64,000 nucleotides of DNA from an uncultured Clostridia bacterium. GTDB taxonomy: Bacteria > Bacillota > Clostridia > Christensenellales > UBA1242. Made by a program: the position numbers and the translations under genes. Every line of letters starts with the position of its first letter. The first letter of the stretch is position 1. The notes beneath the pieces are model-generated. The model was not told where the DNA came from. It worked only from the letters and a program-made list of their open reading frames with translations, and searched no databases. The DNA is taken from NCBI GenBank assembly GCA_944383275.1, contig CALWOV010000001.1, positions 1 through 64,000 on the forward strand, in the 5' to 3' direction. Below are positions 1 through 64,000 of the stretch, piece after piece.

Positions 1-83
1 GCACCAACACCCCCTCTTTCATATCTTCGCATATCTCTATAATGCCGACTAGGAATACTAAATAACCAACCTAAAAATTCCAT
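1..83 (-). CDS. Partial hypothetical protein (N-terminus only)
   Basis: A reverse-strand reading frame starts with ATG at 83, preceded by AAGGGAG seven bases upstream, and runs off the window edge. It reads MEFLGWLFSIPSRHY and continues with an Arg- and Gly-rich stretch. The good ribosome binding site makes it a real start, but 27 residues are too few to assign a family. Confidence 0.5.
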   Translation of the reverse strand, partial: MEFLGWLFSIPSRHYRDMRRYERGGVG

Positions 84-98
84 AAAATTCTCCCTTAA

Positions 99-473
99 CA
101 ATTATCCTTATTATCAATATATAAAAATAAAAGTAAAAAGTCAAACAAAAATAGAAATTTAACTGAAAATACAAACACTATAACATTACCTGTTGTTTTT
201 AACAGATTAACTATTGTTAAATCAGTTGATAAGTCAGTTGCAACAAAAGGCGAAAATTTACACTATATCAGCACAATAACTAACACAGGAACATTGCTTA
301 AAACTAATCTTTTATTTAGTGATGTTATTCCTGCAAACACAACCTTTGTTGAAAATAGTGTTAAAATTGATAATGTGCAACAACTTGGCTATAACCCAGA
401 GACAGGTTTCAGATTACCAAATCTTGCTGTTAATGCTAGTGTAGTTGTTGAGTTTGATGTTACGGTGAATTAA
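99..473 (+). pseudogene. DUF11-like repeat-domain fragment without a start codon
   Basis: The frame is open from just after a TAA (96-98) to TAA at 473, but has no ATG, GTG or TTG start and no ribosome binding site. The C-terminal ~100 residues look like the DUF11 / conserved-repeat fold of bacterial surface proteins: a stretch starting LTIVKSVDKSVATKGE, then ITNTGT, FSDVIPANTTFVENSV and a final VEFDVTVN. Before it lies Lys/Asn-rich sequence instead of the usual N-terminal strand, so the 5' part is missing or degraded. The next gene's ATG follows its stop codon directly, so the pair was probably translated as one unit. Alternatives are initiation at a rare ATA codon (117) or a local assembly join. 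Confidence 0.5.
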
Positions 474-734
474 ATGGCTTATATAATTTCTAACACATCA
501 ACAGTTACCGATAATTCTACAACTCCACCAATAATTTATACAAGTAATACAGTTGAAACCACAATTTTAACACCTGATCCAATACCAACACCATTACCAC
601 TTTGCTTTCCAAAAGATTGGTGCTTTTGCGAACCTTGTTTTTATTGTGAAAATAATTATAGGTGTTATTATCAATTAAGTAGTTGTTGTTCGAAATTTAA
701 GTTAACTGGTAATTTTATTTATTATGAAAATTAA
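474..734 (+). CDS. Small Cys-rich hypothetical protein
   Basis: 86 residues. The N-terminal half (MAYIISNTSTVTDNS, later YTSNTVETTILTP) resembles the first strands of small DUF11-type surface proteins. The C-terminal half is a compact Cys/aromatic cluster: CFPKDWCFCEPCFYC, then two more Cys groups, nine Cys in about 30 residues. No signal peptide is evident. The ATG abuts the stop of the upstream DUF11-like frame and has no clear Shine-Dalgarno sequence of its own, which suggests translational coupling. Function unknown; the Cys cluster could bind metal or form disulfides. Confidence 0.5.
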   Translation: MAYIISNTSTVTDNSTTPPIIYTSNTVETTILTPDPIPTPLPLCFPKDWCFCEPCFYCENNYRCYYQLSSCCSKFKLTGNFIYYEN

Positions 735-747
735 ATAATACCACTTA

Positions 748-783
748 TTAAAAAAGAATTTAGTTAGACCAAATTCTTTTTTA
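748..783. terminator. Bidirectional hairpin terminator
   Basis: An 11-bp arm AAAAAGAATTT (751-761) pairs with AAATTCTTTTT (771-781), with A-rich and T-rich flanks. It lies between two convergent genes and can end both the forward Cys-rich gene and reverse comEC. Confidence 0.75.
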
Positions 784-2397
784 TATTATCCACCATTCCG
801 TGCAGACAAAATCAATTACTAAACTTATACATAATAATGAAATTAACGATAAAGACAAATATAAATGTTTATTTTTTGGTAAAATGCAATTTCTACTGCA
901 AACAAACATTGAAATTAAAAGCAACAAAACTGTTATTATACTAACAGCAGAAACACCAAATGAAGCAAATGGCAAACTTGCTAAAGCAGAACTTAAAACA
1001 TCTATTAGCCAAAATCCCCACTGACATAACCAAAGTAAAAATCCCATAAACGGTAAAATTAATGTTATGATAACACCCACGAACATAAACATATATACAT
1101 ATCCCAAAAATGGAACAATTAAAAAGTTGGCAATAAGGTTTATGCTTGAAATATATCCAAACATATTTATTATAAATGGCATTGTTCCAATTTGTGCTGC
1201 TAAACTTATGGCTAATGTGCTTGAAATAAATTTGCCTAACTTTATTTTCATAAATATATCATAGAAAATCGGATAAAGAAAAATTATTGCAAACACACTT
1301 ACAAAGCTTAATATAAAACTTAAATCAAATACTGACCAAGGTGTGAAAAGCAAGATAAAAATTCCAGCAAGTGAAACACTGTTTAAACTATCATTTTGTT
1401 TACCAAATAAATTTCCTAGCAATACAAATATTGCCATTAGACTTGCTCTTAAAACTGAAGGTGTAAGATTACACAACACGCAATACAAACCTAGAATTAT
1501 AATTAACAGAATCACACTTATTGAAGGTTTTAGTTTTATTAACTTGAAAAATGGCATAAGCAAAGTAATAATGAAAACTACATTCAATCCAGAAACTGCC
1601 AGCAAATGAGTTATTCCAGATATTTGAAAATTAATTTCCATTTCTTCATCTAACCCACTTGTATCACCTATTAAAATAGCAAAGGCAAGTCCTGCATATT
1701 TTTCGTCCATATTATTATATAACGCATTTTTTATTGCAAGTTGCGCTTTATCAAGTAAAGTATATTCACTAACTTCACTTACAATAAGTTGTTCTTCATC
1801 TATAAACGCTGCATATCTTATGTTATTCTTGATATAAAAAGTATTAACAGTAGTGCTTTGATATGGTAAATTATTAACGAGATTTGAACTAAAAGTTACA
1901 ATATCACCAGTTTTTAATTTTAATAAGTTTTCATTTGTAGTTTCATTTTCGGTTGACACACTTACAAAAATGCTTTCTTTTATATCGCAAAGTTCACCTT
2001 TTGAATTTGTTGCTACAACATTATCTATAATTATATAGTGAAACTTACTTTCTTCAAAATTAGGGCTTGTGCTTAATCTGCCAATTATATAATATTGTTC
2101 ATTTTTATCAACAGTAAAACTATAATTATTTTTTATTCCTAAATCAATATAAAACAAGCCGATTCCACAAGTTGTTGCCACAATTAGTGTTAAAACAATC
2201 CACTTGGTTTTAAAAAGATAATTAAAAAATTTATTTTTGAATTTTATATATAAAAATGAAAGAAGAAAAATTACTATTAATATTCCAAGTATTATAAAAA
2301 TATAAACAGTGTTAAAGCATCTAAACTCATTAATAAGCCAAATACCTAAACATAAACCAAGAAATATTATAAATAATGGTCTAAAATGCGCAAACAT
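781..2397 (-). CDS. comEC: ComEC/Rec2-family competence membrane protein
   Basis: 538 residues, strongly hydrophobic. Three N-terminal membrane segments are followed by a DUF4131-like extracellular region (about 75-190) and the Competence domain (about 220-500), with the family signature HLLAVSGLNVVFI. ComEC forms the channel that takes single-stranded DNA across the membrane during transformation. It ends right after the last membrane helix, so the C-terminal metallo-beta-lactamase domain found in the ~775-residue Bacillus protein is absent. ATG at 2397 follows AAGGG. No other competence gene is visible nearby. Confidence 0.85.
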   Translation of the reverse strand: MFAHFRPLFIIFLGLCLGIWLINEFRCFNTVYIFIILGILIVIFLLSFLYIKFKNKFFNYLFKTKWIVLTLIVATTCGIGLFYIDLGIKNNYSFTVDKNEQYYIIGRLSTSPNFEESKFHYIIIDNVVATNSKGELCDIKESIFVSVSTENETTNENLLKLKTGDIVTFSSNLVNNLPYQSTTVNTFYIKNNIRYAAFIDEEQLIVSEVSEYTLLDKAQLAIKNALYNNMDEKYAGLAFAILIGDTSGLDEEMEINFQISGITHLLAVSGLNVVFIITLLMPFFKLIKLKPSISVILLIIILGLYCVLCNLTPSVLRASLMAIFVLLGNLFGKQNDSLNSVSLAGIFILLFTPWSVFDLSFILSFVSVFAIIFLYPIFYDIFMKIKLGKFISSTLAISLAAQIGTMPFIINMFGYISSINLIANFLIVPFLGYVYMFMFVGVIITLILPFMGFLLWLCQWGFWLIDVLSSALASLPFASFGVSAVSIITVLLLLISMFVCSRNCILPKNKHLYLSLSLISLLCISLVIDFVCTEWWII

Positions 2398-2485
2398 TGT
2401 TTTCCCTTTTCTTTTGTAACTAAAACTTTATTTAAAATAGTTTAACATATATTTTATTATGCTAACAACAATTTTAAATAAATAC

Positions 2486-2514
2486 TTGAAAGAATAGTCT
2501 TATTATGCTATAAT
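2486..2514 (+). promoter_or_regulatory. Sigma-A promoter upstream of tRNA-Glu
   Basis: TTGAAA (2486-2491), a 17-bp spacer and TATAAT (2509-2514), with TGC before the -10 box making it extended. It points at the tRNA gene about 130 bp downstream; no other forward gene lies between. Confidence 0.7.
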
Positions 2515-2646
2515 TATTTTACTTAAAATTAAAAATTAAATTAGTTTATAAAAAATTTAATCATAATTATTTGTTATTTAAAAATTAAAATAAATTTAAC
2601 TAATAATTTAATTTTAAGTTTAGTATTTAAAAAGACAAAATTATTT

Positions 2647-2721
2647 GCCCTCATCGTATAGTGGTTAGTACACCAGCCTCTCACGCTGGACACAGGGGTT
2701 CGAGTCCCCTTGGGGGTACCA
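2647..2721 (+). tRNA. tRNA-Glu (anticodon CTC)
   Basis: 75 nt with CCA encoded. The acceptor arm GCCCTCA pairs with TGGGGGT (G-U at the first and fifth pairs). The anticodon stem CCAGC/GCTGG encloses CTCTCAC, giving anticodon CTC (reads GAG). The T arm is AGGGG-TTCGAGT-CCCCT. CTC is normally the minor Glu isoacceptor in an AT-rich genome, so a TTC tRNA should exist elsewhere. It is a lone tRNA with its own promoter and terminator. Confidence 0.95.
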
Positions 2722-2726
2722 AAAAC

Positions 2727-2749
2727 AAAACACCTATATGGTGTTTTTA
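2727..2749 (+). terminator. Terminator of tRNA-Glu
   Basis: AACACC (2729-2734) pairs with GGTGTT (2740-2745) around a TATAT loop, followed by a T run. Confidence 0.75.
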
Positions 2750-2859
2750 ATTTAATAAAATAATATTAGTTTTATAATGCTTTTATTTTATAAATTTTAA
2801 TACAAAACTATTTTAATATAGAATTTAAGCATTTAAAAATTAAATTAAATGAGGTTCTA

Positions 2860-3327
2860 ATGAAGAAAATTTACACAACACTTCTGTTTATAATTAAAGA
2901 TAATAAAATACTTTTAGCGCAAAAGAAGCGTGGTTTTGGTTGTGGTAAATATAATGGTGTTGGTGGAAAGGTTCAAACAAACGAAACTATTAAGCAAGCT
3001 TTGATAAGAGAAACAAAAGAAGAAATAAATGTTATGCCTTTAAATTATAAAAAAATGGCTACTATTAATTTTGATGAATTTATGAATAACGAAAATGTTT
3101 TAGTTGAAATGTCTGTTTTTATTTCAAACGACTTTAATGGAGTTATTTGCGAAAGTGAAGAAATGTGCCCACGCTGGTTTAATTTGGAAAATGTGCCATA
3201 TGATTTAATGTTCCCTGATGAAAAAATTTGGTTGCCTTATGTTTTAAACAATAAAAGGATAAAAGCTTATTTTAAACTTGATAAAAATTTCAGTATAGAA
3301 AATTATAAGATAAAAAATATAATGTGA
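2860..3327 (+). CDS. Nudix hydrolase, MutT/MTH1-like
   Basis: 155 residues. The Nudix box G-x5-E-x7-REx2EE is complete: GGKVQTNETIKQAL followed by IRETKEEINV (about residues 35-58). The preceding KKRGFGCGKYNGVGGKV is close to the substrate-loop sequence of MTH1-type enzymes, which hydrolyse oxidised purine nucleoside triphosphates such as 8-oxo-dGTP. The likely role is nucleotide-pool sanitation, but specificity cannot be fixed from sequence. ATG is preceded by GAGG. Monocistronic, with a strong hairpin downstream. Confidence 0.85.
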   Translation: MKKIYTTLLFIIKDNKILLAQKKRGFGCGKYNGVGGKVQTNETIKQALIRETKEEINVMPLNYKKMATINFDEFMNNENVLVEMSVFISNDFNGVICESEEMCPRWFNLENVPYDLMFPDEKIWLPYVLNNKRIKAYFKLDKNFSIENYKIKNIM

Positions 3328-3487
3328 AAATTTGCAATATAAAGGAAAAAATATAATTATTAATAATATAAATCTAATTCAGTGTTTGTTAAATACAAAA
3401 AATGAAATTTGTGCTTGCATAAACTTTCAATAATTAAAAAATTATAAAATGATTTAAAAATTATAAAAAATTACCAAAAAAACAATA

Positions 3488-3516
3488 AAAAGTGAGTTTT
3501 TTACTCACTTTTTTTG
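3488..3516. terminator. Hairpin terminator
   Basis: AAAAGTGAGT (3488-3497) pairs with ACTCACTTTT (3503-3512) and is followed by more T. It ends the Nudix transcript; its A-rich left flank also lets it work for the reverse lipoprotein gene. The remaining bases to 3701 are AT-rich without features. Confidence 0.75.
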
Positions 3517-3701
3517 CATTTTCAAAATTATTATATTTTTATAATTATATTATTAAATGTTTTACTTATGAATATTAACAAAAACTTACAGACAAAATCG
3601 AAGTTTATTAAACTGTAATATTAATATTTAAAATTTTAATATTTCAAAATTAAGTTTGCTTTAAATTTTAATTTATTAAATATTATATCAAAATAGTATA
3701 G

Positions 3702-4427
3702 TTAGTTATTTGTTTCTCCACTTATTACAGTTATTCTTTTAGAAATTATTCTGTCATTATCAGTATCAATAAACACAAGCGTTGTTGTTCCCTCTTTTAT
3801 TTTTGTTAAATCTATTGTAAATGATGCTGCAGTTGCTTGCCAATTATTTGATGCCATACTTGTTGCCTTAACTGGTGAAATAGCATCGGTAGGAATAACA
3901 TTTTCATTAGTTGCAAAAACATCAATATAGAGCATTCCATTAGTTATTGAAGAAATACTATTATTTACAAAATCTGTTCCAAAACTAACTTCAAAGGTTG
4001 CATAATGATAATATATTTCTTCACCTGTGATTGTAAGTTCTGATTGAGACTCACTCCAATACATACCATCACTTGCACTTAAAATTTCATCAGTATCTTT
4101 TATTGTTGCTGTTATTTTAACATCTTCTGATGGCATTGTGAATGTAAATTTTCCATCATTTCCCTTTGTGCATTCGTTTTTATTAGCAAAAACTTTGTCA
4201 ACTTCAACAAAAGGTTCTGTTTCAACAGTTACGGTAACAGTGCTTCCTTCTTGAACAATTTTTGAAGAACAACGAATATCATACCAATTTCCATCTTCTA
4301 TAGTTACATTATAACTTTTTGGATTATTATTAGGGTCTTCTTCGTTACAAGCAGCAAACAAAAATACAAATAATGATAAAAATAAAACACTAAATAGCGA
4401 TATAAAAGTTTTTTTAATATTTGTCAT
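3702..4427 (-). CDS. Lipoprotein with InlB-repeat-like domain
   Basis: 241 residues. A lysine-containing start, a long hydrophobic core and the lipobox LFAAC (Cys about residue 27) show a lipid-anchored exported protein. Residues about 38-110 resemble the divergent InlB B-repeat type (GSTVTVTVETEP ... FTFTMPSEDVKITATI) common in Firmicute surface proteins. The C-terminal half is beta-rich and unrecognised. ATG is preceded by AAGGAG. Single gene with its own promoter. Probable envelope adhesin or binding protein; ligand unknown. Confidence 0.7.
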   Translation of the reverse strand: MTNIKKTFISLFSVLFLSLFVFLFAACNEEDPNNNPKSYNVTIEDGNWYDIRCSSKIVQEGSTVTVTVETEPFVEVDKVFANKNECTKGNDGKFTFTMPSEDVKITATIKDTDEILSASDGMYWSESQSELTITGEEIYYHYATFEVSFGTDFVNNSISSITNGMLYIDVFATNENVIPTDAISPVKATSMASNNWQATAASFTIDLTKIKEGTTTLVFIDTDNDRIISKRITVISGETNN

Positions 4428-4455
4428 AATAATCTCCTTTTATTTTATTAATTTA

Positions 4456-4484
4456 ATAATAACATTGTTAAATATAATTTGCAA
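4456..4484 (-). promoter_or_regulatory. Promoter of the lipoprotein gene
   Basis: Read on the reverse strand: TTGCAA, 17-bp spacer, TATTAT with TGT directly before it (extended -10). The predicted start lies about 20 bp before the ribosome binding site. Confidence 0.6.
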
Positions 4485-4640
4485 TAATCACAATGAATTT
4501 TTAAAATTATTTTTAATTTTATTAAATTTAATATAAAATTAATATTTACTTTAACCATATAAGTTATAACTTTTTTACATTTACAAATAAATTAAAATAT
4601 GATATATTTAATTCAAAAGATAAATAATTTAAGGTATATT

Positions 4641-5803
4641 ATGGAAAAATTAGAACAAATAAAGTTATATTTAAACCAAATTTTTGAAAATAAAATAGAA
4701 AAAATAATTTTTAGTAACCCTGCTAAAAATTTTGAATATAAAAAAATAATTGTAGAATTAAAACAAAATTCTTTTCTTGTAAGTGCTTTTACCAATACAC
4801 AAGTTTTTCATAAAAATATAAAAACAGAAAATATCATTAATTTTATATTGGAAAATGAAAAAACTATAGTCAATTTAATTTTTTTAGTGAGAATTGTGAA
4901 TATGCAATAAAAATATCTAAAAAAGAAAAAATATTTTTTAACAAAAGTAATTTAAAAAATAAGGTTAAAACAGACAACAATCAAAATAGAAAAAAGAATT
5001 ATATTCTTAAAGAAAACACATTTATTGAACCTTTAATTGATATGGGAATATTTAATAAAGATGGTAAAATTATTGCATCAATGTATGATAAATATAAACA
5101 AATTAATAGATTTATTGAAATAATTGATGATAATATAAAAAATTATAATAAAAGTAAAATTAATATAATTGATTTTGGTTGTGGAAAATCTTATTTGACA
5201 TTTGTTTTATATTATTATTTTAAAGTAATTAAAAAAATAGATGTAAACATAATTGGTTTAGATTTAAAAGAAGAAGTTATTAAAAATTGCAATGAAACAG
5301 CCTTAAAATATGGTTATGATAACTTGAAATTTGAATTGGGAGATATTAATGGCTTTACTGCTCCATTTAATGTAGATATGGTTATAACACTTCACGCTTG
5401 TGATACTGCAACTGATTATGCATTATTTAATGCCATTAAATGGAATGCTAAATATATTTTCTCAGTTCCGTGTTGTCAACACGAGTTAAATGATCAAATA
5501 AACACAACTAATTTTAATATTATTACAAGATATGGTATAGCAAAAGAACGAATTTCTGCACTTTTTACAGATATAATTAGATGTAATTTACTTGAATCTA
5601 TGTCATATAAAACTCAACTAATGGAATTTATAGATTTTTCGCATACTCCTAAAAATTTATTAATCAGGGCTGAATTATCTAATATTTCAAATCAAACTAA
5701 AATAAAAATGATTAATGAAGTGCTGGCTTTAATGAATGAATTTAATTTATCACCTATGCTTTATAATTTGTTAAAAGAAAATAATATGCTAAAAATTAAA
5801 TAA
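4641..5803 (+). pseudogene. SAM-dependent methyltransferase (Methyltransf_32-like), frameshifted
   Basis: Two forward frames together match one roughly 390-residue protein. Frame 1 starts at ATG 4641 behind AAGG and covers the N-terminal domain until it stops at 4910. The correct continuation lies one base back: from about 4859 the other frame is open through a Lys/Asn-rich linker, [17 protein letters not shown] and the catalytic domain. That domain shows the SAM motif [12 protein letters not shown], acidic motif GLDLKEEV, and [11 protein letters not shown] with [10 protein letters not shown] typical of the family. Restoring one A in the 6-A run at 4858-4863 makes a single frame. The C-terminal 253 residues could still be made from ATG 5042. 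Either a real mutation or a homopolymer error. Confidence 0.7.
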
Positions 5804-6203
5804 AAAGATAAATATAGTTTTTAAAATATTAATAGCAAATAATATTGTTTAAAGTGTTTATTTAATTTATTAATAATGGGTTTTTCCATATTCACCTATT
5901 TAATAAATAAAATTACAAAAAATCTTAAAATTAAAAACAACTATGCGTAAAAAGTGATATACAAAACTGCATAGTATTAAATTTTTATTAAATAAAATTA
6001 ATAAAAAATATTTTTCATATATATATAAAAATTGATATAAAAAATAAGATTTAATATTCCCCATTTTATTAAACAATAAATTAAAAAATCATATTAGACT
6101 ATATATAATTTATTAAAAATTAAAATTTAATTAATTTTAGTTTTTAAAAAATTTTTGTTATAAGTTTAAAAATCAATTTCAAATAATTAAATTAATAATA
6201 AAT
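5804..6203. other. AT-rich intergenic region
   Basis: About 400 bp without a gene. One inverted repeat, ACTATGC (5940-5946) with GCATAGT (5969-5975), could form a weak hairpin. The remainder is A/T runs; I see no promoter I would defend. Confidence 0.5.
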
Positions 6204-6240
6204 AAAAAAAGTTTGATTAGTAATTTTAATCAAACTTTTG
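6204..6240 (-). terminator. Terminator of the ribosomal superoperon
   Basis: 13-bp perfect arms AAAAGTTTGATTA (6207-6219) and TAATCAAACTTTT (6227-6239), followed on the reverse strand by a run of T. It lies 20-55 bp past the rplQ stop. Confidence 0.85.
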
Positions 6241-6258
6241 TTTAATACTTCTTTAAAA

Positions 6259-6771
6259 TTATAAAATTTCAATAATAGCAACCTCGGCAGCATCACCTCT
6301 GCGTGGTCCAACTTTTACAACACGAGTGTAACCACCGCCTTGCCCTGTTTCTTCTTTTCTTGCTGCAAATTTAGGTGCATATACATTAAATATTTTTTCA
6401 AGCAATGGGTGCTTGATATCTTGTGTGCGTGCCACAAATTCACTTTTTGGTTCTTTTGGTAAACGTTGTTCTTGAACATCATAAACCTGAGCCATTATTG
6501 CACGACGAGCCGCTAATTTTTTAGGACCATCGTTTATAACTTCTTTTTTGCTTTTTACACCTTTTTCATCTACAACTGTTTTCTTAACTGTTACAGTATC
6601 TTGATAAGTGTTTACAGCCAAAGTTATAATTTTTTCTGCAACGCGTTGAACTGCTTTTGCTCTTGCCAAAGTTGTTTCAACTTTTCCATTCCAAAGCAAT
6701 GCTGTAACTTGGTTGCAGATAATGGCATCACGAATTGATGGACGCTTTCCTAATTTGTTATAACCTGCCAT
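6259..6771 (-). CDS. rplQ: Ribosomal protein L17
   Basis: 170 residues, last gene of the superoperon. The N-terminal MAGYNKLGKRPSIRDAI and C-terminal GGGYTRVVKVGPRRGDAA identify L17, which binds domain VI of 23S rRNA near the tunnel exit. Bacterial L17 is usually 115-130 residues; here about 45 extra lie in the middle (TVTVKKTVVDEKG ... QRLPKEPKSEF), a long-insert form. ATG is preceded by GGAGAA. It lies 18 bp after rpoA. Confidence 0.97.
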   Translation of the reverse strand: MAGYNKLGKRPSIRDAIICNQVTALLWNGKVETTLARAKAVQRVAEKIITLAVNTYQDTVTVKKTVVDEKGVKSKKEVINDGPKKLAARRAIMAQVYDVQEQRLPKEPKSEFVARTQDIKHPLLEKIFNVYAPKFAARKEETGQGGGYTRVVKVGPRRGDAAEVAIIEIL

Positions 6772-6789
6772 TTTTAAATTTTCTCCTTA

Positions 6790-7743
6790 TTATTCATCTT
6801 CACTTTTTAAAGTTAACCCAAGGTCAACAAGTTTTTGTTTAACTTCTTCAAGTGATTTTTGACCTAAGTTTCTTACTTTCCCAAGTTCACGGTCTGTTTT
6901 TCTTATTAAATCTTCAACTGTGTTGATGTTTGCGCGTTTTAAACAGTTTGTGCTTCTTACAGAAAGTTCAAGGTCGTTAATTGTCATTTCTAAAACTTTT
7001 TGTTGCTTATCTTCTTGTCTTGCAACCAAAATTTCGTTATCTGCCATATCATCAACCAATTCAATAAACATTTTTAAATGGTCGTTGATAATTTTACCTG
7101 CTAAAGAAGCAACTTCTTTTGCAGTTGTTGCACCATTTGTAGTAACTTCTAGTGTTAACTTATCGAAGTTAATATCGTGTCCAACACGAGCACTTTCAAT
7201 AAAATAATTACAAGCAACTACAGGTGTGAAAATTGAATCGATTGGTATAAAACCAATGCTATCTGATGCATTTTTATTATCTTTTGCTGGAACATAACCT
7301 CTTCCACGACCAATAATAATTTCCATATCAATACTTGCACCACTTGCAAGTGTGCAAATATATAAGTCTGGGTTCATTATTTCAACATCTTGGTTTAAAG
7401 TTATGTCTTTTGCGTAAATTTTACCTGCATTTCTTGTTTTTAAGTATATTGTTGATTTAAAATCTGGTTCTGTGTTTGTTGTGCGAACTATCATAGATTT
7501 TAAGTTCAAGATAATATCAGCAACATCTTCTGAAACACCAGGAATTGTAGAAAATTCGTGTTGAACACCTTGAATTCTTACAGCAACAGCAGCAGCGCCT
7601 GGTAAAGAGCCAAGAAGCACTCTTCTCATTGCGTTGCCTAGTGTGTTACCAAAACCTCTTTCCAAAGGTTCAACAACAAATCTACCAAATGCACCACCGT
7701 TTTCTTCGGTTAATGTTAAGTTTGGTTTATTTATTTGCATCAT
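6790..7743 (-). CDS. rpoA: RNA polymerase alpha subunit
   Basis: 317 residues from ATG 7743, chosen because a strong CAGGAGG lies 11 bases before it; longer starts would run through that site and overlap rpsD. The N-terminal assembly domain (about 1-220) has NTLGNAMRRVLLGSLPGAA. The linker follows, then the C-terminal domain with NCLKRANINTVEDL and KVRNLGQKSLEEV, which contacts UP elements and activators. Scaffold of RNA polymerase. Confidence 0.97.
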   Translation of the reverse strand: MMQINKPNLTLTEENGGAFGRFVVEPLERGFGNTLGNAMRRVLLGSLPGAAAVAVRIQGVQHEFSTIPGVSEDVADIILNLKSMIVRTTNTEPDFKSTIYLKTRNAGKIYAKDITLNQDVEIMNPDLYICTLASGASIDMEIIIGRGRGYVPAKDNKNASDSIGFIPIDSIFTPVVACNYFIESARVGHDINFDKLTLEVTTNGATTAKEVASLAGKIINDHLKMFIELVDDMADNEILVARQEDKQQKVLEMTINDLELSVRSTNCLKRANINTVEDLIRKTDRELGKVRNLGQKSLEEVKQKLVDLGLTLKSEDE

Positions 7744-7765
7744 AAAAGTTGTTTCCTCCTGTTTA

Positions 7766-8392
7766 TTATCTTGAGTATAACTCAATAATCAAGTGTTCTG
7801 CAATATTAAGGTCGATATCACTTCTGTCTGGAATAGCAATAACTTTTCCTGAAAGATTAGAAGCATCAAGTTCTAACCATTTAGGTGTAACAGTTTTATT
7901 CTTTTTAAGTTCTTTAAACATTTCAATGTTTTGTGCGTTTTCACGAATTGAAATTACATCTCCAACCTTAACTTGATAAGAAGGAAGATTTACTTTTTTA
8001 CCATTTACAGCAATGTGTCCATGGTTAACGATTTGACGGCATTGAGCCCTTGAAACACCAAAACCTAAACGGTAAACTACATTATCAAGACGGCGTTCAA
8101 GTAAAGAAAGCATAACTTCACCGGTTGCTCCCTTTTGTCTTTTACCTTCAAAGTAATATTTTTTAAATTGTCTTTCAAGCAAGCCATATGCTCTTTTAAC
8201 TTTTTGTTTTTCACGAAGTTGCAATTGATATCCTGTTGGCTTTCTGCGTTTGTCTCCTTCGCCATGTTGACCAGGAGCTGTAGGTCTGCGGTCTATAGCG
8301 CATTTTCCTGTTACGCAACGGTCGCCTTTGAGAAACAACTTGCAGCCTTCTCTTCTGCAGCGTTTGCAATCTGCACCAGTATATTTAGCCAT
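7766..8392 (-). CDS. rpsD: Ribosomal protein S4 (zinc-binding form)
   Basis: 208 residues. An early-assembling 16S rRNA protein. The N-terminus has [12 protein letters not shown] and CVTGKC, the four-Cys zinc form, followed by the S4 RNA-binding domain (about 98-160). In Bacillus rpsD lies outside this operon, but here it sits between rpsK and rpoA as in many Clostridia and in E. coli, where S4 represses the alpha operon through its leader. ATG preceded by GGAGATAA. Confidence 0.97.
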
Positions 8393-8410
8393 AAATTATT
8401 TATCTCCTTA

Positions 8411-8797
8411 TTAAACTCTGCGCGCTTTAGATGGGCGGCAACCATTGAACGGAATTCCTGAAACATCTTTTATTGATGTAACTTCAAGCCCTACATTTTG
8501 TAAAGCTCTTATTGCTGCTTCACGACCACTACCTGCACCTTTAACATAAACAGCAACTTGGTTAATTCCCATGTCTTTTGCTTTTTTACCAGCAGTTTCT
8601 GCAGCTGATTGTGCAGCAAATGGAGTGTCTTTTTTTGCTCCACGGAAGTTAAGACTTCCTGAACTGCTCCATGCTACAACATTACCTGCTTGGTCTGTTA
8701 TAGTTACAAGGTTATTGTTAAAGGTAGATTTAATGTGAACAGCACCCGTTCCCAAATTTTTTGTTGTTCTTTTTTTCTTAGTTGTTTTAACTGCCAT
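8411..8797 (-). CDS. rpsK: Ribosomal protein S11
   Basis: 128 residues. The motifs [30 protein letters not shown] and the C-terminal [15 protein letters not shown] are typical. S11 forms part of the 30S platform near the E-site mRNA exit. AGGAG precedes ATG. It lies between rpsM and rpsD with short gaps. Confidence 0.97.
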
Positions 8798-8812
8798 TTT
8801 ATATCTCCTTTA

Positions 8813-9202
8813 TTAACCTTTCTTACCGACTTTCGCTTTACCACGAGAAACGGTTTTAGGTGGTCCTTTGCGAGTTCTTGCATTTGTTTTTGTGCGTTGA
8901 CCTCTTACAGGAAGATTACGACGGTGGCGAATACCACGGTTGCAACCTATTTCCATTAAACGCTTTATGTTAAGGTTAACTTCACGACGAAGGTCACCTT
9001 CTACTTTAAGTTCGTGTTTTTCAATGTATTCACGAATTTTTGCTACATCTGCTTCTGATAAATCTTTAACTCTTATGTCAGGATTTATCTTAGCACCTGC
9101 TAAAATATCGTTGGACGTTTTTTTACCTATTCCGTAAATATAGGTTAAACCTATTTCAACTCTTTTTTCCTTAGGTAAGTCCACACCAGCTATACGAGCC
9201 AT
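8813..9202 (-). CDS. rpsM: Ribosomal protein S13
   Basis: 129 residues. [21 protein letters not shown], the helix-two-turn-helix region and the basic tail [17 protein letters not shown] are diagnostic. S13 sits in the 30S head and contacts the P-site tRNA and bridge B1. ATG is preceded by GGAGGATATAA. It is preceded by an unusually long structured gap, treated separately. Confidence 0.97.
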
Positions 9203-9384
9203 TTATATCCTCCAAATGTTGTTTTCTTTTAGATTGTTTAGTATTTATTATTTTAAAGAAATATTAAAACGATGCAAGTAAAAATCAGCCGCCTTGCATA
9301 CGGTTGTTTTCAAAGTAAAAGTTCAAGACTTTTGCTTTATATTTTAAAGCAATAAAATGGTTTTGCAAATACAAAACCTTTTTA
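9203..9384 (-). promoter_or_regulatory. Structured spacer between rpmJ and rpsM (candidate alpha-operon leader)
   Basis: The only long gap (182 bp) inside an otherwise tightly packed operon. It contains four successive inverted repeats: GGTTTTG/CAAAACC (9359-9378), TTGCTTTA/TAAAGCAA (9332-9352), AAAAGT/ACTTTT (9317-9333) and ATGCAAG/CTTGCAT (9272-9299). In E. coli the equivalent spot upstream of rpsM holds the S4-binding pseudoknot that regulates the alpha operon. That this RNA does the same is inferred from position only. Confidence 0.5.
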
Positions 9385-9501
9385 CTAACCTTGAACTTGT
9401 TTGTGTTTTTTGCTTTTAGAGCAAATTACCATAACCTTTCCTTCACGACGAATTACTTTGCATTTGTCGCACATAGGTCGAACAGATGGTCTAACTTTCA
9501 T
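9385..9501 (-). CDS. rpmJ: Ribosomal protein L36 (zinc form)
   Basis: 38 residues, [19 protein letters not shown] then [18 protein letters not shown]. The zinc ligands of the C+ form are all present: C11, C14, C27 and H33. L36 stabilises 23S rRNA near the peptidyl transferase region. ATG at 9501 follows AAGGAG. It lies in the usual place between infA and rpsM. Confidence 0.95.
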
Positions 9502-9520
9502 TTTCTTTTCTCCTTAAATT

Positions 9521-9787
9521 TTATTCTTCTAAGTCATCGCCGTTAGAATCTGACGATGTTGATTTACGAGTATTTGTTCTCCAAACAATGCGCCCACGAG
9601 TTAGGTCATATGGCGACATTTCCAAAGTTACTCTATCGCCAACAAAAATTCTAATTCTGCCAAGCACTAACTTTCCTGCAGGGTATGCTGTTACGATATG
9701 TCCATTTGCTAAACGAACTTTAAATGTTGCATTTCGCAAACTTTCAACAACCTCACCTTCTGCTTTAATAGCATCACTACTTGCCAT
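9521..9787 (-). CDS. infA: Translation initiation factor IF-1
   Basis: 88 residues with the S1-like OB fold: [18 protein letters not shown], then [27 protein letters not shown]-1 blocks the A site during initiation. Usual length is 72; an acidic, Ser-rich tail of about 15 residues is added ([13 protein letters not shown]). The start overlaps the end of the KOW gene by 11 bp, with AAGGAGG upstream of ATG. Confidence 0.95.
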
Positions 9788-10076
9788 CAGTGGCCTCCTT
9801 GTTTAGTTTTGAATACTCATGCAATGCATGATAGACCATTTGGTCATTTACTTTTAATTTTTGATTTATTTTGTTTGCCAACTCTTTATTAATAAAAGGA
9901 GTTAAGCGAATGTGGCGTAATCTTTTCTTTTTAGGGTTTAAAAGTAATTTATATTTTCCATCAACCAAAAAAACTATATTATCGTCTTTTACCTGATAAA
10001 TTATATAACTTTTACCTTTATCACGCCCTTGGGTTGAAATTGCTATTTGTCCAACATAAGGTTTTTTATCTATCAT
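9777..10076 (-). CDS. KOW-domain RNA-binding protein (L14e-like)
   Basis: 99 residues from ATG 10076, preceded by GAGGTGATA; a longer frame would overlap map. The N-terminal part, [20 protein letters not shown], is a KOW motif like that of archaeal/eukaryotic ribosomal L14e. The middle is basic ([13 protein letters not shown]). Proteins of this type lie between map and infA in many Clostridia and are presumed ribosome- or RNA-associated; exact role unknown. Confidence 0.8.
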
Positions 10077-10086
10077 ACTTATCACC

Positions 10087-10833
10087 TCACATTGTAAGAA
10101 TTTCAACACCATCTTTGGTTATTAATAAAGTATTTTCAAAGTGTGAACTTGGTTTACCATCTTTAGTTCTTACAGTCCAGCCATCTTGCCTTGAAATTGT
10201 TACATGACGACTTCCCATATTAACCATTGGTTCAACTGCAATAGTCATTCCTGCTTTCAAAAACTCTCCTGTTCCAGCAACACCAAAATTTGGAATTCCT
10301 GGTTCTTCGTGTAAATCACACCCAACACCGTGTCCTTGAAGTTCACGAACAACGGTATAACCATTGCTTTCTACAAAAGTTTGAACTTGGTGCCCTATGT
10401 CGCCCACGCGACTACCTTCTTTAATGTGTTTTATGCCTTCGAAAAATGCTTCTTCAGTAATTTTTACTAAACGCTTTATTTCTTCAGACACATTACCAAC
10501 TAGATAGGTTCTTGCCGCATCGGTATGCATACCTTTATAATACACACAAACATCGACACCAATAATATCTCCGTCTTTAAGCACTGTATCATCTGGAATA
10601 CCGTGCACTACCACATCATTAACTGAAGCACATATAGATGCTGGAAAACCTTCATATCCAAGGCAACTCGGTTTCCCTCCACGACTTACAATAAAACGAT
10701 GTGAGAACTTATTGATATCATTTGTTGTTACACCTGGTTTGATAAAATCGTTAAGCTTTATAAATAAATCTCTTAAAATTTTACCACCTTCGCGCATTGC
10801 TTGAATTTGTGCAGCAGATTTTACTTTGACCAT
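10087..10833 (-). CDS. map: Methionine aminopeptidase type I
   Basis: 248 residues. Removes the initiator Met from nascent proteins. The metal ligands of the pita-bread fold are visible: the two Asp in IGVDVCVYYKGMHTDAART, the His in QGHGVGCDLHEEPGIPNFG, and Glu in VEPMVNMG and FENTLLIT. ATG 10833 is chosen because homologues start here (MVKVKSAAQIQAMREGGKIL); an upstream in-frame GTG at 10851 would add six residues. Neither start has a Shine-Dalgarno sequence; instead a TATAAT lies six bases upstream of ATG. Confidence 0.95.
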   Translation of the reverse strand: MVKVKSAAQIQAMREGGKILRDLFIKLNDFIKPGVTTNDINKFSHRFIVSRGGKPSCLGYEGFPASICASVNDVVVHGIPDDTVLKDGDIIGVDVCVYYKGMHTDAARTYLVGNVSEEIKRLVKITEEAFFEGIKHIKEGSRVGDIGHQVQTFVESNGYTVVRELQGHGVGCDLHEEPGIPNFGVAGTGEFLKAGMTIAVEPMVNMGSRHVTISRQDGWTVRTKDGKPSSHFENTLLITKDGVEILTM

Positions 10834-10868
10834 AATTATATTATACCACACTTTTTAGTTAATTTAAA
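10834..10868 (-). promoter_or_regulatory. Internal promoter giving a leaderless map transcript
   Basis: Reverse strand: TTTAAA (10868-10863), 17-bp spacer, then TGG TATAAT (-10 at 10845-10840, extended). Only six bases separate the -10 box from ATG, so transcription should begin at or next to the start codon. It overlaps the adk 3' end. Confidence 0.6.
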
Positions 10869-11503
10869 GACTTTTTTTGAAAAAAATCATCTAATTTAGT
10901 GCAAATTTCTTCAAAAACTACTTCTTTACTGTTTTCAGCATTTATATCTATTAAAATGCCTTGATTTCTGTAATTTTCCAATACAGGAACTGTTTCATTT
11001 TTGTATCTATTAATACGAATATTAATTGTTTCTATATTGTCATCATAGCGTTTTTCAAGTTGAGAGCCACAATTTCCACAAATTCTATCAGGAGCCTCAT
11101 CTATACTTGTTACATGTTTACAGTTTGGACATATTAATCTTTTTAAAATTCTTTCTCTTACCACATCAAAATTGTTAATATTGAGAGAAATTACAACATC
11201 AAGTGTTATGTTTTTCATTGCATAATACTGTTCCATATTAATTGGAGCAGTGTCAATGATAAAACCATTGTATCCCCTTAGGTCTTCCACTTGTTCTTTT
11301 AATAATTGCATAACAATTTCAACAGGCACGAACTTTCCTTGATTAGTATATTCAAACATAATTTTACCAAGTTCGGTTCCTTTGCGAATTTCTTGTTTAA
11401 CTGCATCTCCAACAACAATATGCTTTAAATCATATTTTTCTGCTATTCTGAAAGTATGTGTTCCTTTACCACTACCAGGTGGCCCAAGAATTGCTATTTT
11501 CAT
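10859..11503 (-). CDS. adk: Adenylate kinase-family protein, divergent AMP site
   Basis: 214 residues from ATG 11503, with AAAGGGG upstream. The P-loop GPPGSGKGT is intact, as is the four-Cys zinc LID of Gram-positive enzymes (CPNCK ... CGNCGS) and the ATP-lid/core motif YDDNIETINIRINRY. The NMP-binding side is unusual: the usual STGDMxR is VVGDAVKQ, and the usual DGFPRT is DTAPINME, so the two Arg that hold AMP are missing. Position between secY and map is standard for adk, which makes ADP from ATP and AMP. Substrate or activity may have changed. Confidence 0.8.
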   Translation of the reverse strand: MKIAILGPPGSGKGTHTFRIAEKYDLKHIVVGDAVKQEIRKGTELGKIMFEYTNQGKFVPVEIVMQLLKEQVEDLRGYNGFIIDTAPINMEQYYAMKNITLDVVISLNINNFDVVRERILKRLICPNCKHVTSIDEAPDRICGNCGSQLEKRYDDNIETINIRINRYKNETVPVLENYRNQGILIDINAENSKEVVFEEICTKLDDFFQKKSLN

Positions 11504-11569
11504 ATATACCCCTTTAAAACAGTTTAGTCCTTGCAAAAACTGCAAGGAAAACTGTTGAATACTGAAATA

Positions 11570-12874
11570 TTATTTCAAAAAGCCACGATAGTTTTTCATC
11601 ATAATTTGAGCACTAAGTTGTTTATCAAATTCCAATGCCACGCTAACAACAATCAATAAACCTGTTATACTAAACGCGTTTAACATTGAGCCACTTGACC
11701 CACCCGGAACTGCTGCAAATGCCACACTTGGAACAACGAAAATAATTGCAAGGTAAATTGCACCAAACAAAGTAATTCTGTTTGAAATTTTCTTTAAATA
11801 TTCCGTTGTTGGTTTTCCTGCTCGGATACCTGGAATAAATCCACCATTTTGCTGCAATGAGCGACTTACATCTTCTGGGTTGAAACTTATTTGTGCATAG
11901 AAATAAGTGAAGAAGAAGATAAATACTGCATTAACCAAGAAATAAATTACAGTTCCTGTTCCAAGCCAAGTTGCATACCAGTTATATGCTGGGCTGTTAG
12001 GCCAGAACATTTGAATTATAAGTTGTGGGAATGCAACCATTGCTGTTGCAAAAATGATTGGTAGAACACCACTTCCATTTACTTTAATTGGAATATAGGT
12101 TGATTGACCACCATACATTTTACGACCTTTAACTTGTTTTGCATATTGAACAGGAATTTTTCGTTCTGCTAAATCTACAAAAACAATTAAAGCAAACACT
12201 ACAATTAAAAGCGCAATGAATATAAGAATATTCCATAAGTTGTCTATATTATCACCAATACTTTGAATTGATGCAAGAAGTGCCGAACCTGCACTTGACA
12301 AAATACCAACGAAAATTAATAAACTTACACCGTTACCAATTCCAAGGTCAGTAATTTTTTCACCAAGCCAAAGTGTGAACATACCACCAGCAATAAGAAT
12401 ACAAGTTACAATACAAGGCACAATCCAAGCAGGAGTTCCAGCACCCAATGCTTCTGTGTTAATTGCACCATTTGCATTAAATGTTACAACTATTGCTATT
12501 GCTTGGATAATAGAGAAAACTAATGCTGTTATTCTTGTATAAAGTGCTATTTTTTTACGCCCTTCCTCACCTGACTTACTAAGTCTTTCAAGTGAAGGAA
12601 TTGCTATTGTTAAAAGTTGAATTATAATAGATGCCGAAATATATGGCACTACACCTAATGCTAATAAAGAACCATTTGCTAATGCACCACCAGAAACAGA
12701 ACTTATTAAAGATAAAAAGTCGTTTCCGGTTACATTGCTTGCAAATGTTTCTGGATTAAGCCCTGGGATAGGAAGCCAACAACCAATACGATAAATCAAC
12801 AAAATTCCCAAGGTTAGCAAAAGTTTTTTGCGTAAGTCTTTTTGCTTAAACGCTTGAACTAATGTTTGAAACAT
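11570..12874 (-). CDS. secY: Protein translocase subunit SecY
   Basis: 434 residues with about ten membrane helices. Central channel of the Sec translocon. Family motifs: GCWLPIPGLNPE near the N-terminus, GVVPYISASIIIQLL (helix 2), and SYIPIKVNGSGVLPIIFA-type sequence around helix 7. Its ATG shares one base with the rplO stop (TAATG), so the two are translationally coupled. Confidence 0.97.
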   Translation of the reverse strand: MFQTLVQAFKQKDLRKKLLLTLGILLIYRIGCWLPIPGLNPETFASNVTGNDFLSLISSVSGGALANGSLLALGVVPYISASIIIQLLTIAIPSLERLSKSGEEGRKKIALYTRITALVFSIIQAIAIVVTFNANGAINTEALGAGTPAWIVPCIVTCILIAGGMFTLWLGEKITDLGIGNGVSLLIFVGILSSAGSALLASIQSIGDNIDNLWNILIFIALLIVVFALIVFVDLAERKIPVQYAKQVKGRKMYGGQSTYIPIKVNGSGVLPIIFATAMVAFPQLIIQMFWPNSPAYNWYATWLGTGTVIYFLVNAVFIFFFTYFYAQISFNPEDVSRSLQQNGGFIPGIRAGKPTTEYLKKISNRITLFGAIYLAIIFVVPSVAFAAVPGGSSGSMLNAFSITGLLIVVSVALEFDKQLSAQIMMKNYRGFLK

Positions 12875-13317
12875 TATGCCTCCTCGGTGCTTCCACCAGC
12901 CTTTTTAATTTTCTTTTCAGCTGTTTTGGAGAATTTTTTTGCTTTAACGGTTAACTTTTTAGTAAGTTTTCCATTTCCCAAAACTTTAAGTCCATCTTTT
13001 TCAATTTTTCCTATGATACCCTTTTCTTTTAACAATTCTGCTGTAACAACAGTGTCATTGTCTAAAACTTCAAGAGCAGAAACATTTACAATTGTGTAAA
13101 CATCGCCCCAACGGTTTGTAAAACCACGCTTTGGTAAGCGACGAATAAGTGGCATTTGACCACCTTCGAATAAAGGACGAGGGCCACCACCTGAGCGTTT
13201 GTTTTGACCTGCTTCACCACGACCTGATGTTTTACCAAGACCAGAGCCACGGCCACGACCAACTCGTTTAACACTCTTTTTTGAGTTTGGAGCAGGTGAA
13301 AGTTCATGAATATTCAT
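12874..13317 (-). CDS. rplO: Ribosomal protein L15
   Basis: 147 residues. Gly/Arg-rich N-terminus ([18 protein letters not shown], then GQNKRSGGG) and a globular C-terminal half. A late-assembling 50S protein that reaches into the 23S core. The end is Lys-rich ([16 protein letters not shown]). GGAGGG precedes ATG. It overlaps secY by one base. Confidence 0.97.
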
Positions 13318-13328
13318 ATTGCCCTCCT

Positions 13329-13538
13329 CTATTCTTCAACCTTCACTAAGTGTTTAACAACTTCAATCATTCCACGAATTGCAGCATTATCTGGCATTTC
13401 TTTAGTTTGATTGATTTTTGTTAACCCTAAAGCACGCATTGTTTTGCGTTGTTTAGGTGTTGAACAAATAACACTGTGAATTTGAGTTATTTTTATTTTT
13501 TTGCTACCGTCTGTAGCAGGAGTTTGTGTTTTAGCCAT
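13329..13538 (-). CDS. rpmD: Ribosomal protein L30
   Basis: 69 residues, about 8-10 longer than usual because of an N-terminal [14 protein letters not shown] lead. The core [31 protein letters not shown] and [16 protein letters not shown] is standard L30. Located between rpsE and rplO as expected. Confidence 0.95.
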
Positions 13539-13549
13539 TTCACCCTCCC

Positions 13550-14113
13550 CTATATTTCTTCAACGGATTTACCGCGAAGTGCTGCTACTTCTTCTTTGGT
13601 TTTGAGTGCTTTAAGCGCCTCATAAGTAGCCCTTACTGTGTTAATTTTGTTACTACTTCCATGGTTTTTAGAAGTAATATCTTTAATACCTGCTAATTCT
13701 AAAACAGAACGAGCAGAACCACCAGCAATAACTCCTGTTCCTGGTTGAGCAGGAAGTAATGTTATGTGGCTTGCGCCATATTTTAAAGATATTGCGTGTG
13801 GAATTGTTGTTCCACTCATTGGAACAGTAATAAGGTTTTTCTTTGCTTCGTTAAAGCCTTTTTCAATAGCATTAACTGTTTCACGCGCTTTACCTATACC
13901 TATACCAACGCGACCTTTTTTGTCGCCGATAACACATAATGCACTGAAACTTAAAATTCTTCCACCTTTAACTGTTTTTTGAACAGAACGAACATCTACC
14001 ATTCTTTTTTCAAATTCCTCTGCCTCTCTAGGTCTACGGTCTTCACGAGGTTTACGAGGACGATCTGAACGGCGTTTATTATCGTTATTTTGTTTCTTTT
14101 CAAATTCTGCCAT
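13550..14113 (-). CDS. rpsE: Ribosomal protein S5
   Basis: 187 residues. The dsRBD-like N-terminal domain has [18 protein letters not shown] and the C-terminal domain has [20 protein letters not shown]5 lies at the mRNA entry site and affects decoding fidelity. A charged lead of about 30 residues ([17 protein letters not shown]) precedes the core. AGGAGG upstream of ATG. Confidence 0.97.
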
Positions 14114-14122
14114 AATATCCTC

Positions 14123-14491
14123 CTAAAACTCTAATCCACCGGCTCTAGCGCCATCAGATATATTTTTAATTCTTCCGGTGAAAAGGTATCCACCACGGTC
14201 AAACACAACTGCTTTTATGCCTTTTTCAATGGCTCTTTTTGCAATTTCTTGACCAACTATAGTTGCTTGTTCAAGTTTTGTTTTACCCTTCATCATTCCA
14301 CGCATTGCTTTGTCCATAGTTGATGCACTTGCCAAAGTTATTCCTTTGTCATCATCAATAATTTGAGCGTAAATATTGCTTAAACTGCGATAAACACAAA
14401 GGCGTGGACGAGATGATGTTCCGTGAACTGTTTTACGCACGCGAGCATGTCTGCGTTGGCGTTCGTTGTTCTTGTCTAATTTATTAATCAT
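14123..14491 (-). CDS. rplR: Ribosomal protein L18
   Basis: 122 residues. [34 protein letters not shown] and the end [13 protein letters not shown] are L18 hallmarks. L18 brings 5S rRNA to the 50S central protuberance. GGAGG precedes the ATG; 15 bp after rplF. Confidence 0.97.
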
Positions 14492-14505
14492 ACTTCACTC
14501 CTCCT

Positions 14506-15051
14506 CTATTTCTTACCTGCAGTTTTGCCTTCTTTTCTTATCACAACTTCGTCTGAATAACGAATTCCGTATGCGTGATAAGGCTCAACTGGTTTTATTG
14601 CGCGAATGTTAGCAGCCACTTGACCAACTAATTCTTTGCTTGCACCTTCTACCTTAACTTCAGTAACACTTGGGCAAGATAATTTTATGCCTTCTACTGG
14701 GCGAACTTCAACTGGGTGACTAAAACCAATGTTTAATTGAATGTGGTCACCTTTATCAAATGCTTTATAACCAACACCGTTGATTATTAAAGTTTTTGAA
14801 TAACCTTCAGTTACACCTGTTACCATATTTTGAATTAAGGTTCTGTAAAGACCGTGCATACTGTTTGCTTCTTTTGAAGCATTTACAGTTGTTAAAGTTA
14901 CAATATTATTATTAACTTCAACTTTGATTAATTTACTAATCTTTTGTTCCAATTTACCAAGTTTACCTTCAACCACAACCAAGTTGTTTGTGTCAACTGA
15001 CACTGTAACCCCAGCAGGAACTGTGATAGGTTGCTTACCAATTCTTGACAT
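14506..15051 (-). CDS. rplF: Ribosomal protein L6
   Basis: 181 residues from ATG 15051 (MSRIGKQPITVPAGV), chosen for AGGAGG at the right distance; a longer frame would overlap rpsH. Two L6 repeats; the C-terminal signature is PVEPYHAYGIRYSDEVVIRKEGK. L6 lies near the sarcin-ricin loop and factor-binding site. Confidence 0.97.
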   Translation of the reverse strand: MSRIGKQPITVPAGVTVSVDTNNLVVVEGKLGKLEQKISKLIKVEVNNNIVTLTTVNASKEANSMHGLYRTLIQNMVTGVTEGYSKTLIINGVGYKAFDKGDHIQLNIGFSHPVEVRPVEGIKLSCPSVTEVKVEGASKELVGQVAANIRAIKPVEPYHAYGIRYSDEVVIRKEGKTAGKK

Positions 15052-15061
15052 AATAAACCTC

Positions 15062-15457
15062 CTACCAAATGTATGCCAGAACTTCGCCACCAACGCGTTG
15101 TTCGCGCGCTTGCTTGTCTGTCATAACACCTTTATTTGTTGAAATAATTGCAATTCCAAGTCCGTTAAGAACTTTTGGAAGGTTGTTTGCATCTGCGTAA
15201 ACACGCAAACCTGGTTTTGAAATTCTTTTCAAGCCAGAAATTACATAACTTGCGTTTTCATTTTTTAAAGTTATGTGAATGTTTTGTTGAACGCCTTCAC
15301 CGATTATTTCATAGTTGGCAATATAACCTTCATCTTTCAATATTTGTGCTATTGAAACTTTCATTTTACTAACAGGAATATCAACAGTTAAATGCTTTGC
15401 ATTGATAGCATTTCTGATACGAGTTAGCATATCTGATATAACATCTGAACTTACCAT
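15062..15457 (-). CDS. rpsH: Ribosomal protein S8
   Basis: 131 residues: [18 protein letters not shown] at the N-terminus and [22 protein letters not shown] at the C-terminus. S8 binds the central domain of 16S rRNA and in E. coli represses the spc operon. AGGGAG precedes ATG. Confidence 0.97.
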
Positions 15458-15466
15458 ATTCCCTCC

Positions 15467-15652
15467 TTACCAACTTGCCTTTTTTACACCTGGAATTTCA
15501 CCACGGTATGCCATTTCTCGGAAACAAATACGACAAATTCCATATTTCTTTAAAACGGCGTGTGGACGACCACAAATTTTACAACGGGTGTATTCACGAG
15601 TTGAAAATTTTTGTGGCTTTTTTTGTTTTAATACTAATGCTTTTCTTGCCAT
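15467..15652 (-). CDS. rpsZ: Ribosomal protein S14, zinc type
   Basis: 61 residues, the short C+ form with CKICGRP and CRICFRE zinc ligands; last residues PGVKKASW are typical. S14 helps assemble the 30S head. AGGAGG lies upstream of ATG. Zinc type is usual for Clostridia. Confidence 0.96.
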
Positions 15653-15663
15653 TTTGCTTCCTC

Positions 15664-16293
15664 CTAATCCTTTCTGAAAGGCATTCCAATTTCATCAAGC
15701 AATGCCTTTGCTTCTGCGTCTGTTTTTGCGCTTGTAACAACACAAATGTCAAAACCACGAACTTTTTCAATTTTATCATAATCAATTTCTGGGAAAATTA
15801 ATTGTTCACGGATACCCATTGAATAATTACCTTTTCCATCAAAAGATTTTGAAGAAATCCCTCTAAAGTCGCGAACTCTTGGTAGCGCAATTGAAATTAA
15901 TCGGTCTAAGAATTCCCACATTGTTTTACCACGCAAAGTAACTTTTGCACCAATCTTCATACCAGCACGAAGTTTAAAGTTTGCAACTGCTTTTTTTGCA
16001 GTGGTTACAACAGGTTTTTGTCCAGTGATTAAGCCAAGTTCATCAACGGCTTGACCAAAACTTTTTTGATTGTCTTTAACATCACCCAAACCAGCATTAA
16101 TAACTATTTTATTAATGTTTGGAACTTCATTAATGTTTTTATAGCCATTTGCTTTCATAAGAGCCGGCACAACGCTTTTTAAATAAAACTCTTGTAATCT
16201 TGGTTTTTCAACCTTTTTTACAGATTTTTTAGCAGTTGTTTTAACTACATCGGTTGCAGGTTCCTTAGCAACCTGATTGTTTTTGTCTTCCAC
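15664..16293 (-). CDS. rplE: Ribosomal protein L5 with N-terminal extension
   Basis: 209 residues, against about 180 in most bacteria; the first 30 are a Lys/Thr/Val-rich lead ([16 protein letters not shown]). The core has [37 protein letters not shown] and [19 protein letters not shown]5 binds 5S rRNA and contacts P-site tRNA. Start codon is GTG (16293) with GGAGG eight bases before; no internal start has such a site, so the extension is real. Confidence 0.95.
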
Positions 16294-16311
16294 TATTTTT
16301 CCTCCGAACTA

Positions 16312-16848
16312 TTATTTACCCTGAGACTTTGCCTGTGGGGTTTTTCTTTGAGTTTTAGCACCATCGACCTTGCTTACTGCTTTAGATGCTTTTGTTGAAT
16401 CTGTTTTTGCAGCCTTTGGTAAAGCAGATTTAGTTTCTTTTACAGCTTTTGAATCTGCTTTAACTTCTGCTTTGCTGTCTGCTTTTTCTTTTACTTTTGC
16501 AGTTTTTGAAGTTTTAACTTTTCTTTCTGCATCCATATATGCACCACATTTTTTACAAACTCTGTGTTTGTTACCTTTGTCATCAAAAGAATGTCCAATT
16601 CTGGTTGCTTTTTTACAAGAAGGACAAATTATTTGAACATTACTTACATCGATAGGTGCTTCAGACTTTTTAATTCCACCTTGGTCTTTTTGAGAACGAG
16701 GTTTGCGATGTTTGTGCACAATGTTTATGTTTTCAACAACAACACGACCTTTGTGAGCATCGCTTGAAATTATTTTTCCGGTTTTACCTTTTTCTTTACC
16801 AGCAATCACCAAAACGGTGTCGCCTGTTCTTAAATTACTGTTAGCCAT
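16312..16848 (-). CDS. rplX: Ribosomal protein L24 with zinc-ribbon and long basic tail
   Basis: 178 residues, against about 103 usually. The KOW core (TGDTVLVIAGKEKGKTGKI) is followed by CPSC and CKKC pairs (about residues 75-102) that form a zinc-ribbon-like site, then about 70 residues of Lys/Ala/Ser/Thr low complexity (SKAEVKADSKAVKETKS ... KTPQAKSQGK). L24 initiates 50S assembly. The tail probably lies on the ribosome surface. Confidence 0.95.
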   Translation of the reverse strand: MANSNLRTGDTVLVIAGKEKGKTGKIISSDAHKGRVVVENINIVHKHRKPRSQKDQGGIKKSEAPIDVSNVQIICPSCKKATRIGHSFDDKGNKHRVCKKCGAYMDAERKVKTSKTAKVKEKADSKAEVKADSKAVKETKSALPKAAKTDSTKASKAVSKVDGAKTQRKTPQAKSQGK

Positions 16849-16865
16849 AACTGTAACCCCCTACC

Positions 16866-17234
16866 CTATAATACTTCATTGGCAAGAGATATAATTTTCA
16901 TATATCCTCTGTCGCGAAGTTCACGAGCAATCGGTCCGAACACACGAGTGCCTTTTGGTTGTTTATCTTTATCTATAATAACAACAGCGTTATCATCAAA
17001 TCTGATACTACTGCCATCAGAACGGCGAACGCCTTTGTTTGTTCTAACAATTACTGCTTTAACAACATCACCTTTTTTAACACTACCACCAGGAATTGCT
17101 GTTTTAACTGTTCCAACAATAACATCGCCTATGTTTCCACTTTTTCTGAAAGAACCACCAAGAACACGGATACACATTAATGTTTTTGCACCTGTGTTAT
17201 CAGCAACTTTCAATCTTGTTTGAGGCATTATCAT
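16866..17234 (-). CDS. rplN: Ribosomal protein L14
   Basis: 122 residues, [17 protein letters not shown] to [10 protein letters not shown], with the L14 signature around [14 protein letters not shown]. Forms bridge B8 to the 30S subunit. ATG 17234 follows AAAGGAG at nine bases. Confidence 0.97.
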
Positions 17235-17252
17235 AACAATAAACTCCTTTGA

Positions 17253-17516
17253 TTACTTCGCTTTTTCTATAATTCTCACCAATCTAAAATATTTGTCTTT
17301 TGAAAGGTGGCGAGTTTCAGTGATTTCGACCACATCACCTACATTACATTCATTCTTTTCATCATGAACTTTAAATTTAACTGTTTTCTTAACAATCTTT
17401 TTATAAATCGGGTGGCGAACATTGTTTTCAATTGCTACAACAATGGTTTTATCCATTGCATTACTAACAACTGTGCCAACACGAGTTTTCCTAAGATTTC
17501 TTTGTGCTGTTTCCAT
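17253..17516 (-). CDS. rpsQ: Ribosomal protein S17
   Basis: 87 residues, OB fold: [33 protein letters not shown] and [20 protein letters not shown] primary 16S-binding protein of the 30S body. GGAGG precedes ATG; 15 bp after rpmC. Confidence 0.97.
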
Positions 17517-17531
17517 AAACTACCTCCACCC

Positions 17532-17738
17532 TTAATTAGCCTTTTTCTCTTTTATTTCGCGTTCACGCAAAATAGTAAGCACTCTTGCAATATCTTTTTT
17601 TACTGTATTAAGCATCATAGGATTTGCAAGTTGTCCAGTAGCGTGTGAGAAACGAAGGTTAAAATGTTCTGATTTGAGTTCTTTAAGTTTTGTGTTTAAC
17701 TCGTCAGTTGTCATATCACGAAAATCTTTATTCTTCAT
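17532..17738 (-). CDS. rpmC: Ribosomal protein L29
   Basis: 68 residues from ATG 17738 ([14 protein letters not shown]); an upstream GTG would add four residues. Two-helix protein with the signature [19 protein letters not shown]. It lies at the tunnel exit and helps dock signal recognition particle and trigger factor. The start overlaps the rplP end by 11 bp. Confidence 0.95.
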
Positions 17739-18261
17739 TGTTCTCACCACCTTCTGCTACACTATTTGCATCAGCACAACCACATTCGCAGTTATCATCA
17801 CATTCTGCATCACAGTTGCAAATGCCAAGTTTAGCATTTACTTCTGCATCGAGTTCTGCTTTGCTGTAGAATTTTGTTTTAATTGGCAATTTGTGTGCTG
17901 CTAATCTTAATGCTTCTCTTGCAACATCTTCACTAACGCCAGCAATTTCAAACATTACACGACCTGGTCGAACAACTGCTACCCAACCTTCAAGGTTACC
18001 TTTTCCTTTACCCATACGGGTTTCAAGAGGCTTTTTGGTATATGGTTTGTGTGGGAAAATTTTTATCCAAACTTTACCAACACGCTTCATATAACGAGTC
18101 ATTGCGACACGAGCCGCTTCTATTTGATTTGATTTAATCCAGCAAGGTTCCATAGCAACCAAGCCATATTCACCGTTACTTACGCGATTTCCACGCAAGT
18201 CGTTACCTTTCATTCTTCCACGGTGAACTTTACGGTGTTTTGTTCTCTTTGGCAATAACAT
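17728..18261 (-). CDS. rplP: Ribosomal protein L16 with Cys-rich tail
   Basis: 177 residues, against 137-147 usually. The core has [29 protein letters not shown] and [17 protein letters not shown]16 lies by the A-site and is a late assembly step. The last ~35 residues are an acidic tail holding six Cys in 15 residues (148, 150, 154, 158, 160, 162: C-x-C-x3-C-x3-C-x-C-x-C), a pattern that could bind metal. Its ATG overlaps the rpsC stop by one base. Confidence 0.95.
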
Positions 18262-18947
18262 TATTCTTCACCTCCTTGTTTTTTAGGGGTAGAAGTGTTT
18301 TGTTGTCTGCTTAAAACTTCACCTTTGTAAATCCAAACCTTAACACCTAACACACCATATGTTGTGTGTGCAGAGCAAAAACCATAGTCTATGTTTGCAC
18401 GCAATGTGTGAAGAGGTATTGAGCCTTGTGCATAAGATTCACTTCTTGCCATTTCGGCACCATTTATACGACCACTAACAACAATTTTACAACCTTGAGC
18501 GCCTGCTTTCATAACGCGTTGCAATGTTGATTTCATAGCTCTTTTAACAAGAACACGCTTTTCAATTTGCGCTGCAATTGCCTGAGCAACAACATTAGCA
18601 TCTAAATCTGGTTGTTTAATTTCTTTTATGTTAATGATAAGTTGTTTGCCTTCAACTATTTTATCAAGTTGTTTTTTAAGCGCTTCGATACCTGCACCCT
18701 TAGCACCTATAATTACACCTGGTCTTGCTGTAAAAATGTTTACAACAATTTTACCATTAGTTCCTTGTGTTCTTTCTATTGTAACTCTAGAAACTGATGC
18801 ATCACGATATTTCTTTTGAACAAACTCACGAACAGCATTATCTTCAACCAACAAGTTAGCAAAATCTTTCTTGTCAGCATACCAAGTAGCATCCCAATCT
18901 TTTATAACGCCAACTCTAAGTCCGTGAGGACTAACTTTTTGACCCAT
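18261..18947 (-). CDS. rpsC: Ribosomal protein S3
   Basis: 228 residues. KH domain with [19 protein letters not shown] (about 63-85) and the C-terminal domain [13 protein letters not shown]3 lines the mRNA entry tunnel and has helicase activity with S4 and S5. Short polar tail ([14 protein letters not shown]). Starts two bases after rplV. Confidence 0.97.
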
Positions 18948-18949
18948 AA

Positions 18950-19576
18950 TTATTTATTGCCTCCTTGTTTACTTGATTTTGGTTCGTCTGCCTTTTTAGC
19001 AGTTGATTTTGTTGTTGTTTTAGTTGCGCTTTTTGTAGCAGGTTTTGTTGAAGTTTTGGTTGATTTTTTTTCAGTTGATTTAGCAGGTTCAACTGCTACT
19101 TCTGATTGTGCAGGTTTAGCCTTTACTTCTTTTTCAACAACATTTTGTTTTGTTTCTTTTTTAGTTTTTTGTTTAGATGATTTGTTTTGGTTTTCTTTTT
19201 CATCTAATATAATTGTTATATGACTTGTTCTTTTCTTAATTAAGTCAGCACTTCCATGAGAACGAAGCCAATGTCTTTTATAAGTTGGACCCTCGTTTGC
19301 AAAGCATTCTGCAACATAAAGGTCGTTCTTGCTTAAATTCAAATTGTTTTCAGCATTTGCTCCAGCACTTTCTAACACTTTAACCAAAATTTCGCTTGCT
19401 GCTTTTGGGGTGTTTTTCAATATAGCCAAAGCGTTGTTATAATCTTGTCCACGAATAATGTCAAGCACTATATGAACTTTGCTTGGACTTATGCGAACAA
19501 ATTTTGCAGTAGCCTGTGGGCGTTTATCACGATTTTCCAATCGTTTTGCTGCTTTTTCTCTCATTCTTTTTGCCAT
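18950..19576 (-). CDS. rplV: Ribosomal protein L22 with long basic tail
   Basis: 208 residues, against about 110 usually. The core ATAKFVRISPSKVHIVLDIIR to RTSHITIILDE is canonical; its beta-hairpin reaches the exit tunnel and is a macrolide-resistance site. After residue ~125 comes about 80 residues of Lys/Thr/Ser/Ala low complexity (KSTKTSTKPATKSATKTTTK). The tail starts at the outer tunnel face and resembles that of L24. Confidence 0.95.
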   Translation of the reverse strand: MAKRMREKAAKRLENRDKRPQATAKFVRISPSKVHIVLDIIRGQDYNNALAILKNTPKAASEILVKVLESAGANAENNLNLSKNDLYVAECFANEGPTYKRHWLRSHGSADLIKKRTSHITIILDEKENQNKSSKQKTKKETKQNVVEKEVKAKPAQSEVAVEPAKSTEKKSTKTSTKPATKSATKTTTKSTAKKADEPKSSKQGGNK

Positions 19577-19592
19577 TTGTTAACACCTCTCC

Positions 19593-19871
19593 TTATTTCT
19601 TTCCTACGACTTTTGAACCAGCGTGTCCTTTGAAAGTGCGTGTTGGAGCAAATTCGCCTAGTTTATGCCCAACCATTTCAACTGAACAGTAAACTGGAAT
19701 GTGTTTACGACCATTGTGAACTTGAATTGTATGTCCAACAAAATCTGGATATATAGTTGAAGCACGAGACCAAGTTTTAATAGGTTTTTTCTGATTTGCT
19801 TCGTTCATAGCCTTAACCCTTTTCATTAATCTTTCTTCAACATATGGTTTTTTCTTTAAACTTCTGCTCAT
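19593..19871 (-). CDS. rpsS: Ribosomal protein S19
   Basis: 92 residues from ATG 19871 ([15 protein letters not shown]), with AGGAG upstream; an in-frame GTG three codons earlier is less likely. Signature [19 protein letters not shown]. In the 30S head with S13. Confidence 0.97.
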
Positions 19872-19882
19872 AATCAACACTC

Positions 19883-20710
19883 CTAGTTAATTCGTTTCAA
19901 AATCATACGACTGCTTGGCTTACGCTTGTTGCGAGTTTTCTTACCAAGAGTTCTTTTACCCCATGGGGACATAGGGCTTGGTCGACCTATAGGCGCTTTA
20001 GATTCACCACCACCATGAGGGTGGTCAACAGGGTTCATAACACTACCACGAACGGTAGGACGAATTCCTTTGTGGCGATTTATACCTGCCTTTCCAATTT
20101 TAACAAGTTCGTGGTCAGTATTTCCCACTTCCCCGATAGTTGCACGGCACTTTATAGAAACCATACGCATTTCTCCACTAGGAAGTTTTAATGTTGCGTG
20201 TGTTCCTTCTTTTGCAACTAAACGCGCAGAATTACCTGCTGAGCGTGCCATTTTTCCACCACTGCCTGGTTGCATTTCTATGTTGTGAACAACAGTTCCA
20301 ACCGGCATAGCACTCATTGGCATTGCGTTTCCAACTTTAATTTCTGCTTGGTCTCCACTCATTACAACTTGACCAACTGTTAAGCCAAGTGGAGCAAGAA
20401 TGTATCTTTTTTCACCATCTGCATAGTTCAAAAGTGCAATGTAAGCACTGCGATTTGGGTCATATTCGATAGTTGCAACAGTTGCTGGAATTCCATCTTT
20501 GTTGCGTTTAAAGTCGATAACACGATATTTACGGCGCACTCCGCCACCTTGGTGACGAACAGTTATGCGACCTTGAAAATTACGACCAGCGTGTTTTTTA
20601 ATTGGCTCTAACAAACTTTTTTCAGGAGTGTTAGTTGTAATCTCCTCGAATGTTGGCCTTATCATTCCACGCATAGAAGGTGTTATTGGTCTATATCTTT
20701 TAACTGCCAT
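19883..20710 (-). CDS. rplB: Ribosomal protein L2
   Basis: 275 residues. Signature [15 protein letters not shown]-type sequence is present as [17 protein letters not shown], including the His essential for peptidyl transfer support; the end is basic. Largest 50S protein, needed for subunit joining. ATG preceded by GGGGAGG. Confidence 0.97.
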
Positions 20711-20725
20711 TTTGTGTTACCTCCC

Positions 20726-21019
20726 CTATGATAAACTCTCGAAGAATGCAATAGGTTTACTTTCTTTTTTCAATGTTACGATTGCTTTTTTGTTTTCAGA
20801 AGTATAACCACTCACTCTTCCTTGACGTTTTTTTGGTTTTTTAGCGGTTATTGAAGTATTAACTGATTCAACTTCAACACCAAAGATTTCTTGAACCGCT
20901 TGTTTGATTTGTGTTTTTGTTGCATTTTTATCAACAATAAACCAATACTTTTTCTTTGCTATATCGGAATAGCTTTTTTCTGATAATAGCGGTTTTATAA
21001 TGATTTTATTTGCTTCCAT
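20726..21019 (-). CDS. rplW: Ribosomal protein L23
   Basis: 97 residues: IIIKPLLSEKSYSDIAKKKYWFIV and VESVNTSITAKKPKKR. Main docking site at the tunnel exit for trigger factor and SRP. ATG shares one base with the rplD stop. Confidence 0.97.
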   Translation of the reverse strand: MEANKIIIKPLLSEKSYSDIAKKKYWFIVDKNATKTQIKQAVQEIFGVEVESVNTSITAKKPKKRQGRVSGYTSENKKAIVTLKKESKPIAFFESLS

Positions 21020-21648
21020 TATTCAGCATAAGCCTCCTCTATAGTTTTTATTGCATCTTTCGTTATAAGAACTTTGTTTTTAGACACAATTTGGTAAGTA
21101 TTTAATAAGTTTGCGTTTACAAGTTCAACTGTAGGTATGTTTGCAGTTGCTTTTTGAATGTTTTCATTTGCTTCGTTTATAACTATTAAAACAGTTTTAT
21201 CAAAGCCAAATTTATCCAAAATTGTTTGAACTTGTTTTGTTTTAAATGTTTTAAGTTCAAGCTTATCAAGAACTCTAACATCGTTTTGTGCAAGTTTTGT
21301 GCTTATAGCACTGCGGAATGCAGAACGTTTTGCAGATTTGTTAACTTTTTGAGAAAAGTCGCGTGGTTTTATTGCAAAAGCCAAACCACCTTTAATCCAT
21401 TGAGGACCACGTCTGCTACCTTGTCTTGCGTTACCTGTGTGTTTTTGTCTCCATGGTTTTTTAGCACGACCACGAACTTCACCACGATTTAATGTGCTTT
21501 TTGTTCCTTGTCTTTGATTTGCAAGGTATGCAACTACAACTTGGTGAATAAGTGGTTCATTATAAGGAGCAGCAAACACAGCATCAGATAAACTCATTGT
21601 TCCAACTTCGTTTGCGTCCATATCGAACACTTTTGTTTTTATAGCCAT
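21019..21648 (-). CDS. rplD: Ribosomal protein L4
   Basis: 209 residues. The extended loop that lines the exit tunnel is present: RGTKSTLNRGEVRGRAKKPWRQKHTG and GSRRGPQWIKGG. In E. coli L4 also represses the S10 operon via its leader; whether it acts here on the long rpsJ leader is unknown. Confidence 0.97.
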   Translation of the reverse strand: MAIKTKVFDMDANEVGTMSLSDAVFAAPYNEPLIHQVVVAYLANQRQGTKSTLNRGEVRGRAKKPWRQKHTGNARQGSRRGPQWIKGGLAFAIKPRDFSQKVNKSAKRSAFRSAISTKLAQNDVRVLDKLELKTFKTKQVQTILDKFGFDKTVLIVINEANENIQKATANIPTVELVNANLLNTYQIVSKNKVLITKDAIKTIEEAYAE

Positions 21649-21663
21649 ATGCTTTTCTCCTTA

Positions 21664-22293
21664 CTAGGCCTTAATTGCATTCCTAAGCATAACCACACCA
21701 TTGCGTGGACCAGGAATTGCACCTTTGACCAAAATTAAATTTCTTTCACTATCAACCCTTACGACCTCAAGGTTTTGAACTGTAACTTGTGTGCCACCAT
21801 AGCGACCAGCCATTCTTTTGCCCTTAAAAACTTTTCCAATTCCAGGACCACTACCTAATGATTGGTGACGGTGAACTTTGTTACCACCGTGTGTGTTGTC
21901 TTGGTGTCTCATATTCCAACGGAAAAGAGAACCAGTGAACCCACGACCTCTTGAATTTGCAACAGCATCAATTTTTTCGCCTTCTGCAAAAACATCACAT
22001 TTAATTTCTTGCCCTACTTGATAATTTGAAATGTCATCGAATTTAAATTCTTTTAACATTCTTTTAGGCTCAACAGCAGCCTTTTTGAAAACACCTTCTC
22101 GTGGTTTGTTTACAAGTTTTTCCCTTATATCCCCATAAGCAACAACAAGTGCATTGTAACCATCGTTATCTTCGTTTTTAATTTGAACAACCACATTAGG
22201 AGTTGCTTCAATAACTGTTACAGGAATAACCAAACCTTTTGGTGAGAAAACTTGTGTCATACCAAGTTTTTTACCTAAAATTGCTTTATTCAT
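21664..22293 (-). CDS. rplC: Ribosomal protein L3
   Basis: 209 residues. MNKAILGKKLGMTQVFSP at the start and the long central loop GRGFTGSLFRWNMRHQDNTHG with GSGPGIGKVFKGKRMAG. One of two 50S assembly initiators. GGAG precedes ATG. Confidence 0.97.
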   Translation of the reverse strand: MNKAILGKKLGMTQVFSPKGLVIPVTVIEATPNVVVQIKNEDNDGYNALVVAYGDIREKLVNKPREGVFKKAAVEPKRMLKEFKFDDISNYQVGQEIKCDVFAEGEKIDAVANSRGRGFTGSLFRWNMRHQDNTHGGNKVHRHQSLGSGPGIGKVFKGKRMAGRYGGTQVTVQNLEVVRVDSERNLILVKGAIPGPRNGVVMLRNAIKA

Positions 22294-22319
22294 AATTCAT
22301 CTCTCCTTTGTTGTTGCCA

Positions 22320-22628
22320 TTAGAGTTTAATTTTTATATCCACACCAGCAGGCAAATCAAGTTTAGATAATGTATCCATTGTTTTGCTGGTAGGACTAAA
22401 AATGTCTATCAGGCGTTTGTGTGTGCGCAATTCAAATTGCTCACGACTATCTTTATCTACGTGTGGCGAACGCAAAACTGTTACAACTTCTCTATCTGTT
22501 GGTAGAGGAATTGGACCTGAAATTTTGCATCCGGACTTTTGGGCTGCTTCAACAATTCGAGCGGCAGCTTGGTCAATCAAACCGTGGTCAAATGATTTAA
22601 GTTTGATTCTGATTTTTTGTGTACTCAT
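22320..22628 (-). CDS. rpsJ: Ribosomal protein S10
   Basis: 102 residues from ATG 22628 ([19 protein letters not shown]), chosen for GGAGG at the right distance; the frame extends into the leader without another good start. Signature [20 protein letters not shown]. First gene of the superoperon; also the NusE transcription antitermination factor. Confidence 0.97.
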
Positions 22629-22843
22629 ACACACCTCCGAATAAGTTTCACTTGCCAAGCATATTAAAATAGGAAACGCACACGCGCGTAATAAACGCAA
22701 CCGGGTGTGTCGCTATTTGTGGGCAAAAAAAATAAAAAAACAAAATTGCTTGGTCGCAATGCTTTTGCATCACTTGTCCACACAAATTCTCTAAAAATGT
22801 TGCTTTTTTAGTAACTTTGCGCTTCAACCCTAGCCCACTAGTA
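22629..22843 (-). promoter_or_regulatory. S10-operon leader (about 215 nt)
   Basis: The 5' untranslated region from the predicted start near 22843 to the rpsJ ribosome binding site. It has higher G+C than other spacers, a small hairpin ATGC-TTTT-GCAT (22759-22770), and on the transcript a run rich in U (22715-22745) after it, resembling an attenuator without a strong stem. Length suggests regulation by a ribosomal protein; no known leader family can be confirmed by eye. Confidence 0.45.
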
Positions 22844-22849
22844 TGGTTT

Positions 22850-22878
22850 ATTATAATACAAAAAAAAAATGATGTCAA
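22850..22878 (-). promoter_or_regulatory. Consensus promoter of the ribosomal superoperon
   Basis: Reverse strand: TTGACA (22878-22873), a 17-bp spacer made mostly of T, TATAAT (22855-22850). All twelve consensus positions match. The flanking upstream sequence is A/T tracts, resembling an UP element. Confidence 0.9.
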
Positions 22879-23036
22879 CAGTTTTTTATAAATTTTTTAA
22901 TTATTATATAGTTTTTTTGATTTATTTAAAAATCACTCTAAAATACCTTATTTTAATAGATAAAATGAAATATTTAATTGTAATTATAACCTATTTTCAA
23001 TATTATAAAACTAATTATTATATATACTTAATATAA

Positions 23037-23070
23037 CAAAAAAGACTAAGTAAATAACTTAGCCTTTTTA
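23037..23070 (-). terminator. Terminator of the repeat-built protein gene
   Basis: On the reverse strand AAAAGGCTAAGT pairs with ACTTAGTCTTTT (one G-U), followed by T residues, starting right at the stop codon of the 23071-24810 gene. Confidence 0.75.
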
Positions 23071-24810
23071 CTACATACAACTGAAATTATTATCTGTTAA
23101 TATAGGGTTACAAGATTCATCATCTTGTTCCTTTTTTGAAACCCTAGATAAATAAACTTCTTCAATTTTTTCTTCAAAATTTTCTTTATATTCCTTTTTT
23201 AAGTTATCATCTTCAACAAAGAAATTAACATCAAAGTTATAAAATCCCTTTAATTCATCTTTAAGTTCAAGTGGAATTGCACTGTTTCTATATTTTTTAA
23301 GCAAATAATTTTTTCTTTTCTCTAAATAATTATCCCAATTTTCCTTTATCATATTTAACTGAACACTTTCTTTTTTATCAATAAAAGAGGTCGACTTTCG
23401 TCTTTCCGCTTTTGCAAGCATACAATTAAACTCATTTCTTAATAAATTATTTAACTCATCATTAGATTGATTTAATATAGTCTTAAGTTTTAATTCAGTT
23501 TCAAAATTAAATTTTACATCATCATAATAAGACTCGCCTTCTGTATCTCTATAAATTTTTGCAAGAATTTTAGCGCGTTTATGTAAATAGTCTCTTGAAT
23601 TATTCCAATAATCATCTGTAATGTCTTTATGTGGAATTTCGTAGAATTTATTCCAAAAATTAATATTTTCAACAGAGCCATTTGATGTTATAGATTGATT
23701 GATTTTTGCTCGTTCTGTTTTGAAGTCTTTTAAGTTATTTATTTCATCTCTAAAATTTTGAACTTTTTTCATTCTTTCATCTAAATCTTTATAAAACAAT
23801 AAGCAATCAAGCATATAAATTCCATCTAATTGAACAAAACTAAAGAAATGTGTTTTATCATCTTTATATAACTCAATCAATTCTTTTTCACGCTTAGCCA
23901 AGTATTCATCTTTATTTTGCAATATTTGTTTAGCAAGTAAATTTAATGGTATTTCTTTCCCATCTTTTTTTAATTCCGATATATTTTCAAGTTCTAATGA
24001 TAGTTGTCTTTCTAGTTTTTCTAAATCTGGTTCATTTTTAAAATCTTCGGTTGCACAAAGCGCCATTTCCATATTAAAAGATTCTAATAAATTAGTTTTA
24101 TATTTTAAAGGAACTGTTTCTTGTGCATATAAAGCACAGATTTCCATTTTTCGTTGCTTTAGATAATCAATTATTTTTGATTTATTTTTGTAAAAATTAA
24201 AACTGTTATATATAGTATCAAAATTTTCTTTTTTATTATCATCTGTTTTATTAGTTTTAATCTCTTTTAAATTATTTTCATCTTTATAAAAATTTTCAAC
24301 TTCTTCTTCTTTTGCTGACATTATTTCTTTAAGTTGAGTTTTAAAACGATTAAAAAACTTATCTCGTGTTTCTCTATTTTCTATTAAAAAGAACAATTCT
24401 AAACTATAATATTTTTTTAAGTTTATAGAATCTTGATAAGAAATATCTTTTGCTTTATATAAATTCAACAACTCATCAGCCCTATTTAAAACAACAACAA
24501 AATTATTTTGTATTAATTCATCTATGTGTTCAGCATTGTATCTGATATTATTTTTTTTATTTGCTTCAACTTTTGCTATATCTTTAACAAAATTTTTCAT
24601 TATGTTTTGTTTTTCTTCACTAGGCATACCACCTAACATTAAATAAACATCGTGTTCAAATGCGCGAATAGTTCTATTTATAAACTTTAAAGGAACGAAA
24701 TCTTGACTGTAATATCCTAGCCAAACTTCTTTTCTTTCATTTAATAGTTTATATATATTTTCTAGTTCTTTTTCAGTTAGCGTTCTTTTATTATTTTGTT
24801 CGTAATACAT
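23071..24810 (-). CDS. Unknown protein built from about six degenerate ~75-residue repeats
   Basis: 579 residues from ATG 24810 (MYYEQNNKRTLTEKEL), which has GGGAGAA upstream; an earlier GTG lies inside that site. Highly charged, mostly helical, no signal or membrane segment. I see about six related segments, each with an L-x2-R-x3-L-x3-Y core, often followed by PL and an acidic/aromatic stretch: LNERKEVWLGYYSQDFVPL, LKQRKMEICALYAQETVPL, LAKREKELIELYK, LHKRAKILAKIYR, LEKRKNYLLKKYRNSAIPL, plus VLNRADELLNLYK. No known family recognised. Single gene between the ribosomal operon and pfkA. Confidence 0.6.
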   Translation of the reverse strand: MYYEQNNKRTLTEKELENIYKLLNERKEVWLGYYSQDFVPLKFINRTIRAFEHDVYLMLGGMPSEEKQNIMKNFVKDIAKVEANKKNNIRYNAEHIDELIQNNFVVVLNRADELLNLYKAKDISYQDSINLKKYYSLELFFLIENRETRDKFFNRFKTQLKEIMSAKEEEVENFYKDENNLKEIKTNKTDDNKKENFDTIYNSFNFYKNKSKIIDYLKQRKMEICALYAQETVPLKYKTNLLESFNMEMALCATEDFKNEPDLEKLERQLSLELENISELKKDGKEIPLNLLAKQILQNKDEYLAKREKELIELYKDDKTHFFSFVQLDGIYMLDCLLFYKDLDERMKKVQNFRDEINNLKDFKTERAKINQSITSNGSVENINFWNKFYEIPHKDITDDYWNNSRDYLHKRAKILAKIYRDTEGESYYDDVKFNFETELKLKTILNQSNDELNNLLRNEFNCMLAKAERRKSTSFIDKKESVQLNMIKENWDNYLEKRKNYLLKKYRNSAIPLELKDELKGFYNFDVNFFVEDDNLKKEYKENFEEKIEEVYLSRVSKKEQDDESCNPILTDNNFSCM

Positions 24811-24889
24811 AATTTCTCCCACTATTAATATGCTAGTAAAATTTTATCACAACACGAACAGTGTGTCAATACTCAATTTTTTAAAAAAT

Positions 24890-24913
24890 AAAAAGAACCC
24901 TAAGGTTCTTTAA
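24890..24913 (-). terminator. Terminator of pfkA
   Basis: AAAGAACC (24892-24899) pairs with GGTTCTTT (24904-24911) around CTAA; A/T runs on both sides. Confidence 0.75.
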
Positions 24914-24926
24914 ATAAATATAAATT

Positions 24927-25895
24927 TTATTTATGCAATTCATCAAATAATGCTAAATGTTTTTTATGCACTCGTAATGGAGCTTTTATCGCTTTTGAAA
25001 TAGGCATTGGAAAAACTTCGCCTTTATCTATACAAATAGCAGAAGTTTTCATTCTTTTTACAGCGCAATGAACGGCACAACTTGCCATTCTTAAAGATAA
25101 TAAACGGTCATAAACAGTTGGTCCACCCCCTCGTTGCATATAGCCAAGAACTATACCACGACACTCTTTTCCGAACTCTTTTTCAATTTCTTTTGCAAGT
25201 GATGGAACATCGAAAAGTTTTTCTGATATAACCACTGTTGGAGATGGATTGCCTTTGTTTATTTCTTTTAAAATTGCTTTTTTTATTTGCTCCTTGGTAA
25301 AAGGTTGTTCGGCTGTTACAACAATATCGCTTTCACTTGCAAGTGCACTATATAAGGCAATATCACCTTTATATCTGCCCATAACTTCCACAAGCACTAT
25401 TCTTTCATTTGCAAGCATTGTTTGCTTAATATTGTCAATCATATTAATAGCGTTATTTATGGCAGTATCAAAACCAATAGAACGGTCTGTGCAATTAACA
25501 TCATTATCGATAGTTACAGGTATAACATAAATATTAATGCCATATTTTGAAAGTTCTTCAGAGCCACGCATTGAACCATCGCCCCCAAGAACTATTAAAC
25601 TATCTATGTTATGCTTTTTTAAAGTTGCAAGTGCTTTCTGCTTTCCAGACTCTTCTTGAAACTCTTTACATCTTCCAGCATATATTAAACTTCCACCAAC
25701 AGAGAAAATAAAAGCAACATCTTTAGGCTCAAGTTTTTGCCAATCATCATTAATTAAGCCATTGAACCCACGCTTAAATGCAATTATTTCTATGTTTTTT
25801 CTACTTGCTATGTCAACTATTGCTTTAAGACACGAATTCATACCTGGCGCATCTCCACCACTTGTAACAACAGCAATACGCATTTTTTCTTCCAT
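24927..25895 (-). CDS. pfkA: ATP-dependent 6-phosphofructokinase
   Basis: 322 residues. Phosphorylates fructose 6-phosphate, the committed glycolytic step. Motifs: TSGGDAPGMNS (ATP loop), LGGDGSMRG (as in ATP-type enzymes), PVTIDNDVNCTD with the catalytic Asp, and GYMQRGGGPTVYDRLL near the effector and substrate sites. ATG follows AAGGGG. Nine bp after dnaE in the common Clostridial order whiA-dnaE-pfkA. Confidence 0.96.
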   Translation of the reverse strand: MEEKMRIAVVTSGGDAPGMNSCLKAIVDIASRKNIEIIAFKRGFNGLINDDWQKLEPKDVAFIFSVGGSLIYAGRCKEFQEESGKQKALATLKKHNIDSLIVLGGDGSMRGSEELSKYGINIYVIPVTIDNDVNCTDRSIGFDTAINNAINMIDNIKQTMLANERIVLVEVMGRYKGDIALYSALASESDIVVTAEQPFTKEQIKKAILKEINKGNPSPTVVISEKLFDVPSLAKEIEKEFGKECRGIVLGYMQRGGGPTVYDRLLSLRMASCAVHCAVKRMKTSAICIDKGEVFPMPISKAIKAPLRVHKKHLALFDELHK

Positions 25896-25904
25896 ACTAA
25901 CCCC

Positions 25905-28900
25905 TTAAATTAATTTAATACAATTTTCAGAAAGCACTGCATAAAGTTCATTAAGTAAAGCAGAACTACCATCTACCTTATATGGTAAACTGTATAACTT
26001 GTTATTGGTTGAACACTGCACTGCCACTTGTATTTTTCCTGAATAAGTTTTTAAAATATCCACAACCAAATCCATTGTTTGTTTATCTTCTGTTGAAAAT
26101 TTTAAATATAGTTTTTGTTGTTTTTCTTGTTGTTTTTGTTCTGTTTTGTTTTCTGCTTTAACATTCCAAGTTTCCATTTCTTCTAGCAAAATTATAGGTT
26201 TTTCGCCTTCTCTGATGCTTATTTTACCTTTAAGTTTAACCAAACTATCTTCTTTTAAAATTGATTTATAAGTATCATAAAGGTTAGGAAACACCATAAC
26301 ATCAAAAGTTCCAAACAAATCTTCAATTGTTACTATTGCCATATCTCTGTTGCCATTTTTAGTGTTCATTTTTTTAATGTTATTTATAATTCCACCACAA
26401 TTTACCACTTGCCCATCACTTACATTATCATAGATAACTTCCTCTTCTTCGCCTTCATTGTTTTCAACTGTTCTACCAATAAGCATATCACTTGAAAAAC
26501 CGAAACTTCTTAATTGGTCTCGGAATTGGTCAAGTGGGTGCCCACTTATATAAACACCAAGCACTGTTTTTTCAAATTTAAGTTTTTGCTGGTCACTGTA
26601 TTCCGGTATGTTTGGTAATTCAATTTTGTTTAAAGATTTATCTTCTTTAAGCATATTATCAAATAAAGTCATTTGTCCTTCGGCTTGATGCTTTCTGTCA
26701 GAATTTACTCGTTCAACAATTTTTTCATAAATTGCTATCATTTGGCTTCGCTTTGCGCCAAAAACATCAAAAGCACCACCCCAAATCATTGACTCTAGGA
26801 AGCGTTTATTATGTGCCTGACTTCCCATTCTTGAAATAAAATCTTGCAAATCTGTAAAATTACCATTTTTCTGTCTTTCTTTAACAATCTCTTCCACAAC
26901 AGCAACACCAACATTTTTAAGTCCACCAAGCCCGAAGCGCAAGTTGTTACCTTCTACACTAAAATATGCCATACTTTTATTTATGTCTGGTGGTAAAACT
27001 TGAATGTTGTGTGCTCGCGCAAGTTCAATATAATGCGTGATTTCATCTGATTTAGTTATACGGTTATTTAAAATAGCAGCATATAACTCGACAGGATAAT
27101 ATTTTTTAAGCCAAGCAGTTTGATATGTGATGACAGCATACGCTGCCGAGTGCGCTTTATTAAACGCATAGCGTCCAAATTTTTCCATCTTGTTCCATAA
27201 TTTTTCTGCCGTTTCTTTTTTCATTCCAAGTTTAATTGCACCTGCAATGCTTTTTTTGCCTTCTGGGTCAATCCAGCCATTTATAAATTTTTCTTTTTCT
27301 GCTGGCAGTTTATCAAGAAGTTTTTTACCCATAATTTTACGAACACCATCTGCCTGCCCCATTGTATATCCTGCAATAACCTGACAAATTTTCATAACTT
27401 GTTCTTGATAAACCATAACACCATTGGTTACATCTAATATAGGTTTTAATCGTTCATCTTCATAGACAATAGAACTTGGGTCTTTTCGGTTTTGTAAATA
27501 TTCTGGAATAGAGTCCATAGGTCCCGGACGGTATAACGCAACGGCACCAATAATATCTTCCAACTGAACCGGTCTTACATCTTTTAACAATTTTGCAAAA
27601 CCACCACTTTCAACTTGGAATATCATATCGGTATCACCCGAAGAAATTAAATCGTAAACTGCTGGGTCGTTATATTCCATTTTAGAAAAATCAACATCAA
27701 TACCGTGTGTTTCTTTTATAAGTTTTAAACACAAGTTAATATCAGTAAGGGTTATAAGACCTAAAAAGTCCATTTTAAGCAACCCTATTTCTTCAATTTC
27801 ACCCTTGTCGTATTGCGATGTTACCATTTCACCATTTTTTGCTAGTGGACAATGGTCGCTTATTTCATCACAACAAATAATTACACCAGCAGCGTGAATA
27901 CTTGTGTTTCTTGGCATATTTTCTAGTTTAATTGCAACATCTACAATTTTTTGAACAAGTGGGTCGTTTTCATACATTTCGTGAAGTTCTGGAACAATAT
28001 GGTCGTGGTCATCGTTTTCATCTAAATGAACACCAAACAATTTTTTTATTGCTGGTGATTTTGGCATTTTAGTAGGAGTTGGAAAGGCTTTTGTTATTTT
28101 ATCCACATCACTATATGGCATTTTTAAAACACGAGCAACATCTTTTATTGCGGCTTTTGCTGCCAATGTTCCAAATGTTATAATCTGACTTACATTTCCT
28201 GCACCATATTTTTGTGTAACATAATCTATAACTTTATATCTGTTTTGTGGGCAAAAGTCTATATCAAAATCTGGTGGGCTTACGCGTTCTGGATTTAAAA
28301 AACGCTCAAAATACAACTCGTATTTTAATGGGTCAATATCAGTTATTCCTATGGCATACGCAATGATACTTGCAGCACCACTTCCACGCCCCGGCCCAAC
28401 AGGAACATCGTTTTGCTTTGAAAAATTTATAAAATCCCAAACAACAAGATAATAATCTACATAGCCACTTTTTTCCAAAGTATTCATTTCAAAATCCCAG
28501 CGTTCTTTAATTTCTGGGGTTATTTTACCATAGCGTTTTATAAGACCTTCTTCAGTAATTTTTCTTAAATAATCTGAATTAGTCATTCCGTCTGGTGCTG
28601 TAAATTTAGGATAATATTGACTTTTAAAGTCTATATCAAAATTAACTTTTTCTGCAACTTCTAAAGTGTTGTCTATTGCTTCTGGGTGTGCTGCAAATAT
28701 TCTTCGCATTTCTTCTTCTGTTTTTAAATAGAATTGGTCGCCTTCCATTCGCATACGGTCTGGGTCATCAATAGTTTTACCTGTTGCAATACACATCATA
28801 ATATCTTGCATTTCTGCATCTTCTGGATAAATATAATGCACATCGTTTGTTGCTATTGTTTTTACGCCAATTTTTTTTGCTAGGTCGAATTGTGCTTGCA

Positions 28901-29450
28901 AAATTTGGCGTTGTTCAGGAATTCCGTGGTCCATAACTTCTATGTAAAAATCACCCGGTGCAAACATATCTCTTAATCTTATAGCAATTTGCTCGGCTTT
29001 ATCGAACTCGCCATTTACAAGATATCTTTGAACATCACCTGCAAGACAAGCACTTGAACAGATAAGACCTTCGCTGTGTTGTTCTAGCAAATCATAGTCT
29101 ATTCTTGGTTTGTAATAAAAGCCATCTACCCACGCTATTGAATTAAGTTTTACAAGATTTTTATACCCTTGTTCATTTTTGGCAAGTAATATTAAATGCG
29201 CATAATCAAACTTTCCTGTTTTTTCTTTATAATTTTTTGCAACATAAAATTCTGTTCCAATTATAGGTTTAATATTATGCTTTTTGCAAGCCTTATAAAA
29301 CTTTATTGCACCATACATATTTCCGTGGTCAGTCATTGCACAGGCAGTTGCGCCACGCTGTTCTAAAACTTTTACCAACTTATCAATTACAGCTGCACCA
29401 TCTAGTAAACTATATTGTGTGTGCAAATGCAAATGCACAAACTTTTCCAT
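25905..29450 (-). CDS. dnaE: DNA polymerase III alpha subunit (DnaE type)
   Basis: 1181 residues. PHP domain at the N-terminus (HLHTQYSLLDGAA, MTDHGNMYG). The polymerase core has GPGRGSGAASIIAYAIGITD and the catalytic aspartates of SPPDFDIDFCPQNR, then the helix-hairpin-helix region (RFGLGGLKNVG), and an OB domain near the C-terminus (VVNCGGIINNIKKMNTKNG). Replicative or lagging-strand polymerase; Firmicutes also carry PolC, not seen here. ATG after AAAGGAG. Confidence 0.97.
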   Translation of the reverse strand: MEKFVHLHLHTQYSLLDGAAVIDKLVKVLEQRGATACAMTDHGNMYGAIKFYKACKKHNIKPIIGTEFYVAKNYKEKTGKFDYAHLILLAKNEQGYKNLVKLNSIAWVDGFYYKPRIDYDLLEQHSEGLICSSACLAGDVQRYLVNGEFDKAEQIAIRLRDMFAPGDFYIEVMDHGIPEQRQILQAQFDLAKKIGVKTIATNDVHYIYPEDAEMQDIMMCIATGKTIDDPDRMRMEGDQFYLKTEEEMRRIFAAHPEAIDNTLEVAEKVNFDIDFKSQYYPKFTAPDGMTNSDYLRKITEEGLIKRYGKITPEIKERWDFEMNTLEKSGYVDYYLVVWDFINFSKQNDVPVGPGRGSGAASIIAYAIGITDIDPLKYELYFERFLNPERVSPPDFDIDFCPQNRYKVIDYVTQKYGAGNVSQIITFGTLAAKAAIKDVARVLKMPYSDVDKITKAFPTPTKMPKSPAIKKLFGVHLDENDDHDHIVPELHEMYENDPLVQKIVDVAIKLENMPRNTSIHAAGVIICCDEISDHCPLAKNGEMVTSQYDKGEIEEIGLLKMDFLGLITLTDINLCLKLIKETHGIDVDFSKMEYNDPAVYDLISSGDTDMIFQVESGGFAKLLKDVRPVQLEDIIGAVALYRPGPMDSIPEYLQNRKDPSSIVYEDERLKPILDVTNGVMVYQEQVMKICQVIAGYTMGQADGVRKIMGKKLLDKLPAEKEKFINGWIDPEGKKSIAGAIKLGMKKETAEKLWNKMEKFGRYAFNKAHSAAYAVITYQTAWLKKYYPVELYAAILNNRITKSDEITHYIELARAHNIQVLPPDINKSMAYFSVEGNNLRFGLGGLKNVGVAVVEEIVKERQKNGNFTDLQDFISRMGSQAHNKRFLESMIWGGAFDVFGAKRSQMIAIYEKIVERVNSDRKHQAEGQMTLFDNMLKEDKSLNKIELPNIPEYSDQQKLKFEKTVLGVYISGHPLDQFRDQLRSFGFSSDMLIGRTVENNEGEEEEVIYDNVSDGQVVNCGGIINNIKKMNTKNGNRDMAIVTIEDLFGTFDVMVFPNLYDTYKSILKEDSLVKLKGKISIREGEKPIILLEEMETWNVKAENKTEQKQQEKQQKLYLKFSTEDKQTMDLVVDILKTYSGKIQVAVQCSTNNKLYSLPYKVDGSSALLNELYAVLSENCIKLI

Positions 29451-29462
29451 TATAAAACTCCT

Positions 29463-30578
29463 TTACTTCCAATTACCAAAATCTTCCATTACGGGAAATT
29501 CAGGCTCTCTTTTCTCTTGTGTCTTTTCTTCTTTAATTTCCGTTTCTTTTATTTCCTTTGTTTGTTGATTTTCTTGCTCGTCATTCTTTTCATCTTGTTC
29601 TGCATTTTGTTTTAAATCATTTGCAATTTTAACAATTTTTCTTAATCTGTGATTTACTCCACTTTTGGTTAAAGGTTCGGTCATTAACTTTGCAAGATTT
29701 TCATAAGTTTCTTCTGGGTTAGCCAAACGCAACAAGCACAACTCGTATAAAGTTGGCGACAAAGTTTCAAGACCAACAGTTTTGCTTATGTATTCTATAG
29801 CATCAATTTGTTTAATTGATGCTTCAACCATTTTACTTATGTTTGAATTTAAACAATTTAATTGACGATTCAACTGATTTCTAACTTCACGAACAGCAAA
29901 CTCGTTTTGTAAAGTTAATACAGCATTATTTGCGCCGACAAGAGCAAGTAAATCACTTACAAGTTCGGCTTCTTTTATGTAATCAACCCAAAGTTTTTTT
30001 CGTTGCATTATTTTTGCTGGTATTCCCTGTGAAGACAGTAAATGAATAAAATCATTTGCAAGATTTTGCGAATTGAATACAAATTCTAGATGATATCCAC
30101 CAGTGTGCTTTTTTAAGTCGTTGATATCTTTTATTACAATATTAGCACTTGCGCAGCCCAAAAAAGCACCTTTTATATAACTTTTAGCACAACATTCATT
30201 TTCAACTAGTTGCCTTGATATACCTTCTATTTGCTCGAATTCTCCTTCTGAAAAAGAACGGAACACAAAGCAATCTAGTAACAAATCTTTAGAAATAGAA
30301 ACAGGAATTCCGATGTGATATCTTATGCTGTGATTTTGCCTTTCTTCTTTTGTTAAAGTAAGTTCATCAAACTCTGGCTTTATAAGTTTTATTAAACCAT
30401 TTATTCTTGGGAATAAATTAGGAAGTTCAGTTACAAGTTCTATTGAATAACTGCCTTTTTCAAGATTAAGTTGCCCACAGGTGCGAAAAAGTGCCGATAA
30501 TTCGGCTTTGGCACAACACAGTTTATCTGGTAATGAAGACTTTGCAACTTCAAACTTTGCATCAAATGAAAACGACAA
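29463..30578 (-). CDS. whiA: WhiA, sporulation/division regulator
   Basis: 371 residues from a TTG start at 30578. That start gives the family N-terminus MSFSFDAKFEV and places AAAGGGGG eight bases upstream; the in-frame GTG three codons earlier lies against that site. The first ~180 residues are the LAGLIDADG-like domain (FLGCASANI ... YHLEFVFNSQNLANDF), the C-terminal part the helix-turn-helix with SPTLYELCLLRL and SGVNHRLRKIVKI. About 45 acidic/polar residues are added at the end (EQDEKNDEQENQQTKEI). Controls division and chromosome segregation in Gram-positives. Confidence 0.93.
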   Translation of the reverse strand: MSFSFDAKFEVAKSSLPDKLCCAKAELSALFRTCGQLNLEKGSYSIELVTELPNLFPRINGLIKLIKPEFDELTLTKEERQNHSIRYHIGIPVSISKDLLLDCFVFRSFSEGEFEQIEGISRQLVENECCAKSYIKGAFLGCASANIVIKDINDLKKHTGGYHLEFVFNSQNLANDFIHLLSSQGIPAKIMQRKKLWVDYIKEAELVSDLLALVGANNAVLTLQNEFAVREVRNQLNRQLNCLNSNISKMVEASIKQIDAIEYISKTVGLETLSPTLYELCLLRLANPEETYENLAKLMTEPLTKSGVNHRLRKIVKIANDLKQNAEQDEKNDEQENQQTKEIKETEIKEEKTQEKREPEFPVMEDFGNWK

Positions 30579-30652
30579 CTTTTTCACCCCCTTTAAATAT
30601 TGTTTTTAATTTTACTTGTTTTTAAAATTTTTTTCAACAAAAAATAGATAAT

Positions 30653-31402
30653 TTAATTAATATTTTTTAAATTTATTATTCTGTTATCTGGAATATTTTT
30701 ATTTTGCAAAAATTTTTCAACATTTTTAAAACTTGCTATATCTTCTGGATTATGAGCATCGCTGTTTATAACTAATTTAACACCACTTGCTATTAAAATT
30801 TCCCACTCTTTTTCTGAAAAATGTAAATTCTTTTCATTTAATTCTATTAAAACATTGTTTTCTTTTGCTTTTTTTGCAATTTTTTCGATATCAACTTTAA
30901 CAATATGATTAAGATGCGCAAGTATGTTAATTGGATAATTATCCATTGCTTTTAAATATGCTGTTGTTGCAATTTTAGAATGCTTTTTTGTGTTAAAGAA
31001 ATAATTTCTATATTTCCAATGCAATGTTTGGCTAAAATTGTTTGCAAATGGAGAATAATGAGTTCCAAGAATAATTATATCAAACAGTTTGCATTGTTCA
31101 TCAGTTAAATCTACATCTCCGTTGCAAGATATCAGATTTGCTTCAATTCCAAATAAAATTTGAATATTTTTATATTTTTCTTTTAAATTTTCTATTTCTT
31201 CTTTTTGCTTTTTTAAAATATCAATTTTATTCATTTGCTTTTTATAAATTCCACCAAAATACTGATGGTTTAATCCGTGGTCTGTTATTGCAATTTTTTC
31301 AAGCCCTAAACTTATTGCTTGTTTTATATTATCTTCCACAGAACCTTTACCATCACTGTAAATTGTGTGAGTGTGATAATCTGCATTAATTTGTAGTTTC
31401 AT
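30653..31402 (-). CDS. PHP-domain phosphoesterase
   Basis: 249 residues. Metal-binding PHP motifs in order: YHTHTIYSDGKG (N-terminus), ITDHGLNH, FGIEANLIS, LGTHYSPF, LAHLNHI and VINSDAHNPEDI. This resembles the YcdX/histidinol-phosphatase-like branch; substrate unknown. The start overlaps the murB end by 17 bp. In Clostridia such a gene often follows murB. Confidence 0.85.
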   Translation of the reverse strand: MKLQINADYHTHTIYSDGKGSVEDNIKQAISLGLEKIAITDHGLNHQYFGGIYKKQMNKIDILKKQKEEIENLKEKYKNIQILFGIEANLISCNGDVDLTDEQCKLFDIIILGTHYSPFANNFSQTLHWKYRNYFFNTKKHSKIATTAYLKAMDNYPINILAHLNHIVKVDIEKIAKKAKENNVLIELNEKNLHFSEKEWEILIASGVKLVINSDAHNPEDIASFKNVEKFLQNKNIPDNRIINLKNIN

Positions 31403-32306
31403 TATTTTCTCCTAGATAAACAATTTCAGTTTCCAGCGTTTCACCAAACTTTAGAAAAACTTTTTCTTTAATAATATTAATTAATGTTAAAACATCGTTT
31501 GCAGTTGCATTACCTGTGTTAACAATGTAACCACTGTGAACTTTAGACACCATTGCCCCACCTATACATAAACCTTTAAGCCCAGCCTTATCAACAAGTT
31601 CTGCAGCAGAAAAATTGGGTGTTCGTTTAAAAATACTTCCTGCACTTGCAAATTTTACTTGTTGCGATTTTAACCTTAATTCTATATATTTTTTTTGTTG
31701 TTCTACTATTTCTTCAAAATTTTTAGGCAACAAGTTTAAAGTAACTTTTATTATAACATATTTTTTCTGATTTGTAAAAATACTTTTACGATAATCAAAA
31801 AAAAGATTTTCTTTTTTAAAAACTTTTAACTTATATTTGTCTAGAACTAAAACACTATCAATATAATCTGATATTTGGTTATTAAAAGCACCAGCATTCA
31901 TTACAACGGCACCACCTATTGTTCCCGGAATGTTTATTGCCCATTCTAGACCACCCAAACAGTTTTTTGCGCATAGATTTACAATGTTTACAATTCTTGC
32001 GCCAGCAAATGCTTCAACTTTATTATTTTTAATAAAATTTATTTTGTTAAAGTTTTGCATTGAAATTACAATGCCATTAAAACCGTTATCAGAAACAAGA
32101 AGATTTGACCCTGCCCCTATAATAAAATAATTAATATTAAATTTTGCGCATAGTTTAAGCACGAATATTAGTTCTGATGTTTTATTAACCACAACAAAAT
32201 ATTTTGCTTTTCCTCCAATTTTAAAAGTAGTATGCTTACTCATATCTTCTTCAACTTTAAATCTTGTTTTAAACTTTAAAGTAAGTTTTCTTTCAAAATT
32301 TTTCAT
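31386..32306 (-). CDS. murB: UDP-N-acetylenolpyruvoylglucosamine reductase
   Basis: 306 residues. Second step of peptidoglycan precursor synthesis, NADPH- and FAD-dependent. FAD-binding TTFKIGGKAKYF and FIIGAGSNLLVSDNGFNG; the catalytic Ser in FASAGSIFKRTP; the final Glu in GETLETEIVYLG. Cytosolic. Belongs to the uvrC-murB-PHP-whiA run. Confidence 0.96.
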   Translation of the reverse strand: MKNFERKLTLKFKTRFKVEEDMSKHTTFKIGGKAKYFVVVNKTSELIFVLKLCAKFNINYFIIGAGSNLLVSDNGFNGIVISMQNFNKINFIKNNKVEAFAGARIVNIVNLCAKNCLGGLEWAINIPGTIGGAVVMNAGAFNNQISDYIDSVLVLDKYKLKVFKKENLFFDYRKSIFTNQKKYVIIKVTLNLLPKNFEEIVEQQKKYIELRLKSQQVKFASAGSIFKRTPNFSAAELVDKAGLKGLCIGGAMVSKVHSGYIVNTGNATANDVLTLINIIKEKVFLKFGETLETEIVYLGENNETTN

Positions 32307-32314
32307 TTTTCCCC

Positions 32315-33361
32315 CTATTTGAATAATTTTGCTAAAACATTTTGTTGTTCTCGTTTTATTTCTTCATAAGTTAGAAAGGCATTTGCTGTTTTTGTTATTT
32401 TGTTAACACTTTTTTCAAACTCTATATATTCCTGATGCTCTATATCATCATAAACTTTTGTTCCATTAGTTGAAAACATACCTAAACGACTTAACTTTTT
32501 TTGTTGCTCTGGTGATAACAAAAATTCTATAAAAGCATTAACTGTTGTTTTTTCTTTATCATTTTTAAAAATGCCTATCCATTGAAGTAAATCAGAATAT
32601 TCTTCTAGAAAACTAAAATTACATTCTATAGAACCTGTGCTTATTCTGTTTTGCAGTCTAAAATAGTCGCGTTGTGTGCCTATTAAAATTTCAAATTTAT
32701 TTTGTAAAAAGTCTTGATATGCTTGATATTGCGTATAATTTTCTAAACAACTTGCAAAAATACTAGATTTTGCATAGGTATTACTTGGTAATGCTTTTAA
32801 AGTGATTGTGCTTTCTTGACCAAAACCAATTAGATTTTCGGTGTTTCCAAGCAATTTACTTGTATCAACTTCATTTTTACTACACAAAACATAACCACCC
32901 ATACACCACGGGATTGCAAGTTGTTTTCCTTGATAAACGCCCCCATTTTTTAAATCACTTTTTACCGAATATGTTGATGAAAGTTCATCGAGATAATCTA
33001 CAAATAAATCGCCTGCCCCTATACCAAAACTTACCATATCTGGTTCGTAGCCTTGTTCAAGTTGTAACTGTGCTTGTTCTTTTGTTAAATTCTTAACAAT
33101 TACATAAACGCCTCTGTTTTGATTTTCAAAATCTATAGCGATTTTTTCTAGAAACACACTTCTGCTTGAACTTCCACCTTCAAAAGTATCAATATTCCAA
33201 AGTTCTAAAAAATCTGAAGTTTCGCCATTGGGCAAATAACCTATTGTGTTTGGGGTGTTTCTTATTGCTGGTATAACAATTATAGGTAAAATTATAATTA
33301 AAAAAATAGCAAAAGATAGAATTAAATATTTACTTCTTATTTTAAATGTTTTGATAAACAA
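32315..33361 (-). CDS. Membrane-anchored solute-binding-like protein
   Basis: 348 residues from a TTG start with AAGGAGG seven bases upstream. One N-terminal membrane anchor (ILSFAIFLIIILPIIVIPAI), no lipobox. The exported part has the feel of extracellular family-1 solute-binding proteins: FLELWNIDTFEGG, EKIAIDFENQNRGVYVIV, EPDMVSFGIGAG, WCMGGYVL, and AFIEFLLSPEQQKKLSRLGMFS. No permease or ATPase gene lies nearby, so it may work as a sensor or with a distant transporter. Its ribosome binding site sits at the edge of a hairpin. Confidence 0.65.
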   Translation of the reverse strand: MFIKTFKIRSKYLILSFAIFLIIILPIIVIPAIRNTPNTIGYLPNGETSDFLELWNIDTFEGGSSSRSVFLEKIAIDFENQNRGVYVIVKNLTKEQAQLQLEQGYEPDMVSFGIGAGDLFVDYLDELSSTYSVKSDLKNGGVYQGKQLAIPWCMGGYVLCSKNEVDTSKLLGNTENLIGFGQESTITLKALPSNTYAKSSIFASCLENYTQYQAYQDFLQNKFEILIGTQRDYFRLQNRISTGSIECNFSFLEEYSDLLQWIGIFKNDKEKTTVNAFIEFLLSPEQQKKLSRLGMFSTNGTKVYDDIEHQEYIEFEKSVNKITKTANAFLTYEEIKREQQNVLAKLFK

Positions 33362-33363
33362 AA

Positions 33364-33408
33364 CCAGCCTCCTTGCATAAATTAGTTTAGTTTATGCAAG
33401 AAAACTGG
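33364..33408 (-). promoter_or_regulatory. Hairpin overlapping the ribosome binding site of the solute-binding-like gene
   Basis: Perfect 10-bp arms CTTGCATAAA (33372-33381) and TTTATGCAAG (33391-33400), with an outer CCAG/CTGG pair (33364-33367, 33405-33408). On the transcript the stem takes up the first bases of AAGGAGG and the outer pair encloses the rest. No T run follows, so it is not a normal terminator; it may limit translation. Confidence 0.5.
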
Positions 33409-35238
33409 CTAACTTTCATTAAAAAACTTATAAATATTATCTATATCTTTATTTGTTAATGATTTTACTTTTCTTAACTCGTCTTTGGTTGCTGTTTTAA
33501 TTTTATCTATACCTTTAAAATATTTAATTAAAAGTTTAGTTTTAGTTGGCCCTATTCCTTCAATTTGATGAAGAATACTTTGCGTTTTATTTCTTAAACT
33601 TCTGTGATATGTTATTGCAAAACGGTGCGATTCGTCTCGAATTCTTTGCAACATTTTAAGCGAATTATGAGAACGAGGCAACACAATAGGTTCTGATTGA
33701 TTTGGTAAAAAAACTTCTTCTTCTTTTTTTGCAAGACCAATCATTGGAACATTAACACCACATTTTAACATAGCGTTATATGCACTTGATAACTGCCCTT
33801 TTCCACCGTCTATTACAATTAAATCTGGAAGAATTGAAAAACTTTCATCATCGTTATTAGGTTTTTTACTTTCTTCAAAGCGCCTTGTTAAAACTTCGTT
33901 CATACTTGCAAAATCATTAGGACCTTCAACCGTTTTAATTCTGAATCTTCGATATTTTGCTTTATCTGGTTTTCCTTCCCAAAAAACAACCATTGATGCA
34001 ACGCTTAAAACACCACTTATATTTGATATATCATAGCACTCCATTTTTCTTGGTCGTTTTTTCAATTTTAAAATTTCTTGCAATTTATCAACGGCACCTG
34101 AAGTATAATCATAATTTCTTTTTTCGGTTTCCACAAATTTATCTAATGCAAGTTCAGCATTTTTCTTTGCTATTTCTAAAAGTTTTGCTTTTTCACCTTT
34201 TTTTGCAAAAGTTATTTTCACATTTCCTTTCCCATCTATTCCAAGACCTGATTGTCGTTGTTGATTAAGCCACTCATTTAACACTTCATTTATTTCACAA
34301 GGCACTACTATTTCTGCTGGAACGCGCGCGTTTAGGTAGTATTGTGGAATAAACTGCTCTATACTTTCTTTCATACCAAGGCTTACATCTATAAGATGAA
34401 AAGTTTCACAACCAACGCTTTTACCACCACGAACAAGCAAAACTGCAATTGAAGCAAGTGCCCCATTTGTTGCCCAAGCAAAAACATCAAGGTTTTCGTA
34501 TTTATTAAGATAAGTTATTGTGCTGCGACCAAGTTTTTTAAGCATTTCAAGTCTATCTCGTAAGACGATTGCTGTTTCGAACTGCTCGGCTTTTGCTGCT
34601 GATTGCATTTTTTGTTCTAAAACTTTTGAAACTTTATCATCGTGCCCATTTAAAAAACTGATTACTTCATCTATAAGTTTTTTATATTCTTCTTTTGAAA
34701 TTTTACCTGCGCAAGGTGCCGAACATAGACCTAAATGATAATTTAAGCAAGGTCTTTTAGGCGTTTTGGTTATTTTTACATTACAAGTTCGCAAAGGATA
34801 AGCATAGCATAAAGTTTTAATAATTTCATTTGCTCGCATACCTGCAATATATGGTCCAAAATATTTTGCACCATCTTTTCTTAAAGTTCTAGTAACTTCA
34901 AGTTTTGGAAAGTCGCTTTTAAGGTTTAATTTTATATATGGATAAGATTTATCATCTTTAAGCAAAATGTTGTAATATGGTTGATGTTTTTTAATTAAAT
35001 TATTTTCAAGTGCTAGTGCTTCAAGTTCGGTGTTTGTTACTATATAACTGAAATCAGCAATGTTAGAAACCATTGCTTTTACTTTTACAGGGAAATCTTT
35101 ACTATTTCTAAAATATTGACTTACTCGGTTTTTTAGATTTTTGGCTTTACCTATGTATATAATTTCACCTGTGGCATTTTTCATTATATAAACGCCACTG
35201 TCTGTTGGTAATTCTTTTATTTTTTGTCGTATATCCAT
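33409..35238 (-). CDS. uvrC: UvrABC excinuclease subunit C
   Basis: 609 residues from ATG 35238 (MDIRQKIKELPTDSGVYIMKN). The N-terminal GIY-YIG nuclease (GEIIYIGKAKNLKNRVSQYF), Cys-rich linker (CNVKITKTPKRPCLNYHLGLCSAPC in part), UVR motif (about 205-240), RNase-H-like nuclease (MECYDISNISG, LIVIDGGKGQL) and C-terminal helix-hairpin-helix. It makes both incisions in nucleotide excision repair. No Shine-Dalgarno sequence; TATAAT lies six bases before ATG. Confidence 0.96.
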   Translation of the reverse strand: MDIRQKIKELPTDSGVYIMKNATGEIIYIGKAKNLKNRVSQYFRNSKDFPVKVKAMVSNIADFSYIVTNTELEALALENNLIKKHQPYYNILLKDDKSYPYIKLNLKSDFPKLEVTRTLRKDGAKYFGPYIAGMRANEIIKTLCYAYPLRTCNVKITKTPKRPCLNYHLGLCSAPCAGKISKEEYKKLIDEVISFLNGHDDKVSKVLEQKMQSAAKAEQFETAIVLRDRLEMLKKLGRSTITYLNKYENLDVFAWATNGALASIAVLLVRGGKSVGCETFHLIDVSLGMKESIEQFIPQYYLNARVPAEIVVPCEINEVLNEWLNQQRQSGLGIDGKGNVKITFAKKGEKAKLLEIAKKNAELALDKFVETEKRNYDYTSGAVDKLQEILKLKKRPRKMECYDISNISGVLSVASMVVFWEGKPDKAKYRRFRIKTVEGPNDFASMNEVLTRRFEESKKPNNDDESFSILPDLIVIDGGKGQLSSAYNAMLKCGVNVPMIGLAKKEEEVFLPNQSEPIVLPRSHNSLKMLQRIRDESHRFAITYHRSLRNKTQSILHQIEGIGPTKTKLLIKYFKGIDKIKTATKDELRKVKSLTNKDIDNIYKFFNES

Positions 35239-35273
35239 ATTTTTATTATACACCGAAAAATGTAAAAACAAAA
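35239..35273 (-). promoter_or_regulatory. Promoter giving a leaderless uvrC transcript
   Basis: Reverse strand TATAAT (35250-35245) is followed by six bases and ATG. A weak TTTTGT lies 17 bp upstream. Predicted transcription start is the A of ATG. Confidence 0.5.
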
Positions 35274-35282
35274 GATATTTTT

Positions 35283-35624
35283 TTAATTTTTACACAAAAA
35301 ATCTGCACCACATTCTAACACCTTGCAAACCAGAGGAGTTGCAAGTTCATATTTTAAGATTTTACCAAATCTTGAAAATTGAATTAAACCACGCTCTCGC
35401 ATTGTTTTTAGTTGGTGGCTAACAGTTGTTTGATTGATTTCTATAGTTTCGCTTAACTGCCCTACACTTAAACTTCCTAAACTTAACGCAGATAAAATTT
35501 TTAATCTGGTTGGGTCTGCAAAAGAGTTAAAAAAATTACTCATTAAATTAAGTTCATTTTGATTTGGTAATAAATTTTTTACTTGTGATGAAACAACAGG
35601 TTCTATCAAAGTATTAGCAAACAT
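35283..35624 (-). CDS. ArsR-family transcriptional regulator
   Basis: 113 residues. Winged helix-turn-helix: FADPTRLKILSALSLGSLSVGQL, recognition helix NQTTVSHQLKTMRERGLI, wing FSRFGKILKYEL. The usual metal site ELCVCDL is replaced by GSLSVGQL, so it probably does not sense metal there; two Cys near the C-terminus (LECGADFLCKN) are the only candidates. It lies 45 bp before uvrC, on the same strand. AAAAGGA precedes ATG. Confidence 0.85.
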   Translation of the reverse strand: MFANTLIEPVVSSQVKNLLPNQNELNLMSNFFNSFADPTRLKILSALSLGSLSVGQLSETIEINQTTVSHQLKTMRERGLIQFSRFGKILKYELATPLVCKVLECGADFLCKN

Positions 35625-35670
35625 AATTTTTCCTTTTAATTTATATATTTACATAAATTTTACCAAATAT

Positions 35671-35711
35671 AAAAAAAGCGAGCAATTTTTAACATTTGCA
35701 AAATTACTCGC
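35671..35711 (-). terminator. Large hairpin upstream of the ArsR gene
   Basis: GCGAG-C-AATTTT pairs with AAAATT-A-CTCGC (35678-35711), one mismatch. Reading on the reverse strand a T7 run follows, so it can end transcripts coming from the DUF5685 gene, whose mRNA would pass antisense through the small forward gene in between. Confidence 0.6.
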
Positions 35712-35760
35712 ATATTTAATTTTAACCAGTTTTTTTGCAAAAATTTGGAGGAAATTTAAT

Positions 35761-35997
35761 ATGACGATTACTCAGAGTTTAGTTTTAGCACTGCTTATTG
35801 CACTTTGGACCACAAACACAGGCGTTGATTTAGCATCTAACATTGTTATTCTTATGATATTACTGATTGCTTTGGTTGCACTTTCGCAAAGTGACAATAA
35901 TACTGATAATTGTTATTGTGGGCAAACAACAAGAAGTTTAGTAACAACCACAACAACACCACTTACAACCACACCTGTTACTACTTTATTTGCATAA
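35761..35997 (+). CDS. Small membrane protein with Thr-rich tail
   Basis: 78 residues behind a very good GGAGGAAATTTAAT site. Two hydrophobic stretches (SLVLALLIALW and IVILMILLIALVALS) then a short CYCG motif and a Thr/Pro-rich tail (VTTTTTPLTTTPVTTLFA). Could be an exported or membrane-embedded surface peptide. The last 17 bp overlap the end of the convergent DUF5685 gene. No family recognised. Confidence 0.6.
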   Translation: MTITQSLVLALLIALWTTNTGVDLASNIVILMILLIALVALSQSDNNTDNCYCGQTTRSLVTTTTTPLTTTPVTTLFA

Positions 35998-36823
35998 ACA
36001 ACTTTGATTTTAAATTATTGGGTGTAGTTATTAACACATTTTCAAAAATATGATTTTTTTGAAAATTACTTAATTTGCCATAGTTTTCTGCTATGGTTTT
36101 TAGTGTTTTTTCAATTACTGGCAAAATATATTCTTTGTGCATATTTAAAAACTGTAGTTTATTTCCTTGGAAATTTCGATTTACTAATATAGGATTATAG
36201 TTTTTATTTTTATGGTCTTCTTCTATGTCTGCTATTGCATCTAAAATATAAACCCACCTTCCTAAACCAAAAAACAACTCTTGTTCATTTTTAGATAAAT
36301 TATTATTGGTTAATTCTTTAATAATGCTTTCTAAAATAACTGCAGAAGACAACGAAGCAACTTCTAAATCGGAAATTAAATTTTTTTCGATTTCATTTTG
36401 TTTTTCTATTTGCGTTGTTATAACTTGACTAAAATTAGGGAATTTTTCTTTTGCTTGTTCAATGCTCTTTTTAAAATGTTTATTTAAAAATTTATGCTTA
36501 AATTTATTGTCGATTAAATCATCTTTAAGTTTTGTATCAAGCAAAATTAAACCAATATTGGCAACATTTGTAGAAATTTCATCTTGCAAAACAAAACAAT
36601 GTTTTCCAGCATTGCCTATGCAAAATGAAGTTTTAAAATCTGGTATTTTTTGATAATGATAATGCAACCACATATTTAAAAATCCAAGGTCGCTATTTAA
36701 ACATAATTTTAATAGTTTTGAATGTTTTCCATATATGTGGCAAATTCCACAATTAAAAGAGTTCCAAAGAACAACTTCTTTATCGGTTAAATATTCCTGC
36801 GATGGAATTAAATATCCAAACAT
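35981..36823 (-). CDS. DUF5685-family protein
   Basis: 280 residues. The start MFGYLIPSQEYLTDKEVVLW with FNCGICHIYGKHSKLLKL and later LGRWVYILDAIADIEEDHKNKNYNP are characteristic of DUF5685, found in Clostridia. Function unknown; conserved Cys (CGIC, and Cys near residue 75) and a His/Asp set suggest a helical metal-binding or transferase-like fold, but that is guesswork. Ten bp after trpS on the same strand. Confidence 0.75.
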   Translation of the reverse strand: MFGYLIPSQEYLTDKEVVLWNSFNCGICHIYGKHSKLLKLCLNSDLGFLNMWLHYHYQKIPDFKTSFCIGNAGKHCFVLQDEISTNVANIGLILLDTKLKDDLIDNKFKHKFLNKHFKKSIEQAKEKFPNFSQVITTQIEKQNEIEKNLISDLEVASLSSAVILESIIKELTNNNLSKNEQELFFGLGRWVYILDAIADIEEDHKNKNYNPILVNRNFQGNKLQFLNMHKEYILPVIEKTLKTIAENYGKLSNFQKNHIFENVLITTPNNLKSKLFMQIK

Positions 36824-36832
36824 AAAGCACCT

Positions 36833-37822
36833 TTATTTTGGGCAAATTAAACCCATTTTTTCTTTAACAACATCTACTTTATTAGTTGCGTATTTAGCAA
36901 CTTTTTCAACACCTTGTTTTGCTATTGCATACATTTCGTCTTTATGTGTCATATAATAGTTAAATTTATCTTGCACAGGTTTTAAGGTTTCAACCACTGC
37001 TTCAGCAGTTTCTGCTTTTAATTTACCATAGTTTGCCCCTTCAAAATGTTGTTCTGCTTCTTTAATGGTTTTATTTGTTAATTTAGAATAAATTGTTAAT
37101 AGATTAGTAACACCCGGTTTGTCATTTGAAGCAATAATTCTGGTATCACTGTCGGTTACTGCACGCTTTATTTTTGCAACTATCACATCAGGCTTATCTT
37201 CAAGTAGAATTGTTCCACTTGTGTCTTCATCACTTTTACTCATTTTTTTAGTTGGATTTTGCAAATCATATATTTTTGCACCTATTTTAGGATATAAACC
37301 TGTTGGAATTTTAAAAGTTTCGCCATACTTATTGTTAAATCTTTGTGCTAAGGTTCTTGCAAGTTCAAGGTGTTGGCGTTGGTCTTCACCTATTGGAACA
37401 ACTTCGGCATCGTGTATTAAAATATCGGCAGCCATTAGAATTGGATAATCAAAAAGCCCAACTAAAACTTCTTTCTTTTGTTGCATTTTTTCTTTAAAGG
37501 CAACCATTCTGTTTGCTTCACCAAAATGAGTTAAACAATTAAACAACCACCCCATTTCTGTATGCGCTTTTAAATGAGACTGAAAATAGATAACGCATTT
37601 ATCTGGGTTTAACCCACATGCTAAATAATTTGCAAAAACGGCATTAGAATTATCATTTAAAACACTTGGTTCTATTGGAACTGTTAAAGAATGTAAATCT
37701 GCAACACAAAAAATTGAATTATAATCGTCTTGCATTTGAACCCAATTTTCAACTGCACCAAGATAGTTTCCCAAAGTTAGTCTTCCAGTTGGCTTTGCAG
37801 CACTAAAAAGTGTTTTTTTCAT
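36833..37822 (-). CDS. trpS: Tryptophan-tRNA ligase
   Basis: 329 residues, class I aminoacyl-tRNA synthetase. The HIGH-like PTGRLTLGNYLGA (residues ~11-23) and KMSKS (TKKMSKSDED) are present, with GEDQRQHLELAR in the Trp pocket. ATG is preceded by AAAGGAG. No T-box leader is visible upstream, unlike many Firmicute trpS genes. Confidence 0.96.
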   Translation of the reverse strand: MKKTLFSAAKPTGRLTLGNYLGAVENWVQMQDDYNSIFCVADLHSLTVPIEPSVLNDNSNAVFANYLACGLNPDKCVIYFQSHLKAHTEMGWLFNCLTHFGEANRMVAFKEKMQQKKEVLVGLFDYPILMAADILIHDAEVVPIGEDQRQHLELARTLAQRFNNKYGETFKIPTGLYPKIGAKIYDLQNPTKKMSKSDEDTSGTILLEDKPDVIVAKIKRAVTDSDTRIIASNDKPGVTNLLTIYSKLTNKTIKEAEQHFEGANYGKLKAETAEAVVETLKPVQDKFNYYMTHKDEMYAIAKQGVEKVAKYATNKVDVVKEKMGLICPK

Positions 37823-37855
37823 TTTGTTTCTCCTTTAAGTTAGCTTTATATACAA

Positions 37856-37879
37856 TAAATTCACCTTTGGGTGAATTTA
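37856..37879. terminator. Hairpin between the AI-2E permease gene and trpS
   Basis: TAAATTCACC (37856-37865) pairs perfectly with GGTGAATTTA (37870-37879) around TTTG. It overlaps the AI-2E gene stop. The T tract on the reverse strand is poor, so it may only partly terminate. Confidence 0.5.
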
Positions 37880-39424
37880 CTTTTTCTTTTTATTTGTTGT
37901 TTTACTAGTTTTCTTTTCTGTTTTTTCTTCTTGTTTTATTTCATCTTCTGATTGTGAAATGGTTTTTTGATTGTTTAATTTTGTTGGTTTCTCTTTTTCA
38001 TCATCTTTAATTTCATTTATATTTTTTTGCTTTAATATTTGTTCATCATTTTTAATTTGTTCATTTTTATTATCTTTTGATTTAGAAACTTTTAAAACTT
38101 TATCTACCTTATGCTGAGGTTTTTTAAATTTCTTAACTGTTTGTTTATTAATTTCTTCTTCAATATCTAAAAGTGAAGGGTCTAAATCTAATTTTAAATC
38201 AAGCATATCTGCAACGCCTTCGGTTATCGCTTCGGTAACACCAGCATCTATCAACTCTTCTCGTTCGCGTTGTGCTTCCCGAATTTCTAGTCTTTCTTGC
38301 ATTATTATTGCAATCATAGAAACAACAGGCGCTGACAAAATCATTCCCCAGAAACCAAACATCGCACCACCTAATATTAAAGCCAAAATGATTACGATTG
38401 CTCTTGTTGACATTCGTTTACTGAAAATAATTGGCGGAATAAATGTTGTTATTGCAGCCCAAGAAATTAAACCGAATGCAACAGCAATTATTGCCTGAGT
38501 AACGCTTCCGAACACTAGGGTTAACAGCACAACAGGAATGATTGCAATAAATCCACCGATATATGGAATAATAGACAAAAGTCCTAAAAGTAAAGCAGAG
38601 ATAAATGCCATAGGCACACCAATTATAGTATAACCTATCCAAGATACAACAAAAACAATAAACATTACAAAAAGGTTGCTTATTAAATATTGATTAAGCA
38701 TACTTGATGAACGTCTTGTTATAGCAATAATTTCATCTGCTTTTTTCTTGCTGTTATAAGCATAGGTATAACGACGAGATAAACTTGCTATTAATTCTTT
38801 GTCTTTTAGCATTAAACAAGAAATGATTATACCCATTATTATAGTGAATACTGTTGAAGTTACAATTCCTACAATATTGGCAATATCTTCTTGAAGACCT
38901 GCAACCCACTCGTTAAGCATATTAATAAAAGAGGTTATTGCACTTCTTACTGATTCTTGAACAGACTCGTCACTTATAGAAGTTATACTTGTTACAAGTT
39001 CGGTAAGTTCTTGCTCGATTTTATAAATATATGTATCTTGATTAGCAATTAAATCTTGCAGTTGTGCAACGACATATGGAACTGCTAATGCCAAGATTAA
39101 CACAATAACTAAAATTATTACGGTATAACAAGTGGTTAATGATATTATTCTTTTATATTTTTTTGCTCGTGGATTACCAACAAAAGCATTTTTTAAAAGT
39201 TTATTTTCAATCCATTTTATTGGTTCTAGCAATAAAAACGCAACAACAATGGCAAAAATTATTGGTGTTAAGCCCGAAAGTAAAGCATTAAAGATGTTTT
39301 TTATTAAATCACCACACAAGTTTGCAACAAGCAAAGCACCAGCGATAGCAATAAAAAGCCATAGACACAATTTTGCTAATTTATTTTTAGGAGGAACAGT
39401 TTGATTTTCGTATGAATTATTCAT
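37877..39424 (-). CDS. AI-2E family (PF01594-like) membrane protein
   Basis: 515 residues. About eight membrane helices in the family arrangement, with PLISWAAITTFIPP-like and VPMAFISALLLGLLSIIPYIGGFIAIIPV signatures (shown in part: LSIIPYIGGFIAII). The family includes autoinducer-2 exporters and Na+/H+ antiporters; substrate here unknown. About 110 C-terminal residues form a charged Lys/Glu-rich cytosolic tail. Its start overlaps the upstream gene by 8 bp. Confidence 0.85.
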   Translation of the reverse strand: MNNSYENQTVPPKNKLAKLCLWLFIAIAGALLVANLCGDLIKNIFNALLSGLTPIIFAIVVAFLLLEPIKWIENKLLKNAFVGNPRAKKYKRIISLTTCYTVIILVIVLILALAVPYVVAQLQDLIANQDTYIYKIEQELTELVTSITSISDESVQESVRSAITSFINMLNEWVAGLQEDIANIVGIVTSTVFTIIMGIIISCLMLKDKELIASLSRRYTYAYNSKKKADEIIAITRRSSSMLNQYLISNLFVMFIVFVVSWIGYTIIGVPMAFISALLLGLLSIIPYIGGFIAIIPVVLLTLVFGSVTQAIIAVAFGLISWAAITTFIPPIIFSKRMSTRAIVIILALILGGAMFGFWGMILSAPVVSMIAIIMQERLEIREAQREREELIDAGVTEAITEGVADMLDLKLDLDPSLLDIEEEINKQTVKKFKKPQHKVDKVLKVSKSKDNKNEQIKNDEQILKQKNINEIKDDEKEKPTKLNNQKTISQSEDEIKQEEKTEKKTSKTTNKKKK

Positions 39425-40814
39425 CTGCTTTAATCTCCCCTTTTACTTTTTTTGATTTTATAAGTTTTTGTTGCCTTATTAAATCTTCTTCTTTATATTT
39501 TTCAAGCAAAGGTCCAATTTTCTTGTTGCCCCAAACAAAGTCGTAAAACATAATTCCTAAACCTTGAAGTAAGTTTCCATAGTAAGTTAACAAGCGCCAA
39601 ATAAGCATTGCCCAAATGGTTGAGTTTGTTGGGTCGAAATATGTGGCAAATAAAAACATAAACGAAACTTCGGCACCACCTGTTCCACCTGGAAGTGGTA
39701 TAAAACTGCTGGCTTGTTCACATATAATTGCCAAAGTTAACATAGGGAACCACATTTCCCATTGGATTTCGCCAGGCGTTAACATACAATAAATTATAAA
39801 TGGATATGAATATTGAATTAACAAAAGTGTAAGCGAAGATAAGAACGAACCAAGCATTACCCAAAAGTTACTTATAAACTGACGAGTTATTGCAATATAT
39901 TCTTTAACTACGCGCATAACTTTTAAAAATGTTCTGCGATAGTCTTTAATTACATGAATTTTTGCCAAAAATTTTAAAATTCCAGAAGCGCAAGCAGGAG
40001 CAATTTTTTTACTTGTTGATAAGAATACTATACATAAGAACATTCCAAAGTTAAGTGCATAACCTATCCAACAAGCAGCAACTATTACAGTGCTGTAATT
40101 TGCTAGATTTGCATATTGTGAAAATAGAATAATTGAAACAAAAATAACAGTTGTTATTTGTGAAAACATATATCTTGCAACTGGCACGCTTGTTGAAGAA
40201 CTTGCCGACATACCACGCTTGTTTAAATAGAAAACTTGAAATGGTTGCCCACCTGTTGCAAGTGGTGTTGCACAGTCATAAAACTTACAAATACTGGTTG
40301 ATTTATAACTTAACCAAAATCTGTTTTTTCCTGTGCTTGATTTTATTAGCACAAAAGTTCGGAAGGAATCGACAACTTGATATAAGAAAAACATTAAAAG
40401 AGCAATTAGCACCCATTTCCAATCTATTGCAAGCAATAGAAGTTCTGAAAAGGAAATTGGCTCTCCAGTTAAAAAATTATAAGCGATAACAGCAATTACT
40501 ATAAGAACATTTATAATAAACAAAACTGCGCTTATCCATCTTTTCTTTTTAGAACGCTGTTTCTTTACTGCCTCGTTAGAATTTTTTATCATTTTTTCAG
40601 TCATCTGGTCGTTCATATGCTTTTCTTTAGAGATAGTATTTAATGCTGACTGAAAAGAAAATCGTTTGTTTTTTATTTTATCATTAGGTCTATACAAGAA
40701 AAATGCCTTATTTGTATTAAATAAAAAGGGCTTCCGTTTATTCTTTGTTTTACCTTTTTTATTATTGGGCGTATCTGTCTGCTCAACTATTGGAATCATT
40801 CGACCTTTTGACAT
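39417..40814 (-). CDS. Flippase-like membrane protein (lysylphosphatidylglycerol synthase TM family)
   Basis: 465 residues. A basic cytosolic N-terminus of ~95 residues precedes about eight membrane helices. Motifs ATPLATGGQPFQVFYLNKRG and FIPLPGGTGGAEVSF are the hallmarks of the LPG-synthase TM / UPF0104 group. Only the flippase-like part is present; no catalytic aminoacyl-transfer domain. Probably moves or modifies a lipid. First gene of a flippase-AI-2E-trpS-DUF5685 run. Confidence 0.8.
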   Translation of the reverse strand: MSKGRMIPIVEQTDTPNNKKGKTKNKRKPFLFNTNKAFFLYRPNDKIKNKRFSFQSALNTISKEKHMNDQMTEKMIKNSNEAVKKQRSKKKRWISAVLFIINVLIVIAVIAYNFLTGEPISFSELLLLAIDWKWVLIALLMFFLYQVVDSFRTFVLIKSSTGKNRFWLSYKSTSICKFYDCATPLATGGQPFQVFYLNKRGMSASSSTSVPVARYMFSQITTVIFVSIILFSQYANLANYSTVIVAACWIGYALNFGMFLCIVFLSTSKKIAPACASGILKFLAKIHVIKDYRRTFLKVMRVVKEYIAITRQFISNFWVMLGSFLSSLTLLLIQYSYPFIIYCMLTPGEIQWEMWFPMLTLAIICEQASSFIPLPGGTGGAEVSFMFLFATYFDPTNSTIWAMLIWRLLTYYGNLLQGLGIMFYDFVWGNKKIGPLLEKYKEEDLIRQQKLIKSKKVKGEIKADE

Positions 40815-40903
40815 AAAAAACTTAATCCTTCAATTTAAAATATTTATAATATTATATATGTTATTATTTCTTAAAAACTTAAAAATATAAAAATTATAAT
40901 TTG

Positions 40904-40933
40904 ATTATAACATATAGAAAAACGGCTTGTCAA
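40904..40933 (-). promoter_or_regulatory. Promoter of the flippase-AI-2E-trpS run
   Basis: Reverse strand: TTGACA (40933-40928), 18-bp spacer, TATAAT (40909-40904) with TGT before it. Full match in both boxes; about 90 bp before the first ATG. Confidence 0.8.
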
Positions 40934-40958
40934 AGGGAAAAAATAAAAATTGAGTAAA

Positions 40959-42305
40959 TTATACCCAATTTTCCATATCAAATTTAATTAATAAAACATT
41001 TTTAGTATCTTCGGTTACTCGTAAACTTTCTGAAATTTCCAAGTTAGCAATTACAAGCACTTCGCCCCCAACTGCAAGCATTGGTAAACTTTTTCTTATT
41101 CTTGCTGGAACTTTTTTGTCTATAAGGTAACTTTTTACCTTTTTCATTCCACCACCAAATTTTTCAATAAAGTCGCCTTCTTTCCTTGTTCGCCAAACAG
41201 CATTTTCTGGAATTTTATCGGCATCTACAATAAGTGCATTAAGTTGTGGCTCTCTGTGTTTAGTTTTCTTTACATAAATTTTACCAATGTCTGGTATTGT
41301 TGTTGTTCCAATTTTAAAAGGATATTGAACTTCTGCAACTTTTTTAGATTTTTTTAACATTAAGGTTATATATTCATATTCTTTGTGAACAACAACTTCA
41401 CCCGGCATATCTAGTTTTGCGCCGTTTTCACCTGCTGTTGCAAGTTTGTATATAAGTTCTATATGGCGTTGTTCTATATTGCAATCAACACCAAGTTTTT
41501 CAAAACAATCGAACAACAATCTTGAAACTTGTGCCATAGGATAAAGGAAATATGATACAGGAATTTTAATGTTTTTAGAACCATATAAAACAGCATCAAA
41601 ATTCATTAAACTTCTTATTGCTTTATCATCTTCTTTGCATATTTTTGCAAAATTGCATAAGTTTTCATCAACTTTTGGCCATATTTTTCTTAATTCAGGA
41701 AACACTTTGTTGCGTAAAATATTTCTTGAATAGTTGTTTTCGGCATTAGTTTCATCTTCTACAAAAGGTATATCGTTTTCATAAACATAAGCCATTATTT
41801 CTTGTTTTGACACATCTAAAAATGGTCTTACATAATAGTTATCACGAACATAACTCATTCCACTTGCACCACTTAAACCAGAACCACGCAATATATGCAA
41901 AAGCACGGTTTCGGCTTGGTCGCTTTGGTGATGAGCAATTGCCATTACATCAACAATGCCCCTATCTTTTAAACTTTTAAATATTCCATAACGACCTTCT
42001 CGGCACGCTTCTTCCATTGTTAATTTTTTCTTTCTTGCAAGAACTTTGCATTCAACTTTAAATTTATGAAACCTTATTCTGTTTTCTTTACAGTAATCTG
42101 CAACAAATAAAGCATCTCTTACATCATTAGCACGAGTTCCGTGGTCAACATGAATAGCAACAACTTCTATATCAAGTTTTTCTCGATTAGTGTTTAAAAA
42201 ATGTAATAAAGCCATAGAATCTGACCCACCACTGCAAGCAACACCAACAACACAACCCGGTTGAAACATTTTATTGTCTTCAATGGTTCTGAAAGCCTTT
42301 TCCAT
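40959..42305 (-). CDS. tilS: tRNA(Ile)-lysidine synthase
   Basis: 448 residues. PP-loop ATPase SGGSDSMALLHFLN at residues ~25-38, the HVDHGTRAND region, and the TilS signature MAIAHHQSDQAETVLLHILRGSG. It converts C34 of tRNA-Ile(CAU) to lysidine so that AUA is read as Ile, vital in an AT-rich genome. The C-terminal domain (about 360-445) is present. AAGGAG upstream. Confidence 0.95.
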   Translation of the reverse strand: MEKAFRTIEDNKMFQPGCVVGVACSGGSDSMALLHFLNTNREKLDIEVVAIHVDHGTRANDVRDALFVADYCKENRIRFHKFKVECKVLARKKKLTMEEACREGRYGIFKSLKDRGIVDVMAIAHHQSDQAETVLLHILRGSGLSGASGMSYVRDNYYVRPFLDVSKQEIMAYVYENDIPFVEDETNAENNYSRNILRNKVFPELRKIWPKVDENLCNFAKICKEDDKAIRSLMNFDAVLYGSKNIKIPVSYFLYPMAQVSRLLFDCFEKLGVDCNIEQRHIELIYKLATAGENGAKLDMPGEVVVHKEYEYITLMLKKSKKVAEVQYPFKIGTTTIPDIGKIYVKKTKHREPQLNALIVDADKIPENAVWRTRKEGDFIEKFGGGMKKVKSYLIDKKVPARIRKSLPMLAVGGEVLVIANLEISESLRVTEDTKNVLLIKFDMENWV

Positions 42306-42397
42306 AAGAACATAAACTCCTTGTTTTTAATTAAAATATGTGTTTATTTAATTATATAACAAAATCGCATAAAAAACAAGATGTTTTTTCTATGTTT

Positions 42398-44686
42398 TTA
42401 CAATTTTTCCCAGATTTTACCCACTAGAACCGTCATATCATCTTCGGCAAAATTTCCTGTTTTTTCAAGTGCTTTATCTAAAATTAAATCTGCTAATACC
42501 TGTGGGTTAGAAGTTTCTGCATTATTAATAAGGTTTTGCAGTTCTTCTGTGTTATCAAAAGCATCAGAAATACCATCTGTTACAAGCACAACGAAATCTC
42601 CTGCTTTTAAAACAAAACTTTGAACTTGTGGATTAATATCTTCTATGATGCCAAGTGGCAATGCCTGTGCACTGATAATTGAAGTTTCACTTTCTGATTT
42701 TATATAACCTGCTGGAGCGCCAACTTTTATTATATCACACATACATTTCTTCAAATCGAAAACGCAAACATCAAGTGCACTAAAACTTTCTTCATCTTTT
42801 AATGAAAGCAATCGGTTTGCATTAGATAAGATTAGCGAATTATCAAAACCTGCTTTGTAAAAATTTTCAATTAAACTTAATGTTATACTGCTGGTTTGTT
42901 CAGCATCAATTCCACTTCCCATTCCATCACTTAAAGCCATTAAAAACTTTCCATCATCTAATCTTATTATTGAGTGTGTATCACCACTTTTTACACTTCC
43001 GTTTTTTACAGTTCCAGAACTTCCAAAAACCACATCAAAATTATTAACTGTTTGCAATGAAACAACAGAAAACAAAGGTTTTTCTGCATAATCAACGCTT
43101 GCAATTTCCATTTTTTGTTTTAATATTTTAGAAACAATATCACAAATAACATCTTGCTTTATATCAGTTGTTTTTATTACACAAGATACTACAAGGTTAT
43201 TCTGATTTTTTAAATAAATTATAACATCACTACAAGTAATTCTATTATAAAGCATAGTCTCTAAAATTTGTTGTTCTTTGTTTAAATTTGCAACTGAAAA
43301 ATTTTCTGTTTCATTTGCAATATTTTTAAATATTTCGCCAACGCCTGCCATTTGTTCTGCAATAATCATTCTTGTATTATTCATTGTTTTTTGATTATCT
43401 GTTGCAAGATTAAAATCACGGGTCGAGTTGTTTACAGAATTTAAGATAACATTAACTCTTGAACAAGTTGCCATAAAATTACTAGACAAGTCTATGGCTG
43501 TAACCCTGCCTCTGTTAAATGCAACTTCTAATAGTTTTTCAAGTTCATTTCTGGTAGATTGATTTGCTACTTTTAAACAATAATCGCATTGTTCACAATT
43601 TTTACAAACTGTTCGACATATTTCATCAGTTAAAAATATTTTAGCGTCTTTTTTATCCATTTTTTTATTAGCAAGTAATTTTAATGCTGTTTGCATATCT
43701 TCAAAGACTTGCCCTGTGTTGAATATTTTTTGAGCAAGTAATTTTTGATTTCTCTCGAAAATGTTTTTTATATTATCACTACCCTCACCAAGAATTAATG
43801 CACTTGTAAATTTATTTAACACTTTTTGTGGTATTATTAAGAAAATCAATATTGCTAGCAAAATTGATAACAAATAGTATAAATTATAGTCTGAAAAAAA
43901 GAACAAACACATAAAAACATCACTGCATAACAAACCTAAACTTGCAAAAATTTTTTTGGGATTTTTAAGCATAAAGGTAATAAGCGTCCAAATGGTTAAA
44001 AGCGCAAGGTAACTTACATCAATTTCTGATATCGAAACACCAAGACCTATCATTATAGAGCAGCAAAAGGCTGAAGAAAAATTTAAAGTAAAACAAGTTA
44101 TAAGCACAAATAAAGCACAAAGAGTGTGCAAAATCATTTGGTTATAATCAGGAATACTTGCAAGACCTGCCCCAATAGCAATAAGCAACACACCTGCTGA
44201 AACTAATTCATCTATTGTATATTTTCTTTTAACGCCTTTAAGCAAAATGCTTTGCATAAAATTAAGATATGCTATCATAGCAATAAGTCCAAGTATTACG
44301 CTTACAATACTTAACATAAACTGTTCTGAATTTGATGTGTTTAAATAAAGATATCCAAATTGTGATAAAAATGCATAAACAGTTATCAGCCAAGGTTTTA
44401 GTGGTTTTTTAAATTTAATATGTAAAAAGTAAACTAAAACAAAAAACAAAGCACAAACACTTGAACTTATTATGCTGTCTATACTAAACTCACATAAAAA
44501 TGCGCTTAAAATATACATTGGAGCAAGAACCATTACCTGTTGGTTACACCAAACAAGAGCAAATAACATTCCAAACCCAAATGGGTGCAAACCACAAACT
44601 TCAGCCTTTTGAAGAATATAAAATAAAACAAAAAATATTAAATACTTAATAATTAAATAAAATTTTTGTTTAACCATTTCTTTCAT
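42398..44686 (-). CDS. spoIIE: Stage II sporulation protein E-like phosphatase
   Basis: 762 residues. About ten N-terminal membrane helices (to ~300), a central region with a Cys cluster (CRTVCKNCEQCDYC, about 372-385), and a PP2C serine phosphatase with LSDGMGSGIDAEQTS, VLVTDGISDAFDN and the final EDDMTVLVGKIW. SpoIIE dephosphorylates SpoIIAA to activate sigma-F in the forespore. Length is near the ~825 of Bacillus. It lies 92 bp before tilS on the same strand, the usual neighbourhood. Confidence 0.93.
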   Translation of the reverse strand: MKEMVKQKFYLIIKYLIFFVLFYILQKAEVCGLHPFGFGMLFALVWCNQQVMVLAPMYILSAFLCEFSIDSIISSSVCALFFVLVYFLHIKFKKPLKPWLITVYAFLSQFGYLYLNTSNSEQFMLSIVSVILGLIAMIAYLNFMQSILLKGVKRKYTIDELVSAGVLLIAIGAGLASIPDYNQMILHTLCALFVLITCFTLNFSSAFCCSIMIGLGVSISEIDVSYLALLTIWTLITFMLKNPKKIFASLGLLCSDVFMCLFFFSDYNLYYLLSILLAILIFLIIPQKVLNKFTSALILGEGSDNIKNIFERNQKLLAQKIFNTGQVFEDMQTALKLLANKKMDKKDAKIFLTDEICRTVCKNCEQCDYCLKVANQSTRNELEKLLEVAFNRGRVTAIDLSSNFMATCSRVNVILNSVNNSTRDFNLATDNQKTMNNTRMIIAEQMAGVGEIFKNIANETENFSVANLNKEQQILETMLYNRITCSDVIIYLKNQNNLVVSCVIKTTDIKQDVICDIVSKILKQKMEIASVDYAEKPLFSVVSLQTVNNFDVVFGSSGTVKNGSVKSGDTHSIIRLDDGKFLMALSDGMGSGIDAEQTSSITLSLIENFYKAGFDNSLILSNANRLLSLKDEESFSALDVCVFDLKKCMCDIIKVGAPAGYIKSESETSIISAQALPLGIIEDINPQVQSFVLKAGDFVVLVTDGISDAFDNTEELQNLINNAETSNPQVLADLILDKALEKTGNFAEDDMTVLVGKIWEKL

Positions 44687-45040
44687 TTTCTCACCTTCTT
44701 TACAAAAAATTATATAAAATTAAAAAAATAATTGTTGTTGCTAAAAATGCTAGAAAATTTAATTTTATAATTTATTTTGAAGAATTTTAAAGATAAATGT
44801 TTAACATCTTGCTTTTTATTTCAAAAAATAGTAAACTTAAATAAGTAAAAATTTTTTGTAGAATAAACACAATTAAAATTTACATATGTTTTTATAAACT
44901 GTATTAGTGATAAAATTTGTATAAAATTTAGTTAAAACTTAAAAATTGTTAAAATTATGTTACTAATAAAGTTGTAAATTATTGTTTATATTTAAAAATT
45001 AAAACTTTTACTTTAAAATTTAAAAATAAGGATTAATAAT
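44687..45040. other. AT-rich divergent intergenic region
   Basis: About 350 bp between divergent spoIIE and the SDR gene. It must hold both promoters, but base composition is so AT-rich that several TATAAT-like boxes occur; none has a convincing -35 partner. Confidence 0.4.
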
Positions 45041-45832
45041 ATGAAAAAAGTTGTAGTTATAACAGGTGCATCTAGTGGAATTGGCCTTTCAATTGCAAAA
45101 TTACTTTCTAGTAATAATATTACTGTATATAATTTAAGTAGAACTGCACCAAAAGAAGATGCTATAAATTTTATTGAATGTGATGTTACTAAAAAAGAAA
45201 TGTTAATTAATGCTTTTCAAAAAATTTATGAAAAAGAACACCAAATTGATGTTGTTATTAATAATGCTGGTATGGGAATTGGTGGATCTGTTGAACTAGA
45301 AAAAAGTGAAAACATTAAAAAAATAATTGATGTTAATTTGTTTGGAGTGTTTAACACCACGCAAGTTGCTATCCCTTATTTACGAGAAAGTGAAGGAAAA
45401 ATTATAAACATTGGTTCAATGGGGGGAGAATATCCACTTCCCTTTCAAGCATTTTACTCGGCAACCAAATCTGCAATACAAAGTTTTTCTTCAGCATTAG
45501 GCAACGAATTACGCCCTTTTAAAGTAAAAGTTAGTTGTGTTATGCCTGGCGAAGTTAAAACAGATTTTACCAAAAACAGAATTAAACAAGAAACAACAAG
45601 TGATACTGTTTATGGTGAAAGAATTGCAAATGGTATTAAAAAAATGGAAAAATATGAGCAAAATGGAATGAGCCCTGACAAAATTGCTAAAAAAGTGTTT
45701 AAAATTATTAAACAAAAAAACCCACCTGTTGTTTGCACTGTTGGGGCTACTTGGAAATTTTTAAGATTTTTGAAAAGAATATTACCTAATAAACTTATTG
45801 ATAAAGTTGTTTTTAAGTTATATGGTAATTAA
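45041..45832 (+). CDS. Short-chain dehydrogenase/reductase
   Basis: 263 residues. Rossmann cofactor loop TGASSGIG (8-15), NNAG (about 87-90), the catalytic Ser and YxxxK pair in FYSATKSAIQSFSSAL, and PGEVKTDFT. Classical SDR; substrate unknown. The C-terminal basic stretch (KFLRFLKRILPNK) may touch membranes. Ribosome binding site is weak (AAGGA). The next gene follows after 13 bp, so the two are probably co-transcribed. Confidence 0.88.
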   Translation: MKKVVVITGASSGIGLSIAKLLSSNNITVYNLSRTAPKEDAINFIECDVTKKEMLINAFQKIYEKEHQIDVVINNAGMGIGGSVELEKSENIKKIIDVNLFGVFNTTQVAIPYLRESEGKIINIGSMGGEYPLPFQAFYSATKSAIQSFSSALGNELRPFKVKVSCVMPGEVKTDFTKNRIKQETTSDTVYGERIANGIKKMEKYEQNGMSPDKIAKKVFKIIKQKNPPVVCTVGATWKFLRFLKRILPNKLIDKVVFKLYGN

Positions 45833-45845
45833 AAGGAAGTGAAAA

Positions 45846-46643
45846 ATGAGAGTTTGCGTGTTAGGTAGTGGCAGCAAAGGCAACTCTACTTATATTGAAG
45901 GAGAAAACACCAAAATACTTATAGATGGTGGGCTTTCTAAACTTGAACTTGAAAAGCGTTTAATGCAAATTGATGTTAACCCATCTGAAATTAATGCCAT
46001 ACTTATTACTCATGAACATTCTGACCATATTTCTGGAATCTCTAATTTTTCAAAAAAATATGGCTGTAAGGTTTATGCTCACAGTGATGCTTGGACAGTA
46101 TTATCGGATAAACTAGTTGGCGTTGAATTTAAAAATCAATATGAATTTAATGGGTCTGATTTTTCTATCAATGAATTAAACATTTCTACTTTCGATTTAG
46201 ACCACGATGCAATTCATTGTGTTGGATTTTCAGTTTCGTGCAATAAAACTAAATTTAGTATTGCAACAGACCTTGGACACACAACACCTGAAATTATACA
46301 TAATTTATCTTCTAGTGATTTAGTTGTGCTAGAAGCAAATCACGACATTCAAAAATTAAAAACAAACACAAAATATCCATATTCTTTAAAACAACGAATT
46401 TTAAGCAATCACGGACATTTAAGTAATCAGGCATCGGCTGACACATTAATTCAAATGCTTGGGAACAAAACTAGGGCTGTTATTTTCGGGCATTTAAGCG
46501 AAGAAAACAATACACCTGATTTAGTAGTAGATACTGTTAAACAAACATTTATAAATAATGGTGCACTGCCAGAAAGAGAGATTAAAATTGATATAGCAAA
46601 ACAACACAAGCCAAGCACTATCTATAAAATTAAAAATAATTAA
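45846..46643 (+). CDS. MBL-fold metallo-hydrolase, WalJ/YycJ-like
   Basis: 265 residues. Metallo-beta-lactamase motifs: GSGSKGNSTYIEG at the N-terminus, THEHSDHISGI (HxHxDH), the Asp in FSIATDLGHTT, and NHDIQKLK, with a C-terminal FGHLSEENNTPD. This matches the YycJ/WalJ group, often linked to the WalKR two-component cluster and with 5'-exonuclease activity in some species. The walRK genes are not present here. AAGGAAGTG precedes ATG. Confidence 0.88.
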   Translation: MRVCVLGSGSKGNSTYIEGENTKILIDGGLSKLELEKRLMQIDVNPSEINAILITHEHSDHISGISNFSKKYGCKVYAHSDAWTVLSDKLVGVEFKNQYEFNGSDFSINELNISTFDLDHDAIHCVGFSVSCNKTKFSIATDLGHTTPEIIHNLSSSDLVVLEANHDIQKLKTNTKYPYSLKQRILSNHGHLSNQASADTLIQMLGNKTRAVIFGHLSEENNTPDLVVDTVKQTFINNGALPEREIKIDIAKQHKPSTIYKIKNN

Positions 46644-46737
46644 TAAAAAATTAGTTATCACTGAATTTCTTTAAAACAAGTTAATAACAAATATTTAAAA
46701 CAAAAATTAAAACTTATAAAATAAATTTAAACAGTTT

Positions 46738-46770
46738 TATAATTGCTATAATTATAGCAATTTTTTTATT
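46738..46770 (+). terminator. Terminator after the SDR-MBL pair
   Basis: AATTGCTAT pairs with ATAGCAATT around AATT (46741-46762), followed by T7 and more T-rich sequence. Confidence 0.8.
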
Positions 46771-46853
46771 TTTTGTTGAACTTAATTTAAAGTAGAAAAA
46801 AAGTATAATTAATTAAATTTTTGCCAAACTAACAAAAACAAAAGGAGTTTGGT

Positions 46854-47435
46854 ATGGCAAAAACTAAGAAAACAGAAAAACAACAAAATGAAAAACAAGT
46901 TGAAGCAAAAGTTCCAGCAAAACGACGAGTTATAGGCTATATAGTTTATGTTACCTGCCTTGCTGGATTGTCTTTAGTGTTTATGCTGCAAATGGGTTTT
47001 ATTGGAGCAACTGACACAAGCACAGCAAACCCACAACCACTAACCTATCAAGAAACAACCACCGATACCGAAAACATTAATAATGGTTTATCAGAAAACA
47101 CTAACAGTGGTTTAGAACAAAATTCAATACAACCAGATAACAATGCTAATAATAATGATATAAATTATAATGCCAACTCTGTTATAAATAATGATATAGA
47201 AAATAATAACGAAACAATTGAAGAAAAACCCGATAACGATATTGTAGAAGAAAATGAAGAAAATAACCAAAACACTGAAGAAAAAAATGATGTTAATAAA
47301 AATAATGAAAATTTATCGAACTCTGAAAGCGATGATTTAAGTGAAAACATTGTTCAAAAAGATTTTATTGATAACCCAGAAAAAGCACTTAATGAAGATA
47401 TAAACAAAACCGAAAATGAAAACTACACGTTATAA
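46854..47435 (+). CDS. Membrane-anchored Asn/Glu-rich protein
   Basis: 193 residues. A basic start (KTKKTEKQQNEK), one membrane segment (GYIVYVTCLAGLSLVFMLQMGFIG, about 38-60), then about 130 residues of low-complexity Asn, Glu, Asp and Thr, presumably outside the cell. Unrecognised; such tails are often spacers in surface proteins. AAAGGAG precedes ATG. The stop codon is one base before a perfect cloverleaf of inverted repeats. Confidence 0.6.
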   Translation: MAKTKKTEKQQNEKQVEAKVPAKRRVIGYIVYVTCLAGLSLVFMLQMGFIGATDTSTANPQPLTYQETTTDTENINNGLSENTNSGLEQNSIQPDNNANNNDINYNANSVINNDIENNNETIEEKPDNDIVEENEENNQNTEEKNDVNKNNENLSNSESDDLSENIVQKDFIDNPEKALNEDINKTENENYTL

Positions 47436-47436
47436 A

Positions 47437-47515
47437 GTAAGGGAAGTAAAAATTTTATAATAATAAAATTTTTAAAAAACTGTCGTTTTTCCGTGTTCCA
47501 CACGGCTTCCCTTAC
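47437..47515. repeat. Perfect four-way-junction inverted-repeat element
   Basis: 79 nt in which every base except three loops can pair. Closing arms GTAAGGGAAG (47437-47446) and CTTCCCTTAC (47506-47515); inside, with no unpaired base between, three hairpins: 12 bp with AATA loop (47447-47474), AAAAAC-TGTC-GTTTTT (47475-47490) and CCGTGT-TCC-ACACGG (47491-47505). It has tRNA size but no T-loop or anticodon features. Either an RNA element in the 3' region of the upstream gene or a mobile DNA element. Confidence 0.8.
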
Positions 47516-47521
47516 TTTGCA
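47462..47521 (+). repeat. 60-bp direct repeat, copy 1
   Basis: Identical over 60 bp to 47632-47691, offset by 170 bp. It covers the right half of the first hairpin, the two other hairpins and the 3' closing arm of the cloverleaf, plus TTTGCA. Confidence 0.9.
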
Positions 47522-47582
47522 TTCGCGTCGCCTCGGTATCATAATTGCAAGCATTATGCTACACTCTTCTTCCTTGAATGTA
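47518..47582. repeat. Nested inverted repeat between the two direct repeats
   Basis: CATTC (47520-47524) with GAATG (47576-47580) encloses GTA-T-CATAAT and ATTATG-C-TAC (47536-47562). The sequence is richer in G+C than its surroundings and has no reading frame. Confidence 0.5.
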
Positions 47583-47631
47583 AACTTCAAACCTTAGTAT
47601 GTTGTAATATGTTATGTTAAAATATATTTAC

Positions 47632-47691
47632 AATAAAATTTTTAAAAAACTGTCGTTTTTCCGTGTTCCACACGGCTTCCCTTACTTTGCA
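47632..47691 (+). repeat. 60-bp direct repeat, copy 2
   Basis: Exact copy of 47462-47521. The 5' closing arm and left half of the first hairpin are not present here, so only two of the three hairpins can form. It looks like a 5'-truncated copy of the cloverleaf element. Confidence 0.9.
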
Positions 47692-47810
47692 GATATAAAT
47701 AATTTTCACTTATCGCATTTTATTTAATCGTTTTTATTTATATTTACATTTTCAATCAGCAAAATAAAATAATAAATTATAGAGAATTACAACTAATATA
47801 AACTATGTGA

Positions 47811-47877
47811 TGTTGTTTTGCTCACGATGTTCGCAAACCAATTTGCTAAACGCAAACCCGTTGTTCCAACGGCAACA
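47811..47877. repeat. Second cloverleaf-like inverted-repeat element
   Basis: TGTTG (47811-47815) pairs with CAACA (47873-47877). Inside are three hairpins: TTTGC/GCAAA (47817-47837), TTTGC-TAAAC-GCAAA (47842-47856) and CCGTTG-TTC-CAACGG (47858-47872), the last directly joined to the closing arm. An outer GATGTT/AACATC pair (47809-47894) is an alternative. Same plan as the first element, including a last hairpin that begins CCGT and has a three-base loop, though sequence differs. Confidence 0.6.
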
Positions 47878-47894
47878 CAGTTTGAATTAACATC

Positions 47895-47946
47895 AGTTTT
47901 GCTTGAATATACACTCGCTTTGCTTCGTGTGCATTCAGACAAAACT
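47895..47946. repeat. Long interrupted hairpin
   Basis: AGTTTTG/CAAAACT, TGAAT/ATTCA and ACAC/GTGT pair in order, separated by symmetric two-base internal loops (47895-47946). It follows the second cloverleaf directly. Confidence 0.6.
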
Positions 47947-48029
47947 TCCGATAATATAAATTAAAGAACAATTTTAAAAACAAATATTTTAAATAGAAAA
48001 TATTAATATATAATTTCAATATTTAAAAA

Positions 48030-48056
48030 TAAAAAAGAGCAATTGCTCTTTTTTAT
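48030..48056 (-). terminator. Terminator of the GLUG protein gene
   Basis: AAAAAGAGC-AATT-GCTCTTTTT (48032-48053), fully palindromic and usable from both sides; it starts at the stop codon of the reverse gene. Confidence 0.85.
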
Positions 48057-51031
48057 TATAAACCTTTTATTGTTGGGTATTGACCATCAATTAATGACCA
48101 GAATTCTGTGCTAAATCCACGGTTAGTGAATGTGCTTGCTTTCTTACAATCATCAGTGCTTGTTCTTCCGTCATCTGGTTGAACTAATTGCCAATTACCT
48201 AATCTGTATGAAGAATATTTTCGTTCAGCATTTCCAGCAAGACTGCTGTCGTAGATTGATGATTTTACATAACCAGCAACTTTACCTTTATTTTCATTAA
48301 ATAAGATACTAAGGTTAGATGCACGAATTTCACTTGATGTCTCACAATACATACTTCCAGAAGATGGAGTGTAAGTTACTGCAGAGAAGCAGTATTCTAC
48401 TGTTGCATAGTTACCGTTTCCAGATGAATCTGTGCTTCCACTGATAACTGATGCAAACCCACTCATTTTCTTACCGTCAAGTTTTGCAAAAGTTGCACTG
48501 TTTGTAATTTTACCACGGTCAATTTTTCCAGCCAAACCACCAATTTCATTACCAAGTAGCGTTACATTAGATTGAACCATAGAACGAGTTACACTTACAA
48601 CATTGTTGTCAGTTGTTGTGCTGTATCCAACAACACCACCTGTCCAATTCGCTTTAACGCTTCCACTTACAGTTTCACAAAGTTCTACTGTTGCATTGTT
48701 GCCCATATTGTATCCAACAATACCACCTGCATAACCTTCTGCTATTGCTGTGTCAATAGAAATTGTTGAACTTGCTTTACTGTTTTCAACACGGTAAAGG
48801 TTAAGACCTGCAATTCCACCAACATTTGCGTGACTTAATGTTCCGGTTACTGAAATTGAAGTATTATCATATCTAGTTGCATTAGAAACTATTGCATTTG
48901 TTTCTGCATTTGAACCAACAATTCCACCAACATTTACATTACCTTCTGTTGCTGATATTGAAATAACTGTTCTACTTTCTACATTGTTAAGTGTTGCATA
49001 GTTGACACCTGCAATTCCACCAACTTCTTTATATGATGAAGATTGAAGTGTAATTGTGCTTGTTGCCGCATTTGTGTTTTCAACCAATCTGTTGTTAACA
49101 CCCGTTACAGTTCCAACATATGTTCCTGCACTTATTGAACCTGTTACTCTACAACCTTGAATTTCACCATTGTTGTATCCAGCAATAATACCAACATTAA
49201 CACCATCACTTATATTTGCGCCTTCAACAATTATTCCATTAATAACACCAGAGTTATATCCAAATAGACCTGCGTAGTTATAGTGGTTAGTTATGTTAAG
49301 ACCTGAAATTATATAGCCATCTGGGTTTAGTAATGAACCAACAAATGGATTTTCTTGTGTTCCAATTGGTTCCCAATCATATCCACTAAGGTCGATATCT
49401 GAAACTAATGTATAAGTTCCATCAAGACGATTTCTTATGTTGTTAAGGTCTGCTGCTGTTGAAATTTCATTACTTATATAGTCTGAATATGGGTCGTAAA
49501 TGCTTAACTCTTCAACTGATGCACCATTTAAAATTAATGTTGGATATCCATCGTTAACATCCGCCGAATAACCCCAAACTTGTTCAAAGTTCCAAGTTGC
49601 TTCTACTTTAACTTTATTATTACCACTTTCTGTGTTATATGTTCTGTATGCTGTGGTTGTTAAACCTTGTGTTAAATCATCTGCTGATAAAACATTGATA
49701 AAGTAGCCTTGTGCAACAGATTGTGCTGTTGAACACCAACCAAGACCAGCATTATTGTTTAATGCATAAACACCAATAATACGGTTTACATTTTCATCAT
49801 CTGTGTCAACAAAGGTTGTTGGTTCTGTTCCGTCTGGGTTTACATTTCTTCCAACAATATAACCTTTTTTAGTTGTATTGTCTGCATCTATTGCAACAGT
49901 TGTGTAACAATTTATAATATTACCTTTAAGGTTTGTTGTGTAATCTTTAATTTCTGCTTGCACTTCTGTTGTTGCAGCGTTTAAACCAACCAAGCCACCA
50001 ATTACAACATTGTTATTTGTGTTTGATGAAACGATTGAACCACGAGCATATGCATTTCTTATTGTAGAACCAAAGTTTGCACCTGCAATTCCACCGACAT
50101 TAGTTGTTACATTTGATGTTGTAACTTCTATATTACCGTTAAATGAAACACGACTTATATTTATGTTTATTGTATCTCTGGTTGTTATACCAACAATACC
50201 ACCCACACCTATTTCATAAGATGGAGATGTTGCAAAAGTTGAATTATTTGTTAAAACTGCATTTGTAACATTAATTCTTTCTATTGTTCCTTTATTTTGC
50301 CCTGCAACTGTTCCCATCATATTTGCTGGTGCTGTTATGTTCACTGTGTCTATGTTCAAGTTACTAACTTGCGCGCCTGTTGCAACATATCCAAACAAAC
50401 CAGCAACAACTTGGTTAGATGTGTTGTTTATAGTTAAATTATAAATGTAATTATAATCACCGTTGTATGAACCAGTGAAAGCATTGCCTTCAGTTGTTCC
50501 AATTGGTGTCCAATTTTCGTAATCTTTAAGGTCAATGTTGTTAATCTGTTTATAGTGAGCACTTAAAGGACGACTTTCAGATTTACCAATGCTTGCTAGC
50601 TCTGCAGCATTTCTGATAACAAAAGGATTTTCTTTTGTTCCATCTGCAATAGTTACTGTGCAATATTGACCGTTAAATTTATCACGGTTAGAAAGCAAAG
50701 TAACTTGTGTTGAAACTGCACTTTCAGCAACGGCTTTAAAAACATAATCTTTTCCACCGTCTTTATTATCATTTTCAGAAATCATTTCTAGTGCAGAATT
50801 ATCATAGTTTAATTCCCAAGATGTTCCACCCTCTTTATTCTGGTGAATTACCGAAAGAGTAAACTCATCACCTATGTTTAAACTTTCAAGATTTTTGTTT
50901 AATAACAAGGTTTCATTATCACGCAAAAAGTAAAAAATAGTAAGCCCAAAACAAAGCGCAACAATAATAACAAGTAAAAAAATCATAAAACGCTTAAACC
51001 ATACTGATGAAGAAGCACTTACTGAACTCAT
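48056..51031 (-). CDS. Large membrane-anchored GLUG-repeat surface protein
   Basis: 991 residues. One N-terminal membrane anchor (FMIFLLVIIVALCFGLTIFYF, about 14-34; no lipobox), a short Ig-like stretch, then two long blocks of GLUG-type repeats. Each block is introduced by a sentence-like motif (ADLNNIRNRLDGTYTLVSDI, DLSGYDWEPIGT, NPFVGS) and contains many GGIVG/GGIAG/AGLFGY units predicted to form a right-handed beta-helix. Such proteins occur on surfaces of gut Firmicutes as adhesins or enzymes; no catalytic residues are recognised. AAGGAG precedes ATG. Confidence 0.8.
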   Translation of the reverse strand: MSSVSASSSVWFKRFMIFLLVIIVALCFGLTIFYFLRDNETLLLNKNLESLNIGDEFTLSVIHQNKEGGTSWELNYDNSALEMISENDNKDGGKDYVFKAVAESAVSTQVTLLSNRDKFNGQYCTVTIADGTKENPFVIRNAAELASIGKSESRPLSAHYKQINNIDLKDYENWTPIGTTEGNAFTGSYNGDYNYIYNLTINNTSNQVVAGLFGYVATGAQVSNLNIDTVNITAPANMMGTVAGQNKGTIERINVTNAVLTNNSTFATSPSYEIGVGGIVGITTRDTININISRVSFNGNIEVTTSNVTTNVGGIAGANFGSTIRNAYARGSIVSSNTNNNVVIGGLVGLNAATTEVQAEIKDYTTNLKGNIINCYTTVAIDADNTTKKGYIVGRNVNPDGTEPTTFVDTDDENVNRIIGVYALNNNAGLGWCSTAQSVAQGYFINVLSADDLTQGLTTTAYRTYNTESGNNKVKVEATWNFEQVWGYSADVNDGYPTLILNGASVEELSIYDPYSDYISNEISTAADLNNIRNRLDGTYTLVSDIDLSGYDWEPIGTQENPFVGSLLNPDGYIISGLNITNHYNYAGLFGYNSGVINGIIVEGANISDGVNVGIIAGYNNGEIQGCRVTGSISAGTYVGTVTGVNNRLVENTNAATSTITLQSSSYKEVGGIAGVNYATLNNVESRTVISISATEGNVNVGGIVGSNAETNAIVSNATRYDNTSISVTGTLSHANVGGIAGLNLYRVENSKASSTISIDTAIAEGYAGGIVGYNMGNNATVELCETVSGSVKANWTGGVVGYSTTTDNNVVSVTRSMVQSNVTLLGNEIGGLAGKIDRGKITNSATFAKLDGKKMSGFASVISGSTDSSGNGNYATVEYCFSAVTYTPSSGSMYCETSSEIRASNLSILFNENKGKVAGYVKSSIYDSSLAGNAERKYSSYRLGNWQLVQPDDGRTSTDDCKKASTFTNRGFSTEFWSLIDGQYPTIKGL

Positions 51032-51066
51032 TATTATTCTCCTTAACTACTTTATAAATCAATAAT

Positions 51067-51095
51067 ATTATACACTTTTAAAGGCTTTATGTCAA
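51067..51095 (-). promoter_or_regulatory. Consensus promoter of the GLUG protein gene
   Basis: Reverse strand TTGACA (51095-51090), 17-bp spacer, TATAAT (51072-51067): perfect match in both boxes. Strong expression is expected. The remaining ~285 bp to the MFS gene are AT-rich without other features. Confidence 0.88.
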
Positions 51096-51381
51096 TACCT
51101 TTTAGAAAAAACAAAGCAAGGAAAAGCAATATATTTATCAAAATTATATGTAAAAATTAGGCATTTTAATTTATGTATTTTGTTAAAATTTTTTGTTTAA
51201 TTAGATATATAATTTTATATTTTGCTTTTATGAAAAATATATTTAAAAATTACTTGACAATTTTGAATATAAAAAATATGTTAATTATATAGTAAAAAAT
51301 TAATAATTTTTTAAAAATTAGTTAAATTTTATTAGTTTAAATATAAATATTTTTACAAAATAAAATATATAAAAGGTTAAA

Positions 51382-52536
51382 ATGAGAACAATAAATTCGG
51401 TTTATATACATAATTTTTTAAATGGTATTGCAGACAGTATTGTTAAAGTTTTTGTTCCTGTTTTAATTTTGCAATATATGGGAAGTTTAACTTGGGCTAT
51501 TGCATATATTGCAATATATTGTTTTGCTAATCTATTATTAAGCGTAATTTTAAATAAGCTTATTTTAAAATATAATATCACTTCATTAATAATTCATATT
51601 TTATTTTTTCTGTTAACGCCAATTTTAATTGCATTTTGCCAATTTAATATTGCATTAATAATTGTTCTTGCCATATCAGGTGGTTTTGGGCAAGCACTTT
51701 ACTATACACCTGTTGAAAATTTATATACATATTCAAGCAATCAACCTAATATGGCTAGATATGACGCTTTCTGCTCGCTTGGGTATTTTATATTCAGTTT
51801 AGCATCGGCATTCATATTAAGTTCAACTTTAAATAATTCACTTTTATTTGTATGTATTTCAGCAAGTTTGGTTTATATTGCAAGTTTAATTCCATTTTTT
51901 ATAAAAAAAGAACAAGTTCCTAAATTTAAAATAAAAAAAATTAAAAAGTTTCCTAAACATAAATTTTATAAAATATTTTTTCTTTTTTGGATGTTTTCGG
52001 CAGTTGGCTATACCATTACAAATATGGTAATTCCTGTTTATATTTTTAACATAAATCCATCAATCGAACTTATTGGAATTGTTCTAGCAGCAACTTATCT
52101 TATAGAAATTGGAATTGATTATATTTGTAGATATTTAAGAGTTAACAATTTTCAAATATTATCAATAGCAATTTATTTTGTATTATTTACAATTTCAATA
52201 GTTTTAATTGTGTTATTCCCTAACAATATTGTGTTAGTAGTAGCAAGCACTGTTGGAAGTTTGGCTTATTTATTTTCTTATATTACAATGCAAGATTATT
52301 ATTTTACCGAACTTAAAAAAGATGGTTACGCACCTGCTGGAATAATGTATAAAAATATTGCCTGCTCTATTATGCGTGTTATTGTGTTATCACTATATTT
52401 TATTTCCCCATCATTTTTAACTATTTTTATTGGTGGAATTGTTTGTGCTTTTATGGCACTTATTCTTACTATTCTTCTAATGAAAACGCATAAAGAAAAA
52501 GAGATAAACAAAAGTTTATCTGGTTTAAAATATTAG
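51382..52536 (+). CDS. MFS-type transporter
   Basis: 384 residues, about eleven to twelve membrane helices in two halves with a cytosolic Lys-rich loop ([17 protein letters not shown], about 187-205). Resembles the major facilitator superfamily; the loop-2/3 motif is weak, so substrate and direction cannot be told. AAAGG precedes ATG. Its last four bases overlap the end of the convergent MazF gene. Confidence 0.75.
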
Positions 52537-52883
52537 TTATAAAATCCAAGACTTATTAAAAGTGCTTGATTTACATTTTGCATAGTTTTATAATCTAGCG
52601 CACCAATCTTTTTTTCCAATCTAGATTTATCTAAAGTTCTGATTTGTTCAAGTAGAACAACAGAATCTTTTTCCAAACCATATGTAGTGGCAGAAAGTTC
52701 GATGTGCGTAGGTATTTTTGCTTTATTGATTTTGCTTGTTATGGCAGCAACAATAACAGTAGGACTATATTTATTACCAATATCATTTTGAACAATTAAA
52801 ACCGGGCGCAAACCACCCTGTTCACTTCCCACAACGGGAGATAAATTAGCATAAAAAAGTTCACCGCGTTTTATGTTCTCCAC
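52533..52883 (-). CDS. mazF: MazF/EndoA-type mRNA interferase toxin
   Basis: 116 residues from GTG 52883, with TTGGAGG six bases upstream; this start gives the family N-terminus [35 protein letters not shown] (first part shown: [20 protein letters not shown]). Further motifs [11 protein letters not shown] and [13 protein letters not shown] are conserved. MazF cleaves mRNA at short sequences. The start overlaps the upstream small gene by 23 bp, the usual toxin-antitoxin layout. Confidence 0.9.
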
Positions 52884-53085
52884 AAGACGCCTCCAACCAT
52901 TCTTCATATTTTGTCAAGGTAAGCAAGTCGGTTTCTAAACTTTTTTCCAATAACGAAAGCGTTTCTTCCAAATGTTCGCCGTTGTATGCTTTTGCCTTCT
53001 TTGGCATTTTATGATATTTACCTGTTGGAATGTTCGCAATTTTTTTAGAAAGTTCCTTTGCATACTTGTTAAATTCTCTTGACAT
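52861..53085 (-). CDS. Putative MazF antitoxin, unfamiliar family
   Basis: 74 residues behind AGGAGATAA. Basic N-terminus ([17 protein letters not shown]), then [16 protein letters not shown] and an acidic helical C-terminus ([28 protein letters not shown]). Position and overlap with mazF suggest the antitoxin. It lacks the ribbon-helix-helix start of EndoAI-type and the AbrB fold of MazE as far as I can see. In Bacillus the EndoAI-EndoA pair also lies near acpS. Confidence 0.6.
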
Positions 53086-53262
53086 ATTAATTTATCTCCT
53101 AAAATTTAATAATAAAACCAAAATTTAAAAATTTTTAAAAAATTTTGAAAAATATATTAAAATTTCGATTTTTATAAATTCAATTTAAAATAGAAAAAAT
53201 AGATTGAAAAACATTTTTTTAATGAATTGCTATGTTAGTATGTTACTTTTTTGAAAAAATAT

Positions 53263-53296
53263 TTAAAAAACCATAAGAAAACTTATGGCTTTTTTA
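53263..53296 (-). terminator. Terminator of acpS
   Basis: CCATAAG (53271-53277) pairs with CTTATGG (53282-53288), A tract on one side and T tract on the other. It separates acpS from the antitoxin-toxin pair. Confidence 0.8.
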
Positions 53297-53309
53297 TTTT
53301 ACTATTAAA

Positions 53310-53681
53310 TTAAAAGATAATACAAACAGCACTTGCAAGATTTTTTGTGTTAGAAATAGAAATTTCTATATTTTTCTCGTCTAAACTGTTAAAAATTACT
53401 TTTGTTTTTCCTAAAAGCGAAACTTGTGGCTTTCCATCGTTATTTGGTAATATTTCAATTTCATTAAAACTTACACCTTTTGCTATACCAAAGCCTATGG
53501 CTTTTGCAACTGCTTCTTTTCCTGCATATTTCCCTGCCATACGCTCGGCCTTTTTTTGTTCATCATTAAATGAATTAATATGTTGCATTTCTTTATCGGT
53601 AAAAACTCGTTTTATAAAACTTTCATTTGAAAGTAACTTATAAAATCTTTCAACTTCCACAAGGTCATTACCAACTTTCAT
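53310..53681 (-). CDS. acpS: Holo-[acyl-carrier-protein] synthase
   Basis: 123 residues. Transfers phosphopantetheine from CoA to ACP. Mg-binding GNDLVEVERF near the N-terminus and AGKYAGKEAVAKAIGFGI are the family motifs. The start overlaps the recX end by 14 bp. Confidence 0.94.
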   Translation of the reverse strand: MKVGNDLVEVERFYKLLSNESFIKRVFTDKEMQHINSFNDEQKKAERMAGKYAGKEAVAKAIGFGIAKGVSFNEIEILPNNDGKPQVSLLGKTKVIFNSLDEKNIEISISNTKNLASAVCIIF

Positions 53682-54294
53682 CTTCCCACTCCTTGCTTAT
53701 TTTACTTAAAGTTTTTGAAATATCTTCCCAAGAAAAGCCACGACCATATAAAAATTTTGAAGTTTTCTGCAAGTTTTCTTTGTTTTTTTCTTTATTTTTT
53801 AAATGTTTTATTGCAAGTTCATATACTGCATCTTCTTGGCTTTCCAACTCACTTAAAGCTTTATCTATATTTTCTTCGCTTATTCCTTTTGACTTTAACA
53901 TAAATTTAATTTTATTTTTTCCGTATTTATTTTTCGACATACTTGTATAAGTTTTAGCCAAACCCTCATCGTTAATATAGCCATAATTTTTAATTTTTTG
54001 CATTACATCTTTTACAACACTTGGCAAATATCCTTTTGAAATTAAATAGTCTTTAACTTCTTTTTCGGTTTTGGTATATTTGCTTAAATATTTAATTGCT
54101 AAATCAAAAGCAATATCTTGTTCACATTCAAGTTGAATATTTGAAAGTTCATTTTCGGTAATTTCTTTACCTTCTTTAAGTTTATACTTAAAAATTGAAA
54201 AATCGTTTAAAATACAAGCAAATTGATTGTCAATATATATTAAAAATCTGTTCTTATCTCGTTTTTTTGCAACAATGCTTGTAATAACAGCCAT
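53668..54294 (-). CDS. recX: Regulatory protein RecX
   Basis: 208 residues of three-helix repeats: AIKYLSKYTKTEKEVKDYLISKGY, NYGYINDEGLAKTYTSM and GRGFSWEDISKTL are RecX-like (quoted in parts under twenty: TEKEVKDYLISKGY, YINDEGLAKTYTSM). RecX modulates RecA filaments. recA itself is not in the window. GGAGGAAAT precedes ATG. Confidence 0.88.
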   Translation of the reverse strand: MAVITSIVAKKRDKNRFLIYIDNQFACILNDFSIFKYKLKEGKEITENELSNIQLECEQDIAFDLAIKYLSKYTKTEKEVKDYLISKGYLPSVVKDVMQKIKNYGYINDEGLAKTYTSMSKNKYGKNKIKFMLKSKGISEENIDKALSELESQEDAVYELAIKHLKNKEKNKENLQKTSKFLYGRGFSWEDISKTLSKISKEWEDESW

Positions 54295-54303
54295 ATTTCC
54301 TCC

Positions 54304-54888
54304 TTAAAAGTGTTCCCAAACTTCTTTTGAACTTTTTTCAACACCTAAATTAATGCATAGCTCTTGCATAATACATAATTTTACGAATACTTTGTTTGAA
54401 AACTCGGTGTTTATAATTTTTATCTTACATTTATCTTTTAATTTTAAAAGTTCTTGATATTCTGAAAAATTTAGTTCTAAATCTTTCTCAAAAGCTTTTT
54501 CCCATAATACATTATTTTGTTTTAAAGTATCAATAGCACAACTTGAATAAGTTCTTAAAAGCCTTCCTGCCCCAAGTTTTACGCCACCAAAATATCTTAC
54601 TACTACAACAATAACATTTAAAAGATTAAGTTTATCAATTATTTCAAGCATTGGTTTACCAGCCGTTCCACTCGGTTCACCGTCATCACTTGCCTTGCTT
54701 GTGTTAAACAATTTATATGCATAACAAATATGCCGTGCATCTTTATATTGTTTTTTTAAATCATTTAAAAAATTCGTTGCGTCTTCTTCTGTTTCAATAT
54801 ATTTTGCAAAACCTAAAAAGCGAGATTTACTCGCTTCTAGTTCAAAATTATTTATTATATTTTTAGGTAAACTTAAAAATTGGTTCAT
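54304..54888 (-). CDS. yigZ: YigZ/IMPACT-family protein
   Basis: 194 residues. N-terminal UPF0029 domain with SRFLGFAKYIETEEDATNF, DARHICYAYKL, SDDGEPSGTAGKPML and VVRYFGGVKLGAGRLLRTY; C-terminal ferredoxin-like part. Homologues bind nucleic acid or ribosomes; exact role uncertain. Its ATG overlaps the tyrS stop by four bases. Confidence 0.9.
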   Translation of the reverse strand: MNQFLSLPKNIINNFELEASKSRFLGFAKYIETEEDATNFLNDLKKQYKDARHICYAYKLFNTSKASDDGEPSGTAGKPMLEIIDKLNLLNVIVVVVRYFGGVKLGAGRLLRTYSSCAIDTLKQNNVLWEKAFEKDLELNFSEYQELLKLKDKCKIKIINTEFSNKVFVKLCIMQELCINLGVEKSSKEVWEHF

Positions 54889-56090
54889 TTTAAAACAACT
54901 TTTTGTATAGATTTTTTACCTTTTTGCAAAACAAATTCGTCTTTATCTATCTTATAATCAATGCTGTATATAGTTTCGTTATTTACTTTTATTGCGTTCT
55001 CATTAACAAGCCTTTTTGCGTCTCCCCTTGATGCGCAAATTTTTGTTTCTACTAGAACATCTATTATGTTAGTAACTTTTTGCTTTTCAACTTCAATAAC
55101 AGGCATATTGCTTTCATCATTTTGCTCGAATGCTGCTTTTGCTTGTTCCATAGCCTTTTTAGCATTTTCTTCGCCACGAACAATTTTTGTTATTTCAAAC
55201 GCAAGTCTTTCTTTTGCTTTATTAAATTCTTTACCTTTGCAATTACAAATTTCTTTAATTTCATCTAATGGTAAAAAAGTTAACATTTTAAATAATTCTT
55301 CAACTTTTTCATCTTCAATGTTTCTAAAATATTGATAAAAATCGTAGTCACTGAATTTATTTCCGTCAAGCCAAACAGCGCCACCTGCACTTTTGCCCAT
55401 TTTTGTTCCGTCTGCTTTTGTTAAAAGTGGAATTGTTGAAGCAAAGGCTGGTTTGCCTTCTTTGCGTCTTATAAGTTCAACACCTGCAATAATGTTTGCC
55501 CACTGGTCATCTCCACCCAATTCATAAACACAATTATAATTTTTAAACAAATGTAAAAAGTCATATCCTTGCATTGGCATATAGTTAAATTCAAGAAAAC
55601 TTAAACCGTTTTCCATTCGTGTTTTAAAACACTCGTGTGTTAACATTCTGTTAACCGAAAAATGCAAGCCTACTTCGTTTAAAAAATCTACATATTTAAT
55701 CTTACCAATCCAATCATCATTATTAACAATTATAACTTTGTTTGGTGCTTTGGGGTCAAAAAAATTTTCAATTTGTTTTTTAATTTTTTCTATATTAACA
55801 AGGCGTTGTTCTTCACTCATCATAGGTCGCATATCATTTCTGAATGATGGGTCGCCTATTCTTCCTGTTGCCCCACCAACAAGAGCAATCGGCTGATGTC
55901 CTGCATCTTGCATTCTTTTCAAAGTTAAAAGTGCAACTAAATTTCCAATATGCAAACTGTCGGCAGATGGGTCGAAACCACAATAACAAACAACCTTTTC
56001 ATTTTCTAAAAGTTTTCTTAAATCTTCTTCATAGATTGTTTGTTTAACTAGCCCACGCTCTTTCAACTCATCTAAAATATTTTTAGCCAT
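54885..56090 (-). CDS. tyrS: Tyrosine-tRNA ligase
   Basis: 401 residues from ATG 56090, behind GGAGAAA. Class I synthetase: YCGFDPSADSLHIGNLVAL carries the HIGH-type motif, GGDDQWANI binds tyrosine, and KMGKS is the second signature. The C-terminal S4 RNA-binding domain (about 335-400: SRGDAKRLVNENAIKVN) is present. No T-box fits in the 154 bp to eno. Confidence 0.96.
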   Translation of the reverse strand: MAKNILDELKERGLVKQTIYEEDLRKLLENEKVVCYCGFDPSADSLHIGNLVALLTLKRMQDAGHQPIALVGGATGRIGDPSFRNDMRPMMSEEQRLVNIEKIKKQIENFFDPKAPNKVIIVNNDDWIGKIKYVDFLNEVGLHFSVNRMLTHECFKTRMENGLSFLEFNYMPMQGYDFLHLFKNYNCVYELGGDDQWANIIAGVELIRRKEGKPAFASTIPLLTKADGTKMGKSAGGAVWLDGNKFSDYDFYQYFRNIEDEKVEELFKMLTFLPLDEIKEICNCKGKEFNKAKERLAFEITKIVRGEENAKKAMEQAKAAFEQNDESNMPVIEVEKQKVTNIIDVLVETKICASRGDAKRLVNENAIKVNNETIYSIDYKIDKDEFVLQKGKKSIQKVVLK

Positions 56091-56216
56091 TATTTTCTCC
56101 TTTAAATTTGTAAAATTTAATATTATATTTTTTGATATACTTATAAAGTCTAACACAATGCATAAAAAAAAGCAAATAATTAATATTATATCGTTTTTAT
56201 TTTTGAAAATTTATGC

Positions 56217-56222
56217 TATACT
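56217..56222 (+). promoter_or_regulatory. Extended -10 promoter of eno
   Basis: TGC TATACT lies 22 bp before ATG, with only a T-rich weak -35. The AGGAGG site is just downstream, giving a very short leader. Confidence 0.5.
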
Positions 56223-56244
56223 TTTGCTATGATAGGAGGAAGAA

Positions 56245-57546
56245 ATGGAAAATTATAAAATACATTCAATAAAAGCAAGACAAATTTTAGACAGTCGTGG
56301 AACGCCAACTGTGGAAGCAGAAGTGGTTTTAAAAAATGGAGTTATGGGGCGTGCATCTGTGCCAAGTGGTGCTTCCACAGGTTCACACGAAGCAGTAGAA
56401 TTAAGAGACGGCGATAAAAACTATTTTTTCGGAAAATCAGTTTTAAATGCTGTTAAAAATGTTAACACTAAAATTGCCAAAAAACTTGTAGGTATGGACG
56501 CAAGTTTTCAACATAAAATAGACGAAACTTTAATTGCTTTAGATGGCACACCAAACAAAAGCAAACTTGGTGCTAATGCAATTTTATCTGTTTCACTTGC
56601 TTGCTGTAAGGCTGTTGCTAATTCTAAAGGTATCGATTTATTTGAATATCTTGGGCGAAAAAATGATATTACCCTGCCCGTTCCTATGATGAATGTTATT
56701 AATGGTGGAAAACACGCAGATAACAATCTTAATATACAAGAGTTTATGATTATGCCTGTTGGCGCTAAAAGTTTTAGTTCTGCTTTGCAGATGTGTGTTG
56801 AAATATTTCATAATCTTAAAGGGATTATTAAAGAAAAAGGTTTAAGCACTGCTGTTGGTGATGAAGGTGGTTTTGCTCCAAATTTAGAAAATGATGAACA
56901 AGCACTTATGCTTATTACAAAAGCAATTTCTAAATCTGGCTATGAAGGTAAAATTATGATTGCACTTGATGTTGCTGCATCTGAAATGTATAATGAAGCA
57001 ATTAAAATAAAAAAAGATGGACAATATTATTTCTGGAAATCAAAAATCACTTATAGTGCAAACGATTTATTAAAATATTATAAAAAATTAATAAAGAAAT
57101 ACCCTATTATTTCTATTGAAGATGGCTTTGCCGAAGATGATTGGACATCTTGGAAAAATTTTAAAAATGAATTAGGTAATCAAATTCAAATTGTTGGAGA
57201 TGACTTGTTTGTTACAAACACAAAACTAATTCAGAAAGGTATTGTTGAAGATTGTGCAAACTCGGTTTTGATTAAATTAAACCAAATTGGAACAGTTACC
57301 GAAACAATAAATGCCGTAAGTATGGCTCAGCACAATGGTTGGACTGCTGTTATTTCGCATAGAAGTGGTGAAACTGAAGATACTTCTATTGCTGATATTG
57401 CTGTTGCATTAAATACCGGACAAATAAAAACAGGTGCACCATCTAGAACTGATAGAGTTGCTAAATATAACCAACTTCTAAGAATTGAAGAAAAATTAGG
57501 CAAAAAAGCAAAATTTCTTGGAATAAAAGCATTTAAGTTTAATTAA
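56245..57546 (+). CDS. eno: Enolase
   Basis: 433 residues. Converts 2-phosphoglycerate to phosphoenolpyruvate. [14 protein letters not shown] and [19 protein letters not shown] at the N-terminus, catalytic Glu in GDEGGFAPN, metal ligands in [19 protein letters not shown] and GDDLFVTN, catalytic Lys in LIKLNQIGT, and [27 protein letters not shown] precedes ATG. Monocistronic. Confidence 0.97.
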
Positions 57547-57547
57547 T

Positions 57548-57580
57548 AAAAACCCCACTAAATTTATAGTGGAGTTTTTA
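57548..57580. terminator. Bidirectional terminator between eno and the membrane-protein gene
   Basis: AAAACCCCACTA pairs with TAGTGGAGTTTT (one mismatch) around AATTTA, with A and T tracts outside. It serves both convergent genes. Confidence 0.8.
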
Positions 57581-57583
57581 TTA

Positions 57584-58312
57584 TTATGATTTATCATTTA
57601 TTTCGGTTTTTGAATTTATTTGTTTATCCATTTCATTTATTCTGTTTTGCAATTCTATAATTTTCAATAACTCTTGCTTTTCATATAAAGATTGTTCTAA
57701 TTCCATTCTTTTTGTAGCATATATATTATTATTTGAATTTATTTCATCACTAAAATTATTTTTGTTTAAATTTTCAATTTCCCCATTATTTTCAAATTCA
57801 ATTTTCTTTTCATTTTTTATAAAACAAGTAAGTGACAATAAAAACATGGAAACAAAAATATATATTAAAGTTGTGCAAAAATATTCAAAATTAAAACAAT
57901 TTATTAAATAATTAATATATACTTCTCCATAATAAGTTGGAATATCATAAATGTTTAAAAAATTATAAGATGCTTTAGATATGAATTTAAAAATTACTAG
58001 CATTATAGAAACTAGAATAACTATTGAAAAAACAACTAAATAACTAAGATTTTTCTTACTATTTTTGTTGAATATTTTTACTGATAATAAAATAATCATT
58101 ACCAAACAAGCTATCATTATCAAAACAAAAAATATCAAAGTTAGTATGGTTTCTGAATTAAAAATTGAAATTATTACATTTTCATCTGCTGAATTTAAAA
58201 AATTTGAGATATTGCATAGTTCAATAATATAATAACCTAGTGCTAACACCCAAAAAATTGCAGATAAAACTATTAAGCTTATTTTTACATATGTATTAGT
58301 AGATGTATTCAT
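57584..58312 (-). CDS. Four-helix membrane protein with coiled-coil tail, paralogue A
   Basis: 242 residues. Membrane segments at about 9-31, 52-80, 88-112 and 138-165, then a polar Asn-rich linker and a charged coiled coil (KRMELEQSLYEKQELLKIIE, about 198-235). It is a clear duplicate of the next gene: both share FW-LALGY-IIEL at the N-terminus, SIFN, and the tail pattern ELEQSL--KQELLKII-LQN-I. No known family recognised. AAGGAAG precedes ATG; likely co-transcribed from the promoter at 59157-59185. Confidence 0.65.
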   Translation of the reverse strand: MNTSTNTYVKISLIVLSAIFWVLALGYYIIELCNISNFLNSADENVIISIFNSETILTLIFFVLIMIACLVMIILLSVKIFNKNSKKNLSYLVVFSIVILVSIMLVIFKFISKASYNFLNIYDIPTYYGEVYINYLINCFNFEYFCTTLIYIFVSMFLLSLTCFIKNEKKIEFENNGEIENLNKNNFSDEINSNNNIYATKRMELEQSLYEKQELLKIIELQNRINEMDKQINSKTEINDKS

Positions 58313-58363
58313 TTTTGTCTTCCTTTTGCATAAAATTTTATTAAAAAATCTAATTATGAAATT

Positions 58364-59089
58364 TTATTCAAGTTTCTTTAAATCAGTTTTTAAATTTATT
58401 TGTTCGTTTACTGTATTTATTTTATTTTGCAAATCAATTATTTTTAAAAGTTCTTGTTTGTCATTTAATGATTGCTCTAATTCCTTTCTTTTTATGGAAT
58501 AAATGTTATTATCATTAAAATAAGGTAAACTTTTTTGTAATTCAAATTCTCTGCTTACTAATTTTTTATTATCTTTATCTAAAATAAAATAATTAATAGA
58601 TAGTATCAAAATAGACAAAAGCATAAAAAACATACTGTTATAAAAATTGTTTAAAATTAATCCATTAATTAATATAATTAAATTTTCATTTTCTAAATTA
58701 TTATAGATATAGTTATAATAATTAGTATATAAATTAAAAAAGCCATAAACATTTTGTAAAACAAATTCTGTTATTATTAGAATAATAGAAATAAAAATAA
58801 TATATAAAAAAATATATAAAAAATCCGCTTTTATTCTAAAATTTAGTTTAAATATTTTAATAGCTATATAAATTATAGGAACTAAACTTATTAACATAAA
58901 AATAAAAAAAGTTATAATAGTCATAATTGTATTAAAATTAAAAATAGAAACTTTTGAATAACTGTTCAATGTTACAAAATTAGAAATTTTTAATAATTCA
59001 ATAATGAAGTAACCAAGTGCTAAAAACCAAAATAACAAAGATAAAATTATTAAAAAAATTTTAATACTTTTATTTAATAATATGTTCAT
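58364..59089 (-). CDS. Four-helix membrane protein with coiled-coil tail, paralogue B
   Basis: 241 residues with the same plan as paralogue A: helices at about 9-31, 52-80, 88-112 and 138-165, then the coiled coil RKELEQSLNDKQELLKIIDL (about 198-235). The linker is shorter in Asn. AAAGGG precedes ATG. First gene of the pair behind a perfect sigma-A promoter whose spacer is an operator palindrome, so the pair should be tightly repressed by the divergent XRE protein. Function unknown; the architecture suits an oligomeric membrane effector, but that is inference. Confidence 0.65.
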   Translation of the reverse strand: MNILLNKSIKIFLIILSLLFWFLALGYFIIELLKISNFVTLNSYSKVSIFNFNTIMTIITFFIFMLISLVPIIYIAIKIFKLNFRIKADFLYIFLYIIFISIILIITEFVLQNVYGFFNLYTNYYNYIYNNLENENLIILINGLILNNFYNSMFFMLLSILILSINYFILDKDNKKLVSREFELQKSLPYFNDNNIYSIKRKELEQSLNDKQELLKIIDLQNKINTVNEQINLKTDLKKLE

Positions 59090-59156
59090 TAAATTTCCCT
59101 TTTACATAATAAATTAAAAACTAAATTTTAAAAATTATTATTTTATTTCTTAATTT

Positions 59157-59185
59157 ATTATAAGGTGAGATTTCTCACTTGTCAA
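59157..59185 (-). promoter_or_regulatory. Consensus promoter of the paralogue pair with an operator as its spacer
   Basis: Reverse strand TTGACA (59185-59180), spacer exactly 17 bp, TATAAT (59162-59157). The spacer holds the palindrome GTGAGA-TT-TCTCAC, so any protein bound there blocks RNA polymerase. Confidence 0.9.
59166..59177. promoter_or_regulatory. Operator palindrome 1
   Basis: TGAGATTTCTCA, extendable to 14 bp (GTGAGATTTCTCAC). It lies within the reverse promoter spacer. Identical to operator 2, 29 bp away. Confidence 0.8.
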
Positions 59186-59194
59186 GTATTTTGG

Positions 59195-59206
59195 TGAGAT
59201 TTCTCA
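59195..59206. promoter_or_regulatory. Operator palindrome 2
   Basis: TGAGATTTCTCA again, ending one base before the forward -10 box of the XRE gene. Probable autoregulation site. Confidence 0.8.
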
Positions 59207-59212
59207 TATAAT
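59207..59212 (+). promoter_or_regulatory. Forward -10 box giving a leaderless XRE transcript
   Basis: TATAAT, then six bases and ATG at 59219. A -35-like TTGTCA lies too far (22 bp), so the promoter is probably weak. No Shine-Dalgarno sequence. Confidence 0.6.
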
Positions 59213-59218
59213 ATTTTT

Positions 59219-59425
59219 ATGATAATTGGAAAACGAATAAAAGAATTAAGAATAGAAAGAGGCCTAAGTTTGCAAAAACTTGCCAATGAAATTGGTGTTG
59301 ATAAACACGCTATTATTTTTTGGGAAAATGAAACCAATGAACCAAAAGCAAACTATATTGTTAAACTAGCAAAATATTTTGATGTTTCCACTGATTATCT
59401 TTTAGGATTGACTGATAATTATTGA
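59219..59425 (+). CDS. XRE-family repressor
   Basis: 68 residues, a single helix-turn-helix domain: GKRIKELRIERGLSLQKLAN, EIGVDKHAIIFWENETNEPK and YFDVSTDYLLGLTD, close to the phage-cI/SinR type. No additional domain, so it should act as a dimeric repressor. Two identical palindromes lie directly upstream. It is divergent from the two membrane-protein genes. Confidence 0.9.
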   Translation: MIIGKRIKELRIERGLSLQKLANEIGVDKHAIIFWENETNEPKANYIVKLAKYFDVSTDYLLGLTDNY

Positions 59426-59444
59426 AAAATATTAAATTTGCATC

Positions 59445-59473
59445 TTGAATATAATTTATATCTGTGATATAAT
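59445..59473 (+). promoter_or_regulatory. Promoter of the 147-residue gene
   Basis: TTGAAT (59445-59450), 17-bp spacer, TGA TATAAT (59468-59473, extended). Start about 15 bp before GAGGTG. No operator palindrome here, so this gene is probably not controlled by the XRE protein. Confidence 0.75.
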
Positions 59474-59496
59474 ATTTATATAAAAAGAGGTGTAAT

Positions 59497-59940
59497 ATGG
59501 AAAGTAAGAAAGAAATTAAAACAACTTGTAAAGAAATTAGTTTAGTTAAAGATTATACTGCTGATGAACTTGCAAAATATGTTAATGATGATGAAAAAAT
59601 TGAAAAAATTTATCAAGACAAAAAGCATAAATGTATGGTTGCTGTTGTAAACTGGACACCTAACGATTTTGTTGATAAAGAAGACTTCCCCACTGTTCAA
59701 AAACAACGCAAAGTTAGATTTAATAATTACGGTTCAGAATTTAACGACAATTTTGCACAGTGGCAAATAGGTGTTATTGCTCGAAAAGGTAGTGTAGCAT
59801 GCGATGCTATTGAGGAATTTTATAAAACAAACAATTTAAACAGTGATATTTTATATTTTGTGAAAACTCGTGGTATTAACGAATATTATAGACGACAAGA
59901 TAAATTAGAAAAATTATTACAGCAACAACAAAAACAATAA
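59497..59940 (+). CDS. Hypothetical protein
   Basis: 147 residues, soluble, no signal. An alpha/beta look with conserved-looking VAVVNWTPNDFVDKEDFP, KVRFNNYGSEFNDNFAQW and IGVIARKGSVACDAIEEFY, ending in a Gln-rich tail (LLQQQQKQ). No family recognised. AGAGGTG lies five bases before ATG. Own promoter and terminator. Confidence 0.6.
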   Translation: MESKKEIKTTCKEISLVKDYTADELAKYVNDDEKIEKIYQDKKHKCMVAVVNWTPNDFVDKEDFPTVQKQRKVRFNNYGSEFNDNFAQWQIGVIARKGSVACDAIEEFYKTNNLNSDILYFVKTRGINEYYRRQDKLEKLLQQQQKQ

Positions 59941-59960
59941 TTTTATATTAATAAAAAATT

Positions 59961-59988
59961 AAAGAACCATTTTAAATGGTTCTTTTTT
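59961..59988 (+). terminator. Terminator
   Basis: AAAGAACCATTT pairs with AAATGGTTCTTT, followed by T. Confidence 0.85.
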
Positions 59989-60143
59989 ATTTTAATAATT
60001 AAAAGTATAATTAAAATGTTAATAGAAAATATTACTATCTGATTAATTGGTAAATCAATTATTATATTTAAAATATTTAAACACTTACCTTTTTATGATT
60101 TTAATATTTTTCTATAGTATTATGCAATAGTATTATGCACTTT

Positions 60144-60911
60144 TTACATCTGTTTTGCGCATACATTGTGCGATATAATTAGGTTTGCTGTTTCTTTATT
60201 GATTTTCTGCAAATTATTAGAAGTTAATTTTTTACTAACAGATTTAAAATAATCTTTATTTAACTCATTAATAATCAAATTTCCTTTAGTATGAAGTTCG
60301 GCATCTTCAACTTTTTCTGAACAAAACCAAAACTGCCCTTCTTGTTTAGTAAATGTATTGCTTTTACCTGTATAATTTGAAATAGATTTTATATAAAAAT
60401 CATTATTTTCAGGATTAATATCAATAAAAAATTTAGCCATAATATCATTATTATTATAAACAGATATATTACGAGTATTTTCTTGCAAATTTATGCCTGA
60501 AACACTTAATATTTTAGAGCGCTCATAATGGGTTAAATTTCCATTACTGTTTCTATATATAATGTTACTCATATAAGGTTCTTCACAAAAAATCATTATT
60601 TTATCTTTATTAAATTCAGGTATAACTGTTAAGACAATACCACCATTTATATTAGATTTTCTATAAAGAAAATTTTCCCCATTTTTTAAAGTTATATAAC
60701 CATCAATATATTCTTTTTCATAATTAATTAAATCAAAATCTACAATATTATCTTTTAAATATTTAAATTCTGCTATTATATTAAAATTATTTAGCTCTAA
60801 AATTTTATTAAAAGATTTTAATGCAACTGTATTAAAAAATTTAGAATTAGGTTCTGTATAAACCAAATTAAAATTATTATTTGTTATTAGTTTAATAATA
60901 TCTGTTATCAT
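60144..60911 (-). CDS. Hypothetical protein
   Basis: 255 residues, Asn- and Ile-rich, beta-rich, without signal or membrane segments. It begins MITDIIKLITNNNFNLVYTE and has AEFKYLKDNIVDFDLINYE, MIFCEEPYMSNIIYR and GQFWFCSEKVEDAELH. No family recognised. ATG 60911 has no clear ribosome binding site, but a promoter lies 40 bp upstream. Confidence 0.55.
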   Translation of the reverse strand: MITDIIKLITNNNFNLVYTEPNSKFFNTVALKSFNKILELNNFNIIAEFKYLKDNIVDFDLINYEKEYIDGYITLKNGENFLYRKSNINGGIVLTVIPEFNKDKIMIFCEEPYMSNIIYRNSNGNLTHYERSKILSVSGINLQENTRNISVYNNNDIMAKFFIDINPENNDFYIKSISNYTGKSNTFTKQEGQFWFCSEKVEDAELHTKGNLIINELNKDYFKSVSKKLTSNNLQKINKETANLIISHNVCAKQM

Positions 60912-60949
60912 AATAATACCATTTAATTAAATTGTTATATATCTAGTTT

Positions 60950-60978
60950 AATATAACACAGAATTACAAAACAGTCAA
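60950..60978 (-). promoter_or_regulatory. Promoter of the 255-residue gene
   Basis: Reverse strand TTGACT (60978-60973), 17-bp spacer, TATATT (60955-60950) with TGT before it. Confidence 0.7.
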
Positions 60979-61343
60979 TATTGAAAATATAAAAATAAAT
61001 ATATTTATATCTAAAGTTTTATTTGTAAATGGTTATATAAATTTAAAAAATTTACTCTTACTAAAATTGTTATTATAAAAATTTAAAACTTTTGAAATAA
61101 ATATTTATATAAATTTAATTAAAATTTTATATCAAATATTACAAATCATAACAATATAATAAAATTACTAAAAATTTACTTTTATATTTGTCAAAACTTA
61201 TGCATAATTCAAGTTAATTCTAAAATTTTAATTAAATTTATATAATTAGTTAATATTTAAAAAACATATTAAATATTCCATTGAAAAAATCTGATTTTTA
61301 ACTACATTTTAAATCATTTAAAATTTAGATTATTTAATAAACT
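60979..61343. other. AT-rich intergenic region
   Basis: About 365 bp, extremely A/T, no reading frame or convincing element. It isolates the rRNA operon from the preceding gene. Confidence 0.5.
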
Positions 61344-61381
61344 ATAAAAAAGAAAAGACAGCTCAAAAGAACTGTCTTTTC
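61344..61381 (-). terminator. Terminator of the rRNA operon
   Basis: AAAAGACAG (61353-61361) pairs with CTGTCTTTT (61372-61380); T-rich run follows on the reverse strand. It sits eight bases after 5S. Confidence 0.88.
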
Positions 61382-61388
61382 AATAGAA

Positions 61389-61504
61389 TCTGGCAACGAC
61401 CTATTTTCCCAGCCAACTGCTCGGCAAGTATCTTCGGCGCTGAAGAGCTTAACTTCTGTGTTCGGAATGAGAACAGGTGGGACCCCTTCGCCATAGTCAC
61501 CAGA
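61389..61504 (-). rRNA. rrf: 5S ribosomal RNA
   Basis: 116 nt. The reverse strand begins TCTGGTGACTATGGCGAAGG, includes the CCGAACACAGAAGTTAAGC loop and ends with TTGCCAGA, so the 5' and 3' ends pair. The 123-bp spacer to 23S holds no tRNA. Confidence 0.95.
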
Positions 61505-61627
61505 AATGGAGCAGTGTGCGTAACACACTCACAACTGCATAACAAATATAGCATAAAGATGAATCTTTGTCAACAATTTTAAACTAAATATTCAACGCAA
61601 AGTCTGCAAATTAATGCAACTTTAATT

Positions 61628-64000
<2,373 letters not shown>

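Follow-up and report, generated by a model that had tools for sequence, protein, structure and literature searches.

A four-way junction in a Clostridia genome belongs to a family of gene-less foldable repeat units that resemble single-strand recombination sites

The attP1 and attP2 sequences of CTXphi carry two dif-like strands in inverted order (PMC4246890). In CTXphi attP(+), as in the IMEX, these inverted sites become double-stranded only once one strand folds, and a single crossover takes place with a short homology beside the cleavage point (PMC4246890). The units described here are predicted to be similar in both respects; unlike CTXphi and the IMEX, they have no phage or replication genes, measure ~150 nt in all, and occupy many degenerate sites (core TAATATAAATTA) instead of the host dif, the probable host dif being another palindrome. 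The attC sites of integrons and CALIN offer a further likeness: head-to-tail arrays of folded sites with a conserved core and an unpaired centre, whose variable terminal structure is kept by covariation, structure being conserved more than sequence. In contrast to these, our sites are not separated by cassette genes, each unit being a site in its own right, copies are dispersed to many loci, and the core RYYYAAC/GTTRRRY is absent (the unit joint reads CTTCCGATAATATAAACTATG and the internal site GTTTGAATnAACATCAG); an integron integrase was not found among the two tyrosine recombinases that were typed, neither of which reaches the integron-integrase cut-off.

Bacterial dif sites, those of XerCD, XerS and XerH, share an 11-6-11-like layout with the units, but the units are multi-copy and mobile, and their outer arm is free to change while it pairs. 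The IS200/IS605-derived REPIN/RAYT and PATE are likewise short, gene-less, foldable and dispersed, with neither terminal inverted repeats nor target-site duplications (leads: PMC3116915, PMC8266576), whereas our units have a larger branched fold, a two-sided target core and tandem arrays, and most of their hosts have no Y1 transposase. No description of the family was found in Rfam or in the papers searched, a literature that leaves out most subscription journals.

The junction and the units around it

The window, by which we mean the whole 64,000-nt stretch of DNA analysed, contains at 47437-47515 a segment whose minimum-free-energy fold consists of a 10-bp closing stem and hairpins of 12, 6 and 6 bp, with no unpaired base at the junction point and 4 + 4 + 3 = 11 loop bases. 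The fold has an energy of -28.8 kcal/mol, whereas shuffled sequences average -9.1 (z -7.8; 0 of 200 shuffles), and the perfect 79-nt four-way junction of the original prediction was thus reproduced exactly. The pairs of its 10-bp closing stem exist, but the stem (P1) is longer, 13 bp, joining 47434-47446 with 47506-47518 at 100% complementarity; nor does the structure start one base after a stop codon, as had been stated, since the left arm of P1, from 47434, overlaps the TAA stop (47433-47435) of a 193-aa ORF (46854-47435). When 447 kb of the source genome (G000) were scanned on both strands for any stem of at least 9 bp enclosing three hairpins, as few as 11 unpaired bases were seen only in 47437-47515 and in L030 528-614, a relative with entirely different stem sequences. 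Because the scan gave only one other equally complete structure, the junction is not a product of chance; scan and shuffles agree with the earlier expectation on this point.

The 79 nt of the junction form the left part of a larger repeat unit of 148 nt, w474 (47434-47581). Two further members lie in the same intergenic region: a copy that is truncated (47616-47691) and another complete unit, younger and of like layout, w478 (47797-47957; Table 1). w474 aligns over its full length with L003 and L004, on other contigs of the source genome, at 78% identity; the match reaches past the 79 nt, to about 47590, and the ends of w474 are the counterparts of TATAAAC and CTTCCGATAATAT in the larger family. 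The truncated copy has lost the P1 5' arm; it keeps hairpins 2 and 3 and the P1 3' arm. The units lie between the 3' ends of the 193-aa gene and of a convergent gene (48056-51031, minus strand) whose 991-aa product is anchored in the membrane and has many repeats of the GGI(A/V)G type.

Table 1. Coordinates of the units and their parts in the window, and of the palindrome near the XerS-like gene.
Feature	Position	Strand	Remarks
Complete unit w474, older subfamily	47431..47581	+	host-like TAT 47431-47433, element proper 47434-47581, end CTTCCTTGAA-TGT
w474 P1 5' arm AAAGTAAGGGAAG of the junction's closing stem; at the XerD-arm position if read as dif-like	47434..47446	+	
w474 hairpin 1, 12 bp, loop AATA	47447..47474	+	
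w474 hairpin 2, 6 bp, loop TGTC	47475..47490	+	
w474 hairpin 3, 6 bp, loop TTC	47491..47505	+	
w474 P1 3' arm CTTCCCTTACTTT, start of internal inverted second site	47506..47518	+	complementarity to 5' arm
w474 P2 hairpin GGTATCATAAT..ATTATGCTAC, second structural domain	47535..47562	+	same position as P2 of other units
w474 right end CTTCCTTGAA-TGT, left half of dif-like joint	47569..47581	+	
Truncated second junction copy	47616..47691	+	92% identity over 76 nt
Complete unit w478, of a young subfamily	47797..47957	+	~20 complete copies in G000, 95-99% identity
w478 P1 5' arm AAACTATGTGATGTTG	47800..47815	+	
w478 P1 3' arm and internal inverted site CAACACAGTTTGAATTAACATCAG	47873..47896	+	
w478 P2 hairpin AGTTTTG-CT-TGAAT...ATTCA-GA-CAAAACT	47895..47946	+	
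w478 right end CTTCCGATAATAT	47945..47957	+	
Palindrome near XerS-like gene	L269 4615; L123 3295; L125 1525; L126 29; L128 221; L129 3133; L134 504; L137 541; L138 2996; L141 2859; L143 2553; L144 944		

Conservation of the fold and spread of the family

Comparison of copies gave fixed ends, TATAAAC(T)ATG on the left and CTTCCGATAATAT on the right (unit ends TATAAACTATG and CTTCCGATAATAT). Between them, each unit of ~150 nt carries P1 with three abutting hairpins, a conserved internal CATCAG segment (GT[TA]TG[AT]ATnA[AC]CATCAG) and a second hairpin, P2, with no gene and no terminal repeat. When P1 arms were swapped between units, pairing was far poorer than that of the cognate arms (z -7.5; 78 distinct arm pairs), the cognate pairs including TGTGATG/CATCACA, AAGCGGTG/CACCGC, TGTGGCG/CGCCACA and ATCGGAAGT/ACTTCCGA as well as GTAAGGGAAG/CTTCCCTTAC in the window. 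Two-sided changes were present in 13 of the 16 predicted pairs of a 24-unit alignment and in 18 of the 22 pairs of the four named helices, a score reached by 0 of 500 shuffles and far above that of slid structures. The fold is thus kept by selection through compensatory mutation, and the compensatory changes that the original prediction had proposed to look for in relatives are there. Only 13 of 468 paired cells are G-U, 8 of the 13 at one end pair; because such pairs are rare, the balance would lean towards DNA rather than RNA as the folded molecule.

Right ends (16 nt, one mismatch allowed) were counted in the source genome and 119 relatives, where reversed-pattern controls gave 0-1 per genome. 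The source genome has 47, G062 26, G015 15, and G060 and G078 8 each; the remaining relatives have at most 2 each, and all eight other genomes of the source genome's genus have none. Besides its copies in the source genome, w478 has 22 matches in G015, and most close relatives of the source genome have none. In the GTDB species set, the two-unit joint turned up at 46 loci in ~30 Clostridia MAGs, Ca. Onthoplasma (Christensenellales) among them. The earlier suggestion to search for other copies was therefore productive at each level, with a 92% partial copy and 78% copies in the genome and a family in ~30 MAGs. A looser joint pattern had no match in IMG/VR contigs, and a viral carrier for the units was rejected on that ground.

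Many loci are head-to-tail arrays with a period of about 138-158 nt, and others are single units; array neighbours often differ in junction type or P2 type, as if modules had been exchanged between them. The patchy spread and the high identity within genomes suggest the behaviour of a mobile element, and we are nearly certain that the units make up one widespread family that is gene-less, foldable and mobile. Contigs that start or end less than ~100 nt from a unit include C11, C13, C18, C20, C23, C24, C27 and C28 of the source genome and, within about the same distance, C5, C6, C14, C16 and C25 of G062. With so many contigs ending beside units, arrays evidently break assemblies and the copy numbers are underestimates; the family accounts for recurrent assembly breaks in small-genome gut Clostridia. 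In MAGs labelled Eubacteriaceae, the arrays of L174, L181 and L188 share the joint CTTCCGATAATATAAACTATGAG and differ in their inner hairpins, a second architecture between the same ends.

Insertion sites and likeness to dif

Single copies sit at TAA-TAT^AAA-TTA (^ marks the insertion or crossover point). When host flanks were taken without assuming the boundary trinucleotide TAT, TAA preceded the units and TAT-AAA-TTA followed them, the same core as that of the element on both sides; the element's own joint reads ATAA-TATAAA-CTATG. Since flanks and joint share this core, the host bases are constrained on both sides of the crossover (target core TAATATAAATTA). No target duplication is evident at the host flanks, and the sequences agree with crossover at a single point inside TAT^AAAC. 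A base-exact empty site was not found at L182/L224 or between G015 and G077, where sequences are too diverged. At L182 (4316-4699) and L224, in two genomes, the right flank of the array is shared, and left flanks and unit numbers differ.

The experimentally confirmed B. subtilis dif is ACTTCCTAGAATATATATTATGTAAACT (PMC3025954). The joint of two units matches it at 21 of 28 positions and is the best dif match among the ~300 windows of a unit in 107 of 110 units, a score that 2000 Markov controls never reached. The internal stretch of one subtype, reversed (CTGATGGTTATACATACTATGTGATG), aligns by eye with the joint, ungapped, at 19 of 26 positions, and each unit thus holds two dif-like strands in inverted order. 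When 108 units were folded with DNA energies, each as a single-stranded circle, P1 formed in 92, and the right-end GAT paired with the internal-site ATC in 46, under half, with the centre left open. From these folds, the two inverted dif-like sites are predicted to form a double-stranded site when one strand folds.

Candidate enzymes, rival explanations and a proposed mechanism

The only tyrosine recombinase found in the source genome, whose assembly is ~90% complete, is a 460-aa integrase at C2:19063. The host lineage has a single XerS-like recombinase, encoded in G015 at L152 1117-2208, which scores 185 bits with its best NCBIfam model, XerS, where the cut-off is 267. Near its gene about a dozen genomes of the order carry a perfect or near-perfect palindrome, CTAT[TG]CG[TC]AAAA-N6-TTTT[AG]CG[AC]ATAG, which is very probably the chromosome dimer resolution site (dif) of these bacteria. 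All that it has in common with the element is the outer ACTATG-G. Because the probable host dif is this different palindrome, a hijack of the host Xer/dif by the units gains no support, and we rejected the element as a copy of the host dif, the palindrome differing from the joint. A B. subtilis-type dif, with up to 3 mismatches allowed, is absent from 60 relatives, and there is no canonical dif in 1.08 Mb of G077.

No Y1 transposase was found in G014, G015, G060, G062, G067, G068, G078, G083, G119, G120, G121 or G124, among which G015, G060, G062 and G078 are element-rich and further genomes were reached through loci; G033 and G123 have one. TnpB was not found in the source genome. A dead IS200-type Y1 gene with three stops (L037 16007-17247; G000:C2:115000-116250) lies in the source genome, on the same strand as a two-unit array and upstream of it.

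These observations bear on the original suggestion of mobile DNA with a foldable end, as in IS200/IS605. Its general part is borne out, the units being foldable and, from their dispersed, tandem and patchy occurrence, fixed ends and compensatory change, mobile; the attribution to IS200/IS605 is not. A non-autonomous element of that kind (PATE/REPIN), excised as a folded top strand by a Y1 HUH enzyme in trans and inserted 3' of TAATAT, would account for the lack of terminal inverted repeats and of evident target duplication, the hairpins near both ends, the single crossover point, a right end that repeats the target TAATAT, and the dead Y1 gene ~600 nt from one array. Yet the left ends of IS200/IS605 elements carry a guide sequence 5' of the foot of the subterminal hairpin, and here P1 begins ~3 nt from the left boundary, without room for one. 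IS200/IS605 targets have no need of constrained bases 3' of the insertion point, whereas the host bases are constrained there too (AAA-TTA). With Y1 missing from most element-rich genomes (the four above together with G119, G120, G121 and G124), and no TnpB in the source genome, we consider this origin unlikely. Another rolling-circle HUH system, a plasmid Rep or a relaxase, could nick the single-stranded linker between P2 and P1 (GATAATAT^AAAC), spread the unit and yield tandem arrays; in the linear fold the joint stays unpaired and links two hairpins, arrays run head to tail, and G015 has a gene (L150) that appears relaxase-like from its sequence. Such a system would leave the inverted dif-like internal strand and the two-sided target core unexplained, and seems to us quite unlikely.

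Strong covariation would suit RNA as well as single-stranded DNA, and a structured RNA, either a cis-acting 3' UTR or a small RNA, might have spread as a repeat with its function in the transcript. However, the unpaired bases at the insertion boundaries are among the most conserved, G-U pairs are few, the gene neighbours of the units are unrelated, and Rfam gave no match at gathering score, only mir-19 far below its own; we regard this as very unlikely. The particular form first proposed, a 3'-UTR RNA of the Asn/Glu-rich gene, finds no support, because in dozens of genomes the structure adjoins genes that are unrelated, and the stop merely overlaps its left end. An ordinary MITE of a DDE transposase would also be short, gene-less and dispersed, but the ends of the units are not mutual inverted repeats (AAACTATGTGATG versus ATATTATCGGAAG), no target duplication is evident, and a DDE transposase has no need of structural covariation, which makes this origin highly improbable.

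A tyrosine recombinase is the best fit to the two-sided target core and the dif-like joint, with a rolling-circle HUH enzyme as the main rival, and we see an even chance that the family moves as folded single-stranded DNA by such a putative enzyme. A single strand of the unit, perhaps in the form of a small circle, would fold; joint and internal strand would pair into a double-stranded dif-like site with an unpaired centre, capped by the four-way junction on one side and by the P2 hairpin on the other. Exchange of one strand with a double-stranded target whose core is similar, TAATATAAATTA, would then be the work of a tyrosine recombinase in trans, by analogy with the integron integrase at attC and XerC at CTXphi attP(+), and insertions would stack into arrays because every joint rebuilds a target. 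We give even odds to the reading in which the whole ~150-nt gene-less element is a foldable recombination site and the four-way junction caps one of its arms. More tentatively, and with some doubt, we propose minimal mobile elements that consist of the folded recombination site alone: ~150-nt gene-less single-stranded circles, a host- or ICE-borne tyrosine recombinase, one-strand exchange, cassette-less attC-like arrays and swaps of hairpin modules.

If single-strand recombination holds, attC and CTXphi attP(+) would not be isolated inventions, and a folded site alone would be a mobile element. The family would then also provide a natural set of foldable recombination sites from many species, with compensatory change, from which the structural rules of single-strand recombination could be read directly.

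Half of the XerS-side palindrome also occurs by itself. In five genomes of the genus, the motif AACTAT[TG]CG[TC]AAAA immediately precedes the XerS-like gene; the promoter motif AACTATGCGTAAAA of that gene was rejected as a full dif, only one arm being conserved. Isolated half-sites of this form are present in the window at 5939-5952 (plus strand) and ~32142-32155 (minus strand), and at L039 9656 (plus), L042 9925 (plus) and L028 (minus); those at window 5939 and L039 are followed ~20 nt later by CTGCATAGTAT.
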